The notes under the pieces were generated by a model. The model was given only the letters and a program-made list of their open reading frames with translations. It was not told the origin of the DNA and searched no databases. The position numbers and the translations under genes were made by a program. A stretch of DNA of 64,000 nucleotides from Pusillimonas sp. TS35 (GTDB lineage Bacteria; Pseudomonadota; Gammaproteobacteria; Burkholderiales; Burkholderiaceae_B). Shown in pieces: positions 1 through 64,000 of this stretch (position 1 is the stretch's first letter; each line of letters begins with the position of its first letter). The stretch is from positions 372,001-436,000 of the forward strand of contig NZ_WWER01000002.1 of assembly GCF_009857885.1 (NCBI RefSeq). Reading direction: 5' to 3'.

Positions 1-5
1 AAATC

Positions 6-1196
<1,191 letters not shown>

Positions 1197-1214
1197 GGCT
1201 CAGCCGCAATCGGT

Positions 1215-1232
1215 GGGGGCAATCTTGCCCCC
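1215..1232 (+). other. Hairpin between tuf and rpsJ
   Basis: An inverted repeat GGGGGCAA / TTGCCCCC lies in the 62-base spacer between tuf and rpsJ. The following bases (gtcaacttcgttcttt) are not a proper U-tract, so this is more likely an RNA-stability, processing or partial-attenuation hairpin than a full terminator. Its role is inferred only from position. Confidence 0.45.
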
Positions 1233-1258
1233 GTCAACTTCGTTCTTTAGGAATTCCC

Positions 1259-1570
1259 ATGAAAAACCAGAAAATCCGCATCCGTCTGAAAGCCTTCGAT
1301 TACAAGCTGATCGATCAATCCGCAGCCGAAATCGTTGAAACGGCCAAGCGTACGGGTGCAGTGGTGCGCGGCCCCGTTCCGCTGCCTACCCGCATCCGTC
1401 GCTACGACGTGCTGCGTTCACCGCACGTCAATAAAACGTCGCGCGACCAGTTCGAAATGCGTACGCACCAGCGGCTCATGGACATCGTGGATCCCACCGA
1501 CAAGACTGTCGACGCGCTGATGCGCCTTGACCTGCCTGCAGGTGTAGACGTCGAAATCGCCCTGCAGTAA
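1259..1570 (+). CDS. rpsJ: 30S ribosomal protein S10 (NusE)
   Basis: S10 is a small-subunit protein that also acts with NusB in transcription antitermination. The 103-residue length and the opening [21 protein letters not shown] are diagnostic, as are the internal [19 protein letters not shown] and the ending [13 protein letters not shown] ribosome-binding site (aggaattccc) precedes the ATG. In most bacteria rpsJ heads the S10 operon and rplC follows directly. Here it is followed by a strong terminator, and rplC is about 7.5 kb away, so S10 appears to be made from a tuf-rpsJ transcript. Confidence 0.97.
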
Positions 1571-1616
1571 TTCGCTGTGGTAAAGGGTTCGGGCGCATTG
1601 CGCCACGAGCGCCAGC

Positions 1617-1647
1617 AAAAACGCCATGCCTTGTGCATGGCGTTTTT
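1617..1647 (+). terminator. Intrinsic terminator after rpsJ
   Basis: A nine-base-pair stem ACGCCATGC / GCATGGCGT at 1621-1629 and 1635-1643 has a 5-base loop. It is flanked by AAAA on the left and TTTTT then GTTTCT on the right. This is a textbook rho-independent terminator 46 bases after the rpsJ stop codon. Confidence 0.88.
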
Positions 1648-1946
1648 GTTTCTGCGTCTCAAGAGGCTATCCAAAAAAGTACGGGATCGCTTCTGGAAGT
1701 ATGGCTGAGCATGGCGCCTTGCTGCTTATCGGAGCACGCTGCTGGGTGCCGCCTTCCGCCTCTTGTAGTCGGTTGTGCAGCGCAGTGCGGGCGGCGCGTG
1801 TTCTGCGCATGCTATCGTGAAGGCGCCGCACAAGGGGTGGCGGAGGCCGTTGGGCGACCGCTCCATGTTAAGGCCCATGACGATCAAACGGTCCGCGCCG
1901 CATGCCGCCATTGGTCTGGCCCATTGCGGTTCATGAGGAGAGACAC
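1648..1946. other. Intergenic region before the fused ABC importer
   Basis: About 300 bases between the rpsJ terminator and the importer start. I see no convincing gene, tRNA or repeat. It must hold the importer promoter, but no clear -35/-10 pair stands out. A good ribosome-binding site (gaggaga, 1935-1941) lies at the right end. Confidence 0.5.
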
Positions 1947-4900
1947 GTGGTGGCGAATCTGCGCAGAGGGTTGATAGCGTTACTGGCTGTGCTGTCATTA
2001 TTGGTGGCGGGTGGGGCATATGGCGCCCAGGATAGTGCGACGCGGGCTGCGGAAAGCGATACTTGCAACAGCGGGCGACCCATCAGGCTGGCCGACCAAA
2101 CCTGGGAAAGCGCTTCCTTCACAATGCACGTCATCAAGGCGTTGCTCGAGGCCGCCTTCGATTGCAAGACAGAGGTGGTGCCTGGTACGCCCGCCGCGAT
2201 AGAGACCGCGTTGGCGCAGAACGATATACAGATCATTGCCGAGATCTGGACGGGTCGTTCGGAGATCATGACCAAAGCCATCGAGGCCGGACGGGCACAA
2301 GTGGTTGGGGACACGCTGGCTGGCGGTGCGGAGCAGGGCTGGTACGTGCCTGATTATGTTGTGCTGGGCGATCCCGCGCGAGGAATTGCACCCATGGCCC
2401 CCGACTTGCGCAGTTGGCATGACTTGCCCCGTTACAAGGCGCTTTTTCGAGATGAGGAAGTGCCAAGCAAGGGTCGCTTCTTGAATTGCCCATCGGGGTG
2501 GGTATGTGAGAAGACCAATACACGCCTGCTGCAACTGCACGGCCTGGACAAGGACTTCAACAACTTTCGCGCAGGTACCGGCGCAGCGCTCGACTCGGCC
2601 ATCAGCTCGGCGTATGACCGCGGGCAGCCCATTCTGTTCTACTACTGGCAGCCGGCAGGCCTCATGGCCAAGTATCGTTTCTTCAAAATCGACCTAGGGC
2701 CCTTCAACCAGCAATGCTGGGACGTCATTGTGAGCGGCAAGGGCACGCTTTGCGCGTCGGACTTCCTGCGAGCACATCTGGGTGTGGGTTTATCAGTGCC
2801 CTTTGTGCAAGGCAACCAGGCGATTGTGCGCTTTCTTGAGCGGCTGCAGTTTGAACCTCCTCTGCTCAATCGGATGATTCTGCGGATGGCGGAAACGCGC
2901 GCCAGTGGCGCAGATATGGCTGCGACCTTCCTGCGTGAGCAATATCAAACCTGGGCAGCCTGGTTGCCCGCAGAGCAAGCATTGCATGCGGCACGAAAGC
3001 TGCGCATCGCCGTCGCCTCGGGCGGCGAAACGGTGAATGTACCTGCGATATCCGCCGGCGATGGATCTGCCCTCAGCGCGGCCCCGGCCTCCTCGGCCAG
3101 CAGGGATGCGCAACGCGAGCAGAAGGCCACAGCTGAGGCGCCATCCAGCGTAGATGTGCAGCACACACCGGGTAGCGGCTTCTTCCCCAATTGGTCCGCG
3201 GCCCAACACGTGAACGAACGCCTGGCGGCCGCAGTAAAGGCCTATGGCGACAGCCTGCGGGAAGTGAGTGGCCTCATTCTCACCGTTGTGCTGCTGCCGC
3301 TCGAAGGCCTTATGCAGGCGGTGCCGCCGTGGTTTTTCCTGTTTATTGTGGCGCTGCTTTCCTGGCATGCTACGCGCAAGCCTGTCGCGACCGTCTTGTA
3401 TGTTGTGTGCCTATACCTGATCGGTGCTGTCGGCTTGTGGGACAAACTGATGCAGACCTTTGCACTGGTGCTGGCAGCTACATTGTTCGCCATCCTGATC
3501 GGCATACCGGTGGGCATACTGGCGGCGGCAAATCGGCCGTTACGACGTGTGCTGACACCCGTCATGGATGTCATGCAGACATTGCCCAGCTTCGTGTACC
3601 TGATTCCGGTGCTGATGCTGTTCGGCCTGGGCAAAGTACCCGCCTTGTTTGCCACAGTCGTCTATGCGGTGCCGCCGCTGATACGGCTGACAATACTGGG
3701 CTTGGCCCAGGTCGATCGCGGGGTGACCGAGGCCGCGCAGTCGTTTGGCGTGACGCCGTGGCAAATGCTCACCAAGGTAACCTTGCCACTGGCCAGGCCC
3801 AGTATCATGGCTGGCATCAACCAGACGACGATGATGGCGCTGGCGATGGTGGTGGTGGCCTCCATGATCGGTGCGCGGGGCCTGGGTGAGGACGTGCTCG
3901 CGGGTATCCAGACACTGGACGTTGGTCGGGGGCTGCAGGCGGGCGTGGCGATCGTTATCCTGGCGATCGTGATGGATCGGATCACCCAGGCCTATGGGCA
4001 GCCTTTGCGCAGGCGGCAGGCGGTGCGGCGCCGTGCTGAGGCCCTGACGCAGCCCACGGCAGGCCTCGCGGCCGCTACCGACGCGCAGCGCACCGAGGTT
4101 TCCAGCGACGACGGCACGCAGTTGCCGCAGGCAGCCTGGGACGGTCAGGCTGGTACGGCGGCGAGCTCCGGCGCCGTGGATGCGAGTGCCGTCAAGATCG
4201 CGATCCGCGATGTTTATAAAGTATTTGGTCGCAATGAACAGCGTGCAGTAGGCTTGTTGCGCCAGGGCGCCGATAAATCCACCGTGCAGGTGCAGACCGG
4301 TGTTAACGTTGGCCTGGCCGGGGTTGCGGTAGAGGTGCCGGCGGGTTGTATTACCTGCGTCATCGGCCTGTCGGGGTCGGGCAAGTCTACGCTTGTTCGG
4401 CATCTAAACCGCCTTATCGATCCCTCTGCCGGTGAGATCCTGGTGGATGGCGAGAATATCCTTGCCTTGAGTATGCCGCAGCTGCGTGCGCTGAGGCGCC
4501 ACAAGGTAAGCATGGTGTTCCAGGGCTTTGGCCTGTTGCCGCATATCAATGTGCTCGACAATGTGGCGTTTGGCCTGGTGGTCCGTGGCGAAACACGTCA
4601 ACGGGCGCGTGAGGCCGCCGCACGCTGGCTGGAGCGCGTGGGCCTGGCGGAATACGCGCGCAGCTATCCCGATGAGTTATCGGGAGGCATGTCGCAGCGC
4701 GTTGGGCTTGCGCGGGCCCTGGCGACGGATGCCGACGTGCTGTTGATGGACGAGGCATTCTCTGCGCTGGACCCGTTGATTAGAGACGAGATGCAGGACC
4801 AGCTGCTGGCTTTGCAGCAGCGCCTGCACAAAACCATCGTCTTCATTACGCACGATATCGACGAGGCGCTGCGGCTGGGACAGCATATCGTGATTCTGCG

Positions 4901-5003
4901 CGATGGCCGCATCGAGCAGGCAGGTACGCCAGAGGATATCCGCAAGCACCCGGCCAACGATTACGTGGCGCGTTTCGTGAGGCGCAGGGGCGCACAACCG
5001 TAA
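1947..5003 (+). CDS. Fused betaine-type ABC importer: binding protein, permease and ATPase in one polypeptide
   Basis: Probably imports a quaternary-amine compatible solute (glycine betaine, choline or proline betaine). The start is taken as GTG 1947, just after gaggaga, which gives about 1018 residues beginning with a hydrophobic signal or anchor (RRGLIALLAVLSLLVAGG); an ATG at 1902 is possible but leaves no signal at the N-terminus. Three parts follow in order. An OpuAC-like binding domain spans about residues 45-340, with the tryptophan-rich cage region FYYWQPAGLMAKY. A ProW/OpuAB-like permease spans about 430-690, with the coupling motif EAAQSFGV near 595. An ABC ATPase spans about 755-1018, with Walker A GLSGSGKST near 807, signature LSGGMSQ near 911 and Walker B LLMDE near 932. 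It has no C-terminal CBS domains, unlike ProV/OpuAA. Normally these parts are two or three separate proteins. Confidence 0.9.
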   Translation: MVANLRRGLIALLAVLSLLVAGGAYGAQDSATRAAESDTCNSGRPIRLADQTWESASFTMHVIKALLEAAFDCKTEVVPGTPAAIETALAQNDIQIIAEIWTGRSEIMTKAIEAGRAQVVGDTLAGGAEQGWYVPDYVVLGDPARGIAPMAPDLRSWHDLPRYKALFRDEEVPSKGRFLNCPSGWVCEKTNTRLLQLHGLDKDFNNFRAGTGAALDSAISSAYDRGQPILFYYWQPAGLMAKYRFFKIDLGPFNQQCWDVIVSGKGTLCASDFLRAHLGVGLSVPFVQGNQAIVRFLERLQFEPPLLNRMILRMAETRASGADMAATFLREQYQTWAAWLPAEQALHAARKLRIAVASGGETVNVPAISAGDGSALSAAPASSASRDAQREQKATAEAPSSVDVQHTPGSGFFPNWSAAQHVNERLAAAVKAYGDSLREVSGLILTVVLLPLEGLMQAVPPWFFLFIVALLSWHATRKPVATVLYVVCLYLIGAVGLWDKLMQTFALVLAATLFAILIGIPVGILAAANRPLRRVLTPVMDVMQTLPSFVYLIPVLMLFGLGKVPALFATVVYAVPPLIRLTILGLAQVDRGVTEAAQSFGVTPWQMLTKVTLPLARPSIMAGINQTTMMALAMVVVASMIGARGLGEDVLAGIQTLDVGRGLQAGVAIVILAIVMDRITQAYGQPLRRRQAVRRRAEALTQPTAGLAAATDAQRTEVSSDDGTQLPQAAWDGQAGTAASSGAVDASAVKIAIRDVYKVFGRNEQRAVGLLRQGADKSTVQVQTGVNVGLAGVAVEVPAGCITCVIGLSGSGKSTLVRHLNRLIDPSAGEILVDGENILALSMPQLRALRRHKVSMVFQGFGLLPHINVLDNVAFGLVVRGETRQRAREAAARWLERVGLAEYARSYPDELSGGMSQRVGLARALATDADVLLMDEAFSALDPLIRDEMQDQLLALQQRLHKTIVFITHDIDEALRLGQHIVILRDGRIEQAGTPEDIRKHPANDYVARFVRRRGAQP

Positions 5004-5182
5004 GCGCTTGCCACAAGAAGCGTTCTTCCCGCTTCTGGGTGTGATGGTGCGCGCGATCCAGCCACGGGCGACCGTTCACAGCTGAACACAGTGTTGCCGT
5101 GTGACAGCTTTCTTGCGTTCAACGTGTCGTTGGTGGAAGTCATGGGCGAGCGTTAGCGTGCAGTGCTTTCGGCGCCCTGGCT

Positions 5183-6154
5183 TTATTCTGAGCCTAGATG
5201 AACACCGTGCCTGCTCAGGTGCTTCAGTACGCGAGCCTGGTCGGCGCTGGCGCATTCCTGCATCAAGGTGATAAGCCGATTGGTCACTTCGGGATGCTGG
5301 CGCTGGCCACGTGCCGCGATGCCGATCTCGCGAAAAACGGTATCAGCGCCCATCGGCAGAACGCGTACCTGTTTCGAAAAGGGCAGGCAGGCGGACGCGG
5401 CCGGCACCATTGCCGCGCCTATGCCCATTTGAACCGCCCGAGCCAACCCTACAACCTCATCCAGCTCGATCGCCTCGTTCAGCGTGAGCTGCTGCCTGCG
5501 CAGGAAGAGGTCAATGGCGCGGCCGCCGAACGAGGATCGGTCATACCGGATGAACGGATACCGCATGAGCGCCTCACGCCAATCATTGCCTTCATGGCAG
5601 GCGGGCACCAACACCAAGAAGGGCTCGCGCAGCAGACTGTGCCAATGCACCTCAGGCGGTAGCACGTAGGGTGCGCGGATCATCACTGCCATGTCGAGCT
5701 CGCCGGTATCAACCTGACCCAGAATGTTGAGCGAAGCGCCCGGCAGCACGCGGACCGCGATGCCGGGAAACTCGCGCCGGAACCTGGCTAGTGCGTCCAT
5801 GAGCCACGATTGCTGCGCCGAAGTAATCGCCCCGATGAGTAGGGTGCCGCGTCTGTCGTCAGCCGGCGCAACATCGCCAAGATGCGTAATGGCAGCGACG
5901 ATTTCCAGGGCCCGTGCATGAACATCGCGGCCCATGTCGGTGAGGACGGCCTTGCGACCGGTACGGTCGAACAACTGCACGCCAATATGCTGTTCCAGGC
6001 GCTGAATCTGGCCGCTGACGGCTCCCTGCGTGAGGCCGATGTGAGCGCCGGCGCGTGCAAAGCTGCCGTGGCGTACGACGGCGATGAAAGTGCGTAGCTC
6101 TGTCAGCATGGTTTGGCTAGGGTCAGGGTGTTCATCCGCGGAACTCATCAGCAA
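5183..6154 (-). CDS. LysR-family transcriptional regulator
   Basis: A 323-residue LysR regulator with an N-terminal winged helix-turn-helix (RHGSFARAGAHIGLTQGAV, about residues 30-50) and a C-terminal effector domain. It is divergent from the RraA-like/aminotransferase/RidA genes, the classic LysR arrangement, so it probably controls them from the 6155-6390 intergenic region. The start is uncertain: M3 (6148) and M16 (6109) are alternatives, and none has a clear Shine-Dalgarno sequence. The effector is unknown. The gene ends facing the ABC importer. Confidence 0.9.
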   Translation of the reverse strand: MLMSSADEHPDPSQTMLTELRTFIAVVRHGSFARAGAHIGLTQGAVSGQIQRLEQHIGVQLFDRTGRKAVLTDMGRDVHARALEIVAAITHLGDVAPADDRRGTLLIGAITSAQQSWLMDALARFRREFPGIAVRVLPGASLNILGQVDTGELDMAVMIRAPYVLPPEVHWHSLLREPFLVLVPACHEGNDWREALMRYPFIRYDRSSFGGRAIDLFLRRQQLTLNEAIELDEVVGLARAVQMGIGAAMVPAASACLPFSKQVRVLPMGADTVFREIGIAARGQRQHPEVTNRLITLMQECASADQARVLKHLSRHGVHLGSE

Positions 6155-6390
6155 AAATGATGATTAACATAAGAAATTATCGCTTTTTCTCTGCCAATTC
6201 TAATGTGAAACTGACGGTGAGCGGCATAAGCCCCTTATGGCGGCAAAAGCCCGTTACCACGGCAAAAGCCATGATCCCCCGCAAGCCGCCATCGCTTATG
6301 TCCCGTATCGCCAAAAAAAGATCCGAGAGGCCGGCGGCAGGCAGAGCGAGCGGCGGCCCGCCGTGCTGTATTCAACAACAGGAGCCAAGC

Positions 6391-7101
6391 ATGACATTAG
6401 ATAACCGGGCACTCGAGATCCTCCAGGAGGTGACGACTGCGACGATCACCACAGTACTGCTCAAGAAAGGCCTGCGCCACACCTGGCTGCGCGGTGCTCA
6501 GCCGCTGGCGCAAGGGCTGTCGCGCGTGGTGGGCCCCGCTTTCACGCTGCGCTTTATCCCGGCTCGCGAAGACTTGGCAACGCCAGAATCCTGGCGCTCG
6601 CCCACCTCTACCCGTGCAGCGATCGAGGCCATGCCGGAAGGCGTGGTGGCGGTGATCGACGCCTTCGGCACGACGGATGCCGGTGTCTGGGGCGACATTC
6701 TGTGCGAGCGTATGGTGCGGCGTAAGGTTGCGGGCATGGTGACCGATGGCGTAGTGCGCGACGCTGCAGGCGTGATCGCGTCGGGGCTGCCAGTGTGGTC
6801 GCGCGGGCAGGCGGCGCCGCCCTCCGTGGCAGGCCTGACGTTCGCCGGCTGGCAGGAGCCTATCGGCTGCGGCGGCGTGGCCGTTTACCCGGGGGACATC
6901 ATTGTTGCTGACCAGGACGGTGTGGTGTCGATACCGGCTGCCTACCTGGACGACGTATTGGCGTTGGCGCCCGAACAGGAACGCCTGGAGGTATGGACCA
7001 TCGAGCAGGTGCGCGCTGGCCATGCACTGCCAGGCCTGTATCCGGCCAACGAAGAAAACCTTGCGCGCTACGAGGCGTTCAAGCGTGGCGCGCAAGGTTA
7101 A
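6391..7101 (+). CDS. RraA-like / HMG-CHA-type class II aldolase
   Basis: A 236-residue member of the RraA / 4-hydroxy-4-methyl-2-oxoglutarate aldolase fold, which cleaves 4-hydroxy-2-oxo acids to pyruvate (or oxaloacetate) using a divalent metal. The family core GVWGDILCERM...GMVTDGVVRD is present; R123 and D124 match the conserved Arg-Asp pair. The open frame extends up to 6157, but the ATG at 6391 follows CAGGAG and matches the family N-terminus. It could instead act like RraA itself (an RNase E inhibitor), but its aminotransferase/RidA neighbours favour catabolism. It is probably the first gene of a three-gene operon. Confidence 0.85.
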   Translation: MTLDNRALEILQEVTTATITTVLLKKGLRHTWLRGAQPLAQGLSRVVGPAFTLRFIPAREDLATPESWRSPTSTRAAIEAMPEGVVAVIDAFGTTDAGVWGDILCERMVRRKVAGMVTDGVVRDAAGVIASGLPVWSRGQAAPPSVAGLTFAGWQEPIGCGGVAVYPGDIIVADQDGVVSIPAAYLDDVLALAPEQERLEVWTIEQVRAGHALPGLYPANEENLARYEAFKRGAQG

Positions 7102-7168
7102 CGCATACAACGCATGAGCGTCCGCCAAGCACGACGCGGCCGACCCATTAATTTCAAGAGGCAAGACC

Positions 7169-8386
7169 ATGGATTGGATCAGTGAAAAATTCAGGAAGCT
7201 GGGCACAGACGACGCGCCTGGCCAGGAGGTGCGGCAACAGAACGACAGAGCCGCACTGCAACTCAAGGGACACGACCTACCCGGCCGGCCGGTGGACTTC
7301 TCGCACGGCGATGTGGATGCATTCACGCCCATCCCGGGCGCCTTCGAAGCCTTTGCGGCAGGTGTTGAACGTGGGGGCGCACAAGCCTATACGGAATACC
7401 GTGGCGCTCTGGCGATCCGGCAGGATCTGGCCGCGAAGCTGACCGCCTTTACCGGCAGCCCGGTGCAGGGCGACGATGACATGATAATCACGTCGGGCAC
7501 ACAAGGCGCGCTGTTCCTGGCTGTGGCCTGCACAGTCGCGCGTGGCACCAAAGTGGCCATTGTCCAGCCCGACTATTTCGCCAACCGCAAGCTGGTGGAA
7601 TTCTTCGAAGGCGACATGGTGCCGGTGCGCATGGATTACCTGGGCGCCCGGGCGGGTGCAGGCTTGGACCTCACGCAGTTGGAAGACGCTTTCAAGGCGG
7701 GGGTGAAAGTGTTTCTGTTCTCCAATCCTAACAATCCCGCCGGGGTCATCTACTCGTCCGGTGAAATCCGCGATATCGCATCGCTGGCGTCGCGCTATGG
7801 TGTCACGGTCATCGTGGACCAGCTATATTCCCGGCTGCTGTATTCCGATGCGGCCTACACGCATCTGCGCGCCCAGGCCGTCGACCAAGAGAACGTCATT
7901 ACCATTATTGGCCCGTCCAAGACAGAGTCCATGAGCGGCTACCGCCTGGGTGTAGCGTTTGGCGCGCCCGCAATCATCAGCCGCATGGAGAAGCTGCAGG
8001 CCATCGTTTCATTGCGCGCGGCCGGCTACAATCAGGCGGTGCTCAAGACATGGTTTGATGAGCCAGCGGGCTGGATGACGCAGCGCATCGCATACCATCA
8101 AGCCATCCGCGACGACCTGCTGGCGCTGTTGCGGACGGTGGGTGGGCTCGAGGCGCGTACGCCCGAGGCCGGCAGTTATTTGTTCCCGCGTCTGCCCGAG
8201 CTGTCCATCCCGCCCGCCAATTTTGTGCGCGCCCTGCGTCTGCAAGCCGGGGTGACGGTCACGCCGGGCACAGAATTCAGCCCCCATGCAGCAAACAGCA
8301 TACGTTTCAACTTTTCGCAGGATCACCAGGCGGCGGTACAGGCGGTCGAACGTACGGTTGCCCTGATCGCGCGATACCGTCGATAG
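7169..8386 (+). CDS. PLP-dependent class I/II aminotransferase
   Basis: A fold-type I aminotransferase of 405 residues, cytoplasmic. Visible motifs are the cofactor-binding SGTQGAL region, SNPNNPAG (near 190), VDQLYSRLLYS, the Schiff-base lysine K251 in GPSKTESMSGYRLG, and a C-terminal substrate-carboxylate arginine in IRFNFS. Substrate is not determinable from sequence. It lies 67 bases after the RraA-like aldolase and 14 bases before a RidA gene. An aminotransferase feeding a 2-oxo acid to an aldolase is therefore a reasonable guess. The ribosome-binding site AAGAGGC precedes the ATG. Confidence 0.9.
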   Translation: MDWISEKFRKLGTDDAPGQEVRQQNDRAALQLKGHDLPGRPVDFSHGDVDAFTPIPGAFEAFAAGVERGGAQAYTEYRGALAIRQDLAAKLTAFTGSPVQGDDDMIITSGTQGALFLAVACTVARGTKVAIVQPDYFANRKLVEFFEGDMVPVRMDYLGARAGAGLDLTQLEDAFKAGVKVFLFSNPNNPAGVIYSSGEIRDIASLASRYGVTVIVDQLYSRLLYSDAAYTHLRAQAVDQENVITIIGPSKTESMSGYRLGVAFGAPAIISRMEKLQAIVSLRAAGYNQAVLKTWFDEPAGWMTQRIAYHQAIRDDLLALLRTVGGLEARTPEAGSYLFPRLPELSIPPANFVRALRLQAGVTVTPGTEFSPHAANSIRFNFSQDHQAAVQAVERTVALIARYRR

Positions 8387-8400
8387 GAACCCCACCACTC

Positions 8401-8835
8401 ATGCCGCAAACCACCCAGTCACCCAAGCCGCAGGGCCGCTACGCGCCCGCCACCCGCGACGGCAACCGTATCTTCACCGCCGGCATGACGCCACGTCGTG
8501 ATGGCGCCCTCATCATGCAAGGCAAGATCGATGCGCAGACGCCAGCCGAGCATTACCGGCCGGCGGTCGAGTTGGCGGCCGCCAACGCGCTGCGCGCTGC
8601 GCACGACTTGCTGGCCGATGGCGAGCGCATCGGCCGCGTGCTGAATATGACGGTATACGTGGCGGCCCAGGAGCCATTCACGACACATTCATCAATCGCC
8701 GATTTCGCTTCCGGCTATTTGTACGACACGCTGGGCGATGCCGGCATCGGCAGCCGCACCGCCATCGGCGTGCAGTCGCTGCCAGGTAATGCGCCGGTCG
8801 AGATCGCGCTGGTCGTGGCGGTGGCGGCGGGATGA
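8401..8835 (+). CDS. RidA/YjgF-family enamine/imine deaminase
   Basis: A 144-residue RidA superfamily protein. Family members hydrolyse reactive enamine/imine intermediates released by PLP enzymes, and others are reactions-specific deaminases in catabolic operons. Typical features are the opening GRYAPATRDGNRIFTAGM and the C-terminal GVQSLPGNAPVEIALVVAV. It lies directly behind the aminotransferase, fitting removal of imine by-products or deamination in the same pathway. It belongs to a pathway-linked RidA subgroup rather than clearly to archetypal RidA. Confidence 0.88.
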   Translation: MPQTTQSPKPQGRYAPATRDGNRIFTAGMTPRRDGALIMQGKIDAQTPAEHYRPAVELAAANALRAAHDLLADGERIGRVLNMTVYVAAQEPFTTHSSIADFASGYLYDTLGDAGIGSRTAIGVQSLPGNAPVEIALVVAVAAG

Positions 8836-9135
8836 TCGGCCTGGCTGCCTGGCCCTTCCTCTTCAACTGAGCCCGGCGTCCGGCCGCCCGCTCATTCCGC
8901 CGTGGCAGCCCGGTTCGTCGCGTGCCTGTCGTTTTTCCACCAAGCAGGGGGGTGCGGGAGGGCGCAGCCGGCATTGCTGCTTGCTATCACCTATTGACTC
9001 ATGCTAAATTACGAGGCTTAGCCAAAAAAGCTTTGGTTAAATAGATTCGTGTATGCAATGGCCCGCTGGTTGCACAGCGGGCGCATGTATACGGTAATTA
9101 GCCCCGACCAATCGCAGTCGGGAATGGAGAAAACA
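8836..9135 (+). promoter_or_regulatory. Promoter and structured leader of the rplC-rpsQ operon
   Basis: A 300-base gap with no gene. A TTGACT -35-like hexamer lies at 8994-8999, with A/T-rich -10 candidates in 9005-9022; the exact -10 is unclear. Two perfect hairpins follow: GCCCGCTG/CAGCGGGC (9061-9068 and 9075-9082) and CCCGAC/GTCGGG (9103-9108 and 9117-9122). The second ends a few bases before the ribosome-binding site (ggaga) of rplC. Neither has a U-tract, so they look like leader RNA structures, perhaps a site for ribosomal-protein autoregulation. The left part (8836-8980) shows nothing recognisable. Confidence 0.5.
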
Positions 9136-9825
9136 ATGTCGAACCCGACACCTACGCCTGCCGCGCATCGGCTGGGCCTGGTAGGGCGTAAGGTCGGCAT
9201 GACCCGTATTTTCACCGAGGAAGGCGAGTCCATCCCGGTGACTGTGCTGGACGTGTCGAACAACCGCGTTACCCAGGTCAAGTCGCCAGAAACCGATGGC
9301 TACGCTGCCATTCAGGTTGCCTACGGCACCCGTCGCGCCACGCGCGTGAACAAGGCCCTGGCAGGCCAATATGCCAAAGCCGGCGTCGAAGCTGGCAGCA
9401 TCCTCAAAGAGTTTCGCCTCGATCCCGCCAAAGCGGCTGAATTCACAGCCGGTTCCGTTGTGGCCGTCGAAAGCGTATTCGAAGCCGGCCAAAAGGTCGA
9501 CGTCACGGGCACCACGATCGGTAAAGGCTTTGCCGGTACCATCAAGCGCCACAACTTCAGTTCGCAGCGCGCGTCGCACGGTAACTCCCGTTCGCACCGC
9601 GTTCCGGGCTCGATCGGTCAGGCACAGGATCCGGGTCGCATCTTCCCCGGCAAGAAAATGTCCGGCCATCTGGGTGACGTTACCCGTACCGTTCAAAACC
9701 TCGACATCGTGCGTGTCGATGCCGAACGCGGTCTGCTTTTGGTCAAGGGCGCTGTCCCCGGCCACAAGAATTCCGACGTTGTCGTGCGTCCCGCCATCAA
9801 GATGTCGGCCAAGAAAGGAGCCTAA
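9136..9825 (+). CDS. rplC: 50S ribosomal protein L3
   Basis: L3 nucleates 23S rRNA folding near the peptidyl-transferase centre. The core is clear: [18 protein letters not shown] at the start and the loop motif [24 protein letters not shown]. The ATG at 9136 is chosen because of the adjacent GGAGA and the betaproteobacterial N-terminus [14 protein letters not shown]; an in-frame ATG at 9049 would add 29 residues encoded across the leader hairpins and is rejected. The protein is 229 residues. It is the first gene of the second ribosomal transcription unit. Confidence 0.97.
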
Positions 9826-9827
9826 AC

Positions 9828-10445
9828 ATGGAACTCAAGCTCCTGAATGACAACGGTCAGGCTTCCACCGTTGCCGCGCCCGACACCATCTTCGGCCGCG
9901 ACTTCAACGAAGCGCTCGTGCACCAGATCGTGGTGGCCTTCCAGGCCAATGCTCGTGCCGGCAACCGCGCGCAATTGACGCGCGCCGAAGTCAAGCACAG
10001 CACCAAGAAGCCATGGCGCCAGAAAGGCACGGGCCGCGCCCGCGCCGGTATGACGTCCTCGCCGCTGTGGCGTGGGGGTGGTCGCACATTCCCCAACTCG
10101 CCCGACGAGAACTTCTCGCAAAAGGTCAACAAGAAGATGTATCGCGCCGGCCTGCGTGCGATCCTCTCCCAGTTGGCGCGTGAAGACCGCATCGCCGTCG
10201 TCGACAGCTTCGCCCTCGAAGCCCCCAAGACCAAGCTTGCTGCACAAAAGCTGAAAGACCTTGGCCTGGAGTCGGTGCTCATCATCACCGACGCGCTCGA
10301 CGAAAACGTTTACCTCGCTACGCGCAACCTGCCTCACGTTGCCGTGGTCGAACCGCGCTACGCCGATCCGCTTTCCCTGATCCACTACAAAAACGTGTTG
10401 ATCACCAAGCCGGCTATCGCTCAACTCGAGGAGATGTTGGGATGA
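9828..10445 (+). CDS. rplD: 50S ribosomal protein L4
   Basis: L4 (205 residues) binds 23S rRNA and in E. coli also represses the S10 operon by attenuation and translational control. Family motifs [20 protein letters not shown] (about 57-76) and WRGGGRTF are present. It starts two bases after the rplC stop, with AAAGGAG inside the end of rplC, and overlaps rplW by four bases (ATGA). Confidence 0.97.
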
Positions 10446-10738
10446 ACGCCGCACGTCTGATGCAAATAATCCTGGCTCCGGTCGTGACTGAAAAAGCCAC
10501 GTTCGTAGCAGAAAAGAACCAGCAGATCGCTTTCCGCGTCGTTCCCGACGCCACCAAGCAGGAAGTCAAGGCTGCCGTCGAGCTCCTCTTCAAGGTTGAG
10601 GTCGAGTCCGTGCAGGTCCTGAACCGCAAGGGTAAAGAAAAGCGTTTCGGCCGTTTTGTCGGTCGCCGCCGTAACGAACGCAAGGCTTATGTCTCGCTCA
10701 AAGACGGTCAGGAAATCGACTTTACGGAGGTGAACTAA
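10442..10738 (+). CDS. rplW: 50S ribosomal protein L23
   Basis: L23 (98 residues) lies at the peptide exit tunnel and docks trigger factor and SRP. The sequence [20 protein letters not shown] and the [20 protein letters not shown] loop are typical. It is translationally coupled to rplD by a four-base overlap and abuts rplB with no spacer. Confidence 0.97.
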
Positions 10739-11566
10739 ATGGCACTCGTAAAAGTCAAGCCTACTTCGGCTGGCCGCCGCGGCATGATCAAGGTGGTACA
10801 CCCTGAGCTGCACAAGGGCGCGCCCTACGCCGGTCTGGTCGAAAAGCAATCGCGCGGTTCCGGCCGCAACAACAATGGTCACGTCACGGTTCGCCACCGT
10901 GGGGGCGGTCACAAGCAACACTACCGCGTGGTCGATTTCCGTCGCAACAAAGACGGCATCCCCGCCAAGGTCGAGCGCCTCGAGTACGACCCCAACCGCA
11001 CTGCGCACATTGCGCTGCTGTGCTACGCCGACGGCGAGCGCCGCTACATCATCGCCCCTCGTGGCCTTGAAGTCGGTGCAACGCTGCTCTCCGGCATGGA
11101 TGCCCCCATCCGCGCTGGTAACACATTGCCTATCCGCAACATCCCCGTGGGTGCCACCATCCACTGCATCGAGATGCTGCCTGGCAAGGGTGCGCAAATG
11201 GCCCGTTCGGCCGGCGCATCCGCTGTGCTGCTGGCTCGCGAAGGCACCTACGCGCAGGTTCGCCTGCGTTCGGGCGAAGTCCGTCGCGTACACATCGACT
11301 GCCGCGCAACCATTGGCGAAGTCGGTAACGAAGATCACAGCTTGCGTCAATATGGCAAGGCTGGCGCCATGCGCTGGCGTGGTATCCGCCCGACCGTTCG
11401 TGGTGTTGCCATGAACCCGGTGGATCACCCGCACGGTGGTGGTGAAGGCCGTACCGGCGAGGGCCGCGAGCCGGTGTCCCCATGGGGTACACCGACCAAG
11501 GGCTATCGCACCCGTCGTAACAAGCGCACGGACAATATGATTGTCTCGCGTCGCAAGCGCAAGTAA
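10739..11566 (+). CDS. rplB: 50S ribosomal protein L2
   Basis: L2 (275 residues) is needed for subunit joining and peptidyl transfer. It carries the conserved [12 protein letters not shown] loop and the C-terminal signature [17 protein letters not shown] with the key histidine. The ATG directly follows the rplW stop, and the Shine-Dalgarno sequence GGAGGTG lies within the end of rplW. Confidence 0.98.
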
Positions 11567-11578
11567 GGGGCGAACACT

Positions 11579-11854
11579 ATGTCACGTTCGATCAAGAAAG
11601 GCCCATTCGTCGATGCGCATCTGATCAAAAAGATCGATGCGGCCGTCGAAGGCAAAGACAAAAAGCCGATCAAAACCTGGTCGCGCCGTTCCACCATCCT
11701 GCCCGAGTTCATTGGGCTGACGATTGCTGTGCACAATGGCCGCCAGCACGTTCCCGTTTACATCAACGAGAACATGGTCGGTCACAAGCTCGGCGAGTTC
11801 GCGCTTACCCGTACGTTCAAGGGTCACGCCGCGGACAAAAAGTCCAAGAGGTAA
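11579..11854 (+). CDS. rpsS: 30S ribosomal protein S19
   Basis: S19 (91 residues) sits in the 30S head with S13. The opening [12 protein letters not shown], the central [21 protein letters not shown] and the ending [12 protein letters not shown] are typical. Standard S10-operon position between rplB and rplV. Confidence 0.97.
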
Positions 11855-11857
11855 GTG

Positions 11858-12187
11858 ATGGAAACTACAGCAATTATCCGTGGCGTTCACATTTCGGCCC
11901 AGAAAACGCGCCTTGTTGCGGATCTCATCCGCGGCAAGTCCGTTGCCCAGGCGCTGAACATCCTGACGTTCACTCCCAAGAAAGCAGCGGGCATCCTCAA
12001 GAAGGCGCTGGAGTCCGCTATCGCCAACGCCGAGCACAACGACGGCGCTGACATCGATGAGCTCAAGGTCACGACTATCTACGTCGACAAGGGCGAATCG
12101 ATGAAGCGTTTCTCCGCCCGTGCCAAGGGCCGCGGTAACCGTATCGAGAAGCAGACCTGCCACATTGTGGTCAAGGTCGGGGCTTAA
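11858..12187 (+). CDS. rplV: 50S ribosomal protein L22
   Basis: L22 (109 residues from ATG 11858) lines the exit tunnel; macrolide resistance mutations map to its loop. Typical elements are [20 protein letters not shown], the loop residues [16 protein letters not shown] and a final HIVVKV. A GTG at 11855, immediately adjacent to the rpsS stop, is an equally in-frame alternative that adds one residue. Confidence 0.96.
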
Positions 12188-12196
12188 GGAGTCGCA

Positions 12197-12994
12197 ATGG
12201 GACAGAAAATTCACCCGATTGGGTTCCGCCTCGCCGTCAACCGCAACTGGAGCTCGCGCTGGTACGCCGACGACAAGCAGTTTGGCAGCATGCTCGGTGA
12301 AGATATCCGCGTCCGCGAATATCTCAAGAAGAAGCTCAAGAACGCTTCGGTTGGCCGCGTGGTCATCGAGCGCCCCGCCAAGAACGCACGCATCACGATT
12401 TTCTCGGCTCGCCCGGGCGTCGTGATCGGTAAGCGTGGCGAGGACATCGAAAGCCTGAAGTCCGATCTGCAGCGTCTGATGGGCGTGCCCGTGCACGTCA
12501 ACATCGAAGAAGTGCGCAAGCCGGAAACCGATGCTCAACTGATCGCCGATTCCATTGCCCAGCAATTGGAAAAGCGCATTATGTTCCGCCGCGCCATGAA
12601 ACGCGCCATGCAGAACGCCATGCGTCTGGGTGCCCAGGGCATCAAGATCATGAGTTCGGGTCGTCTGAACGGTATCGAAATCGCCCGTACCGAATGGTAT
12701 CGCGAAGGCCGTGTGCCCCTGCACACCCTGCGCGCCAACATCGACTACGGCACGTCCGAAGCCCAGACGACGTACGGCATCATTGGTATCAAAGTGTGGG
12801 TCTACAAGGGCGACATGCTGCCCAACGGCGAATACCCCGCCGAGACCGCTGCACCGCGCGAAGACGAACGCCGTCCGCGCCGCCCCCGTGGCGAGCGCCC
12901 CGAAGGCCGTCGCCCCGGTGGCCGTGGTCGTGGCCCTCGTAAAGACGCTGGCGCACCGGGTGGTGCCGCGCCTGCCGCGTCCGAAGGAGAATAA
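12197..12994 (+). CDS. rpsC: 30S ribosomal protein S3 with long basic C-terminal tail
   Basis: S3 forms part of the mRNA entry site. The [18 protein letters not shown] start, KH domain ([15 protein letters not shown]) and C-terminal domain are present. At 265 residues it is longer than the 233-residue E. coli protein. The extra about 45 residues are Arg/Pro/Gly-rich ([19 protein letters not shown]) and end acidic. Such tails occur in betaproteobacterial S3 and are probably disordered. Confidence 0.97.
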
Positions 12995-12997
12995 AAC

Positions 12998-13414
12998 ATG
13001 CTGCAACCTTCCCGCAGGAAATACCGCAAAGAGCAAAAAGGCCGCAATACCGGTCTGGCTACGCGCGGTGCCCAGGTATCGTTCGGCGAGTTCGGCCTGA
13101 AGGCCACTGGTCGTGGCCGCCTGACGGCTCGCCAGATCGAAGCCGCTCGTCGTGCGATCAACCGTCACATCAAGCGTGGCGGCCGTATCTGGATCCGCAT
13201 CTTTCCGGACAAGCCCATTTCGCAGAAGCCTGCCGAAGTTCGTATGGGTAACGGTAAGGGCAACCCGGAATATTGGGTCGCTGAAATTCAACCCGGCAAG
13301 GTGCTGTACGAGATGGAAGGCGTGAGCGAAGAACTCGCGCGTGAAGCTTTCCGCCTGGCCGCCGCCAAGCTGCCGATCAGCACCACGTTCGTGGCGCGTC
13401 ACGTCGGCGCTTAA
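12998..13414 (+). CDS. rplP: 50S ribosomal protein L16
   Basis: L16 (138 residues) organises the A-site region of 23S rRNA. Opening [17 protein letters not shown], the loop [20 protein letters not shown] and [19 protein letters not shown] are diagnostic. It starts three bases after rpsC. Confidence 0.97.
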
Positions 13415-13425
13415 GGAGACCTGTA

Positions 13426-13617
13426 ATGAAAGCCAGCGAACTCCGTTCCAAATCCGCCGCCGAGCTCAATACCGAGCTCGAAAGCCTGCTGAAGGCACAA
13501 TTCAATCTGCGTATGCAGCGTGCCACCCAGCAGCTTTCCAACACCAGCCAGCTTGGTAAGGTTCGCCGCGATATCGCGCGCGTCCGCACCATCATGACTG
13601 AGAACGCAGGAAAGTAA
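13426..13617 (+). CDS. rpmC: 50S ribosomal protein L29
   Basis: L29 (63 residues) lies near the exit tunnel next to L23. The two-helix protein [20 protein letters not shown]...[15 protein letters not shown]...[10 protein letters not shown] is typical. A good ribosome-binding site (AAGGAGA) precedes the ATG. Confidence 0.96.
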
Positions 13618-13618
13618 A

Positions 13619-13900
13619 ATGAGCGAAACCCAAACCAGCCAACCGGCTAAGCGTCAACGCACCCTCATTGGCCAGGTTGTGTCTAACAAGATGGACAAGA
13701 CTGTCGTCGTGCGCGTTGAGCGCCGCGTCAAGCACCCCGTTCTTGGCAAGACGATCGTGCGCTCCAACAAATACAAAGCGCACGATGAAAACAACCAGTA
13801 CAACGAAGGTGACACGGTCGAAATTGCAGAAGGTCGCCCGATCTCCCGCTCCAAGGCCTGGACCGTTGTGCGTCTTATCGAAGCCGCACGCGTGATCTAA
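13619..13900 (+). CDS. rpsQ: 30S ribosomal protein S17
   Basis: S17 (93 residues) binds the 5' domain of 16S r[26 protein letters not shown] and the C-terminal [19 protein letters not shown] are diagnostic. It begins one base after rpmC and is the last gene of this unit: a hairpin terminator follows and rplN, normally next, is 16 kb away. Confidence 0.97.
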
Positions 13901-13961
13901 GCACCGCTGTCAGGCTGGCCCCCAAGGCCCGCCGCACATCGCGGTACTGTGCTCCGCACAA

Positions 13962-13999
13962 AGAATAAGCCCTGGCATTTTGCCGGGGCTTATTCTATT
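13962..13999. terminator. Probable bidirectional terminator between rpsQ and a LysR gene
   Basis: A 15-base-pair stem at 13962-13976 and 13982-13996 (AGAATAAGCCCTGGC with one G-T wobble) has a 5-base loop. It lies between the convergent rpsQ and LysR genes. The A/T-rich stem ends supply short U runs in both directions. Confidence 0.68.
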
Positions 14000-14012
14000 G
14001 GGCCGGGGCCAA

Positions 14013-14954
14013 TCAGGTATTCACGTGCAGCGTTACCGAGCTACCCGTCTTGATATCGCGCCTGTGTTGCTCCAGGAAATCGATGAATGCCCGCAAAGGC
14101 ATCGGCATCTGCCGCCGGTTGGAGTAATGCAGGTACAGCGAACCGCGATAGCTCGACCATTCAGGTAGCAGTGGCACCAGGCGGCCATTGGCCAGGTACG
14201 CGGTAATCATGGGTTCGGGTAGGTAGCCGATGCCCATGCCTTCCAGTGCCGCCGTCAGCACCATATAGATGTCGTTCACGATCAGTGAGCCGTTGCCGTT
14301 GACGTCTAGTGTCTGCCCCGCCGCATTGCACAAACGCCAGCGCTGGATAGATCCATCCCAAGGCAGGCGCAGGCGAAGGCACTCATGCTGCTTTAGGTCT
14401 TCTGGCGTGGCCGGGTTGCCACGCCGCGCCAGGTAGGTGGGCGCAGCCACGGGCAACACGCGAAATGCTTTCAGGATGGGCACCGCAATCATGTCTTTCT
14501 CGATCTGCGGGGCGATGCGTATGCCGGCGTCGAAGCCGCTTCGCACAATATCGCGATTGCTGTCGTCGGCGGCGATCTCAAGCGCAATATCGGGGTACTG
14601 GGCCAGAAAAGCCGGTGCAATCTGTGCGATCAGCTCCGCAGCTACGGGCCGAATGGCCAGCAGGCGCAGGGTGCCTTTGGGCTTTTCACGAAACAGATTG
14701 ACCCCTTCAAGTGTGTGATCAAGCAGGTTGAGCACCGATTGCATATTGGCTAGCAGGTTTTCCCCTGCTTCGGTGAGCGAAACGCTGCGCGTGGTGCGGT
14801 TAAGGAGCCGCACCCCCAACCGTTCTTCGAGCGCACGCACGGTCTGGCTGACGGTGGAAAGCGCCAGGCTGAGCTGGGCGGCGGCTTTGGTGAAGCTGCG
14901 CTGCTCGGCGACAGTGACAAACGTGTGTAGCTCGACGAAGTCCTGGCCTCGCAT
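14013..14954 (-). CDS. LysR-family transcriptional regulator
   Basis: A 313-residue LysR regulator of the CrgA-like subgroup. The helix-turn-helix is SFTKAAAQLSLALSTVSQ (about 18-36), followed by the linker and an effector domain (IGYLPEPMITAYLANGRL). It is divergent from the thiolase operon at 15121 with a perfect palindrome between them, so it is the likely local regulator. The effector cannot be told from sequence. It converges on rpsQ. Confidence 0.92.
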   Translation of the reverse strand: MRGQDFVELHTFVTVAEQRSFTKAAAQLSLALSTVSQTVRALEERLGVRLLNRTTRSVSLTEAGENLLANMQSVLNLLDHTLEGVNLFREKPKGTLRLLAIRPVAAELIAQIAPAFLAQYPDIALEIAADDSNRDIVRSGFDAGIRIAPQIEKDMIAVPILKAFRVLPVAAPTYLARRGNPATPEDLKQHECLRLRLPWDGSIQRWRLCNAAGQTLDVNGNGSLIVNDIYMVLTAALEGMGIGYLPEPMITAYLANGRLVPLLPEWSSYRGSLYLHYSNRRQMPMPLRAFIDFLEQHRRDIKTGSSVTLHVNT

Positions 14955-14982
14955 ATTTGGTATCCATATTATGTGGTGTCAT

Positions 14983-14997
14983 CGAATAGCGTATTCG
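14983..14997. promoter_or_regulatory. Palindromic candidate LysR operator
   Basis: The perfect inverted repeat CGAATA-GCG-TATTCG lies in the 166-base divergent space between the LysR gene and the thiolase operon, 28 bases from the LysR start codon. LysR proteins usually bind interrupted palindromes in such spaces. A TAGAAT -10-like hexamer for the thiolase operon lies at 15032-15037. Confidence 0.5.
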
Positions 14998-15120
14998 TAT
15001 TGTATGTCTATATCAAACAAATCACGCTCCCTAGAATGGTGACTCTTTTCGGAGGCCTGCCGTTGGGCAATACGCCTGGCGCCCGCGCCGCCGCGTCGCA
15101 ATGATCTGGAGCCAATACGA

Positions 15121-16245
15121 ATGACAGCAGCCGTCATCGCGGGTTATGCCCGTTCCCCCTTCACGCTCGCCAACAAGGGTGGGCTGGTGAAAGTACGCCC
15201 TGATGAACTCGCGGCCGAGGTGATACGGGCGCTGATAGCTCGCACCGGGGTCACACCAGCGGATATCGAGGATGTGCTGCTAGGCTGCGCCATCCCGGAA
15301 GGTGAGCAGGGGCTCAATATTGGGCGGCTTGCCGGCCTGATGGCGGGCTTGCCGCACACGGTCGGCGGCGCTACGATCAACCGCTTCTGCGGTTCCTCCA
15401 TGCAGTCTGTACACCATGCGGTGGGTGCAATCGCGGCGGGCGCGGGCGACGTCTTCCTGTGTGCAGGGGTGGAGAGCATGAGTCGCGTCCCCATGACGGG
15501 GTTTAATCCTATGCCTCACCCGGGCTTTGCTAGCGCACACCCCCAAGCCTATATGAGCATGGGCCAGACGGCTGAGAACGTGGCCCGTCAGTGGGGGATC
15601 TCACGTGCCGAGCAGGAGGCCTTTGCGGTGGAGAGCCAGCGTAAGGCTGGCGCGGCGCAGGCACAAGGGTTGTTGAACGATGAAATTGCGCCGGTGGCGG
15701 GGGTGCACACAGATGGCTGCCTGCGGCCCGATACGACGTTGGACGACTTGGCGAGCCTGAAACTTGCCTTCGATCAGTTGGGCAGTGTGACGGCAGGCAC
15801 GTCCTCGCCGCTGACCGACGGCGCAGCAGCAGTTCTGGTCACCAGCGAAGCTTACGCCAGGGAGCAGGGGCTGGATATCCTGGCGCGCGTGCGGTCGATC
15901 GCGGTTGCTGGCTGCGCACCCGATATCATGGGTATCGGCCCCGTGCCCGCCACCCGCAAGGCGCTGCACCGGGCCGGCTTGGCTGCGGATGCGCTTGACG
16001 TCATTGAACTGAATGAAGCCTTCGCCTCCCAGTCGCTGGCGTGCATACGCGACCTGGGGCTGGACGTCAGCCGCGTCAACATAGATGGTGGCGCAATCGC
16101 GATCGGGCATCCGTTGGGCGCAACGGGGGCTCGTTTGGTCGGCAAGGCTGCCTCTCTGCTCAAGCGCACCGGCGGTCGATATGCACTGGCCACCCAATGC
16201 ATAGGCGGTGGCCAAGGCATTGCCACCATCCTGGAGGGTGCGTGA
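15121..16245 (+). CDS. Acetyl-CoA C-acyltransferase (3-ketoacyl-CoA thiolase)
   Basis: A thiolase that cleaves 3-ketoacyl-CoA with CoA in the last beta-oxidation step (or condenses acetyl-CoA). The 374 residues include nucleophile C90 in FCGSSMQS, NEAFASQS, H330 in GHPLGATGA and base C360 in CIGGGQG. It is slightly shorter than the usual about 390. GGAGCCAATACG precedes the ATG. The stop overlaps the next start (TGATG), so it is coupled to the FadN-type gene. The set thiolase/FadN-type/FadE matches the content of the Bacillus fadNAE operon. Confidence 0.94.
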   Translation: MTAAVIAGYARSPFTLANKGGLVKVRPDELAAEVIRALIARTGVTPADIEDVLLGCAIPEGEQGLNIGRLAGLMAGLPHTVGGATINRFCGSSMQSVHHAVGAIAAGAGDVFLCAGVESMSRVPMTGFNPMPHPGFASAHPQAYMSMGQTAENVARQWGISRAEQEAFAVESQRKAGAAQAQGLLNDEIAPVAGVHTDGCLRPDTTLDDLASLKLAFDQLGSVTAGTSSPLTDGAAAVLVTSEAYAREQGLDILARVRSIAVAGCAPDIMGIGPVPATRKALHRAGLAADALDVIELNEAFASQSLACIRDLGLDVSRVNIDGGAIAIGHPLGATGARLVGKAASLLKRTGGRYALATQCIGGGQGIATILEGA

Positions 16246-18575
16246 TGGCGGGGCAAATCAATAAGGTTGCAGTCATCGGCGCGGGGGTCATGGGCGCGGG
16301 CATTGCCGCCCAAGTGGCCAATGCCGGGGTACCTGCAGTGTTGCTGGACGTGGTGCCCGAAGGCGCGGTAAACCGCAACCAGATTGCGGAGAAGGCGATC
16401 GCGGCATTGCTCAAAGCGCAGCCCGCCGCCTTCATGAGCAAAAAGGCGGCCCGGTTGGTAACGCCAGGTAATATCGAGGATCATCTGGCGCTGCTGGCCG
16501 ACTGCGATTGGATCGTGGAAGCCGTGATCGAGAAGCTCGATATCAAGCACGCGCTGTACAAGAAAATTGACGCGTATCGCAAGCCCGGCTCCATCGTGTC
16601 GTCCAATACATCCACTATCCCCCTGGCCAGGTTGGTGCAGGGTATGGGCGACGCGTTTGCGGCCGATTTCTGCATTACGCACTTTTTCAATCCGCCGCGC
16701 TACCTGCGCCTGTTGGAGCTCGTCACCAGCCCTGCAAACCGACCGGAACAGATCTCCGCGCTGACGTCGTTCATCGACCTGGCGTTGGGCAAGTCTGTGG
16801 TGCCCTGCAAGGATAGCCCGGGCTTTATCGCTAATCGCCTGGGCACCTTGTGGATCAAGGCTGCGCTTGCCAACGCGTTTACGCAGGGCATCGATGTCGA
16901 AGAAGCTGACGCCTTGCTGGGCAAGCCTTTCGGTGTTCCGAAAACAGGCATTTTCGGTCTGGTGGACCTGGTGGGGCTTGATTTGATGCGCTATGTGGAC
17001 GCCAGCATGGCCGCGTTGCTGCCTGAGGGTGATCTGTTTCATCGTTTGGGGCAACCGCTGCCGCTGTTGGAAGAAATGGTGGCCGGCGGCTATACCGGCC
17101 GCAAGGGTAAGGGTGGCTTTTACCGCCTGAACCGCGAGGGCGGCGCCAAGGTTAAAGAGGTCATGGATCTTGCCACGGGTGTCTATCGCCTCCAGCGGCA
17201 CGCCGCGCCGGCCTTGCTGAACGAGGCGCGCGGTGACTTGCGCGCCATCCTGTCGGCGCCAGATAAGTACGGCCGCTATACATGGTCGGTGATGGGGCCG
17301 GTGTTTGCCTATGCGGCCGCCTTAGTGGGCGAAGCGGCCGATGATATCGCCGCTATCGATGAAGCTATGCGCCTGGGCTACAACTGGCAGTACGGCCCCT
17401 TCGAGCTGATCGACCGCCTGGGTGCGGCTTGGGTGGCCGGGCGGCTGGCCGAAAATGGCATGCAGGTGCCTGCCTATCTGGCGCAGGCGGGTGAGCGCCC
17501 GCTGTATCAGGTAGCGCAGGGTCGCCGGCAGCACCTGGGTATGGATGGCCAGTACCGCGACCTTGCGCGGCCGCCGGGCGTGCTCATGCTCGAGGACGTG
17601 AAGCGTGTGTCCACGCCGCTGTTGCGCAATGCTTCGGCGGCGCTGTGGGATGTTGGCGACGGTGTGGCGTGCTTTGAGTTCACCAGCAAGATGAATGCAC
17701 TGGATCAGGACATCCTCGCCTTGCTCAACCAGGCGATAGGCGTGGTCAAAGGTGGCTACAAGGCCATGGTTATCTACAACGAAGGCCGAAATTTTTCCGT
17801 CGGCGCTAACCTGGGCCTGGCCGCCTTTGCCGCCAACATTGCGGCTTGGGACATGATTGCGGAGATGGTAAGCGGTGGCCAGCAAACCTATCTGGCGCTC
17901 AAGTATGCACCCTTTCCGGTGGTGTCGGCGCCAGCCGGCATGGCGTTGGGCGGCGGCTGCGAGATCCTGCTGCATTCGGACGCGGTCCAGGCGTATGCCG
18001 AAAGCTATATCGGCCTGGTCGAATGCGGGGTAGGGCTCGTGCCGGCCTGGGGCGGCTGCAAAGAGATGCTGCATCGCTGGTCCACCAACCCTGCGTTTGC
18101 CAAGGGGCCGATGGCGCCCGTTGGCAAGGTGTTCGAGATGATCAGTACGGCAAAGGCCTCCACATCGGCCCAAGAGGCCAAAGAACTGTTGTTCCTGCGG
18201 CCAGGTGATCGCATCACCATGAACCGCTACCGCTTGCTGAGCGACGCCAAGGCGCTGGCACTCGAACTGGCGCAAGACTACGTCCCGCCTCAGCCACCCG
18301 AGCTGCGGCTGCCGGGCCCATCGGGCCGAGTCGCCCTCGAAGGGGCGGTGGACGATGCACGCCGCCGCGGGTTGGCAACCCGCCATGATGTCGTGGTATC
18401 CAAGGCATTGGCGGCGGTGCTCAGCGGCGGCGATGACGCAGATCCGCTGACACCGATGGCAGAGCAGGCGGTCATGGCGCTGGAGCGGCGGGCGTTTCTC
18501 AAGCTGTGCCGCCATCCCGATACCCTCGCCCGTGTCAGCCATATGCTGGAAACCGGTAAACCTTTGCGCAACTGA
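16245..18575 (+). CDS. FadN-type bifunctional 3-hydroxyacyl-CoA dehydrogenase / enoyl-CoA hydratase
   Basis: A 776-residue cytoplasmic enzyme for the middle two beta-oxidation steps. The dehydrogenase comes first: NAD loop GAGVMGAG at 12-19, then THFFNPPRYL with the catalytic histidine and two C-terminal dehydrogenase repeats to about residue 440. The crotonase domain follows from about 460, with GGGCE and GLVECGVGLVPAWGG supplying both catalytic glutamates. This order is the reverse of E. coli FadB/FadJ and matches FadN of Bacillus. The frame is open from 16041, but ATG 16245, overlapping the thiolase stop, gives the proper Rossmann start. Confidence 0.94.
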   Translation: MAGQINKVAVIGAGVMGAGIAAQVANAGVPAVLLDVVPEGAVNRNQIAEKAIAALLKAQPAAFMSKKAARLVTPGNIEDHLALLADCDWIVEAVIEKLDIKHALYKKIDAYRKPGSIVSSNTSTIPLARLVQGMGDAFAADFCITHFFNPPRYLRLLELVTSPANRPEQISALTSFIDLALGKSVVPCKDSPGFIANRLGTLWIKAALANAFTQGIDVEEADALLGKPFGVPKTGIFGLVDLVGLDLMRYVDASMAALLPEGDLFHRLGQPLPLLEEMVAGGYTGRKGKGGFYRLNREGGAKVKEVMDLATGVYRLQRHAAPALLNEARGDLRAILSAPDKYGRYTWSVMGPVFAYAAALVGEAADDIAAIDEAMRLGYNWQYGPFELIDRLGAAWVAGRLAENGMQVPAYLAQAGERPLYQVAQGRRQHLGMDGQYRDLARPPGVLMLEDVKRVSTPLLRNASAALWDVGDGVACFEFTSKMNALDQDILALLNQAIGVVKGGYKAMVIYNEGRNFSVGANLGLAAFAANIAAWDMIAEMVSGGQQTYLALKYAPFPVVSAPAGMALGGGCEILLHSDAVQAYAESYIGLVECGVGLVPAWGGCKEMLHRWSTNPAFAKGPMAPVGKVFEMISTAKASTSAQEAKELLFLRPGDRITMNRYRLLSDAKALALELAQDYVPPQPPELRLPGPSGRVALEGAVDDARRRGLATRHDVVVSKALAAVLSGGDDADPLTPMAEQAVMALERRAFLKLCRHPDTLARVSHMLETGKPLRN

Positions 18576-18586
18576 AGAGAATCGCC

Positions 18587-20377
18587 ATGCCTCGATACAC
18601 CGCTCCCTTGCGCGATATGCGCTTTGTACTGCACGAGCTGCACAATGATGCCGAGTTGGCTGCCCTGCCGGGTTATGCCGACATGACCGCTGATTTGATC
18701 GATCCTGTTCTGGAGGAGGCCGGCAAGTTTGCGGCCGAAGTGCTGCAGCCCCTGAATCGCTCGGGTGATGAGGAAGGCTGTCGTTTTGAGAACGGTGAAG
18801 TCTTTACGCCGAAAGGATTCCGGCAAGCCTACGAACAGTTCGCCGCCGGCGGTTGGGTCGGCATATCGTGTGCGCCCGAGCACGGGGGGCAGGGTATGCC
18901 GGTGTCGGTGCACATGATGATCGAAGAGATGATCAGCAGCGCCAACTTGGCCTTCGGCATGTATCCGGGGCTGACGCACGGCGCCTACAAGGCGCTCGAG
19001 GCGCATGCCACGCCCGCATTGCGCCAGATCTTTCTGCCCCGTATGGCGGCCGGGGAATGGGGCGGCACCATGTGCCTGACCGAGCCGCAATGTGGTACCG
19101 ACCTGGGCCTGATCCGCACCCGCGCGGCGCCCCAGCCCGATGGCAGCTACCAGCTCACCGGCACCAAGATCTTCATTTCCTCGGGTGAGCACGACCTCAC
19201 TGAAAACAATATTCATTTGGTGCTGGCTCGCATTGATGGCGCGCCCAGGGGTATCAAGGGCATCAGTCTGTTCGTGGTGCCCAAGTACCTGGTCAACGCC
19301 GATGGCAGCCTCGGCGCACGCAACCCCGTGGTCTGCGGTGCCATTGAACACAAGATGGGCATCAAGGCATCTTCAACCTGCGTCATGAATTTCGACGCGG
19401 CCACGGGTTGGCTGGTGGGTGAGCCCGACAAGGGGATGCGCGCCATGTTCACCATGATGAATGCCGCGCGCCAGGGGGTGGCCATCCAGGGCCTGGGTGT
19501 TGCCGAGGCGGCCTATCAGGGGGCGGTCGCCTATGCGCGCGAGCGCCTGCAGGGCCGTGCGCTGTCCGGCCCTCGCTATCCTGACCAGCCGGCCGATCCG
19601 CTGCTGGTGCATCCCGATGTGCGACGGATGCTGCTGACCATGCGCGCTAATATCGAGGGCGCACGCGCCCTGGGGGCCTGGGTGTCCAAGGCGTTGGATG
19701 TATCCATCAAGAGCGAAGACCCGGCTGCGCGGCAGGATGCCGACGACTTGGTCGCCCTGATGACGCCGGTGCTCAAGGCCAGCTTCACTGACATCGGCCT
19801 GGCATGCGCCAATATGGGCATGCAAGTGTTCGGCGGCCACGGCTACATCCGCGAGCATGGTATGGAGCAGCTCGTGCGCGACGCGCGTATCACGCTGATC
19901 TACGAGGGTACAAACGGTGTGCAGGCGCTGGATCTCGTCGGCCGCAAGCTTCCCGCCCATGGCGGGCGGCTGTTGCGTCAGTTCTTCCATCCCGTGTCGG
20001 CGTTCATCGAGGCGCATACGCAGGATGCCCAACTGGGTGTCATGGCGGGGCAGCTCGGCAAGGCGTTCGGGCGCCTGCAGCAGGCCACGGTGCACATCAT
20101 GAAGGCGGGTCTTGTCACGCCCGAAGAGGCTGCGGCAGCCTCCAGCGAGTATCTGCGGCTGTTCGGCCTGGTGGCACAAGGGTATATGTGGGCGCGCATG
20201 GCGCAGTTGGCCATCCGCCACATCGAGGCAGGTGACGATGCCCAAGGCTTCTACCGCGCCAAGGCGGGCACCGCACGCTTCTTCTTCGAACGCCTGCTGC
20301 CCGAAACCGGCGCGCTGCTGTCCGCTATCCTGGCGGGAGGCGCCGCGATGCTGGAGTTTGACGACGCCTTATTCTGA
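18587..20377 (+). CDS. Acyl-CoA dehydrogenase, long DmdC/FadE-like form
   Basis: A FAD enzyme of 596 residues catalysing the first beta-oxidation step. Motifs are MCLTEPQCGTDLG (FAD/substrate region), FGGHGYIREHGMEQLVRD and the catalytic glutamate in IYEGTNGVQALDL. The extra C-terminal domain (about 470-596) is of the type in DmdC-like dehydrogenases, longer than ordinary about 380-residue enzymes. It lies 11 bases after the FadN-type gene and is the only acyl-CoA dehydrogenase in the island. It probably also serves the convergent fadD/fadL operon. Chain-length specificity is not predictable. Confidence 0.93.
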   Translation: MPRYTAPLRDMRFVLHELHNDAELAALPGYADMTADLIDPVLEEAGKFAAEVLQPLNRSGDEEGCRFENGEVFTPKGFRQAYEQFAAGGWVGISCAPEHGGQGMPVSVHMMIEEMISSANLAFGMYPGLTHGAYKALEAHATPALRQIFLPRMAAGEWGGTMCLTEPQCGTDLGLIRTRAAPQPDGSYQLTGTKIFISSGEHDLTENNIHLVLARIDGAPRGIKGISLFVVPKYLVNADGSLGARNPVVCGAIEHKMGIKASSTCVMNFDAATGWLVGEPDKGMRAMFTMMNAARQGVAIQGLGVAEAAYQGAVAYARERLQGRALSGPRYPDQPADPLLVHPDVRRMLLTMRANIEGARALGAWVSKALDVSIKSEDPAARQDADDLVALMTPVLKASFTDIGLACANMGMQVFGGHGYIREHGMEQLVRDARITLIYEGTNGVQALDLVGRKLPAHGGRLLRQFFHPVSAFIEAHTQDAQLGVMAGQLGKAFGRLQQATVHIMKAGLVTPEEAAAASSEYLRLFGLVAQGYMWARMAQLAIRHIEAGDDAQGFYRAKAGTARFFFERLLPETGALLSAILAGGAAMLEFDDALF

Positions 20378-20504
20378 GCCATGCCGCGTGCGCGCCACGG
20401 CGCGCACGCGGGGTCGTGTGGACGAAATGCGTTGGGTTACCGGCTTGCGCCCGCACTGAATGGGACGATGGGCACCCAGCAATGGCCGCAGCAATACGCC
20501 CAGC

Positions 20505-20535
20505 AATACGCCGCTTCACTGTGAAGCGGCGTATT
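20505..20535. terminator. Perfect palindrome between convergent beta-oxidation operons
   Basis: A 15-base inverted repeat AATACGCCGCTTCAC / GTGAAGCGGCGTATT with a one-base centre (effectively a 14-pair stem with a 3-base loop). It lies between the plus-strand dehydrogenase (ends 20377) and the minus-strand fadD (ends 20551). It has no long U-tract on either side, but its position fits a shared transcription end. Confidence 0.58.
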
Positions 20536-20550
20536 CATTGATACTGGGCG

Positions 20551-22254
20551 TTATGCTTGTACTTTCTGTGTGCTGGCGACGGTATCGCGCTCGCCGTCCT
20601 TCAGCGCTCGCCGCAGCACCTTGCCCACATTGGTTCGCGGCAGGTCCTCGCGAAACTCTACGTATTTGGGCACCTTGTAGCCAGTAAGCTTGCTGCGCAG
20701 GTATTCGATGAGCATCTGTTCGGTCAGGGCCGGGTCTTTGCGGATGACGAACAGCTTGACCACTTCGCCGGAGTGTTCATCGGGCACGCCGATGGCGGCC
20801 GCTTCTTTCACGCCGGGGTGCTCCGCCGCCACCGCTTCGATCTCATTCGGATAGACATTGAAGCCTGAAACTAGAATCATGTCTTTCTTGCGGTCTAGCA
20901 GGAAGACGTAGCCCTCTTCGTTCACACGGGCGATGTCGCCCGTGCGCAGGAAACCGTCTTTGTCGAAGACCTTTTCAGTTTCATCCGGCCGATTCCAGTA
21001 CCCCGGGGTAACCTGCGGCCCGCGCACGCACAGCTCGCCGCTTTCGCCCACGGGCATATCGTTGCCGTCCGCGTCGCGGATGGCGATGCTGGTGGACGGC
21101 ACAGGCAGCCCGATCGAGCCCGTAAAAGTTTTGAGGTCGAGCGGGTTGATGGTGACCGCCGGCGAGGTTTCCGTCAGGCCGTAAGCCTGCGCCAGCGGCA
21201 CGCCCGTGGCTGCCAGCCAACGCTGTGCGATAACCTCCTGCACGGCCATGCCGCCCCCCAGGGTGATCCTGAGCGTGGAAAAATCAAGTTTATTGAAGTC
21301 TTTATTGAGCAGCAGTGCATTGAAGAGAGTATTGACACCGGTAATAGCGGTGAATGGATACTTGCCCAGTTCTTTGACGACTGCGGGGATGTCGCGCGGA
21401 TTGATGATGAGTAGATTGCTGGCGCCCAACACAACAAATACCAGGCAATTGGCTGTCAGTGCGAAGATGTGATAAAGCGGCAGGGCGGTAACGATAAGCT
21501 GGCGAGCGCCGCCCAGGTAGGGCGTTACCCATGCATGCGCCTGGCACACATTGGACACCATGTTGCCATGCGTGAGCATGGCGCCCTTGGCAATGCCGGT
21601 CGTGCCACCGGTGTATTGCAGCAGCGCCAGATCCTGGTGTGACAGCGTGGGCGGGCTGTAAGTGGCGCGCTCACCCTTATGCAGGCAATCCTTCAGGCGC
21701 AGGGCACCCGGCAGGGCGTATGGTTTTACCATTTTCTTGACATGCCGGATCACGAAGTTGGTGGCCATGCCTTTGATACCGCCCAGCAAGTCGCCGATGC
21801 CTGTGACAACAATCGTTTTGACGGCGGTGCCGGGCAGCGCGTCCTGCAGTGTATGAGCGAAATTTTCCGCGATGACGATAACCGTGGCGCCTGAGTCGGC
21901 GAGCTGATGATTGAGCTCGGAGGGGGTGTAGAGCGGGTTGGTATTGACCACCACCCCGCCCGCGCGCAGCACGCCGAACAGGCAGACCGGGTACTGGAAC
22001 ACATTGGGCATCATCAGCGCAACGCGATCCCCTTTGTTCAGGCCTATCGATTGCAGCCAGGCCGCGAAATAGCGCGAATATTCTTCGAGCTCGGCATAGC
22101 GCATACTGGCGCCAAGGCTGTAGTAGGCAGTGCGGTCAGCGTGCGCTGTGCAGCTTTCCTCGAACAGGGCGACCAGCGAACCGTAGCGTGCGGCGGCCTC
22201 GGTGATATCTGCCGGTATGCCGGGCGGGTAATGGTCAAGCCAGACGGGTTCCAT
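20551..22254 (-). CDS. fadD: Long-chain fatty acid-CoA ligase
   Basis: An AMP-forming acyl-CoA synthetase (567 residues) that activates fatty acids with ATP and CoA. The P-loop LLQYTGGTTGIAKGAMLTHG, the YGLTETSP motif, the TGD motif in FLRTGDIARV, the FACS signature region DRKKDMILVSGFNVYPNEIE and the C-terminal adenylation lysine region LPRTNVGKVLRR are all present. An AAGAGGA site precedes the start. It is last in the minus-strand order TetR - thiolase - FadJ-type - FadL - FadD, 76 bases after fadL. Closest in layout to FadD of proteobacteria. Confidence 0.95.
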   Translation of the reverse strand: MEPVWLDHYPPGIPADITEAAARYGSLVALFEESCTAHADRTAYYSLGASMRYAELEEYSRYFAAWLQSIGLNKGDRVALMMPNVFQYPVCLFGVLRAGGVVVNTNPLYTPSELNHQLADSGATVIVIAENFAHTLQDALPGTAVKTIVVTGIGDLLGGIKGMATNFVIRHVKKMVKPYALPGALRLKDCLHKGERATYSPPTLSHQDLALLQYTGGTTGIAKGAMLTHGNMVSNVCQAHAWVTPYLGGARQLIVTALPLYHIFALTANCLVFVVLGASNLLIINPRDIPAVVKELGKYPFTAITGVNTLFNALLLNKDFNKLDFSTLRITLGGGMAVQEVIAQRWLAATGVPLAQAYGLTETSPAVTINPLDLKTFTGSIGLPVPSTSIAIRDADGNDMPVGESGELCVRGPQVTPGYWNRPDETEKVFDKDGFLRTGDIARVNEEGYVFLLDRKKDMILVSGFNVYPNEIEAVAAEHPGVKEAAAIGVPDEHSGEVVKLFVIRKDPALTEQMLIEYLRSKLTGYKVPKYVEFREDLPRTNVGKVLRRALKDGERDTVASTQKVQA

Positions 22255-22330
22255 GCTGTCTATCCTCTTTTATTGCCGTTGGCGCGCCGCGCCAGCCCCG
22301 GAGCGCCAACGACTCTCATCGACGCGATCA

Positions 22331-23614
22331 TCAGAAACGGTACGATACCTGTACACCAATGATATTGGCATTCGAGTTGTATGTCCCGCGCACGATACCC
22401 TTGGTGGGGTCCGTATCGTTGTTGATGTCCGCGTCCCGCACGAAGAGGTGGGCATAGCCGATATCGATCGTGCCGCGCTCGCTGAAGTGATATTGTGCGC
22501 CGATCGACGCCCAGATGCGGTTGTTGTCAGGCAGCGAGGTGAGGCGGTAGGTTTCGCTGCGGATCGGAGACTGATCCCATGCCACGCCTGCCTTGAGCGT
22601 CCATGCCTGGTTCATGCGGTAGCGTGCGCCCAGTGCCAAGCGCCATGTATCGCGAAAACGCAGTGTGAGGTCATCGGAGGGCAGAGGCCGTGTGTTCTCG
22701 ATGTTCAGTGACTGCAGGCTGCTCCAGCCCGTCCATGAAATATCTGCCAGCACCTGCCATTGGCTGTTGATGTCATGCGCCAGGCTGAGCACGGCGGTGT
22801 CCGGTAGTGTGACTGAGGTGCTGGCCGCGACGCGCGCCAGGCTCCTGCCGCCCGCGGTATCAAGCTTGGTGTGTCCGTCGGCATCAATCTTCACGCGTGA
22901 GCGGTACGACAGACCGACGCGGGTAGCGGGCGTTATGTCATAGAGCAGGCCTGCGTTCCACCCCCAGCCGTCGCCGCGCAGGTTGGCCTGCGCACCCAGG
23001 TCGGGCGTACCCAGCGGCAGGCGCATGGCTGCCGCCGGGACGGCACGGCGGTATTCAGCATCGAGGTACATCCAGTTCAGCCCCGCACCCAACGACAGGC
23101 GATCAGAAACCTTATACGCGACTGAAGGATTGATATTGACGCTCTGGATCTCGAACTTGCGTGAATGATAGCGCCCGATCCAGTTGTCGTCATATTCGGT
23201 CATCAGCCCAAAAGGGGCGCCCACGCCCAGGCCTGCAAACCATTGAGGCGACAACTGCCAGGAGCCATACAGGTTGGGCACCACGCCGGCCGATCCGGCA
23301 TCGCCGCCGTTGTTGGCGCCGAGCGGCATCCCGCCCGGGCCGCGGCTGCCATTGTTGTCGAACTTGAAGGACGGGCGTATTACATTGAATCCGCCCGATA
23401 CATTGACGCCTTCCAGTTTGGTCATGCCGGCGGGGTTGTAATAGATTGTGCTGGCGTCGTCGGCCACGGCAGCCGAGCCTGCGTAGGCATTGCCCAACCC
23501 GCTGGCGTTCTGTTCCAGGAGCTGGAAGCCCGCTGCGTGGGCGCCGCCTGCGAACAGGCCTGAAATCAATACCGATACGACGCGCAGCGTTGCGCTGGTT
23601 TTCAGATCTTTCAT
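22331..23614 (-). CDS. fadL: FadL/OmpP1-family outer-membrane long-chain fatty acid channel
   Basis: A 427-residue outer-membrane beta-barrel. A signal peptide ends at about GGAHAAGF. The mature N-terminus GFQLLEQNASGLGNAYAGSA and DDASTIYYNPAGMTKL are the FadL/TodX signature that forms the plug, and the protein ends in the typical barrel motif VSYRF. It lies between the FadJ-type gene and fadD on the same strand, so fatty acid is the likely ligand; aromatic hydrocarbon transport is known for relatives but not suggested here. A strong AGGAGGTGACAC site precedes the start. Confidence 0.94.
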   Translation of the reverse strand: MKDLKTSATLRVVSVLISGLFAGGAHAAGFQLLEQNASGLGNAYAGSAAVADDASTIYYNPAGMTKLEGVNVSGGFNVIRPSFKFDNNGSRGPGGMPLGANNGGDAGSAGVVPNLYGSWQLSPQWFAGLGVGAPFGLMTEYDDNWIGRYHSRKFEIQSVNINPSVAYKVSDRLSLGAGLNWMYLDAEYRRAVPAAAMRLPLGTPDLGAQANLRGDGWGWNAGLLYDITPATRVGLSYRSRVKIDADGHTKLDTAGGRSLARVAASTSVTLPDTAVLSLAHDINSQWQVLADISWTGWSSLQSLNIENTRPLPSDDLTLRFRDTWRLALGARYRMNQAWTLKAGVAWDQSPIRSETYRLTSLPDNNRIWASIGAQYHFSERGTIDIGYAHLFVRDADINNDTDPTKGIVRGTYNSNANIIGVQVSYRF

Positions 23615-23764
23615 GTGTCACCTCCTGTCTGCTTGCTTGATGAAAATACACGCTGGCGTTCTGTCCGCACCTTTCGCGTGGCGATGTTGATAATGACGAT
23701 GCCGCCTGCTGCTGGTTTCATGCCGTGCATCGCTTGCGGCAATTTGCGAATCGATACGGCGCCT

Positions 23765-25735
23765 TCAAGCGGCACCGTCGGATCGTGTGGTAGATACCTG
23801 CGGCGGTGCATGCAGTGGGCCGCCCCTGAAGGGTGCGAAACCGGTGCCGAAAATTACTCCCGCGTCGGCAAGGTCTGCGTCGGCCACCACACCCTTGGCC
23901 AATTGCTCGCGCGTCTTTTCGATGAGGGGCGTGATCAGGCGTACGGCCAGGCCGTCTGGTACGGTGGTGGGGGTGTGCTTCTCCGGTTTGCCATCTTTCC
24001 AGCGATAAAAGCCTCGACCGGTTTTGCGGCCCAATTCGTTTCGGTGCAGATGTAGTGCAAGGCAGGCCGGCATGGCTGCCGCGTCCGATAGTTGTGCCCC
24101 CGCATCACGGGTGATGTCCAGGCCGACGGTATCGATCAGTTCGATTGGCCCCATGGGCATGCCCCAAGCCACCATTGCCGCATCAATGCTTTCGGGCAGC
24201 ACGCCTTCGTCGACGCAGCGCATGGCTTCTAGCATGTAGGGGGCGAGCACGGCGTTGACCAGAAAACCAGGCGTGCTGTGCACCGGCAGGGGCAGCTTAC
24301 CGATACGCACCACAAATCCGCAGGCTGCTGCGCGCGTCGCGCCAGCAGTGTCTTCGGTGTGTACGACTTCGACCAGCGGCATGCGGGCGACCGGGTTGAA
24401 GAAGTGCAGGCCGATGAAGCGTTCTGGCGCCGACAGTTCAGCCCGCAGCGCTTCGAGTGCCAAGCTGGAGGTATTTGTGGCCAGCAGGGCGCTGGGCTTC
24501 ATGCGCGGCTCGAGCTGGCGATAGAGCGCGCGCTTGGCCTCGGCGTTTTCGGTGATGGCCTCTATGACGAGATCGGCACGGGGCACGCCATCGCCGTGTG
24601 AATCGGGTATCAGCCGGTCGAATGCGGCGCGTGCTTCGCGCGGGTTTTTCAGCTTGTGGGCGAACAGCGCGCCGGCGCGGCCCAGCGCGGCGGCGATGCG
24701 GGCCGCGTCCTGGTCTTGCAGCGTAACAGCTATGCCCCGCAGTGCGCACCATGCAGCGATGTCGCCGCCCATGACGCCTGCACCGACTACATGGACATGG
24801 CCCACAGAATGCGGAGGAGCCTCCCCCCGCTGCGGCTTGCCGAAAGCTTTGAGCCGTTCTTGAAGATGAAACACGCGCACCAGGTTGCGGGCAGTGGCGG
24901 AGCGCACGATGGCATCGATGCACTCAGGTGCTTCGAGCGCATTGCCGTCGTGGCGGGCCCAGATATCGAGAATGGCGCGGGGTGCGGGGTAATGCCCGCC
25001 TGGGTCGCGCTGCTGTACCTTGCGCACGGCCTGGCGCGCCACCAGCGGGCGGATGAAAGACAGGTTCAGCAAAGCCCCCACGCCGCGCGCCGTGCGGGCC
25101 TGGCGCCCGCTCAGTACTGTCATGGCGGCGGCCCGGCGGGCTAGGCGCTGCGGCACAAGCGCATCGGCCAGCCCTATGCTGACCGCGCGTCGCGCATCGG
25201 CGGAACGCCCGGTCAGCATCATGTCAAGGGCGATTGGCGCACCAACGAGGCGGGGCAGGCGCTGCATGCCGCCCCAGCCAGGGAAGATGCCCAGCATGAC
25301 CTCGGGCAACGCCAGCTTGGTTTCGGGTTGATCTATCACCAGGCGGTAGCGGCAAGCCATGGCCAACTCAAGCCCGCCGCCCAGGCAATGCCCGTGGATC
25401 AGGGCGAGTGTCGGGTATGGGGCCGCAGCCAGCGTGTTGGCGATCCGCCATCCGCGTTCAACCAGCGCAATGGCTTGTTCACGCGTATCCAGCCCCGCGA
25501 ATTCGCCGATATCCGCGCCAGCGATGAAGCCAGCCTTTTTGCCTGATCGAAGCACCAACCCTGCTGGCGGGTTGTTGGCGAGCCATTGCAGCGCGGCCTC
25601 GAGCTCGCGCATGACACCGGCAGACAACTGGTTGACGGTGTTGCCCGCGCAGTCGAACGTAAGCCAGCCTACATGCTGCTCGTCGGTGTGATAGCGGAAA
25701 TTGACTAGCCCGAGGGTATCGAACGATGTGGCCAT
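23765..25735 (-). CDS. FadJ/FadB-type enoyl-CoA hydratase / 3-hydroxyacyl-CoA dehydrogenase
   Basis: A bifunctional enzyme of 656 residues in the classic order. The crotonase domain (about 1-200) has GGGLELAMACRYR and LPEVMLGIFPGWGGMQRL with both catalytic glutamates. The dehydrogenase (about 310-640) has the NAD loop GAGVMGGDIAAW and HFFNPVARMPLVEVV. It starts one base after the thiolase ahead of it. It is somewhat shorter than E. coli FadB (729) or FadJ (714). Together with the FadN-type enzyme this locus has two isofunctional enzymes of opposite domain order. Confidence 0.94.
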   Translation of the reverse strand: MATSFDTLGLVNFRYHTDEQHVGWLTFDCAGNTVNQLSAGVMRELEAALQWLANNPPAGLVLRSGKKAGFIAGADIGEFAGLDTREQAIALVERGWRIANTLAAAPYPTLALIHGHCLGGGLELAMACRYRLVIDQPETKLALPEVMLGIFPGWGGMQRLPRLVGAPIALDMMLTGRSADARRAVSIGLADALVPQRLARRAAAMTVLSGRQARTARGVGALLNLSFIRPLVARQAVRKVQQRDPGGHYPAPRAILDIWARHDGNALEAPECIDAIVRSATARNLVRVFHLQERLKAFGKPQRGEAPPHSVGHVHVVGAGVMGGDIAAWCALRGIAVTLQDQDAARIAAALGRAGALFAHKLKNPREARAAFDRLIPDSHGDGVPRADLVIEAITENAEAKRALYRQLEPRMKPSALLATNTSSLALEALRAELSAPERFIGLHFFNPVARMPLVEVVHTEDTAGATRAAACGFVVRIGKLPLPVHSTPGFLVNAVLAPYMLEAMRCVDEGVLPESIDAAMVAWGMPMGPIELIDTVGLDITRDAGAQLSDAAAMPACLALHLHRNELGRKTGRGFYRWKDGKPEKHTPTTVPDGLAVRLITPLIEKTREQLAKGVVADADLADAGVIFGTGFAPFRGGPLHAPPQVSTTRSDGAA

Positions 25736-25736
25736 G

Positions 25737-27029
25737 TCAGACCTCGCTGTCGCAGGCTTCGACCATCATCGCACCGCCCTGCCCGCCGCCTATGCACAGT
25801 GCTGCCATGCCGCGCTTGAGACCGCGCTGGCGCAACGCCTGCAGCAGGTGCAGCACGATGCGCGCGCCGGAGGCGCCTACCGGGTGGCCGATTGCAATGG
25901 CGCCGCCATTCACATTCAGGCAGCCAGTGTCCAGCTCGCCCAATGCGCCGCGCCCCAAGTGCGCCTGGCACCACGCGTCGTCGCGCCATGCCGCCAGGCA
26001 GGCCAGCACCTGGGCTGCGAAGGCCTCGTTGATTTCCCAGAGATCAAGATCGTTCAGGCCAAGATGGTGGCGCTGCAAAATGGGCGTGGCGGCAAAGACG
26101 GGCCCCAAGCCCATTTCGGCGGGGTCAAGCGCGGCCCATTGCACGTCCGTGATGCGACCGATGGGCTGCAGACCCCACCGCTGAACGGCTGCATGCGATG
26201 CCAGCACCAACAGCGCTGCGCCATCGGTGACCTGCGAACTATTACCCGCCGTGATACTGCCCCAGGGCGGGTCGAATACGGGCTTCAACCTGGCCAGCCG
26301 CTCGGGCGTCGAATCATCCCGCACGCCGTCGTCGCTGGCGTATAGCTTACCTTGGCTGTCTATTAGCGGGACGATTTCGTCGAAGGCTCCATTCTGGCGG
26401 CCCGCCAGGGCGCGGCGATGGCTCAGTGCCGCATAGCGGTCCATCTCGTCGCGCCCGATGCCGAACTGATGCGCCAGGTTTTCTGCTGTCTGCCCCATGG
26501 AAAGGCCGACAACCGGATCGGTTAGCCCCCTGAGCAAGCCGATGACGGGAGCCAGCAACCTCGGCCGTAATTGCCGCAGCGCCCGCAGCCTCGCAGCTGC
26601 GCCACGGGCCTCTCTCCACGTGGCCAGCCACTTCACCATTTCATCGCTAAATAGCACCGGTGAGCGGGATAATGCATCGGTGCCGCCGGCCAGCACCACG
26701 TCGGAACGCCCCGTCTGGATGGACATAATGGCGGCATCGAGCGCTTGCATGCCAGACGCGCAGTTACGCATGACTGTCCACCCTGGTACGGCATGGCCGC
26801 AGCCCAGCCGCAGCGCGATGACGCGGCCGATATTGGTTTCGTCGGGTGACGGGGCGGCGCAGCCGATGATGACCTCGCTTAGATCGGTGGCGTTGAAACG
26901 CTGGCGCAGCAGCAGCGCCCGGCCGGCCTGTAGGGCGAGGTCAGAGGCGGAAAACGGCCCCGGTGCATTGCGCGCCTTCAGGAAGGGGCTGCGGGCGCCA
27001 TCGATGACATAGACCGGTTGGAAAGCCAT
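25737..27029 (-). CDS. Acetyl-CoA C-acyltransferase, FadI-like
   Basis: A thiolase of 430 residues, close in length to FadI. Nucleophile C90 is in RNCASGMQALDA; GHPVGASGAR and CIGGGQGGAMMVEAC supply the catalytic histidine and second cysteine. It is 17 bases after the TetR gene and one base before the FadJ-type gene, so it forms with them a thiolase/multifunctional-enzyme pair. Role: thiolysis of 3-ketoacyl-CoA. Confidence 0.93.
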   Translation of the reverse strand: MAFQPVYVIDGARSPFLKARNAPGPFSASDLALQAGRALLLRQRFNATDLSEVIIGCAAPSPDETNIGRVIALRLGCGHAVPGWTVMRNCASGMQALDAAIMSIQTGRSDVVLAGGTDALSRSPVLFSDEMVKWLATWREARGAAARLRALRQLRPRLLAPVIGLLRGLTDPVVGLSMGQTAENLAHQFGIGRDEMDRYAALSHRRALAGRQNGAFDEIVPLIDSQGKLYASDDGVRDDSTPERLARLKPVFDPPWGSITAGNSSQVTDGAALLVLASHAAVQRWGLQPIGRITDVQWAALDPAEMGLGPVFAATPILQRHHLGLNDLDLWEINEAFAAQVLACLAAWRDDAWCQAHLGRGALGELDTGCLNVNGGAIAIGHPVGASGARIVLHLLQALRQRGLKRGMAALCIGGGQGGAMMVEACDSEV

Positions 27030-27046
27030 TTTCGCGTCCTTGCTCG

Positions 27047-27742
27047 TTAGGCTACCTGGCAGTGTGGATGCGCAGCGGCGTCGGCACCCGGCAAGGGTGC
27101 GCGCAACCCGCCCAGAAGAAAGCTCATCAGGCGGCCCTGTAGGCGTTGGATTGGGTCGCCGGCCTCGGCGCCCGAGGCCTGCCAGCCAATTGCCGTCTGC
27201 AGCACCTCGGTGCCCGCCAGCGCGTAGGAACAGGCGCCCAGCATGAAATGAAAGCGCCAGATGATCTCGACCTCGGGCACGCCGGGCAGGGCATGCAGCA
27301 GTGCCTGTTTGAAGCGGATGAACACGCTGGAGTGCTCATCGATGAGTGTGGCGCGGATGAAGCCCCCAGGGTCGGACATGCTGCGTTCGAGCAGGGGAAC
27401 GAAGGCGCGGCCGTCGGATGTGCCGCTGTATGCATGGCGGATGAGCGGCCCGAAGAAGGCATCGACGATCTGGGACGGTTTGAGGGGTTCGCCGCCGGTT
27501 TCGTGCTCGAGCGCATCGAGCAGCGTCAGGCGCTCTTTATTAAGCGCTGCCACACGGCGCTGAAAGACGGCCTTGATCAAGCCGTCCTTGCTGCCGAAAT
27601 GGTAGTTCACGGCAGAAAGATTGACCTGCGCGGCGCCGGTGATTTGCCGCATAGAGGTATTGTCGTGCCCATGCTGGGCGAACAGTAGCTCGGCAGCGTC
27701 AAGAATACGGCTACGGGTTGAATGCGTAGAGTGTTGTGTCAT
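27047..27742 (-). CDS. TetR-family regulator, PsrA-like
   Basis: A 231-residue TetR repressor. The DNA-binding domain (about 10-57) has ILDAAELLFAQHGHDNTSMR and VNLSAVNYHFGSKDGLIKAV, strongly like Pseudomonas PsrA, a long-chain-fatty-acid-responsive repressor of beta-oxidation genes. The C-terminal ligand domain is divergent. It is the first gene of the minus-strand fatty-acid operon. Just upstream is an array of CAAAC/GTTTG elements matching the PsrA operator, so it probably represses its own operon. Assignment to PsrA function is an inference from the HTH and the operator. Confidence 0.88.
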   Translation of the reverse strand: MTQHSTHSTRSRILDAAELLFAQHGHDNTSMRQITGAAQVNLSAVNYHFGSKDGLIKAVFQRRVAALNKERLTLLDALEHETGGEPLKPSQIVDAFFGPLIRHAYSGTSDGRAFVPLLERSMSDPGGFIRATLIDEHSSVFIRFKQALLHALPGVPEVEIIWRFHFMLGACSYALAGTEVLQTAIGWQASGAEAGDPIQRLQGRLMSFLLGGLRAPLPGADAAAHPHCQVA

Positions 27743-27767
27743 GCCGGATGTCTCGCTGTTGTTCTTG

Positions 27768-27795
27768 ATTATGTGTTGATGCGTGACGGGATCAA
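27768..27795 (-). promoter_or_regulatory. Predicted promoter of the tetR-fadI-fadJ-fadL-fadD operon
   Basis: On the minus strand, TTGATC (27795-27790) and CATAAT (27773-27768) are separated by 16 bases, 25 bases before the TetR start codon. The -35 lies inside the first repeat of the operator array, so a bound repressor would block RNA polymerase. Confidence 0.5.
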
Positions 27796-27835
27796 ACGCG
27801 ATAAATCAAACGCAATAAATCAAACGTTTGTTTGA
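27791..27835. repeat. Three 14-base-phased ATCAAACG repeats ending in a PsrA-type operator
   Basis: ATCAAACG occurs at 27791, 27805 and 27819, exactly 14 bases apart; the first two units read ATCAAACGCGATAA and ATCAAACGCAATAA. The third runs into an inverted partner, giving TCAAAC-GTTT-GTTTGA (27820-27835), which matches the published PsrA motif CAAAC-N2-4-GTTTG. The array overlaps the -35 of the fatty-acid operon. Confidence 0.8.
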
Positions 27836-27953
27836 ATCCTTGGGGTGTACTCTACCTTTGTGCTAGTACGTTTGGGTAGAGGGGGTTTGTACCTACGCGT
27901 GCCGTGCACGGAGCGTCGATGCCCGAGCGGAGGGGGCATCTGCACCTGCCCGC

Positions 27954-27979
27954 AAAAAAAAGCTACGCCGAGGCGTAGC
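27954..27979 (-). terminator. Intrinsic terminator after the aldehyde dehydrogenase gene
   Basis: Read on the minus strand, the stem GCTACGC / GCGTAGC with a 4-base loop is followed by eight U residues (A-run at 27954-27961). It separates the aldehyde dehydrogenase from the downstream TetR operon. Confidence 0.82.
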
Positions 27980-28027
27980 CGTATTGGTTGGCGCTATTGG
28001 TGACCGGGCGTAGCCCGGCCCCTGCGC

Positions 28028-29455
28028 CTAGATGTGGGTGACGAACTTGGTAACGAGGTAGCCGTCGAAGGTTTCAAGGCCGCCTTCGCTGCCGATACCG
28101 CTGTCTTTAACACCGCCGAACGGGGTTTCGGGCAGCGCGCTGCCAAAATGGTTGATGTTGACCATGCCGGATTCGAGGTTATTGGACACCTTGGTGGCGG
28201 TCTGCAGCGAGTTGGTGAATACGTAAGACGACAGGCCGAAGGGCAGGGAGTTGGCTCGCCGGATCACGTCGTCGGTATCGTTGAAGCGCGTTATCGGCGC
28301 GATAGGCCCAAAGGGTTCTTCTGTCATCAGCATGGCGTCTTCCGGCAGGTCGGTGACCACCGTGGGCGAGAAGAAATGCCCCGGCAGGTCGGGCGCATCG
28401 CCGCCCAGTACCACTTTGCCCCCGCGCTCGAGCGCATTTTCGACAAACTTGGCCATCATGGGTACCCGGCGCTCATGTGCGAGCGGGCCCATTTGCGTGT
28501 CGGCCGCCATGCCATCGCCTACTTTGATACCCTTGAGCGTATCGACGAAGGTAGCCAGGAAGCGGTCGTACGCCTTGTCGTGCACATAGAACCGGGTGGG
28601 CGACACGCACACCTGGCCGGCGTTGCGGATCTTGAACTTGGCCAGCATCTTGGCGGCGCGATCGATATCGGCGTCATCGAACACCAGCACCGGCGAGTGC
28701 CCGCCCAATTCCATGGTGACACGCTTCATGTGCGCGCCGGCCAGCGCGGCAAGCTGCTTGCCCACCGGCACCGAGCCCGTGAACGACACCTTGCGCACAA
28801 TAGGCGAACGGACGAGGTAATCAGAGACTTCGGCGGGCACGCCCCAGACGATATTCAGCACCCCGGGCGGGAGGCCCGCATCGTGGAACAGCCGCGCGAT
28901 GGCCATCACGGCGCTGGGGGCATCTTCGGGGCCCTTGAGAATGATGGTGCAGCCGGCGCCGACCGCGGCGCAGATCTTGCGGATGGCCTGGTTGAACGGG
29001 AAATTCCATGGCGTGAAGGCCGCGCACACCCCTACTGGTTCGCGCAGCACCATCTGCCGCACATCGGGATTGCGCGGCGGAACGATGCGACCGTAAATGC
29101 GGCGGCATTCTTCGGCGTGCCAGTCGGCGTGCTCGGAGCAGGTGGCGATCTCACCCACCGCCTCGGCCAGAGGCTTGCCTTGGTCTAGCGTAAGATTGCG
29201 GCCGATCTCCTGGGCGCGCTCGCGGGCAAGCTGGCCGACCTTGCGCAGGATCTCGGCGCGGTGCACGGGCGAGCTGTGGCGCCAGGTCTCGAATGCCCGG
29301 GCTGCAGCGGCCAGAGCGCGGTCCAGGTCTGCGGTAGTGGCGTGCGGCAACTGGCCCAGCACCTCGAGCGTTGCCGGGTTGGTGACCGGCTGGGTCTTGC
29401 GCCCATCGCCCTGAATGAACTCGCCGTCTATATATAATGCCAATGTCTCGTACAT
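28028..29455 (-). CDS. NAD(P)-dependent aldehyde dehydrogenase, succinate-semialdehyde dehydrogenase-like
   Basis: A 475-residue aldehyde dehydrogenase oxidising an aldehyde to an acid. Catalytic C283 is in [10 protein letters not shown], general base E249 in ELGGHSPVL, and the cofactor loop is [12 protein letters not shown]. The opening [12 protein letters not shown]...[14 protein letters not shown] resembles GabD-type enzymes. The frame is open to 29548, but ATG 29455 follows AGGAGCAGGA. It is monocistronic: a terminator follows and the divergent rplN leader precedes. The substrate (succinate semialdehyde or another) is not certain. Confidence 0.9.
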
Positions 29456-29893
29456 GCTGGTTCCTGCTCCTGATATGGATCTGAAGGTATCGATATAGTA
29501 GATAGATACGGGTGCCATGCGTTTGCTGTCGGCGCTGGCACGCAGCAAGCCACCATGCTACCGCGTAACGCCAAAATGGCGAAGCAGACAAAACACCACA
29601 GGCAAGCGGGCGCTCACCCAAAACGCGCCTAACTACTTGCAAACCAACGAAAACTAGAATACCATAGAGAACTTGCTGGCAAAAACCCGTGGTGCTTCAT
29701 GCAGCATGAGCGCCGGCAAAGACAAAACGCGAAGCAAAACGCGGCACAATCTACGTGTTTTGAGCGCGATTTTTTAGCAAGATTTCAACCCAGGGCGACG
29801 GGCATTGGCCAATAGCCTGACGGGACCAAAACTGGTTGCGGGGAAGCCAATAGCCCTGGCGTCTCATGCAACTAAGTTGGAACAGGAAAAATC
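29456..29893 (+). promoter_or_regulatory. Promoter region and long leader of the rplN (spc) operon
   Basis: A 438-base gap between the divergent aldehyde dehydrogenase and rplN, with no gene seen. A candidate promoter is TTGCAA (29637-29642), 17 bases, TACCAT (29660-29665), which would give a leader of over 200 nt. The leader contains the direct repeat GCCAATAGCC at 29808-29817 and 29846-29855, a possible long-range pairing CCAGGGC (29790-29796) with GCCCTGG (29853-29859), and a small ACCA/TGGT hairpin between. The left part (29456-29636) also has to hold the dehydrogenase promoter. Confidence 0.5.
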
Positions 29894-30262
29894 ATGATCC
29901 AAATGCAGACCACGCTGGACGTGGCCGACAACACAGGTGCACGTTCAATCATGTGCATCAAAGTGCTGGGCGGCTCCAAGCGCCGTTATGCCGCAATCGG
30001 TGACATCATCAAAGTCAGCGTCAAGGATGCGGCTCCCCGCGGGCGCGTCAAGAAAGGCGAAATCTACAATGCCGTGGTGGTTCGTACCGCCAAGGGCGTT
30101 CGCCGCAAGGACGGCTCGCTGATCAAGTTCGGTGGCAATGCCGCCGTTCTGCTCAATGCCAAGCTGGAACCCATCGGCACGCGTATCTTCGGACCTGTCA
30201 CGCGCGAACTGCGTACAGAAAAGTTCATGAAGATCGTGTCCCTGGCTCCCGAAGTGCTGTAA
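29894..30262 (+). CDS. rplN: 50S ribosomal protein L14
   Basis: L14 (122 residues) contacts 16S rRNA at bridge B8. [18 protein letters not shown], the internal [18 protein letters not shown] and the C-terminal [19 protein letters not shown] are diagnostic. It starts the third ribosomal unit; in most bacteria it directly follows rpsQ. Confidence 0.98.
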
Positions 30263-30271
30263 GGAGCGCAC

Positions 30272-30592
30272 ATGGAAAAGATCCGTAAAGGCGACGAGGT
30301 CATCGTACTGACCGGTCGCGACAAAAAACGCCGCGGCACGGTGCTGCAGCGCATCGACGCCGACCACGTGCTGGTCGAAGGCATCAATGTTGTCAAGAAG
30401 CATGTCAAGGCCAACCCGATGGCCGGCACGCAAGGCGGCATTGTCGACAAGACCATGCCCATCCACATTTCCAACATTGCGCTGTACAACCCCGAGTCCG
30501 GCAAGGCCGACAAGGTTGGCATCAAGGTTGTGGACGGCAACAAGGTTCGTGTATTCCGTTCCAACGGCGCTGTCGTTGGCGCCAAGGCTTAA
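30272..30592 (+). CDS. rplX: 50S ribosomal protein L24
   Basis: L24 (106 residues) is an assembly initiator of the 50S subunit. The KOW motif [19 protein letters not shown] lies at residues 5-24, and [20 protein letters not shown] follows. AAGGAGCGCAC precedes the ATG. Confidence 0.97.
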
Positions 30593-30604
30593 GGGGCGTA
30601 GAAC

Positions 30605-31144
30605 ATGGCTCGTTTACAAGAGTTTTATCGCAGCAAGGTCATGGCCGACCTGCAAGCCAAGTTCGGCTACAAGAGCATCATGGAAGTGCCGCGCATCACC
30701 AAGATCACCCTGAACATGGGTGTGTCTGAAGCGGTTGCCGACAAGAAAGTCATCGAGCACGCCGTGGGCGACCTCACCAAGATCTCTGGCCAGAAGCCCG
30801 TCATCACCAAGACGCGCAAAGCTATCGCTGGCTTCAAGATCCGTGAAAACTATCCCATCGGCTGCATGGTCACCCTGCGTGGCCAACGCATGTACGAATT
30901 CCTCGACCGCCTGGTCGCCGTCGCGCTGCCGCGCGTACGCGATTTCCGCGGCGTGTCGGGTCGCGCCTTCGACGGCCGCGGCAACTACAACATCGGGGTG
31001 AAAGAGCAGATCATTTTCCCCGAAATCGAATATGACAAAATCGACGCCGTGCGTGGTATGAACATCAGCATCACCACCACTGCCAAGACCGACGAGGAAG
31101 CCAAGGCACTGCTGTCCGCCTTCAGTTTCCCGTTCCGCAACTAA
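30605..31144 (+). CDS. rplE: 50S ribosomal protein L5
   Basis: L5 (179 residues) binds 5S r[23 protein letters not shown], the [14 protein letters not shown] loop and the ending [20 protein letters not shown] are typical. In E. coli the S8 repressor site lies near the rplE start; no test of that is possible here by eye. Confidence 0.97.
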
Positions 31145-31155
31145 GGGGCGATGAC

Positions 31156-31461
31156 GTGGCAAAACTTTCCCTCATCAATCGCGATATCAAGCGCGCCAAG
31201 CTGGCAGAAAAATACGCCGCCAAGCGTACTGCCCTGAAGGCTGTCATCGACGACCAATCCAAGTCTGACGAAGAACGCTACCAGGCTCGCCTGCAACTGC
31301 AACAACTGCCTCGCAACGCCAACCCCACGCGCCAGCGCAACCGCTGCGTCGTCACGGGTCGCCCGCGTGGCGTGTTCGCCAAGTTCGGTCTCACCCGTCA
31401 CAAGCTGCGCGAAATGGCGCTGCGTGGCGAGATTCCGGGCATGACCAAAGCAAGCTGGTAG
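31156..31461 (+). CDS. rpsN: 30S ribosomal protein S14 (zinc-free form)
   Basis: S14 (101 residues) of the 30S head. The start is GTG (after AAGGGGCGATGAC), giving [20 protein letters not shown]. The C-terminus [20 protein letters not shown] and PGMTKASW is typical. It lacks the CxxC pairs of the short zinc form, so it is the zinc-independent type. Confidence 0.96.
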
Positions 31462-31472
31462 GAGAAATACAC

Positions 31473-31868
31473 ATGAGCATGAGCGATCCCATCGCCGACA
31501 TGTTGACCCGTGTGCGCAACGCGCAGCAGGTCAACAAGACGTCGGTCAGCATGCCCTCCTCGAAGCTGAAGGCAGCCATTGCTGCCGTGCTGAAGGACGA
31601 AGGCTACATCGACGGTTTCCAAGTCATCGGCGAGAAATCCAAGCCTGTGCTGGAAATCACCCTGAAATACTACGCAGGTCGTCCGGTTATCGAGCGCATC
31701 GATCGCGTCTCGCGCCCCGGGCTGCGCATCTACAAGGGCAGCAAGTCCATTCCTCAGGTTATGAACGGCCTGGGCGTGGCTATTGTGTCCACCCCGCGCG
31801 GCGTCATGACCGATCGCAAGGCACGCGCCACTGGCGTGGGCGGCGAAGTGCTGTGCTACGTGGCGTAA
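31473..31868 (+). CDS. rpsH: 30S ribosomal protein S8
   Basis: S8 (131 residues) is a primary 16S rRNA binder and, in E. coli, the spc-operon repressor. [18 protein letters not shown] and the C-terminal [20 protein letters not shown] are diagnostic. The Met at 31479 is an alternative start that matches the family N-terminus MSDPIAD. Confidence 0.97.
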
Positions 31869-31878
31869 GGAGAATCAC

Positions 31879-32412
31879 ATGTCACGTATAGCCAAGTATC
31901 CCGTTCCGGTGCCGCAAGGCGTCGAAGCCACCATCAGCGCCGGGCAGATCACGGTCAAGGGCCCACTGGGCACCCTGACACAAGACCTCACCGGCGACGT
32001 AGTGGTTCGCCAGGAAGACGGTCAGCTTACTTTTACTGTCGCCAACGATTCCCGCCACGCCAATGCGATGTCGGGCACCGTGCGCGCCCTGGTCGCCAAT
32101 ATGGTGACAGGTGTTAGCAAGGGCTTCGAGCGCAAGCTCAACCTGGTCGGCGTGGGTTTCCGCGCGCAGGTTCAAGGTAACGCGCTCAAGCTTCAGCTTG
32201 GTTTTTCCCACGACATCCTCCATCAGATGCCTGAAGGCATCAAGATTGAGTGCCCCACCCAGACCGAAATTGTGGTCAAGGGCGCCAACAAGCAGGTGGT
32301 TGGTCAGGTGGCCGCTGAGATCCGTGCATATCGCGAACCCGAGCCCTACAAGGGCAAGGGTGTGCGTTACGCGGACGAGCGCGTCATCATCAAGGAAACC
32401 AAGAAGAAATAA
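31879..32412 (+). CDS. rplF: 50S ribosomal protein L6
   Basis: L6 (177 residues) sits near the sarcin-ricin loop. [20 protein letters not shown], the second repeat with [11 protein letters not shown], and the C-terminal [19 protein letters not shown] are typical. AAGGAGAATCAC precedes the ATG. Confidence 0.97.
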
Positions 32413-32433
32413 GCGCGCGGACAAGGACGAATT

Positions 32434-32799
32434 ATGGACAAGAAACTCTCCCGTTTGCGTCGTGCGGTTGCAACTCGCCGGAAAATCGCCGAGCTGCGCG
32501 TACACCGTTTGTCGGTGCATCGCTCCAACCAGCACATCTACGCAAACATCATTTCGCCGGAAGGCGACCGTGTGCTCGTCAGCGCATCCACGCTCGAGCC
32601 CGAAGTGCGCAAGGCGCTGGTCGACCAGAAAGTCAACGGTGGCAATGCCGCCGCGGCTACGCTGGTGGGCAAGCGTGTTGCCGAAAAGGCAAAGGCGGCC
32701 GGCATCGAGCAGGTTGCATTTGATCGTTCGGGCTTCCGTTATCATGGCCGCGTCAAGGCGCTGGCCGAGGCCGCGCGTGAAGCCGGTCTGAAGTTCTAA
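32434..32799 (+). CDS. rplR: 50S ribosomal protein L18
   Basis: L18 (121 residues) binds 5S rRNA with L5. [37 protein letters not shown] and the ending [20 protein letters not shown] match the family. Confidence 0.97.
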
Positions 32800-32814
32800 G
32801 CAGGGGATTGTCAA

Positions 32815-33336
32815 ATGGCTAAAGCACAAGGCAAGCACGCCGCCGAGCAAGAGCGCGACGACGGCCTGCGGGAAAAAATGATTGCGGTCAACCGCGTCAG
32901 CAAGGTGGTAAAGGGTGGTCGCACCATGAGCTTCGCCGCGCTGACCGTGGTTGGCGACGGCGATGGCCGTATCGGCATGGGCAAGGGCAAGGCCCGCGAA
33001 GTGCCTGTTGCCGTCCAGAAGGCGATGGAACAGGCCCGCCGCGGCCTGCTCAAGGTTGCCCTCAAGAACGGCACGCTGCATCACACAGTGGTCGGCAAGC
33101 ATGGCGCCTCCACGGTTCTGATCTCGCCCGCTGCCGAAGGTACCGGCGTGATCGCCGGCGGCCCGATGCGCGCGATTTTCGAAGTGATGGGCGTACGCAA
33201 CGTCGTTGCCAAGAGCCTCGGCTCCAGCAACCCCTACAACATGGTCCGCGCTACGCTGAATGGCCTGCGCGCCTGCTCGACCCCCGCCGAAATTGCCGCC
33301 AAGCGTGGCAAAACGGTGGAAGATATCCTGGGGTAA
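32815..33336 (+). CDS. rpsE: 30S ribosomal protein S5
   Basis: S5 (173 residues) shapes the mRNA entry and decoding accuracy. [38 protein letters not shown] and [20 protein letters not shown] are diagnostic. Confidence 0.97.
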
Positions 33337-33339
33337 ACC

Positions 33340-33525
33340 ATGGCACAGAAGCAAATTAAAGTTACGCTCGTGCGCTCTGTGATCGGCACCAAGCAATCCC
33401 ACCGCGATACCGTTCGCGGCCTGGGTCTGCGTGGCCTGAACAGCAGCCGCGTGTTGGTCGATACACCCGAGGTGCGTGGGATGATCCGCAAAGTGGATTA
33501 CCTCGTCACCGTCTCGGAAGTCTGA
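33340..33525 (+). CDS. rpmD: 50S ribosomal protein L30
   Basis: L30 (61 residues). [36 protein letters not shown] and [14 protein letters not shown] are typical of the short bacterial form. It starts three bases after rpsE. Confidence 0.96.
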
Positions 33526-33536
33526 AAGGAATCGGG

Positions 33537-33977
33537 ATGTCACACACTCAACTCAATACGCTGAAGCCGGCCGAGGGTGCCAAGCACGCTCGTCGTCGTG
33601 TCGGCCGCGGTATTGGCTCCGGTCTGGGCAAAACTGCCGGCCGTGGCCACAAGGGTCAGAAGTCCCGCGCCGGTGGTTTCCACAAGGTCGGCTTCGAGGG
33701 CGGTCAAATGCCGCTGCAGCGTCGCCTGCCCAAGCGTGGCTTCACGTCGCTTAACCAGCATCTTTCCGCTGAAGTCCGCCTGTCCGACCTGCAGCGCCTG
33801 CCTGTCGACGAGATCGATGTCCAGGTGCTGAAGCAGGCCGGTGTGGTCGGCCAGCAGGTGCGCTATGCCAAAGTCATCAAGTCGGGCGAGTTGTCCCGCA
33901 AGGTGACGCTCAAGGGCATTGCCGCAACGGCCGGCGCGCGCGCCGCGATCGAAGCTGCTGGCGGTTCGCTGGCGTAA
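33537..33977 (+). CDS. rplO: 50S ribosomal protein L15
   Basis: L15 (146 residues), a late-assembly 50S protein. The Arg/Gly-rich N-terminus [20 protein letters not shown] and [15 protein letters not shown] are diagnostic. Confidence 0.97.
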
Positions 33978-33986
33978 GGGGCGACG

Positions 33987-35312
33987 GTGGCTAAAGCTCA
34001 GGCTCAGGGTAAATCGGGTTCTCGTTACGCCGATCTCAAGCGGCGTATCGTGTTCCTGATCCTCGCCCTTGTGGTCTACCGGCTGGGCACGCATATCCCG
34101 GTGCCGGGCATCAATCCCGATGCCCTGGCAGACATGTTCCGCCAGAACCAGGGCGGTATCCTGGGGCTGTTCAACATGTTTTCGGGCGGCGCGCTCGAAC
34201 GCTTCTCGGTGTTCGCGCTGGGTATCATGCCGTACATCTCTGCCTCCATCATCATGCAGTTGATGGCGGTGGTGGTGCCCTCGCTCGAGGCCATCAAGAA
34301 AGAAGGCGAATCCGGCCGCCGCAAGATCACGCAGTACACCCGCTACGGCACGGTGTTTCTCGCGTTGTTCCAAGCGGTGGGCATTTCGGTGGCGCTCGAA
34401 TCGCAACCAGGCCTGGTCATCGATCCCGGCATGATGTTCCGCTTCACCACCATGGTGACGCTGGTGACGGGTACGATGTTCCTGATGTGGATCGGCGAGC
34501 AGATCACCGAGCGCGGCATGGGCAACGGGATCTCGATCCTGATCTTCGCGGGTATTGTTGCGGGTCTGCCTAGCGCGCTTACGGGTATGCTGGACTTGGT
34601 CCGTACAGATTCCATGTCTGTGCTGTCGGCGCTGTTTATCTTCGCCCTGGTGATTGCGGTTACGTATTTCGTGGTGTTCGTCGAGCGCGGCCAGCGCCGT
34701 CTCACGGTTAACTACGCGAAACGCCAGGTCGGCAACAAGATCTACGGCGGCCAGAGCTCGCATCTGCCGCTCAAGCTGAATATGTCCGGGGTGATCCCGC
34801 CCATTTTCGCGTCGTCGATCATTCTGCTGCCGGCCACGATCACCAGCTGGTTCTCGAGCAACCCGAACATGCGTTGGCTGGGTGACTTGGCCGCGGCGCT
34901 TTCGCCCGGGCAGCCCCTGTACATCACGCTGTACGCAGCCATGATCATCTTCTTTTGTTTCTTTTACACGGCGCTGGTGTTCAACAGCCGCGAGACTGCG
35001 GACAATCTGAAGAAGAGCGGTGCATTCGTTCCGGGCATTCGTCCAGGCGAACAGACGTCGCGCTACATCGACAAGATTCTGATGCGTCTGACACTGGCCG
35101 GTGCTATCTACATCACGGTGGTCTGCCTGTTGCCCGAGCTCATGCAGGCGCGCTGGAACGTACCGTTCTATTTCGGCGGCACATCCTTGCTGATTATCGT
35201 CGTGGTTGCCATGGATTTCATGGCCCAGGCGCAGGCTCAGATGATGTCACACCAGTACGAGTCGTTGCTCAAGAAGGCCAACTTCAAGGGCAATAGCCTA
35301 CCACTGCGGTAA
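33987..35312 (+). CDS. secY: Preprotein translocase subunit SecY
   Basis: The inner-membrane channel of the Sec pathway, 441 residues with ten hydrophobic segments. [20 protein letters not shown] (TM1), [20 protein letters not shown] (plug and TM2) and the cytoplasmic loop [20 protein letters not shown] near 345 are typical. The start is GTG after AAGGGGCGACG. It is in its standard place after rplO. Confidence 0.98.
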
Positions 35313-35318
35313 AAGAGC

Positions 35319-35537
35319 ATGGCAAAAGACGACGTCATACAAATGCAGGGCGAGGTTCTCGAGAACCTTCCCAACGCAACTTTTCGCGTCAAGCTGGAAA
35401 ACGGCCATGTGGTGCTTGGCCATATCTCGGGCAAGATGCGTATGCATTACATCCGGATCCTGCCGGGAGACAAGGTCACAGTGGAGCTCACGCCCTATGA
35501 CCTGTCGCGCGCCAGGATAGTCTTCCGCTCTAAATAA
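35319..35537 (+). CDS. infA: Translation initiation factor IF-1
   Basis: IF-1 (72 residues) occupies the A site during initiation. The S1-type OB fold [20 protein letters not shown], the [20 protein letters not shown] core and [12 protein letters not shown] are typical. It lies between secY and rpmJ, as usual where infA is in the alpha/spc cluster. The genome may hold a second infA elsewhere, which cannot be seen here. Confidence 0.97.
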
Positions 35538-35568
35538 GCGGCCGGTCACAGGAAACTAGGAGTCAACC

Positions 35569-35682
35569 ATGAAGGTAATGGCATCGGTAAAGCGGATCTG
35601 CCGCAACTGCAAGATCATTAAACGTCACGGCGTGGTGCGCGTCATCTGCACTGATCCACGTCACAAGCAGCGTCAGGGCTAA
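35569..35682 (+). CDS. rpmJ: 50S ribosomal protein L36
   Basis: A 37-residue protein read directly from the bases: [37 protein letters not shown]. Cys11, Cys14, Cys27 and His32 form the zinc ribbon of the zinc-binding form. The site GGAAACTAGGAG precedes the ATG, and the gene lies between infA and rpsM in the standard order. Confidence 0.96.
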
Positions 35683-35715
35683 GGCCGGGCGCAACGGATT
35701 TAACAAGGAAAAGTC

Positions 35716-36081
35716 ATGGCCCGTATTGCTGGCATCAATATTCCGCCGCATCAACACGCCGAAATCGGACTTACCGCTATTTTCGGCATCGGTCGTACCC
35801 GTGCTCGCAAAATCTGCGAAGCAGCTGGTATCGAAGTTACCAAAAAGGTCAAGGATCTGACCGACGCCGAACTCGAGCGTATCCGCGAGCATGTTGGTGT
35901 GTTCACGGTCGAAGGCGACCTGCGTCGTGAAGTGCAACTGTCGATCAAGCGTCTGATCGACCTGGGAACTTATCGCGGTCTGCGCCACAAACGCGGCCTG
36001 CCCGTGCGCGGCCAGCGCACCCGCACCAACGCGCGTACCCGCAAGGGCCCGCGTCGTGCGGCGGCTTCCCTGAAGAAATAA
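35716..36081 (+). CDS. rpsM: 30S ribosomal protein S13
   Basis: S13 (121 residues) forms bridges to the 50S subunit. [36 protein letters not shown] and the basic tail [17 protein letters not shown] are diagnostic. First of the alpha-operon ribosomal genes. Confidence 0.97.
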
Positions 36082-36095
36082 TCGAGGACTAGAAG

Positions 36096-36497
36096 ATGGC
36101 GAAAGCTACTAACAGCGGCGCCTCGCGCGTACGCAAGAAGGTCAAGAAGAGCGTGTCTGACGGCATTGCGCACGTTCACGCTTCTTTCAACAACACGATC
36201 ATCACCATTACCGACCGTCAGGGCAACGCCCTGTCGTGGGCAACCTCTGGTGGTGCTGGCTTCAAGGGTTCGCGCAAGTCCACGCCGTTCGCGGCGCAGG
36301 TTGCGGCCGAATCCGCGGGTCGCGTGGCCATGGAATACGGTATCAAGACGCTCGAAGTGCGCATCAAGGGCCCCGGCCCCGGTCGCGAATCCTCGGTGCG
36401 CGCGCTGAACGCGCTGGGCATCAAGATTTCCAGCATTTCGGACATCACGCCCGTGCCGCATAACGGCTGCCGTCCGCCCAAGCGTCGTCGTATCTAA
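36096..36497 (+). CDS. rpsK: 30S ribosomal protein S11
   Basis: S11 (133 residues) lines the platform near the mRNA exit. [38 protein letters not shown] and the ending [18 protein letters not shown] are diagnostic. Confidence 0.97.
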
Positions 36498-36508
36498 GGG
36501 GAAGCATC

Positions 36509-37132
36509 TTGGCACGTTATATTGGACCTAAATGCAAGCTCTCGCGCCGCGAGGGCACCGACCTGTTTCTGAAGAGCGCTCGCCGCTCGCTGGATTCCAA
36601 GTGCAAGCTTGAATCCAAGCCTGGTCAGCACGGCCGCACCTCGGGCGCTCGCACGTCCGACTTCGGTCTGCAACTGCGCGAGAAGCAGAAACTCAAGCGC
36701 ATGTACGGCGTTCTTGAAAAGCAATTCCGCAAGTACTTTACTGAAGCTGAGCGTCGCCGTGGCAACACGGGCGAGACCCTGATTCAATTGCTGGAATCGC
36801 GCCTGGACAACGTCGTTTATCGCATGGGCTTCGGCTCCACCCGCGCCGAAGCGCGTCAGCTGGTGAACCACCGCGCCATCGAACTGAACGGCCGCACTGC
36901 CGACATCGCCTCCATCATCGTGAAGGCAGGCGACGTCATCTCGGTGCGTGAAAAGGCCAAGTCGCAAGGCCGTATCCGCGAATCGCTGGATCTGGCCACT
37001 GGCCAAGGCCTGCCCCAGTGGGTCGAGGTCGACACCAGCAAGCTGGCTGGTACGTTCAAGCAGGCGCCGGATCGCGCTGATGTTGCACGCGACATCAACG
37101 AATCCATGGTCGTCGAACTGTACTCGCGCTAA
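36509..37132 (+). CDS. rpsD: 30S ribosomal protein S4, TTG start
   Basis: S4 (207 residues) initiates 30S assembly and, in E. coli, represses the alpha operon. [40 protein letters not shown] and the S4 RNA-binding domain ([20 protein letters not shown]) are typical. The start codon is TTG at 36509 after AAGGGGAAGC; no ATG or GTG fits the family N-terminus, so the rare start is secure. Confidence 0.96.
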
Positions 37133-37142
37133 TTGTTGTATC

Positions 37143-37192
37143 CCACCGCCGGTTTGCGTGTTTATGCGCACACCGGCGGTGGTGCATTTTTT
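37143..37192 (+). terminator. Terminator-like hairpin between rpsD and rpoA
   Basis: An 11-base-pair stem CCACCGCCGGT / ACCGGCGGTGG (37143-37153 and 37172-37182), extended by four inner pairs past one mismatch, is followed at 37187-37192 by six T. It lies inside what is normally a single operon, so it may attenuate rather than end transcription, or rpoA may have its own promoter in 37193-37275. Confidence 0.6.
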
Positions 37193-37275
37193 GCAGTCTT
37201 ACCCCGCCGGTGTTTCGCCGGTTTTCCATCAGCCTTATCGGTGTAACGAGCCGAGGGTATTGAAAAGGAATATTC

Positions 37276-38265
37276 ATGTCTCAAGGTTTTCTCAAGCCCC
37301 GCTCCATTGATGTCGAATCCGTTGGCAAGAATCACGCCCGGGTCATCATGGAGCCTTTTGAGCGCGGCTACGGCCACACGCTGGGCAACGCCCTGCGCCG
37401 TATCTTGCTGTCGTCCATGACAGGTTATGCGCCCACCGAAGTCCAGATGACGGGTGTGGTGCACGAGTACTCCACAATCGCCGGTGTGCGTGAAGACGTG
37501 GTCGACATTCTCCTGAACCTGAAAGGGGTCGTATTCAAGCTGCACAACCGTGAAGAAGTCACCCTGACGCTGCGCAAGCAGGGTCCGGGCGTGGTGGTGG
37601 CGGGCGATATCGAGCTGCCCCACGACGTCGAGATCATCAACCCTGATCACGTCATTGCAACGCTCACCGATGCCGGCAAGCTTGAAATGCAGATCAAGGT
37701 GGACCAGGGCCGCGGCTATGTGCCAGGCAACGTGCGCGCACTCGCCGACGATCGTACGCATACCATCGGTCGTATCGTTCTGGATGCATCCTACAGCCCG
37801 GTTCGCCGCGTCAGCTATGCGGTCGAGAACGCGCGTGTGGAACAGCGCACCGACCTGGATAAGCTGGTGCTCGACATCGAGACCAACGGCGTGATTTCTC
37901 CCGAGGAAGCGGTGCGCCAGTCGGCCCGTATCCTGATGGACCAGATCTCGGTGTTTGCATCCATGGTGGGTGATAGCGACGAATCCGTCAGCATGCCCGT
38001 AAGCGGTCGCCAGCAACAGATTGATCCCGTGCTGTTGCGCCCGGTGGACGACCTCGAACTCACGGTGCGTTCGGCCAACTGCCTCAAAGCCGAGAACATC
38101 TACTACATCGGGGATCTCATCCAGCGCACCGAGAACGAACTGCTCAAAACGCCCAATCTGGGCCGCAAGTCGCTTAACGAAATCAAAGAAGTGTTGGCCG
38201 CGCGCGGCCTGACGCTGGGTATGAAGCTCGAAAACTGGCCCCCGCTGGGCCTCGAGCGCCCCTGA
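37276..38265 (+). CDS. rpoA: RNA polymerase alpha subunit
   Basis: Alpha (329 residues) dimerises to seed RNA polymerase assembly. The N-terminal domain has [20 protein letters not shown] and covers about 1-235. The C-terminal domain (about 250-329) that contacts activators and UP elements has [20 protein letters not shown] and [18 protein letters not shown]. It lies 143 bases after rpsD, separated by a terminator-like hairpin. Confidence 0.98.
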
Positions 38266-38481
38266 TCCCGGTGGGGCCTGCCGGCCCTCTGGGTTGCATC
38301 AAGCGGTGCATGCACCGCCCTTGTTTTAATGCCGTCCGCAAGCCCCAGCGTGGGCGGCATGCCGTACTGGAGCCCACGCCACTTTGTGGTAAAGTTCCAC
38401 CCCTCAACCGGTCCGCAGCGTGCTGATAGAAGAGCCGGTTAACCGCGGATTCTCCGCTACCTAGATTCAAAGGAAATCACC
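38266..38481 (+). other. Structured spacer between rpoA and rplQ
   Basis: A 216-base gap, long for this gene pair. It holds the hairpin GCGGTG-CATG-CACCGC (38303-38318) followed by a weak T run (ttgtttt), then short inverted repeats AACCGG / CCGGTT near 38406-38440. A separate rplQ promoter or leader control is possible. No gene is seen. Confidence 0.4.
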
Positions 38482-38865
38482 ATGCGTCACCGCAACGGTC
38501 TGCGTAAGCTCAATCGCACCAGCAGCCATCGTCTCGCCATGTTCCGCAACATGGCCGTCTCCCTCCTTACGCACGAAGCCATCAAGACCACGCTGCCCAA
38601 GGCCAAAGAATTGCGCCGCGTTGTCGAGCCGCTGATCACGCTGGGCAAAGAGCCCACGCTGGCCAACAAGCGCCTGGCATTTGCCCGCCTGCGCGACCGC
38701 GCTGCCGTGGTCAAGCTGTTCGAGGAAATCGGCCCCCGCTACAAGGCGCGCAACGGTGGTTACACCCGTGTACTGAAGATGGGCTTCCGCCAGGGCGACA
38801 ACGCTCCCATGGCTTTCATGGAGCTGGTCGACCGTCCTGAAGTCGAAGAACAAGCGGCCGAGTAA
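38482..38865 (+). CDS. rplQ: 50S ribosomal protein L17
   Basis: L17 (127 residues). [40 protein letters not shown] and [16 protein letters not shown] are diagnostic. It is the last gene of the ribosomal cluster; AAAGGAAATCACC precedes the ATG and a strong terminator follows. Confidence 0.97.
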
Positions 38866-38905
38866 AATCGGCAGCGGGCGGGCTTGCCCGCCACAGCAAC
38901 ACCTG

Positions 38906-38931
38906 AAGCGGGCCGCCTGGCCCGCTTTTTT
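38906..38931 (+). terminator. Intrinsic terminator after rplQ
   Basis: Stem AAGCGGGCC / GGCCCGCTT (38906-38914 and 38919-38927) with a GCCT loop and a T run to 38931, 40 bases after rplQ. A second G/C hairpin lies just before it. Confidence 0.88.
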
Positions 38932-38961
38932 GTTGTTCGCCGCTTCACCACGTTGTGGCGT

Positions 38962-39675
38962 TCAGCGCTCGCGTACCAGGGTGGTAGAGAACTGGTATCG
39001 ATCGGCGGGGTGGTAAGAGGTTGAAGCGGCGATGACATGCTGTGCCGCGTCGCGGTACTGTCGCACGATGAACAGGCCCGGGGATCCGCGCGGTGCGTCG
39101 AGCTTGTCCGCCACGGCATCGGGCAGGATGCAGGCGCTGATATCTTGCTTGACCGATGCGATGCGCAAGCCGTATTTCTCTTCGATCAGCGAAGAGATAA
39201 GCGCGTCAGGGTTTGACCTGACGCGCTGCTTGATGCTGCCGTAGCGGCTGTCTACATAAACGTCGGTCAACACCATAGGCGCCCCGTCCAGCCCCTGGCG
39301 GGTCGAACTAAAACACACCCACCGGGTGCCCGGATCTACTTTCAGGGTGCGGGCGGTGTCCAGATCCATCACAACATCGCGCGCGGATTTCAACTGGCGC
39401 GGCTGCGTTGCCGCCAGCATCACCAGGTCTTCGAGCGAGCCCAGCGATTGCGCAAAGCCCGTTGGCGCAGTGCGGGCCTCGACCATGGTGCCGCTTCCAC
39501 GACGTCGGGAAACGAGGCGGGCGTCCTGCAGCTGTTGAAGCGCCGCCCGGACGGTGTGGCGGCTGGTATCGAATTCGTCCATCAGGGCCTTTTCGGTGGG
39601 CATGAAGGAACCTACCGCGTAAAGGCCTTCGCTGATGCGACGGGCGAGAATGGCTGCAATATCGGTAAAACGCAT
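38962..39675 (-). CDS. GntR-family regulator with UTRA ligand domain (HutC type)
   Basis: A 237-residue regulator from ATG 39675. The N-terminal winged helix (MRFTDIAAILARRISEGLYA, PTEKALMDEFDTSRHTVRAA, GSGTMVEA) is GntR; the C-terminal part from about residue 85 to WVCFSSTRQGLDGAPMV and later is a UTRA small-molecule domain. It is divergent from the lyase gene at 39874 and probably represses the lyase-Bug-fumarase operon until a substrate or intermediate binds. The frame is open to a TTG at 39705, judged less likely. Confidence 0.9.
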   Translation of the reverse strand: MRFTDIAAILARRISEGLYAVGSFMPTEKALMDEFDTSRHTVRAALQQLQDARLVSRRRGSGTMVEARTAPTGFAQSLGSLEDLVMLAATQPRQLKSARDVVMDLDTARTLKVDPGTRWVCFSSTRQGLDGAPMVLTDVYVDSRYGSIKQRVRSNPDALISSLIEEKYGLRIASVKQDISACILPDAVADKLDAPRGSPGLFIVRQYRDAAQHVIAASTSYHPADRYQFSTTLVRER

Positions 39676-39811
39676 CTGAAATTCGGGCAAGTGGAGAACG
39701 TGCAATATATACCGTATACGCCAGCAAACGGGCGCAGGCGCCGGCCTGCCGGTGCGACGCCAGACAGTATGCAGGCACGGGCGACTTCCGTCACGCGACG
39801 GCGCAAAAAAA

Positions 39812-39868
39812 TTGACATGGCGCCCCGGCGCTATCTAAAATGTCCGAACAACTTATAAAGAGCGGACA
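39812..39868 (+). promoter_or_regulatory. Promoter and operator of the lyase-Bug-fumarase operon
   Basis: TTGACA (39812-39817), 18 bases, TAAAAT (39836-39841) is close to the sigma-70 consensus. An inverted repeat TGTCCG-N16-CGGACA (39841-39846 and 39863-39868) covers the end of the -10 and the start of the transcript, and runs to just before the lyase ATG. It is well placed for repression by the divergent GntR protein. Confidence 0.68.
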
Positions 39869-39873
39869 ACTAA

Positions 39874-41232
39874 ATGTCGATTTCAATTCTAGAATCAAGC
39901 ATCTTCAAGGACATGTTCGGCACCCCCGCGATGCGTGCCGTCTTTGATGATCAGGCAATGGTCGCCCGGTATGTCGAGACCGAGGTCGCGCTGGCCAAGG
40001 TCCAGGGCGAGATGGGCATTATTCCCGCCAGTGCCGCCCAGGCGATTGCGGAGCGGGCGGATGCATCGAAGATCGATTTCGACGAACTTAAGCGCGAAAC
40101 CGAGATCGTCGGCTATCCGATCTTGCCGCTCGTGCACCAGCTTTCCAGGATCTGCGGGCGGGAGGGTGAATACCTGCACTGGGGCGCCACGACACAGGAC
40201 ATCATGGACACGGCAACAGTGCTCCAGGTGCGCGATGCGCTCGAGCTCGTCGACGCCGACCTGGCGGAGGTGGACGCGCTGTTGTCAGGGCTTGCCGGGC
40301 GGTATCGTGATACGCCCATGGCGGGCCGCACGCACCTGCAGCATGCCTTGCCGGTGACGTTCGGCTACAAGGCCGCAGTCTGGCTGCTGGCAGTGCGCCG
40401 CAACCGCGAGCGCCTGGCCCAACTCAAGCCGCGCGTACTTGTCGGCCAGTTCGGCGGCGCCGCGGGAACGCTGGCGTCGCTGGGTGACCAAGGGTTGGCC
40501 GTTAACGAGGCGCTCATGCGCGAGCTGGGCTTGGGGGCGTCGCCGGTCACCTGGCATGTGGCGCGTGACGGTTTGGCCGAAACGGTGCAGTTCCTGGGGC
40601 TGGTGACATCCGCGCTGGGAAAGATCGCCGTGGATGTGATGCTGATGATGACAAATGAGCTTGGCGAAGCATTCGAGCCGTTTGTGAAGGGACGGGGCGC
40701 GTCGAGCACCATGCCGCAGAAGCGAAATCCGATTTCCTGTGAACTGATCTGGAGCGCGGCCAAGACGGTGCGCCAGCATGCCGGCCTGGCCCTGGACGGC
40801 ATGATGCATGATTTCGAACGCGCCACCGGACCCTGGCATATTGAATGGACTGCTATTCCCGAATCGTTCGTGCTGACGGCCGGCGCACTGAACCAGGCCA
40901 GGTTCATGCTTGCCGGGCTCGAAATCGACACGGAGCGGATGCGCAGCAACCTGGCATTGTCCGGCGGCCTGATCGTGGCCGAGGCGGTGATGATGGGCCT
41001 GGCCCCTCACCTGGGCCGCCAAACTGCGCACGACATTGTCTACGATGCGTGCCGTACGTCGGCAACGTCTCGCCAGCCGCTCGCCCAGGTTCTCTACGGC
41101 TGCGCCGAGGTAGCCGGCAAACTCGACCGCTCCACGATTGACCGGCTTTGCGATCCGGCGAACTACTTGGGCAGCGCCCCGGCGATGGTTGACCGGATGC
41201 TCGCATGGGGCGGCACCGGCGCTCGCACATAA
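39874..41232 (+). CDS. Fumarase/aspartase-superfamily lyase (PcaB/adenylosuccinate-lyase-like)
   Basis: A 452-residue lyase of the superfamily that removes a group by beta-elimination, usually releasing fumarate, or in PcaB catalyses cycloisomerisation. The flexible-loop signature SSTMPQKRNP lies at 277-286, with GRTHLQHALPVTFGYKAA near 150 and WGATTQDIMDTA near 107. AGTLASLGDQGLAVNEALM resembles PcaB-type members. The next genes are a carboxylate-binding Bug protein and a class I fumarase, which suggests a fumarate-releasing reaction on an imported carboxylate rather than purine synthesis. Substrate unknown. Confidence 0.88.
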   Translation: MSISILESSIFKDMFGTPAMRAVFDDQAMVARYVETEVALAKVQGEMGIIPASAAQAIAERADASKIDFDELKRETEIVGYPILPLVHQLSRICGREGEYLHWGATTQDIMDTATVLQVRDALELVDADLAEVDALLSGLAGRYRDTPMAGRTHLQHALPVTFGYKAAVWLLAVRRNRERLAQLKPRVLVGQFGGAAGTLASLGDQGLAVNEALMRELGLGASPVTWHVARDGLAETVQFLGLVTSALGKIAVDVMLMMTNELGEAFEPFVKGRGASSTMPQKRNPISCELIWSAAKTVRQHAGLALDGMMHDFERATGPWHIEWTAIPESFVLTAGALNQARFMLAGLEIDTERMRSNLALSGGLIVAEAVMMGLAPHLGRQTAHDIVYDACRTSATSRQPLAQVLYGCAEVAGKLDRSTIDRLCDPANYLGSAPAMVDRMLAWGGTGART

Positions 41233-41237
41233 ATAAA

Positions 41238-41256
41238 TGGCCCGGCAATCGGGCCA
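41238..41256 (+). other. Intercistronic hairpin between lyase and Bug gene
   Basis: Perfect stem TGGCCCG / CGGGCCA with loop GCAAT directly after the lyase stop and before the Bug ribosome-binding site. It has no U-tract, so it may protect or process the mRNA to favour high binding-protein levels. Confidence 0.45.
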
Positions 41257-41280
41257 CACTTGTACACACAGGAGACATAC

Positions 41281-42270
41281 ATGAAGAACTGGACCCGATT
41301 CATGGCGATCGCTGCCGCAACGGCCGCTTTCGCCGCCACCGCGCCCTCGTACGCAGAAGACAAGTATCCATCGCGGCAGATAAGCTGGATTGTTCCCTTC
41401 TCAGCGGGAGGGCCGACAGACTCCATGGCCCGCAATATCGCAAACCAAGTATCCCAGCGCTTGGGGCAGTCGATTGTGGTCGAGAATGCACCGGGTGCGG
41501 GCGGCACCATCGGCGCCACCCGCGCGGCGCGCGAGAAGCCAGACGGTTACACCTTCCTGGTTGGCCATATCGGCTACATGGCCGCCGCTCCGTCGCTCTA
41601 TGAGAACCTGCGCTACGATCCCGTCAAGGATTTCGATGCTGTGTTTCGTTTTCCGGACACACCGCTTGTGCTGCTGGTAGGAGCAAAGTCGAAGTTCAAG
41701 GCCATTGGCGAACTCGTCGATTTTGCCCGGGCGAATCCGAAGGCGCTGAACTTCAGCAATGCGGGGGTGGGATCAACCTCACACCTCGTTGCGGCGATGT
41801 TCGCCAGCAAGGCCGGGATCGAGATACAGCCTATTGCCTATAAAGGCGCGGGGCCTGCGTTGAACGACCTGATGGGCGGCCAGGTGGATGCGATGTTCGA
41901 CCAGACCAACACAGCCTTGCCTCAGGTAAAGGGCGGGCACGTGCGTGCGCTGGGGCTGACCTCCACCGATCGCATGCCGCAGTTCCCCGGTGTGCCTGCC
42001 ATGACGGAAGCTGCGGTGCCGGGCTTCACCGTTGCCACCTGGTATGGCCTGTACGCACCGAAGGGCACGCCCCGGGAAGTCATCGACACCATGTATGCGG
42101 CATACCGGGAGGTCATGCGTGACGAGGCATTCACCAAATCGATGGCAGACCAGGGTATCCGGCTGCTGCCCGACGCCGAGTATGCGCCCGCCGCATTCCA
42201 GGCCTTCACCGCCGAAGAAGGCAAGCGGTGGGCGGAAGTGATAAAACAGGCGGGCATCCGGCTGAACTGA
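41281..42270 (+). CDS. Bug/TctC-family periplasmic solute-binding protein
   Basis: A 329-residue Bug protein of the tripartite tricarboxylate transporter type, periplasmic. The signal peptide spans about 1-25 and ends AAATAAFAATAPSYA. The mature start YPSRQISWIVPFSAGGPTDS and IVVENAPGAGGTIGATRAAR are the family hallmarks. ATG 41281 follows AGGAG. No tctA or tctB membrane genes are in the window, so it must use a permease encoded elsewhere or act as a sensor, as known for orphan Bugs. The ligand is probably a carboxylate related to the lyase substrate. Confidence 0.92.
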   Translation: MKNWTRFMAIAAATAAFAATAPSYAEDKYPSRQISWIVPFSAGGPTDSMARNIANQVSQRLGQSIVVENAPGAGGTIGATRAAREKPDGYTFLVGHIGYMAAAPSLYENLRYDPVKDFDAVFRFPDTPLVLLVGAKSKFKAIGELVDFARANPKALNFSNAGVGSTSHLVAAMFASKAGIEIQPIAYKGAGPALNDLMGGQVDAMFDQTNTALPQVKGGHVRALGLTSTDRMPQFPGVPAMTEAAVPGFTVATWYGLYAPKGTPREVIDTMYAAYREVMRDEAFTKSMADQGIRLLPDAEYAPAAFQAFTAEEGKRWAEVIKQAGIRLN

Positions 42271-42396
42271 TCGCACAGCTATTGCAAGCAGGCCCCACTT
42301 GTGCGCAAAAGGAGGCAGGATAGCGGGCCGCGGCCGGCCCTCTTGCCCACGCTGTTTGCATGCACGAGCATCTGTACCGGAGATAAGGAACGCATC

Positions 42397-43908
42397 ATGG
42401 CACGTGGAATTGTCGAGGCCGAGGACATTGTGACCAGCATTGCCGCGGCCCTGCAGCACATCAGCTATTACCATCCAGCTGATTTCGTCCAGGCGCTGAA
42501 GCGCGCCTACGAGGCGGAACGCAGCGGGCCCGCCCGCAACGCGTTGATGCAGCTGCTGGTCAACAGCAAGATGTCTGCACGTGGCCACCGGCCGGTGTGC
42601 CAGGACACGGGGGTCGTCCACGTCTATGCCCGTCTCGGCATGGATGCGCGCATCGTCGATCGTTCATCGTCGCGCACCCCCAGCCTGCAGGCCCTGGCGA
42701 ATCGGGCAGTGGCCCAGGCATACCTTGATCGGGCCAATCCCCTCAGGGCATCCATGATCCGCGACCCCCTCGGGGCGCGCACCAATACGGGCGACAATAC
42801 GCCGGCGGTGCTGCACGTCGAACTCGTGGAAGGCGACTCGCTCGGTCTTACCGTGGTCGCCAAGGGTGGGGGGGGCGACGTCAAGGCCCGGTACGCCATG
42901 CTCAATCCCAGCGATTCCGTTGCGGACTGGGTGGTTTCGCAGATTCCCGGCATGGGCGCGGGCTGGTGTCCGCCGGGCGTGCTGGGAGTAGGGGTAGGGG
43001 GCAGCCCCGAGCAGGCGATGATGATGGCCAAGCAATCTCTGTTCGTACCGATCGATATCGACGAACTGAGGCGCCGGGGGCCGCGCGATGCGGCCGAGGC
43101 GCTGCGCCTGACCCTGTTTGAACGCATCAACGCGCTGGGCATCGGCGCCCAGGGCCTGGGGGGCGACACGACGGTGCTTGATGTGAAAGTCTCGCATGCG
43201 CCGTCGCACGCGGCATTGCTTCCCGTTGCGATCCTGCCCAATTGCGCCGCGACGCGTTACCTGTCGTTTGTCCTGGATGGCGACGGGCCGGCGCCTATGC
43301 CGGTCCCGGACCCCGCAATCTGGGCGGATATCCCCGACGAGATGCCGCCGCAAGGCGGGGTGCCGGTCGACCTGGACGAATTATCGGCGGAGACAGTGGC
43401 GCAATGGAAGGCCGGCGATGTGCTGTTGTTGTCGGGCAGGCTGGTGACGGGCCGCGATGCTGCGCATAAAAGGATGGCGGACAGCCTGGCGCGGGGCGAG
43501 CCCTTGCCGGTCGATCTGCGTGGGCGGGCGCTTTACTATGTCGGGCCGGTTGATCCGATCGCCGGCGAAGCGGTAGGCCCCGCGGGGCCGACGACGGCCA
43601 CCCGCATGGACAAGTTCATGCCCGCGTTGCTGGAGAACGCGGGCCTGCTCGTCACCATAGGGAAGGCAGAACGCGGCGCCGTGGCAATTGACGCCATCCG
43701 GAAGGCGGGTGGCGCATACTTGATGGCGGTTGGCGGCGCGGCCTACCTTGTTTCCCGGTCGGTCCGGTCGGCGCGCGTACTGGCCTACGAAGACCTCGGC
43801 ATGGAAGCAGTCTACGAATTCACGGTCGAGAACATGCCTGTGGTCGTCGCGGTGGACGCCACGGGAAAGGCGATTCACCGCACCGTGCCGATTACCCCCG
43901 CATCTTGA
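42397..43908 (+). CDS. Class I fumarate hydratase (iron-sulfur), alpha-beta fused
   Basis: A 503-residue class I hydratase of the fumarase / tartrate dehydratase family, converting fumarate to malate with a 4Fe-4S cluster. Candidate cluster ligands are the cysteines in GHRPVCQDTGVV, GWCPPGVLG and ILPNCAATR. The N-terminal part is the alpha domain and the part from about residue 310 (LSAETVAQWKAGDVLLLSGR, GPTTATRMDKFMPALLENAG) is the beta domain. ATG 42397 follows GGAGATAAGGAA; the frame is open to a GTG at 42301. It is the third gene of the lyase operon. Confidence 0.92.
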   Translation: MARGIVEAEDIVTSIAAALQHISYYHPADFVQALKRAYEAERSGPARNALMQLLVNSKMSARGHRPVCQDTGVVHVYARLGMDARIVDRSSSRTPSLQALANRAVAQAYLDRANPLRASMIRDPLGARTNTGDNTPAVLHVELVEGDSLGLTVVAKGGGGDVKARYAMLNPSDSVADWVVSQIPGMGAGWCPPGVLGVGVGGSPEQAMMMAKQSLFVPIDIDELRRRGPRDAAEALRLTLFERINALGIGAQGLGGDTTVLDVKVSHAPSHAALLPVAILPNCAATRYLSFVLDGDGPAPMPVPDPAIWADIPDEMPPQGGVPVDLDELSAETVAQWKAGDVLLLSGRLVTGRDAAHKRMADSLARGEPLPVDLRGRALYYVGPVDPIAGEAVGPAGPTTATRMDKFMPALLENAGLLVTIGKAERGAVAIDAIRKAGGAYLMAVGGAAYLVSRSVRSARVLAYEDLGMEAVYEFTVENMPVVVAVDATGKAIHRTVPITPAS

Positions 43909-43976
43909 CCTGGCGCAGGCAGGCGCGGCTCGCATCTGGGTACAATGAGGTTTGCCGCATTCCCGGAACCAGGTTC

Positions 43977-44381
43977 GTGAGCCCTAGTCCTACTTCTCAG
44001 GCTGATCCAGCCGGCGTCCTTCAATCGTGCGACGATGTCGTGGTGTTGTTGACCAACGCGCCAGACATGCTGCTCGCTAAGCGTATCGCCCATGTGTTGG
44101 TCGAAGAGCGCTACGCCGCGTGTGTGAACCTTGGCGCGCCGGGCCTGTCCATGTACATGTGGCAGGGGGGGCTCGAAGGTATCGAAGAGGTGCCCATGGT
44201 TATCAAGACCCATGCTTCGCGTGCGGAGGCGGCGGCGCAGCGGCTTCGGTCGCTGCATCCGTACGATGTGCCCGAGATCCTGGTGTTGCCGGTCGCCGGC
44301 GGCAGTGCCGCGTACCTCGACTGGGTGCGCGCGCAAACCGGGTCGGCGCATCCGCCTGGGGGCGGCGGCGTGCAATGTTGA
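43977..44381 (+). CDS. cutA: CutA1 divalent-cation tolerance protein
   Basis: A trimeric PII-like fold protein; in E. coli the cutA locus affects copper tolerance, while the protein's biochemical role is still unclear. Typical segments are LLTNAPDMLLAKRIAHVLVE, ERYAACVNL and the strongly conserved HPYDVPEILVLPV. GTG 43977 gives 134 residues; an upstream TTG at 43905 would overlap the fumarase stop and is less likely. It precedes dsbD by 123 bases, a common pairing in betaproteobacteria. Confidence 0.9.
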   Translation: MSPSPTSQADPAGVLQSCDDVVVLLTNAPDMLLAKRIAHVLVEERYAACVNLGAPGLSMYMWQGGLEGIEEVPMVIKTHASRAEAAAQRLRSLHPYDVPEILVLPVAGGSAAYLDWVRAQTGSAHPPGGGGVQC

Positions 44382-44504
44382 TCGCCCCCACCCTGCCAAT
44401 ACAGGTCTCGGCCTTTGCTGCGTGCAGCAACTCGGTGCGGGCGGGGCCATGGCGTTTCCGGGTTTTCAGCGCCAAGAACTCATCGATACAGGGATAAGGT
44501 AAAG

Positions 44505-46685
44505 ATGTTGAATCCGCAGCTTGCTGCTAGAGCGATGCGGTCCGCTGGGCTGGCATTTTCTACGCGCTCCGGTGTCCAGTACGGCGAGTACGCCGACGCG
44601 CGGGGCAGTGCCCCCAGGGCGCGTATGCCAGGCGCGGAACGCTGGCGGCGGATCTTCGCGCTGCTGTGTCTGCTGTTGGCGGGCTGGCTGCATGCGGGGG
44701 TGGCTCAGGCCGAAGAAGAGTATCTGGATCCCGATAAGGCGTTTGCGTATTCGGCGGCGACGCAGCAGCCGGGTGAGCTGGCGGTGCATTTTGACATTGC
44801 GCCGGGCTATTACATGTACCGCAAGCGCTTCGAGTTTGCGGTCGAACCCGCCGGCGCTGCGGGCGCCGTGGGTGCGCCGGTATACCCTGCCGGCATTGTC
44901 AAGTATGACCCCACGTTCGAAGAGAACATGGAGGTGTATTACGACCAGGTCACGGTGCTGCTGCCGCTTGCCGCGGGCAAGGCGGCTGCGCCGCTCACGC
45001 TTTCGATCACCAGCCAGGGTTGCGCTGACGCGGGCCTGTGCTATCCGCCCGATACGCGTACGGTGACGCTGACGCCGGTGGCGGGCGGATACGCAGCCTC
45101 GGGCGACGGTATCAAGGCCAGCGTGCCACCGCCTGCGCCTCAAACCGCCAAGGGCAAGGGCAAAGGTGACGCGGCAGCGCCGGGGCTGGCGGGTGCGCTG
45201 AACCTCGGCGACACCGGTATCGCTTCGTATCTTGCCAGCGCGAGCGTGGTGCAGATTGTGCTGCTGTGCCTGGTATTGGGGCTGTTGTTGTCGTTCACGC
45301 CGTGCGTGCTGCCCATGGTGCCTATTTTGCTGGCGATATTGGCCGGCACGGCGGGTACGGGGCATAAGATATCGCGCTGGCGCGGCCTGTCGCTGGCGGC
45401 GATATTCGTACTCGGGATGTCGCTGGTGTATACCGTGCTGGGTGTCGTGGCCGGCCTTGTGGGCGCCGGCCTGGCGGCCTGGTTCCAGACACCATGGGTG
45501 CTGGGCGTGTTCGCCGTGTTGTTGGCGATCTTTGCATTGGCTATGTTCGATGTCTTCACGCTGCAGGCGCCAGCGGGCATGCAAACAGCATTGAACGCCC
45601 GGCTGTCGCGTATGCCGGGGGGCCACTACAGCGGTGTGTTCCTGATGGGCATGGTCTCCGCGCTGATTGTGGGGCCCTGCGTCGCCGCGCCGCTGGCCGG
45701 TGTGCTGCTGTTCATTTCCCAGACTGGCGACGTAATGCTGGGAGGCTCGGCGCTTTTTGCGCTGGCCTGGGGTGAGGGCCTATTGTTGCTGGCGGTGGGG
45801 GCCTCGTCGGGGGTGCTGCTGCCCAAGGCCGGCCCTTGGATGAATGGCATCAAGTACCTGTTTGGTGTACTCCTGCTGGCAACGGCGTGGTGGATGGTCA
45901 ACTCCGTGTTGCCGGGCTGGCTGTATATGCTTGGCTGGGCAGTTTTGGCGCTATGGAGCGCAGCCATGATGGGCGCGTTCCAGGCGGCAGCCGGCGTGGC
46001 AGGCCCCTGGGTGCAATTGCGCAAGGCCTTGGGCCTGCTATTGGCGGCCTGGGCGGTGCTGCTGCTGGTGGGGCTAGCCGCCGGTGGCCGCGATATTCTC
46101 CAGCCCTTGGCGCCGCTGGGCGCACGCGGTGGCGCCACCATATTGTCGGGGCAGGTGCAAGCTCCTGTGGCGGGTGGGCCAGTTCAGTTCACGCGGGTCG
46201 CCAGCGTGGACGAACTGGACAATCTGCTCGCCAATACCGGCCGGCCGGTGATGCTCGATTTTTATGCCGATTGGTGCGTTTCATGTGTCGAGATGGAGCG
46301 CTTCACGTTCAGCGACCCACGCGTGGCGCAACTCATGTCGCAGATGGTGCTGGTGCAGGCCGATGTCACCAAAAACAATGCGCAGGATCGTGCATTGCTC
46401 AAGCGCTTCAAGCTGTTCGGCCCGCCCGGGATTATTTTCTTCGATGCACAGGGCCGAGAGCTCACCGACATCCGGGTGGTGGGCTTTATGAAGGCCGCCC
46501 CGTTCGCCGCCAAGCTTGAGCAGGTGTTGGCCACCGGGGCTACGCGGCCGACAGGGGCGGTGGTGCCTGGTGCCGGTGCGGCGTCCAGCGCGGCGGTGTC
46601 GCCCGGTGTGCCGACGTGGCGTGACGCGGCAGTGGATGTGCCTACTCGTGACGGTGCTCAAGCTGTACTGCAGTTGGTGCGTTGA
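44505..46685 (+). CDS. dsbD: Thiol:disulfide interchange protein DsbD
   Basis: An inner-membrane reductase that passes electrons from cytoplasmic thioredoxin to periplasmic DsbC and cytochrome c thioreduction partners. Numbering from ATG 44505 (726 residues): the periplasmic N-terminal domain has C173 and C179 in QGCADAGLCYPP; the membrane domain has C267 in FTPCVLPMVP and C392 in VGPCVAAPLAG; the C-terminal thioredoxin domain has C591/C594 in DWCVSCVEM. The ATG at 44625 directly gives a standard signal peptide (RRIFALLCLLLAGWLHAGVA) and may be the true start. Confidence 0.95.
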   Translation: MLNPQLAARAMRSAGLAFSTRSGVQYGEYADARGSAPRARMPGAERWRRIFALLCLLLAGWLHAGVAQAEEEYLDPDKAFAYSAATQQPGELAVHFDIAPGYYMYRKRFEFAVEPAGAAGAVGAPVYPAGIVKYDPTFEENMEVYYDQVTVLLPLAAGKAAAPLTLSITSQGCADAGLCYPPDTRTVTLTPVAGGYAASGDGIKASVPPPAPQTAKGKGKGDAAAPGLAGALNLGDTGIASYLASASVVQIVLLCLVLGLLLSFTPCVLPMVPILLAILAGTAGTGHKISRWRGLSLAAIFVLGMSLVYTVLGVVAGLVGAGLAAWFQTPWVLGVFAVLLAIFALAMFDVFTLQAPAGMQTALNARLSRMPGGHYSGVFLMGMVSALIVGPCVAAPLAGVLLFISQTGDVMLGGSALFALAWGEGLLLLAVGASSGVLLPKAGPWMNGIKYLFGVLLLATAWWMVNSVLPGWLYMLGWAVLALWSAAMMGAFQAAAGVAGPWVQLRKALGLLLAAWAVLLLVGLAAGGRDILQPLAPLGARGGATILSGQVQAPVAGGPVQFTRVASVDELDNLLANTGRPVMLDFYADWCVSCVEMERFTFSDPRVAQLMSQMVLVQADVTKNNAQDRALLKRFKLFGPPGIIFFDAQGRELTDIRVVGFMKAAPFAAKLEQVLATGATRPTGAVVPGAGAASSAAVSPGVPTWRDAAVDVPTRDGAQAVLQLVR

Positions 46686-46839
46686 CACCTGGCACTGGTG
46701 GCTCGCGGTGCCGCTGCGGCACTATGAACCTCGCATCGGTTGATCAGCCGCATGCTGCCCATCACCGCGTGGTGCATGGCGGCCTTTGGGGCCCAGTACG
46801 AAGTGCCCCCCTTCCTCGTTGCGGCTAACTGCAGCCTCG

Positions 46840-47757
46840 TTAGCGGGCCGCTGGCGCGATAGGCACGCGTTTACTGGCGTAAGCGTCGCGCATCAGCGCG
46901 ATGTGGTTTTCGGTGATGCGGGACTGCCCCGACGTTGACCAGATTAAATTTGTTACAGATTTCTGTGTGTGCGTAAATGGCAGGAAGCGGATATCGGCAA
47001 TGCCGCTGCGCGCGAGGCAGGCCGGCACCAGCGATACACCCATTTCTTGCGACACCAGTGATACCACGCTGAGCCAGTGGCGCGACTCATACTTCACATT
47101 GGGCAGAAAGCCGGCATCCAGGCACATGGCCATCAGCGTCTCATAATAAACTGGAGAAAACGCGCGCGAGAAAAAAATGAAGTCATCACGCGCGAGATCG
47201 GCGAGGTCGGCATGCTTGCTGCGCGCCAGCCGGTGGTCGCGGTGCACGCAGATGCAGAACGGTTCGGCCACGAGCTGCACACACGATACGGTATCGGGCA
47301 CGGGGTTGGCATGAATGAAGCCGATATCAAGGCCGCCGCGCGCCACCAGGTCGATCTGCTCGGCCGAGTTCAGCTCGTACAGGGCGTGGTCTACATTGGG
47401 GTATTGTTGCTTGCATAGCGCCAGCGCTTGCGGCAAGCCGCGGTACAGCATAGACCCTACGAAACCGACGGTAATCTGGCCTTCCAGGCCTGCATCGATA
47501 CGCGCAATAAGGCTGCGCAGATCGGTGTCGCGCCGCAACCGGAAGAGAGCTTCGTTGTATAGCGTACGGCCGGCGGGTGTGAGTTCGACTTGCCGGCTGG
47601 TTCGGGTGAACAAGCGTGCACCCAGTTCTTCTTCGAGTTGCCTGATGGCATAACTGAGCGGCGGCTGCGAAATATGCAGGCGTGCGGCAGCGCGACTGAA
47701 GCTGAGGTCTTCGGCCACGGCTACAAAGTAACGAAGCAGGCGGGAGTCAATATCCAT
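46840..47757 (-). CDS. LysR-family transcriptional regulator
   Basis: A 305-residue LysR regulator. The helix-turn-helix is [20 protein letters not shown] (about 19-38), with [20 protein letters not shown] next; the effector domain resembles CatM/BenM/CbnR types. It is divergent from the AidB-like dehydrogenase gene by 103 bases with A/T-rich repeats between, so it likely controls the dehydrogenase-Bug-CaiB genes. Effector unknown. Confidence 0.92.
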
Positions 47758-47788
47758 GGGCGCATGTATATTTTACAAGTATAGATTT

Positions 47789-47817
47789 GAATAAATATAG
47801 TATTTGTTCGAATAAAT
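47789..47817. promoter_or_regulatory. Paired GAATAAAT repeats in LysR divergent space
   Basis: GAATAAAT occurs at 47789-47796 and 47810-47817, 21 bases apart, two helical turns. They lie in the A/T-rich intergenic region between the LysR gene and the dehydrogenase operon. This fits two LysR dimer sites on one face of the DNA. Confidence 0.5.
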
Positions 47818-47860
47818 GTGGAGTCTTACCATGGGCTGATCCATAACCCGAGAGGCCGCC

Positions 47861-49570
47861 ATGAATCAACCCGCTCCCCATCACGCCGTGCAAGTGGTCG
47901 AACCGGCGTCTAACATTCCCGATTCCGCCGGCCGGAATCTGTTCGGTGCCGATCCATTTGGGGAGGCCATGCTGCAGGCTTATCTGCCGGCTGACCTGTA
48001 TGCACACCTGTTGCCGCACTTTACGGAGCTGGGGCGCTTGGCGGGGTCGACACTGGATGAGCTGGCAGCCGTGGCAGATCGCAATCCTCCTACACTTTCG
48101 GTGCGCAATCGCCGTGGCGTGGATGAGTCGCGCATTGACAAGCACCCGTCCTATGTGGAGTTGGAGCGGTATGCATACAGCCATTTCGGGTTGGCGGCCT
48201 TGGCGCACCGCCCGGGTGTATTGGGCTGGAACGCGCCCATGCCGCCAGCGGCCAAATACGCATTGACGTACCTGTTCGTGCAGGCCGAGTTCGGCCTATG
48301 CTGCCCTGTAAGCATGACCGATTCGCTGGCGCGTACGCTACGTAAGTTTGGCGATCCGGCGCTGGTCGAGCAGGTGCTGCCCCAGGTGGCGGCGCTGGAT
48401 TTCGATGAGTTGCGCCAAGGGGCGATGTTCATGACTGAGCAGGCAGCCGGCTCGGACGTGGGCGGTACGCAGGCGCAGGCTGAAGCCCAGCCGGATGGCG
48501 GGTGGCGGCTGTATGGCGATAAATGGTTTTGCTCGAACCCCGATGCTGGCTTTGCCATGGTGCTGGCGCGCAGTGAGCCGGTGGAAGGGCTGGCGGGCGT
48601 GTCCCTGTTTCTGCTGCCCCGTGACCTGCCCGACGGCACGCATAATCACTACCGCATTTTGCGCCTGAAAGACAAGCTGGGCACGCGGTCCATGGCTAGC
48701 GGTGAGATTCGCCTGGAGGGTGCGCACGCGTGGCTGGTGGGTGAGCGCGGGCGCGGTTTTCAGCAGATGGCGGATATGGTCAACAATTCACGCTTGTCCA
48801 ACGGCATGCGTGCAGCGGGGCTGATGCGTCGCGCGGTAGCCGAGGCGATGTATGTTGCGCGCAACCGGCGCGCCTTTGGTAAGCTGCTTGTCGAGCTGCC
48901 TTTGATGAAGCGCCAGTTGGCCAAGATGATCGTCAGCGCCGAGCAGGCCCGTTCGGTGATGTTCCAGACAGCACTGGCGCTGGAGAAGGCGGATACAGGT
49001 GATGCGCAAGCCAAGTCGCTGGCGCGCATTCTCACACCGCTGATCAAGTTCCGCGCCTGCCGGGATGCGCGCAAAGTGACGGGCGACGCCATGGAAGTTC
49101 GCGGCGGTTGCGGCTATATCGAAGAGTGGATAGAGCCTCGGCTTATGCGCGATGCGCATCTGGGGTCGATCTGGGAAGGCACCAGCAATATCGTGGCGCT
49201 CGATGTCCTGCGAGCCGTGCGGCGCAATAACTGTCTGCCCGCCTTGCGCACACATGTGGAACGTTTGCTGGAAGAGGGTAAGCCTTGCAGCGAAGCGCTG
49301 GCCGCGTTGCAGCGCGACAGTATAGAAAAGGCCTTTGCGCTGGCCCTGCACGCGGCGCCGGATGCCAATTCGCCGCTCGCGCGGCAGGCGGCATCGGCGT
49401 TGTACAACGTGGTGTCGCTGGCTGCCATGCGCTGGGAGGCCACCCGGCCTGGTCTGGCCGCCCGCGGCAGGCTGGCCGATATGGTGCTGGTGCACAAGCT
49501 GGCACCCTATGACCCTTGCGCGGCGACGGAAGATACCGGCCTGGACGAACTGCTGCATGAGGCCGGTTGA
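47861..49570 (+). CDS. AidB-like acyl-CoA dehydrogenase
   Basis: A 569-residue flavoprotein of the AidB branch of acyl-CoA dehydrogenases. The N-terminal extension (ADRNPPTLSVRNRRGVDESR, IDKHPSYVELERYAYSHFG) and the core FMTEQAAGSDVGGTQAQAEA, VRGGCGYIEEWIEPRLMRDA and SIWEGTSNIVALDVLRAV are AidB hallmarks. E. coli AidB is an alkylation-response protein, but the glutamate at WEG and the neighbours (Bug, CaiB-type CoA transferase) suggest a catabolic dehydrogenase here. Substrate unknown. First gene of its operon. Confidence 0.9.
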   Translation: MNQPAPHHAVQVVEPASNIPDSAGRNLFGADPFGEAMLQAYLPADLYAHLLPHFTELGRLAGSTLDELAAVADRNPPTLSVRNRRGVDESRIDKHPSYVELERYAYSHFGLAALAHRPGVLGWNAPMPPAAKYALTYLFVQAEFGLCCPVSMTDSLARTLRKFGDPALVEQVLPQVAALDFDELRQGAMFMTEQAAGSDVGGTQAQAEAQPDGGWRLYGDKWFCSNPDAGFAMVLARSEPVEGLAGVSLFLLPRDLPDGTHNHYRILRLKDKLGTRSMASGEIRLEGAHAWLVGERGRGFQQMADMVNNSRLSNGMRAAGLMRRAVAEAMYVARNRRAFGKLLVELPLMKRQLAKMIVSAEQARSVMFQTALALEKADTGDAQAKSLARILTPLIKFRACRDARKVTGDAMEVRGGCGYIEEWIEPRLMRDAHLGSIWEGTSNIVALDVLRAVRRNNCLPALRTHVERLLEEGKPCSEALAALQRDSIEKAFALALHAAPDANSPLARQAASALYNVVSLAAMRWEATRPGLAARGRLADMVLVHKLAPYDPCAATEDTGLDELLHEAG

Positions 49571-49697
49571 AGGCGGGTGATACTCGCATCCCACACGGGG
49601 CAACGCACCCTGTGTACCCAAGGCGCGTGCCTGGGCGTATGGCGCTGGCCGTACGACCACCTGGGCCGTCCACGACAACATCAAGGAGACAAACATC

Positions 49698-50678
49698 ATG
49701 TTCAAAAAACTGCTGACGGCTGTTGCCGTCGCGGCTGTGACGCTGGCAGCGGCCGTACCTGGCCACGCGGCCGAGGCTTATCCAGATCAACCCATCCGGC
49801 TGATCGTGCCATTTCCGCCTGGGGGGCCGACCGACGCAATGACCCGCCGGCTTGCCGAAGGTTTGGTCAAGCCGTTGGGGCAGACAGTAATCGTGGAGAA
49901 CAAGGCGGGCGCTGGTGGCAACATCGGTGCCGAATACGTAGCCAATGCCAAGCCCGACGGCTACACGCTGCTATTCGGTACCTCGGGTCCGTTGGCCATC
50001 AACATCAGCCTGTACAAGAAGCTGGGCTACGATCCGCGCACCAGCTTTGCACCGATCGTACGCATCGGCTACCTGCCTAATATTCTGGTGGTCAACCCCA
50101 AGGTGCCGGCCAAAGACCTGAAGGAGCTAGTGCTCTACGCCAAGGCGCATCCCGATACGCTGAGCTTTGCGTCCTCGGGCAACGGTGCGTCGTCGCATTT
50201 GGCCGGCGTGCTTTTCAATGAGCTGGCGGGCACGAAGATCCTGCATGTGCCCTACCGCGGCACGGGGCCGGCGCTCAATGATTTGCTGGGCGGCCAGGTG
50301 TCTATGGCCTTCACCGATATCCTGACCGCGCTGCCGCACATCAAGAGCGGCACGCTGCGCCCCATAGGTTTGGCCACCGCCCAGCGCTCGCCCGTGCTGC
50401 CGGATCTGCCCACCCTGGCCGAACAAGGGCTCAATGGCTACGACGTCAGCGTCTTTTTTGGCATCGTTGCCCCCAAGGATACGCCCGCGGCGGTGGTTCA
50501 GAAACTGAATGCTGCCTTCAACCAGGCCATGTCGGATCCCGAAATCCAGAAGACATTGTCCGCGCAGGGGATTGTGCGCGCCGACGATACGACGCCCGAA
50601 GGTCTGGCAACCTTCATTGCCCAGGAAGTGGATAAATGGAGCAAAACGATCAAGTCGGCACACATCGCCTTGAACTGA
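49698..50678 (+). CDS. Bug/TctC-family periplasmic solute-binding protein
   Basis: A 326-residue Bug protein. Its signal peptide ends about VAAVTLAAAVPGHAAEA, then YPDQPIRLIVPFPPGGPTDA and VIVENKAGAGGNIGAEYVAN are the family hallmarks. AAGGAG precedes the ATG. It lies between an AidB-like dehydrogenase and a CaiB-type CoA transferase, so it probably binds an organic acid that is then CoA-activated. It too lacks tctA/tctB neighbours. Confidence 0.92.
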   Translation: MFKKLLTAVAVAAVTLAAAVPGHAAEAYPDQPIRLIVPFPPGGPTDAMTRRLAEGLVKPLGQTVIVENKAGAGGNIGAEYVANAKPDGYTLLFGTSGPLAINISLYKKLGYDPRTSFAPIVRIGYLPNILVVNPKVPAKDLKELVLYAKAHPDTLSFASSGNGASSHLAGVLFNELAGTKILHVPYRGTGPALNDLLGGQVSMAFTDILTALPHIKSGTLRPIGLATAQRSPVLPDLPTLAEQGLNGYDVSVFFGIVAPKDTPAAVVQKLNAAFNQAMSDPEIQKTLSAQGIVRADDTTPEGLATFIAQEVDKWSKTIKSAHIALN

Positions 50679-50809
50679 CCGAAAGCCGCCGGGTTGGCAT
50701 GGGCGATGGCCGATGATCGCCCGGTTGGCCGCATGATGAGTGAATCGACTGCAGTGCTGTGCATGCCTGTTGCCGTGCGGCACTGCTTATGTATTGAGCG
50801 GAGTGACTG

Positions 50810-51970
50810 ATGAACCAAACGACCGAAACGCACGGTGCCCTGCATGGCTGCAAGGTCGTGGACCTTTCCCGCGTGCTGGGCGGCCCTTACTGCACACAGA
50901 TCCTGGCTGACCATGGCGCGGAGGTGCTCAAGATAGAGCCACCGGCGGGCGATGAGACGCGCGGCTGGGGGCCGCCGTTTCTGAATGGTACGGCCTCTTA
51001 CTTTCTGGGCGTCAACCGCAATAAATATGGCCTGTCGGTAGACTTATCGCAGCCGGATGGGCAGGCGTTCCTGAAGGCGCTGCTGACGGACGCCGATGTG
51101 CTTGTGGAAAACTTCAAGCCAGGCACGCTGGAAAAATGGGGTCTGGGCCCTGACGTGTTGCGCGAGGCATTCCCGCGCCTGGTGCATTGCCGCATCAGCG
51201 GCTTTGGCGCCGACGGCCCGCTGGGCGGCCTGCCAGGCTATGACGCCTGCGCCCAGGCCATGTGCGGGCTCATGAGCGTAAACGGCGAAGCGGATGGCCC
51301 GCCGACGCGGGTGGGCCTGCCAGTGGTGGATATGGTGACGGGCCTGAACGCGGCGGTGGCGATCCTGATGGCGATCAATGAGCGTCAGCGCAGCGGCCTG
51401 GGGCAGTTTCTGGACATCACCCTGTTTGACTGTGCGATCTCGCTGCTGCACCCTCACGCGGCCAATTACTTTTTGAGTGGCAAGGTGCCGGGCCGCACTG
51501 GCAACGCGCATCCCAACATCGCGCCGTATGAGTCGTTCGCCACGCGCGTGGGCGAGATATTCTTGGCCGTGGGCAACAATCGCCAGTTTGCCCTCCTGGC
51601 GCAGGTGCTGGGCCAACCCGGGCTGAGCCAGGACGTGCGCTTTCTGGACAATGCAGATCGTCTGGCCAACCGGCCCGCGCTGCGCGAGGCCCTGGGCGCC
51701 CTGCTGGCCGGCCATGACGCCGCCGAGCTTGCGCAGGCGCTGCTGCGCAAGGGCGTGCCCGCCGCGCCCATCTTGAATGTAGAGGAGTTGCTTCAACATC
51801 CGCATACACAGCATCGTGGGATGGTGCTTGAATCGGGCGAATATCGTGCGATTGGCTCGCCCATCAAGCTGTCTCGCACGCCCGCCACACTGCGCCACCT
51901 GCCACCGGCGCTGGGGGAGCACACAGAAGCCATCCGCGCACGCACAACCCTTAAAGCATCTGATAGATAG
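50810..51970 (+). CDS. CaiB/BaiF family (class III) CoA-transferase
   Basis: A 386-residue class III CoA transferase that moves CoA between a donor acyl-CoA and a carboxylic acid. The N-terminal VVDLSRVLGGPYCTQILADH, KIEPPAGDETRGWGPPF and catalytic aspartate D145 in PGYDACAQAMCGLM are typical, as are GKVPGRTGNAHPNIAPYESF and the C-terminal IKLSRTPATLRHLPPALGEH. It probably activates the acid bound by the upstream Bug, making a substrate for the AidB-like dehydrogenase. This pathway order is an inference. Confidence 0.93.
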   Translation: MNQTTETHGALHGCKVVDLSRVLGGPYCTQILADHGAEVLKIEPPAGDETRGWGPPFLNGTASYFLGVNRNKYGLSVDLSQPDGQAFLKALLTDADVLVENFKPGTLEKWGLGPDVLREAFPRLVHCRISGFGADGPLGGLPGYDACAQAMCGLMSVNGEADGPPTRVGLPVVDMVTGLNAAVAILMAINERQRSGLGQFLDITLFDCAISLLHPHAANYFLSGKVPGRTGNAHPNIAPYESFATRVGEIFLAVGNNRQFALLAQVLGQPGLSQDVRFLDNADRLANRPALREALGALLAGHDAAELAQALLRKGVPAAPILNVEELLQHPHTQHRGMVLESGEYRAIGSPIKLSRTPATLRHLPPALGEHTEAIRARTTLKASDR

Positions 51971-51981
51971 AAAGCTTGCGG

Positions 51982-52093
51982 GCACGCATTACGCGGCGGT
52001 GCGTGCAATGCATGCCTGTTGCAAAGCGCTTGCAGGCTGCGGTGTCGAGCGGCCAGTGGATGGGGGCAGCGCCCGCCAGCGGGCGCGCTGGCG
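51982..52093. other. Hairpins between convergent CaiB-type gene and hemB
   Basis: Two inverted repeats without U-tracts: GCACGCA / TGCGTGC (51982-51988, 52000-52006) and CGCCAGC / GCTGGCG (52074-52080, 52087-52093). They lie in the 155-base convergent gap and may mark transcription ends. Confidence 0.35.
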
Positions 52094-52125
52094 GTTGGCG
52101 AACTGCACCGATCGGCGACGCCAGC

Positions 52126-53759
<1,634 letters not shown>

Positions 53760-53797
53760 GTAGTAGATCCAGAGGCGGTTTGTTTCAACCGCTATTG

Positions 53798-53803
53798 TAT
53801 AAT
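53798..53803 (+). promoter_or_regulatory. TATAAT element in the engB / cytochrome c4 divergent space
   Basis: A perfect TATAAT preceded by TTG lies 135 bases before the cytochrome c4 start. No good -35 is placed 16-18 bases upstream. On the opposite strand TACAAT (53799-53794) could serve engB. Direction is undecided. Confidence 0.4.
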
Positions 53804-53937
53804 CGCGCATTTGAAACTGTTGCGTCTTTTCCCCGGTTGCGCATTTTAGGCGTCTCTCGGTTGCGAAATGGCGTCGTTACCGTGGTGTCTTGGCACCTTG
53901 ATCGTCCATCGATCGTCCGTCGATCGTCGAGGTATTC

Positions 53938-54639
53938 ATGAAGCACATGCTTTCCAGTATTGTCATGGCCAGCGGCTTACTGCTGGGTTCTTCGCTCGTT
54001 GCCACGGCGTGGGCCGCTGGTGCGCAGGGCGCCCCCAAGCCCGATGCGGCCAAAGGCGAGCAGTTGTACACCAACGGTGACCCGGCGCGCGGTATCCTGG
54101 CCTGTGTATCCTGTCACGGCGCGGGCGGAAACAGCGTCATTCCGCTCAATCCCAACCTGGCTGCCATGCCGCATGAGTACATCACCAAGCAGTTGGTCGA
54201 TTTTGCGCCCAAGGGTGACACCGCACCCGCGCGTGGCGGTGCAAACGGCGCGCCGTCTGTCATGACGCCTTTCGCGTCGGCCCTGAACGAGCAAGACAGG
54301 CAGAACATTGCGCTGTATCTGGCTCAGCAGCCGCTGGATCCCGCCACTGCGGCCACTGCCACTAAAGAGGCAACCATGGAACGCGGCCAGAAGATCTGGC
54401 GCGGCGGCCTGCCCGACCGCGGCGTACCTGCCTGCGCGGGCTGCCACTCAGCCAACGGCGCCGGCCTGCCGGCCAGCTATCCCCGCCTTTCCGGCCAGCA
54501 TGTCGAGTACCTTGCCACCCAACTCAAGCTGTTCCGCAGCGGCGAACGCAAGAACAACGACGTCATGACTGCCATCGCCGACCGCATGTCTGATGCCGAC
54601 ATCGCGGCGGTGGCCGACTACGCAGCCGGCCTGCGCTAG
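53938..54639 (+). CDS. Diheme cytochrome c4
   Basis: A periplasmic, usually membrane-attached, diheme cytochrome that carries electrons to terminal oxidases. The signal peptide ends near VATAWAAGA. Heme motifs CVSCH at 56-60 and CAGCH at 166-170 give two cytochrome c domains of similar pattern (233 residues before processing), each with a downstream methionine ligand region. It lies just before resB-ccsA, which attach heme to such proteins. Confidence 0.94.
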   Translation: MKHMLSSIVMASGLLLGSSLVATAWAAGAQGAPKPDAAKGEQLYTNGDPARGILACVSCHGAGGNSVIPLNPNLAAMPHEYITKQLVDFAPKGDTAPARGGANGAPSVMTPFASALNEQDRQNIALYLAQQPLDPATAATATKEATMERGQKIWRGGLPDRGVPACAGCHSANGAGLPASYPRLSGQHVEYLATQLKLFRSGERKNNDVMTAIADRMSDADIAAVADYAAGLR

Positions 54640-54665
54640 GCACGCATCCGCGCCGTGGGCGCGCA

Positions 54666-54686
54666 GGCCCGGCCTGATGCCGGGCC
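54666..54686 (+). other. G/C hairpin after the cytochrome c4 gene
   Basis: Perfect stem GGCCCGGC / GCCGGGCC with loop CTGAT, 26 bases after the cytochrome c4 stop. The next bases are AAAA, so it is not a plus-strand terminator alone; it precedes the real terminator at 54701. Confidence 0.45.
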
Positions 54687-54700
54687 AAAACGTACCAACC

Positions 54701-54733
54701 AAGGGGAGGCTGAAGCCGGCGCTCCCCTTTTTT
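54701..54733 (+). terminator. Intrinsic terminator abutting the resB start
   Basis: Stem AAGGGGAG / CTCCCCTT (54701-54708 and 54722-54729) with a 13-base loop, and a run of six T (54728-54733). It ends one base before the resB ATG at 54735, so the only purine-rich Shine-Dalgarno-like stretch upstream of resB lies in the left arm of this hairpin. Confidence 0.82.
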
Positions 54734-54734
54734 C

Positions 54735-56795
54735 ATGAAGCTTCGATCTGTGTCTCAATCTTCTCACACGCGGCGTATTGGCCCCGATCTGATCGAACTG
54801 CTGGGTTCCATGCGGTTTGCGGTCAGCCTGTTGGTGTTTATCTGCGTGGCCAGTCTGATCGGCACGGTATTGCAGCAGAATCAGCCCGCCAATACCTATA
54901 TTGATCGCTTCGGGCCATTCTGGTTCGAGGTATTCGACAAGTTCTCGATTTGGCAGATTTACAACAGTTGGTGGTTTCTGCTGATCATGACGTTTCTGGT
55001 GGTGTCCACCACCATTTGCGTGTTGCGCAACGCGCCCAAAATGCTGCGCGATGCGCGCACTTTCCGCGAGTACGTGCGCGCCAGCAGCTTGCGCGCTTTT
55101 CATCATCGCGTCGAGGCCGACTCTGGCCTGGCGCCTGATGCCGTGCTGGAACGCGCGCAGGGGTGGCTGCGCGCCAATGGTTATCGCTACAAGGTGCGCC
55201 GCGACGAGGCAGGCATGATGCTGGCCGCCAAGAAGGGGGGCGCTAATCGTTTGGGCTACATTTTTGCGCATACTGCAATCGTGGTGATCTGCCTGGGCGG
55301 CCTGCTTGACAGCGAGCTACCCGTGCGCATCCAGGCATGGTTGGGCGGCAAATCGCCGATCACCCAGAATATGCTGATCTCCGAAGTGCCAGAAAGCGGC
55401 CGGCTGCCAGCCGCCAATCCGAGCTTTCGCGCCAATATGATGGTGCCCGAGGGTTCCCGCAGCAGCACAGCCATTGTCACCGTCGACAACGGCGTATTGG
55501 TGCAGCCGCTGCCGTTCACGCTGAAGTTGGACAAGTTCCTGGTGGACTACTATTCCACCGGGATGCCCAGCAGCTTCAAGAGTGAGGTGGAGGTCACCGA
55601 CCCTCAATCCGGCGACAGCTTCCGCCGCACGATCGAAGTCAATGAGCCGCTGCGCTACAAGGGCGTGACAGTGTATCAATCGGGTTTTGACGACGGCGGC
55701 AGCAAGCTGCGGCTTACCGGATACCCGCTGGTGGGGCCCGGCAGCGCACCCTTTGATGTGAGCGGTATCGTGGGCGAGGGCGCCGAGATCACGCCCACCG
55801 GCCAAGCCAAGACCGGGCCATTGCAGGTGAAGTTTACAGGCTTGCGCGTCATCAACGTGGAAAACCTGGGGACAGGCGAGGCGCCTCAGGCCAAACCCAT
55901 GATGGAGCATGTGGCGGCCGTAACAGGCAGCGCGGCGGGCAGCAAGAACGAGAACCTTATTAACGTGGGCCCCAGTGTGCAGTACAGCATCACGGGCGCA
56001 GACGGGCAGTCGCATGAGTTTACGTCGTATATGCTGCCGATGACGCTCGACGACTCGTTGGTGTTTCTGGTGGGGGTGCGCAGGTCCGCCGCCGAACCGT
56101 TCCGCTACGTGCGCATCCCCGCAGATGAAAAAGGCTCGATGCGAGAGTTCATGCAATTGCGCGCCGCGCTGGCCAACCCGGCGCTCGTGGATGCCGCTGC
56201 ACGGGGTTTCGCCGCGCGCAATGCCAATGGCACTCTGCAGGCCCCATTGCTTGAAAAGGCGGCCAAGGGCGCCTTGGATGCCTTCCGTACCGAGGGCTTT
56301 GACGGCATTATCGCGCGCGTGCCCGAACAGGAGCGAGAGCGGGTGTTGGGTTTCGCGGTCCCCATGATTCAGTTGTCTTTGGCCCAATTGCGCGATATCG
56401 TAAGGGAGCAGAACGGGCTCCCGCCGATCGATACCGCAGGCGACGGGGCTATTGCGGCAGACCGCTGGGTGCAAAGCGCACTGCTGGCGCTGGCCAACCT
56501 GCCCGATTTCCCCGCACCGGTGCTCATGACACTGACGTCGTTCGAGCATGTTCAGGCCAGTGTCTTCCAGGTTGCGCGCAGTCCGGGCAAGAATACGGTG
56601 TATCTGGGCAGCCTTTTCCTGATCATCGGTATCTTTACTATGTTCTATGTGCGCGATCGGCGGATCTGGATCTGGATCCGTCGGCGTGACGAGGGCAGCG
56701 GGCTGCTGGCGGCGATGACCTCCCAGCGCCGCACGCTCGATTTCAATCACGAGTTCGAGCGCTTCCGCGAGGCTTTCAAGCGCATCGTTACCTGA
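54735..56795 (+). CDS. resB: Cytochrome c biogenesis protein ResB (Ccs1, System II)
   Basis: With CcsA it forms the System II heme-delivery synthase for periplasmic c-type cytochromes. In the 686-residue protein the opening ELLGSMRFAVSLLVFICVAS (TM1), SIWQIYNSWWFLLIMTFLVV (TM2), a third segment near IFAHTAIVVICLGGLLDSEL, a large periplasmic domain and a last helix VYLGSLFLIIGIFTMFYVRD are typical. The ATG at 54735 lies directly behind a terminator hairpin with no free Shine-Dalgarno site, so the true start may be slightly downstream (for example GTG 54750). Confidence 0.93.
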   Translation: MKLRSVSQSSHTRRIGPDLIELLGSMRFAVSLLVFICVASLIGTVLQQNQPANTYIDRFGPFWFEVFDKFSIWQIYNSWWFLLIMTFLVVSTTICVLRNAPKMLRDARTFREYVRASSLRAFHHRVEADSGLAPDAVLERAQGWLRANGYRYKVRRDEAGMMLAAKKGGANRLGYIFAHTAIVVICLGGLLDSELPVRIQAWLGGKSPITQNMLISEVPESGRLPAANPSFRANMMVPEGSRSSTAIVTVDNGVLVQPLPFTLKLDKFLVDYYSTGMPSSFKSEVEVTDPQSGDSFRRTIEVNEPLRYKGVTVYQSGFDDGGSKLRLTGYPLVGPGSAPFDVSGIVGEGAEITPTGQAKTGPLQVKFTGLRVINVENLGTGEAPQAKPMMEHVAAVTGSAAGSKNENLINVGPSVQYSITGADGQSHEFTSYMLPMTLDDSLVFLVGVRRSAAEPFRYVRIPADEKGSMREFMQLRAALANPALVDAAARGFAARNANGTLQAPLLEKAAKGALDAFRTEGFDGIIARVPEQERERVLGFAVPMIQLSLAQLRDIVREQNGLPPIDTAGDGAIAADRWVQSALLALANLPDFPAPVLMTLTSFEHVQASVFQVARSPGKNTVYLGSLFLIIGIFTMFYVRDRRIWIWIRRRDEGSGLLAAMTSQRRTLDFNHEFERFREAFKRIVT

Positions 56796-56804
56796 GAGGT
56801 TTAT

Positions 56805-58163
56805 ATGTCCGAGTCTACATTGCAAGGTCACGCGCCCATGTGGGAATCCACCATGTCGGCCAGCGGCGACGCGCGGGGCCGGCGCGGCCGCCCCGACTGG
56901 ACGGATGCGGTTTTCTTCCTGCTGCTTGCCGTTGGCGCTGGGTTTGCCCTGTCGCGCTTTGGCTATGCCATGGATTATTACGAGAAGCTTATCCTGGCAG
57001 GCGCGGTGGTGCTGTTGTCGTGGATGGCCTGGCTATGGCGGCCATTGCGCACGTTAATGGTGGCCAGCGGCCTGAGCGCGCTGTTCGCCATCTGGCTATA
57101 CAGTGCGGGCGGCGCTTTGGATCAGGGCGATATTTCGCGCGCCGAAAACGTGTTCTTCCTCAAGTACCTGTTTTCATCGCAATCGGCCATCCTGTGGATG
57201 TGTGCGCTCTTCGTGCTGGCCACGGTCTGTTATTGGGTCGGGTTCTTTAGCACCACCGCTGCATGGCTGGGTTCGGTTCTCACCTGGGGCGCTGTTTATG
57301 CAGGCACCACCGGTCTGCTTGTGCGTTGGCGCGAAGGCCATCTGCTGGGGCCCGACATCGGCCATATACCGGTCAGCAACCTGTACGAAGTCTTTGTGCT
57401 GTTTGCCCTGATCACTGCTTTGTTCTACTTGTATTATGAACGCCGCTACGCTACCCGCGCACTGGGCGGTTTTGTGCTGATGGTCATCAGTTCGGCGGTG
57501 GTTTTTCTGCTGTGGTATTCATTCACGCGAGATGCTTTCCAGATCCAGCCCTTGGTGCCGGCGCTCAAGAGCTGGTGGATGAAGCTGCATGTGCCTGCCA
57601 ATTTCATTGGCTACGGCACGTTCTCGCTGGCGGCCATGGTGGGCTTTGCCTATCTGGTCAAAGAGCATGGCCAGACGCGTTCACTAGCCAAACTGGTACC
57701 CCTGTTCGTGCTGGGCGCCGTACTGTGCGCCGAACCCATGGTTTTCGGCTCGCGCGAGCTGTCGCCTACGTGGATGCTTTATTTTGGCTTGGGCGCCATT
57801 ATCGTCGGTGCCATCCTGGCGTTGCGCGGCCCGATTTCGGCACGCCTGCCTTCGCTCGAGATACTGGACGACATCATGTACCGCGCTATCGCGGTGGGTT
57901 TTGCCTTTTTTACCATTGCTACTGTGCTGGGGGCGCTGTGGGCAGCAGATGCCTGGGGCACGTACTGGCAATGGGATCCGAAGGAAACCTGGGCGCTGAT
58001 CGTGTGGCTGAACTACGCCGCCTGGCTGCATATGCGCCTGATGAAAGGCCTGCGCGGCACCATGGCGGCCTATTGGGCGTTGGCGGGGCTGCTGGTCACC
58101 AGCTTCGCCTTCCTGGGCGTGAATATGTTCCTGTCGGGCCTGCATTCGTACGGCGAGCTGTAA
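56805..58163 (+). CDS. ccsB: Cytochrome c biogenesis protein CcsA/CcsB (ResC, System II)
   Basis: The heme-handling half of the System II synthase, an inner-membrane protein of 452 residues with about eight hydrophobic segments. The WWD heme motif WGTYWQWDPKETWAL is near residues 384-398, and conserved histidines flank it (for example in KLHVPANFIGYGTFS and AAWLHMRLMKG). It starts nine bases after resB, with GAGAGG before the ATG. No other System II or Ccm genes are in the window, though dsbD is nearby. Confidence 0.95.
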   Translation: MSESTLQGHAPMWESTMSASGDARGRRGRPDWTDAVFFLLLAVGAGFALSRFGYAMDYYEKLILAGAVVLLSWMAWLWRPLRTLMVASGLSALFAIWLYSAGGALDQGDISRAENVFFLKYLFSSQSAILWMCALFVLATVCYWVGFFSTTAAWLGSVLTWGAVYAGTTGLLVRWREGHLLGPDIGHIPVSNLYEVFVLFALITALFYLYYERRYATRALGGFVLMVISSAVVFLLWYSFTRDAFQIQPLVPALKSWWMKLHVPANFIGYGTFSLAAMVGFAYLVKEHGQTRSLAKLVPLFVLGAVLCAEPMVFGSRELSPTWMLYFGLGAIIVGAILALRGPISARLPSLEILDDIMYRAIAVGFAFFTIATVLGALWAADAWGTYWQWDPKETWALIVWLNYAAWLHMRLMKGLRGTMAAYWALAGLLVTSFAFLGVNMFLSGLHSYGEL

Positions 58164-58299
58164 GCAGGCTGGCCCGGGCAGCGTCGGGCCCTACACAGGC
58201 ACGGCTGCGGCCCGTCGCCGGGCCCGGCAAGCCGTTTTGCCGAATCGGTGCCTGATGGATGCCGGTGGATTAGGCCGCGCTTTGGCGGCCCATCGCACC

Positions 58300-59565
58300 T
58301 CAGGGCAGCACGGATTCGTTCTCGAACAGGCTGTCGACCGTTTCACGCGGGCGTACCACGTGCGCCTGATAGCCATCTACCATGACTTCGGCCGCCCGCG
58401 GCCGCGTGTTGTACTGACTGGACATGGTGAATGCATAGGCGCCTGCCGACATGACCGCCAGCAGATCGCCCTGTTGCAGCGCAAGGCTGCGGTCGCGCGC
58501 CAGCCAGTCGCCACTTTCGCACACCGGCCCGACCACGTCGTAAACGGCGGGCTTGGTATCGATGCGCGGCTTGACGGCCTCGACATCGTGCCAGGCTTCG
58601 TACAGCGTGGGGCGGATAAGGTCTGTCATGGCAGCATCGACAATGGCGAAATTCTTGGCGTCGCTGTGCTTGAGGTATTCGACCCGGGTCAATAGCACGC
58701 CGGCGTTACCCACTAGCGAACGGCCAGGCTCCAGCACCAGTTCGAGATGGCCCAGGCTATGGCGGTCGAGCATGGCGAACACCTGCGTGAGCAGCGTCGT
58801 GGGCGAGAGCAGGGTTTCGTCGGTATAGCGGATGCCAATGCCGCCGCCCAGATCCAAGTGGCGGATATGAATGCCTTCGCCGGCAAGGGCCTGGATCAGG
58901 CGGATTAGTTTGTCGAGCGCATCAAGGTAGGGCGCTGCCTCGGTAATTTGCGAGCCGATGTGGCAGTCGAGCCCGACGACCTTCACATTGGACATGCCGG
59001 CTGCACGCCGGTAGACGCGCAGTGCCTCGTCGATGGCAATACCAAATTTGTTTTCTTTCAGGCCGGTGGAGATGTAGGGATGTGTCTGGGCATCGACATC
59101 GGGGTTGACGCGCAGCGACATGGGCGCCACCAGACCCATCTCGCGCGCAACGGCGTCAAGACGTTCGAGCTCGGCTTCGGATTCGACATTGAAGCACTTG
59201 ACGCCCGCCTTGAGCGCCGCCTGCATTTCCCAGACTTGCTTGCCTACACCCGAAAACACCACGCGGGCAGGATCGCCGCCGACGGCCAGCACGCGCGCCA
59301 GCTCGCCGCCCGAGACAATATCGAAACCCGAGCCCAGATTCTTGAACTCGTTCAGCACGGCCAGGTTGGAATTGGCTTTCATACCGTAGCAGACAAGCAC
59401 CTTGCGGCCTTGGGCGGCGTCTTGGTAGGCCTGCCAGGCATCGCGCAATGCCTGGCGCGAATATACATACAGCGGCGTGCCGAACTGGTGGGCAAGCTCT
59501 GTGAGGGGGACGTTTTCGGCGTGCAGGACGCCATTTTGATGCTGGAAGTGCGGAGCGACGGTCAT
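58300..59565 (-). CDS. lysA: Diaminopimelate decarboxylase
   Basis: LysA converts meso-diaminopimelate to lysine with PLP, in the cytoplasm. 421 residues with the Schiff-base lysine K63 in VCYGMKANSNL, the glycine-rich phosphate site LDLGGGIGIRY and the C-terminal VVGPVCESGDWLARDR with the catalytic cysteine and following glutamate. It overlaps lptM by four bases. It converges on ccsA. Confidence 0.97.
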   Translation of the reverse strand: MTVAPHFQHQNGVLHAENVPLTELAHQFGTPLYVYSRQALRDAWQAYQDAAQGRKVLVCYGMKANSNLAVLNEFKNLGSGFDIVSGGELARVLAVGGDPARVVFSGVGKQVWEMQAALKAGVKCFNVESEAELERLDAVAREMGLVAPMSLRVNPDVDAQTHPYISTGLKENKFGIAIDEALRVYRRAAGMSNVKVVGLDCHIGSQITEAAPYLDALDKLIRLIQALAGEGIHIRHLDLGGGIGIRYTDETLLSPTTLLTQVFAMLDRHSLGHLELVLEPGRSLVGNAGVLLTRVEYLKHSDAKNFAIVDAAMTDLIRPTLYEAWHDVEAVKPRIDTKPAVYDVVGPVCESGDWLARDRSLALQQGDLLAVMSAGAYAFTMSSQYNTRPRAAEVMVDGYQAHVVRPRETVDSLFENESVLP

Positions 59566-59801
59566 TGGGTATAGCCGGATGGAGCGGGAGCGGGCTGGGC
59601 CGCGGGTTGTACGGGCGAGGTTTGGACAGAGGATTCAGGCACCACATCGGGCGGCGCGGTGAGTGTTGCGCTGGGCGGTGGTGGAGGCGGGGGCATATAA
59701 AGCGGGCCCTTGTAGCCACAGGCAGCCAGGCCGGCCAGCAAGCCGGCCGCGCCGACATAGCGTACCGTGATCGCGGCCGCGCGGCGGTGCAGGGTAAACA
59801 T
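59562..59801 (-). CDS. lptM: LptM-like small lipoprotein
   Basis: A 79-residue lipoprotein. The signal sequence ends in the lipobox LAAC, followed at once by GYKGPLYMP, the diagnostic sequence of LptM (YifL), which in E. coli assists oxidative maturation of the LptD-LptE LPS translocon. A proline-rich tail (PPPPPPPS then QPAPAPS) follows. It overlaps lysA by four bases; lptM-lysA is a widespread proteobacterial pair. Confidence 0.92.
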   Translation of the reverse strand: MFTLHRRAAAITVRYVGAAGLLAGLAACGYKGPLYMPPPPPPPSATLTAPPDVVPESSVQTSPVQPAAQPAPAPSGYTQ

Positions 59802-59826
59802 GATGGATACTCCGGATTAAAGGATG

Positions 59827-59856
59827 ATTATGCACTGTACGGTGGTGCTTTGTCCT
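59827..59856 (-). promoter_or_regulatory. Predicted promoter of lptM-lysA
   Basis: On the minus strand AGGACA (59856-59851) and CATAAT (59832-59827) are 18 bases apart, 25 bases before the lptM start and just beyond the PBP1A terminator. Confidence 0.5.
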
Positions 59857-59873
59857 GTGGGGAGGGCCGCAAT

Positions 59874-59896
59874 AAAAAAGGCCCGCATCGCGGGCC
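59874..59896 (-). terminator. Intrinsic terminator after the PBP1A gene
   Basis: On the minus strand the stem GGCCCGC / GCGGGCC with a 3-base loop is followed by six U (A-run at 59874-59879), 25 bases after the PBP1A stop. Confidence 0.88.
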
Positions 59897-59920
59897 GGAA
59901 GCCGTGGCGCCGGATCGGCG

Positions 59921-62374
59921 TCAGAAGGGCACGTTTGGCGGCGGTGGAACGTTGCCGCGGCGGCCTAGTTGGTTGAGCAGGTCGCCAATGCCGTCGAGCA
60001 CGCCACCACGACCACCGGTGCCGGGCACAGGGAAGGTATCGACGTCGGACGGCGCGGGCAGGCCGACGCGTGCCACAGCCTGCCCTGGCGGGAACTCCGA
60101 GAAGTAGTAATCGCCGTTGATCTTGCTGAGCCCTTCGGGCATGGGACCGGGCTCTGTGGGCGGCACACGCTTCAGAGCCTCGTGCATATAGCCTGCCCAA
60201 ATCGGCAGTGCGGCACCGCCGCCGGTTTCACCCTGGCCCATGGAGCGCGGCTGATCGAAGCCCATCCAGGCAATGCCGACCAGCTTGGGCGTGAAGCCGG
60301 CAAACCAGGCATCGTTGGAATCGTTGGTAGTGCCGGTCTTGCCACCGATATCGGTGCGTTTGAACTCCCGGCCTACACGTGCGGCGGTGCCGTATTTGGT
60401 CACGCCACGCATCAGGTCGTTCATGACGTAAGCCGTACGCGGGTCGATGACCCGGGCGGCGGCATCGCCGGCAACAACCGGTTTGGCCTGCATGATGACT
60501 TTGCCACTGCTGTCGGTGACGTGATCGATGAGATAGGGCGGAACGCGATAGCCGCCGTTGGCGAATACCGAGAAGGCGCCCGCCAACTGAAGCGGCGTGA
60601 CACTGCCCGCACCCAGTGCCAGTGGCAGCACGGCAGGCTGGCGCTCGCGGTCGAAGCCAAAACGGGTGATGTAGTCTTGCACGTATTTGGGGCCGACCGC
60701 CTGCATGATGCGGATGGACACCATGTTTTTCGATTTGTAGAGCCCTTCGCGCAGCGTCAGCATGGGCTCGTACTTGTTGCCGTAGTTCTTGGGCGTCCAG
60801 GCCTTGGAGCCCGTTTGCGCGGCTGTGAGCATGAAGGGTTCGTCGGAAACCTGCGTTGCCGGCGTCAGGCCGCGTTCGAGCGCCGAGGCGTAGATGAAGG
60901 GCTTGAACGCAGAGCCGGGCTGGCGCCATGCTTGTGTTACGCGATTGAATTTACCCTCGGCGAAGTCGAAGCCGCCCACCATGGATTGGATGGCGCCGTC
61001 TTGCGGGCGCACTGAGACAAATGCCGCCTGGATGGTTGGCATGTTGATGACTTCCCAGTGGTCGCCGTTCTTGTGTACATACACCACCGAGCCGCGCGAA
61101 ATGCGGTACTGCTCCTTGGCGTTCTTGCCCAGGCCGCGGGCGACAATTTTGAGCGCGTCTTTGTCAGTGATCTCGATGATCTCTTTGGCCGAGCGCGCCA
61201 CGCGGATTTTGCTGGGGTTGGCCTCGAGCACCACGGCTGTCAACAGATCGTCGTCGTCGGGGTATTTTTCTTGCAGCCCGTCGATCAGCGCATTGAACTC
61301 TTCGGGCTTGTTTTCAATGCCCGCAGGCAGGTCGATGGTTTCTTCGGGCCCCGGGTACACGGCGCGCCGGGTGTAGTCGAGAATGCCATCACGCACCGAC
61401 TGGTAGGCGGCTTCCTGGTCGGTGGACAGCACCGTGGTATAGACGTTGAAACCGCGTGAATAGATGTTGTCTTGGTATACCGAGTAGAGTAGTTGGCGTG
61501 CCAGCTCGGCGACGTAATCGCCGTGGATGGCATAGCCGCCCGCAGGCGTGCCGGGTGCCGACTTGAGGATGATTTCTTGGTTTTTGGCCTGCTCGTATTC
61601 GGCATCGTTCAGGTAGCCCAGGCTGTGCATGCGGCTGAGCACATAAAGCTGGCGATCACGCGCGCGCTGGAAGCTGGCGATGGGGTTGAGCCGCGACGGG
61701 GCCTTGGGGATGCCGGCCAGCATGGCGGCTTCGGCGGGGGTGATGTCGGCCAACTGCTTGCCGAAGTATGTGCGCGACGCCGCTGCGAACCCGTATGCAC
61801 GATGACCCAGGTAAATCTGGTTCATGTACAGGTCGAGGATCTGGTCTTTGGTGAGCGTGGCTTCGATCTTGAAGGTAAGCAGCAGCTCGTAGAACTTGCG
61901 GGTGTAGGTTTTTTCGGATGACAGGTAGAAATTGCGCGCCACCTGCATGGTGATGGTGCTGGCGCCCTGTGTCTTGGACATGTGGGTAAGGTTGGCCAGC
62001 GCTGCGCGCGCCACGCCGGTCCAGTCGATGCCGCCGTGCTTGTAAAAACTGTCGTCCTCGGCTGCTAGAATGGCCGATTTCATGACATCGGGGATTTCAT
62101 CGAAACGCAGCACGTTGCGTCGCTCTTCGCCGAATTCGCCTATAAGGACTTTGTCGGCCGTATAGATGCGCAGGGGCACCCGGGGACGGTAGTCGATCAT
62201 GGCGCTCAGGTCGGGCAGATTGGGCCATGCGAGCGCCAGCGCAAGCGACAGCAGTAATGCGCCGCAGACGCCTAGCCCCACCACGAAGATGGCCGCCTTG
62301 AACACGAAGCGGCCGATCCATGAATGGGGCGTGCCGGTGCTGTCGTTTTGGGAATTTGTAGAAGAACTCATCAA
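59921..62374 (-). CDS. mrcA: Penicillin-binding protein 1A (bifunctional class A PBP)
   Basis: A peptidoglycan glycosyltransferase/transpeptidase of 817 residues anchored in the inner membrane by one helix (about 25-50, AAIFVVGLGVCGALLLSLAL). The glycosyltransferase has E106 in ILAAEDDSFYKHGGIDW and GASTITMQVARNFYLS. The transpeptidase has nucleophile S488 in GSAFKPFIYA, SKN at 548-550 and K679 in GGKTGTTND. The C-terminal tail is short and Pro/Gly-rich. The start could be the second Met. It is divergent from aroK. Confidence 0.96.
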   Translation of the reverse strand: MMSSSTNSQNDSTGTPHSWIGRFVFKAAIFVVGLGVCGALLLSLALALAWPNLPDLSAMIDYRPRVPLRIYTADKVLIGEFGEERRNVLRFDEIPDVMKSAILAAEDDSFYKHGGIDWTGVARAALANLTHMSKTQGASTITMQVARNFYLSSEKTYTRKFYELLLTFKIEATLTKDQILDLYMNQIYLGHRAYGFAAASRTYFGKQLADITPAEAAMLAGIPKAPSRLNPIASFQRARDRQLYVLSRMHSLGYLNDAEYEQAKNQEIILKSAPGTPAGGYAIHGDYVAELARQLLYSVYQDNIYSRGFNVYTTVLSTDQEAAYQSVRDGILDYTRRAVYPGPEETIDLPAGIENKPEEFNALIDGLQEKYPDDDDLLTAVVLEANPSKIRVARSAKEIIEITDKDALKIVARGLGKNAKEQYRISRGSVVYVHKNGDHWEVINMPTIQAAFVSVRPQDGAIQSMVGGFDFAEGKFNRVTQAWRQPGSAFKPFIYASALERGLTPATQVSDEPFMLTAAQTGSKAWTPKNYGNKYEPMLTLREGLYKSKNMVSIRIMQAVGPKYVQDYITRFGFDRERQPAVLPLALGAGSVTPLQLAGAFSVFANGGYRVPPYLIDHVTDSSGKVIMQAKPVVAGDAAARVIDPRTAYVMNDLMRGVTKYGTAARVGREFKRTDIGGKTGTTNDSNDAWFAGFTPKLVGIAWMGFDQPRSMGQGETGGGAALPIWAGYMHEALKRVPPTEPGPMPEGLSKINGDYYFSEFPPGQAVARVGLPAPSDVDTFPVPGTGGRGGVLDGIGDLLNQLGRRGNVPPPPNVPF

Positions 62375-62470
62375 GGGCGATTTTAAGTCTAACCGCGATC
62401 AGACTATGATTTGCACAACAGGTTTATGTAACCGAGTGATGCTGGAAGGCCGGGACGGGCGGATTGCAAG

Positions 62471-62479
62471 TGGGATAAT
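62471..62479 (+). promoter_or_regulatory. Extended -10 promoter directly before aroK
   Basis: TGG-GATAAT is a TGn-extended -10 ending seven bases before the aroK ATG (62486). The expected transcription start coincides with that ATG, implying leaderless or near-leaderless mRNA. No Shine-Dalgarno sequence is present. Confidence 0.48.
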
Positions 62480-62485
62480 ACACAA

Positions 62486-63070
62486 ATGACTCATTCTTTA
62501 CCTGACGGCGAGGCGGGGCCACAGCGCCAGCCTGCCACACCGGCCGCTAGCTGCCCGATATTTCTGGTTGGCATGATGGGGGCGGGCAAAACCACCATCG
62601 GCCGCCAGCTTGCACGCTTGCTGCATCGCGAGTTCATCGACCTGGATCATGAACTAGAAGCGCGCTGCGGCGTACGGGTTACGCTGATCTTCGACATTGA
62701 AGGCGAAGAAGGGTTCCGCAAACGCGAATCCAGTGTCCTCGAAGAATGCACCCGGCGCCGCGATATCGTACTGGCCACCGGCGGCGGCGCCGTGCTGGCA
62801 CCTGAAAACCGTCGTCATCTCAAAGAGCGCGGGCTGGTCGTGTACCTGCGCGCCAGCGCGGATGAGCTCTATCGTCGTGTGGCGCGCGATCGCAGCCGCC
62901 CCCTGCTCCAGACGGCAGACCCAAAAGCGCGCCTGCGCGAACTGCTGGCTCAGCGCGAGCCCCTTTATGAAAGCGTGGCCCACATTACGGTCGACACCGG
63001 CGACACCCCCGTGGCGCAGATCGCCCGCAACCTGCTTACCTTGCTGCAGCAACATGAGGTCGAAACATGA
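62486..63070 (+). CDS. aroK: Shikimate kinase
   Basis: AroK phosphorylates shikimate in aromatic amino acid synthesis. 194 residues; Walker A GMMGAGKT at 29-36, the substrate-binding [15 protein letters not shown], and the lid region RDRSRPLLQ are typical. The first about 23 residues are an extension to the family start. The ATG has no Shine-Dalgarno site but lies seven bases after an extended -10. It overlaps aroB by four bases (ATGA). Confidence 0.96.
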
Positions 63071-64000
63071 TTACCGTGCCTGTTGACACGCCGGGCGGCG
63101 CATATCCCATTCATATCGGTGCAGGCCGGCTCGATGCCCTGGCCCAGAGCATCCCGGCCGATGCTACCGCGATCGCCATCGTCACCAACCCCACCATTGC
63201 TGCGCTGTACGGCACACGTGCCGAGCGTGCCCTGGCGGCCGCGGGCAAGCCGGTGATCCGCATCGAGCTGCCCGATGGCGAAGCCCACAAAGACTGGCAG
63301 ACCCTGAACTTGATCTTCGATGCGCTGCTGCGACACAAGTTCGACCGCAAGGCGGTTCTGGTGGCGCTGGGTGGCGGCGTCATCGGCGACATGTGCGGCT
63401 TCGCGGCCGCCAGCTATATGCGCGGCATCCGCTTCGTCCAAGTGCCCACCACGCTGCTGGCGCAGGTGGACTCCTCGGTGGGCGGCAAAACAGCCATCAA
63501 TCATCCTTTGGGCAAGAACATGATCGGCGCGTTTTATCAGCCGATCGCGGTCGAGATCGATACAGACGTGCTGGCCAGCCTGCCCGCGCGCGAAATCTCC
63601 GCCGGCCTGGCCGAGGTGGTGAAGTATGGCCTGATCATCGACCGCTCGTTTTTCGAGTGGTGCGAGGCAAATGCGGCGGGTATGCGGGCCCTGGAGCCCG
63701 AGGCAATCGCCTATGCCATTCGTCGCTCATGTGAACTCAAGGCTTACGTGGTGTCGCAGGACGAACGCGAATCCGGACTGCGGGCCATTCTCAATCTGGG
63801 CCATACCTTCGGCCATGCGATCGAATCCGGCCTGGGCTATGGCGTATGGCTGCATGGCGAAGCCGTGGGCTGTGGCATGGTTCAGGCTGCGGAACTTTCC
63901 GCGTTGGAGCTGGGTCTGCCGCAGGCCGATGTGCAGCGGGTGCGCGACATGGTGCAGGCCATAGGCTGCCCTGTCTCGCCGCCTGATCTCGGCCTGGCCC
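63067..64000 (+). CDS. aroB: 3-dehydroquinate synthase (partial, runs off the window)
   Basis: AroB makes 3-dehydroquinate from DAHP using NAD and zinc. Translation from ATG 63067 gives [20 protein letters not shown], then [13 protein letters not shown], the NAD motif [15 protein letters not shown] and [20 protein letters not shown], all diagnostic. A zinc-ligand histidine region [14 protein letters not shown] follows. About 311 codons are present and the frame is open at the right edge; the full protein should be about 360 residues. It is coupled to aroK. Confidence 0.97.

Follow-up and report, generated by a model that had tools for sequence, protein, structure and literature searches.

Quaternary amine importers of the ProU/OpuA type constitute class TC 3.A.1.12, and fused importers have reportedly been reviewed by the Groningen group. 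In Gram-negative bacteria, the binding protein is usually a free periplasmic protein, and its fusion with the permease is described for Gram-positive bacteria (excerpt of PMC9732360). In OpuA, the binding domain is covalently linked to the permease, two being present per transporter (excerpt of PMC11065425). More generally, the ATPase domains may be fused to the membrane domains in some ABC transporters (excerpt of PMC8276074). No account of a fusion of binding domain, permease, and ATPase in this importer family was found in the open-access literature searched.

Such a fusion is present in the window, the stretch of 64,000 nucleotides from Pusillimonas sp. TS35 that was analysed. The fused frame is genuine and coding, and few of the genomes searched have one. 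A complete type I ABC importer of the binding-protein-dependent kind, normally assembled from at least two proteins, seems to be encoded here as one polypeptide, and we put the probability of this reading at roughly 0.7. If such a chain works as a homodimer, the dock-and-release cycle would require no free binding protein and no ATPase on a chain of its own. A one-gene importer with a fixed 1:1:1 stoichiometry would be handy for structural and single-molecule work. Since both overlapping genes and a single gene occur within the family, it provides a natural case of gene fusion.

The three-domain frame and its genomic setting

The frame lies on the forward strand and runs from either ATG at 1902 (1033 residues; the numbering of this product, P0001, is used below) or GTG at 1947 (1018 residues) to the stop at 5003. 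GTG 1947 appears to be the better start, because the GAGGAG sequence is located six bases ahead of it (Table 1), and the coordinates 1947-5003 given in an earlier, sequence-only reading match this start exactly. No promoter was found upstream of the gene by a consensus scan. The hydropathy peak (residues 24-42) is within the putative signal peptide, which was read by eye.

Table 1. Positions of the features of the importer gene in the window
Feature	Position	Strand	Basis or remark
Likely ribosome-binding site, GAGGAG	1935-1940	+	Sequence
Three-domain importer gene, 1018 residues and stop	1947-5003	+	ATG 1902 is an alternative start (1033 residues)
Signal peptide	1947-2027	+	Read by eye: positively charged start, then a hydrophobic stretch, ending in AYGA
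OpuAC/ProX-type binding domain	2079-2939	+	PF04069
Variable linker, binding domain to membrane domain	2982-3218	+	Alignment; low model confidence at P0002 359-415
ProW-type membrane domain	3219-3998	+	PF00528 at 3501-3998
Linker between permease and ATPase, charged, probably disordered	3999-4184	+	No in-frame counterpart in two-gene relatives
CTGA at about the ATPase start/permease stop site of relatives (ATGA or TGATG)	4044-4047	+	Alignment weak here
ProV-type ATPase domain	4185-5000	+	PF00005 at 4317-4760
Walker A	4365-4388	+	GLSGSGKS at P0001 822
Signature	4677-4694	+	LSGGMSQ at P0001 926
Walker B	4737-4754	+	VLLMDE at P0001 946

Three Pfam domains follow one another in the frame: OpuAC (residues 60-346, E 4e-44; 151.6 bits against a cut-off of 21.2), BPD_transp_1 (residues 534-699, E 3.3e-28, above the cut-off), and ABC_tran (residues 806-953, E 5.7e-29). 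The earlier proposal of a single frame holding three parts of a betaine-type (ProU/OpuA-like) importer is thus borne out by both sequence and fold. The Walker A, signature, and Walker B motifs, described in the same reading as intact, are all present, and so are the Q-loop (residue 872) and the H-loop (residue 983), so that all five ATPase motifs are intact. The signature is LSGGMSQ, compared with LSGGMRQ in 23 of 28 homologues. The best NCBIfam fits of the window protein are ATPases and permeases for choline and glycine betaine, all under their curated cut-offs: none of the cut-offs for ChoV, ProV, ChoW, and ProW was reached. The nearest miss was proV (TIGR01186; 324.8 bits against 326.6); the ATPase scored 327.4 bits against 483.75 with the ChoV model, and the binding domain 55.7 bits against 215 with ProX. 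The best solved relative of the permease is OpuA (E 7.1e-86, profile A1).

No CBS domain was found by Pfam in the window protein. The OpuA ATPase carries CBS domains. Absence of these domains had been taken as a hint of special gating; this is not upheld, since six of six separate orthologous ATPases scanned are also devoid of CBS domains. The absence is therefore old and is not tied to the fusion.

The importer sits between rpsJ and rplC (window 1259-9825), splitting the S10 ribosomal protein operon. In all 17 main-clade Alcaligenaceae loci examined, the transporter is preceded by rpsJ, followed by rplC, or both (both in 10). As for the remaining loci, the other flank is cut off by the contig end in L064 and L170, there is no rpsJ within 4.2 kb in L172, and there is no rplC within 5.2-7.5 kb in L063, L175, L176, and L177. 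In eight of 12 comparison genomes, rpsJ and rplC lie next to each other; in the other four, the retrieved flank held no rplC. Two Advenella loci, from another branch, have neither rpsJ nor rplC. From the flanking genes in 17 of 17 loci, the gap between rpsJ and rplC looks like a long-kept insertion site. Following rpsJ (1617-1647), a perfect inverted repeat of 12 bases, whose loop has 7 bases and whose 3' side is rich in T, is likely to be a terminator; a consensus terminator scan gave 3 sites versus 3.2 in shuffled sequence, that is, no excess. Between the importer and rplC (5183-8835), genes for a LysR regulator (reverse strand), an RraA-like protein, an aminotransferase (PRK06207), and a RidA-like protein are located, and these form a small catabolic island. 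The RraA-like, aminotransferase, and RidA genes had no match in 35 related loci searched.

Distribution, junction, and origin of the fusion

A search of 268 genomes of the family Alcaligenaceae gave 63 with a match to the part comprising binding domain and permease at E <= 1e-100. Thirteen of these were set aside as paralogous operons (36-42% identity, matches spanning 1-4 stops), and the transporter is therefore carried by 50 of the 268 genomes, after sorting by the authors. Four of the 50, namely the window genome, G040, G203, and G204, have the ATPase in that frame too. In the other 46, the reported open frame has 647-842 residues, which leaves no room for an additional ATPase; in 20 of these, the ATPase was also read in a frame of its own. 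The reported frame lengths agreed with the translations compared, except in G041 (726 versus 652) and G005 (710; the locus is cut). G040, G203, and G204 are all three available genomes of another genus of the family, g37, and PF04069, PF00528, and PF00005 are found in one frame in each of them. The domain search for the same architecture suggested in the sequence-only reading thus had a positive outcome within the family, and the candidate view that the fusion is unique to the window is ruled out.

Wider searches added no further case. None of the best 80 named loci in a contig search has the three domains in one frame, and no frame longer than 871 residues, except that of the window, was found in a search of the order (399 genomes, 42 matching at 1e-60), for which the match table is complete. 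Frames of about 980-1180 residues were reported at many places, including among the matches listed in a search of the phylum (398 genomes). Twenty-five such loci were translated and none has three domains in one frame; the frame lengths reported in the searches that listed them are therefore no evidence.

In the relatives, a single gene already covers the binding domain and the permease, and a second one encodes the ATPase. This means that only the ATPase was added, and a joining of three genes by error, which had been named as a refutation, is ruled out in that form. What stands of this objection concerns the ATPase junction, where an error has become less likely owing to the three g37 genomes. 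For the window itself, it might be supposed that the frame results from an assembly or sequencing error and that the organism has the usual two overlapping genes. Its species is represented by a single assembly, so that the frame of 1040 residues from stop to stop is no independent proof, and the four other species of its genus have the two-gene form. In addition, the other two frames have stops at 4037 and 4045, near the end of the permease in the relatives, and one missing or extra base would therefore restore the usual layout. However, the longest run of a single base in 3990-4060 is three, so the junction has no typical error site, and the base ahead of the TGA at 4045 is C instead of A, which means that the usual ATG start is absent there. 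The same fusion also occurs in three of three g37 genomes, although these assemblies are fragmented (250-300 contigs, 83-92% complete). An error in the window is considered quite improbable on these grounds, and the frame is taken to be truly fused.

The junctions of the two-gene relatives indicate how the two genes might have been merged. In 18 of 18 junctions printed from family genomes, the permease stop and a candidate start codon of the ATPase overlap by 1-8 nucleotides, and the same overlap was observed in L015, from another family of the same order. Owing to these overlapping ends, a small change can fuse both genes. In the CTGA of the window, CTG is in the ATPase frame and TGA is in another frame. 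The ancestor would have had the two-gene form of the family, a gene for binding domain and permease followed by an overlapping ATPase gene. An indel that changed the frame within the permease tail, which is poorly conserved, would then have produced one frame together with loss of the ATG. This indel origin is our inference for the window fusion, and the weak alignment at the junction makes it a tentative one.

The open linkers, counted from DRITQAYG to YKVFG, are 72 residues long in the window, 111 in G040, 37 in G203, and 56 in G204, and 73-85% of their residues are disorder-promoting. It is conceivable that the frame is fused and that some or most of the ATPase nevertheless arises as a separate product, through an internal start or proteolysis; a working importer would then still consist of two kinds of chain. 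GTG 4023, GTG 4176, and CTG 4044 are in frame in the window linker, disorder-prone linkers are likely to be cut, and the G040 linker has one in-frame ATG. Against this, no ATG is present in the ATPase frame within the window linker, and the linkers of G203 and G204 likewise have no in-frame ATG, but only GTG or TTG. Separate production of the ATPase seems unlikely, and synthesis as one chain is the preferred reading.

The fusion event probably occurred twice in the family. In a tree of 28 concatenated homologues, a group made up of the window, its genus, and G006 has support 92/94 (not starred), and g37 forms a separate clade (support 100/100). Forcing the four fusions together cost 16.2 log-likelihood units (AU p 0.044). 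By this sequence comparison, two origins seem to fit the four fusions weakly better than one; a single origin, seen in 35% of 200 bootstrap trees, may also account for all four.

The window gene is under purifying selection, a little looser than that on its kin. The pN/pS values of the window against three congeneric species (G001, G002, and G003), with synonymous sites near saturation, are 0.23-0.28 for the binding domain, 0.16-0.17 for the permease, and 0.21 for the ATPase, which indicates that the frame is coding and constrained in all three domains. The corresponding values of G002 against G001 and G003, also near saturation, are 0.19-0.24, 0.12-0.13, and 0.14. The end branch of the window (0.24, versus 0.03-0.13 within its genus) could mean relaxed constraint.

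Proposed mode of action and substrate

The chain would consist, in order, of a signal peptide, a periplasmic ProX-type domain, a flexible linker, a ProW-type membrane domain ending in the cytoplasm, a charged flexible linker, and a ProV-type ATPase. The hydrophobic segments between residues 469 and 690 and the Arg-rich tail seem to agree with a binding domain on the outer side and an ATPase on the inner side. ProW has a periplasmic N-terminal tail; no paper on this topology was found in the open literature searched. A structure model was built from rows of binding domain and permease only (alignment A3), because alignments mixing in ATPase-only rows came out misaligned. The binding and membrane domains were mostly predicted with confidence, and the ATPase part was not usable. 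With this model, Foldseek retrieved OpuA for the membrane domain, and DmpX, TmoX, and ProX for the binding domain. By analogy with other ABC transporters, two copies would form the transporter, each contributing a membrane domain, an ATPase, and a tethered binding domain, so that the ratio would be fixed at 1:1:1. In the window genome, the next best ATPase scored 163 bits, whereas those of the ProV type in G002 and G003 reached at least 318 bits. A close second ATPase of this type was thus not seen in its own genome, and the fused ATPase should therefore be the motor. On balance, we lean towards a one-chain type I importer, working as a homodimer, that was reached twice independently within Alcaligenaceae by in-frame merging of overlapping genes.

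The putative aromatic cage is composed of Trp68, Trp116, Trp200, Tyr247, and Trp249, which are invariant in the alignment of 28 homologues (28/28). The DMSP pocket of DmpX is formed by four tryptophans and one tyrosine (excerpt of PMC10030565). The cage would take a small zwitterion or a quaternary-ammonium or sulfonium compound, upon which the binding domain would close. The closed domain would then dock on the paired membrane domains, and uptake would be powered by the binding and hydrolysis of ATP. Expression as one chain, this substrate class, and transport are all presumed here.

The evidence on the substrate appears to conflict, as a betaine-type cage is set against a homologue linked to hut genes. 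This homologue, from Pseudomonas aeruginosa PA7 (L090, 4135-12115), is encoded between hutH (TIGR01225) and hutG (TIGR02017), both above cut-off, and shares 67% identity in the permease, 61% in the ATPase, and 40% in the binding domain. In pseudomonads, hutXWV is a histidine ABC transporter (excerpt of PMC8871633). The same machine might accordingly carry histidine or a similar amino acid instead of betaine. The cage residues are identical in the PA7 homologue, and the cage alone therefore does not tell betaine from histidine importers. On the other hand, the ligands in the solved binding proteins nearest in sequence and fold are DMSP, TMAO, and glycine betaine, and identity in the binding domain, at just 40%, is low. 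No hut genes are beside the window gene: rpsJ is before it, and the LysR, RraA-like, aminotransferase, and RidA genes are after it. Histidine uptake is regarded as a possible but doubtful alternative, and a betaine-type substrate is tentatively preferred. It should be mentioned that the neighbouring genes of L073, and one of L069, gave no pathway hint.

Comparison with known systems

Among the closest systems are the two-gene orthologues of Alcaligenaceae (for example L062 and L065 of Alcaligenes, L067 of Candidimonas humi, and L110 of Yanghanlia), which have the same domains in the rpsJ/rplC neighbourhood. As in the window, their binding domain is N-terminal of the permease in one gene and their ATPase has no CBS domains. 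They differ in that the ATPase is a separate gene, overlapping the permease stop by a few bases. N-terminal fusions of binding domain and permease were also observed in L073, L077, L081, L082, L093, L094, and L101, which belong to Psychrobacter, Advenella, Parvibaculum-like, and Sphingomonas genomes; their ATPase either is separate or was not found in the vicinity. Such fusions contrast with the usual free binding protein of Gram-negative bacteria.

DmpX, TmoX, and ProX (7yle, 4xz6, and 1r9l) have the same binding fold, but they are not fused. The four tryptophans and the tyrosine of the DmpX cage are at matching positions. Glu113 and Ala153 of DmpX are replaced by Gln145 and Val201, respectively, in the window protein, and Thr64 has no sure counterpart. 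The HutXWV-like system of PA7 is homologous in all three parts, with an ATPase of about 277 residues and the same cage residues, whereas each of its three parts has a gene of its own within a histidine-utilisation cluster.

OpuA of Lactococcus lactis (7ahc and 7ahd) has a homologous ATPase and permease, the latter with 40-43% identity (Foldseek). It had been offered as the precedent for the present fusion, but it is a different one: in the solved chain, the binding domain follows the permease on its C-terminal side, whereas that of the window protein is N-terminal. Furthermore, the OpuA ATPase is on a separate chain, and that of the window is in the same frame. In EgtUBC of Streptococcus pneumoniae, permease and binding domain are in one chain, as in the window; however, the permease comes first, the ATPase is separate, and the substrate is ergothioneine (excerpt of PMC9732360).
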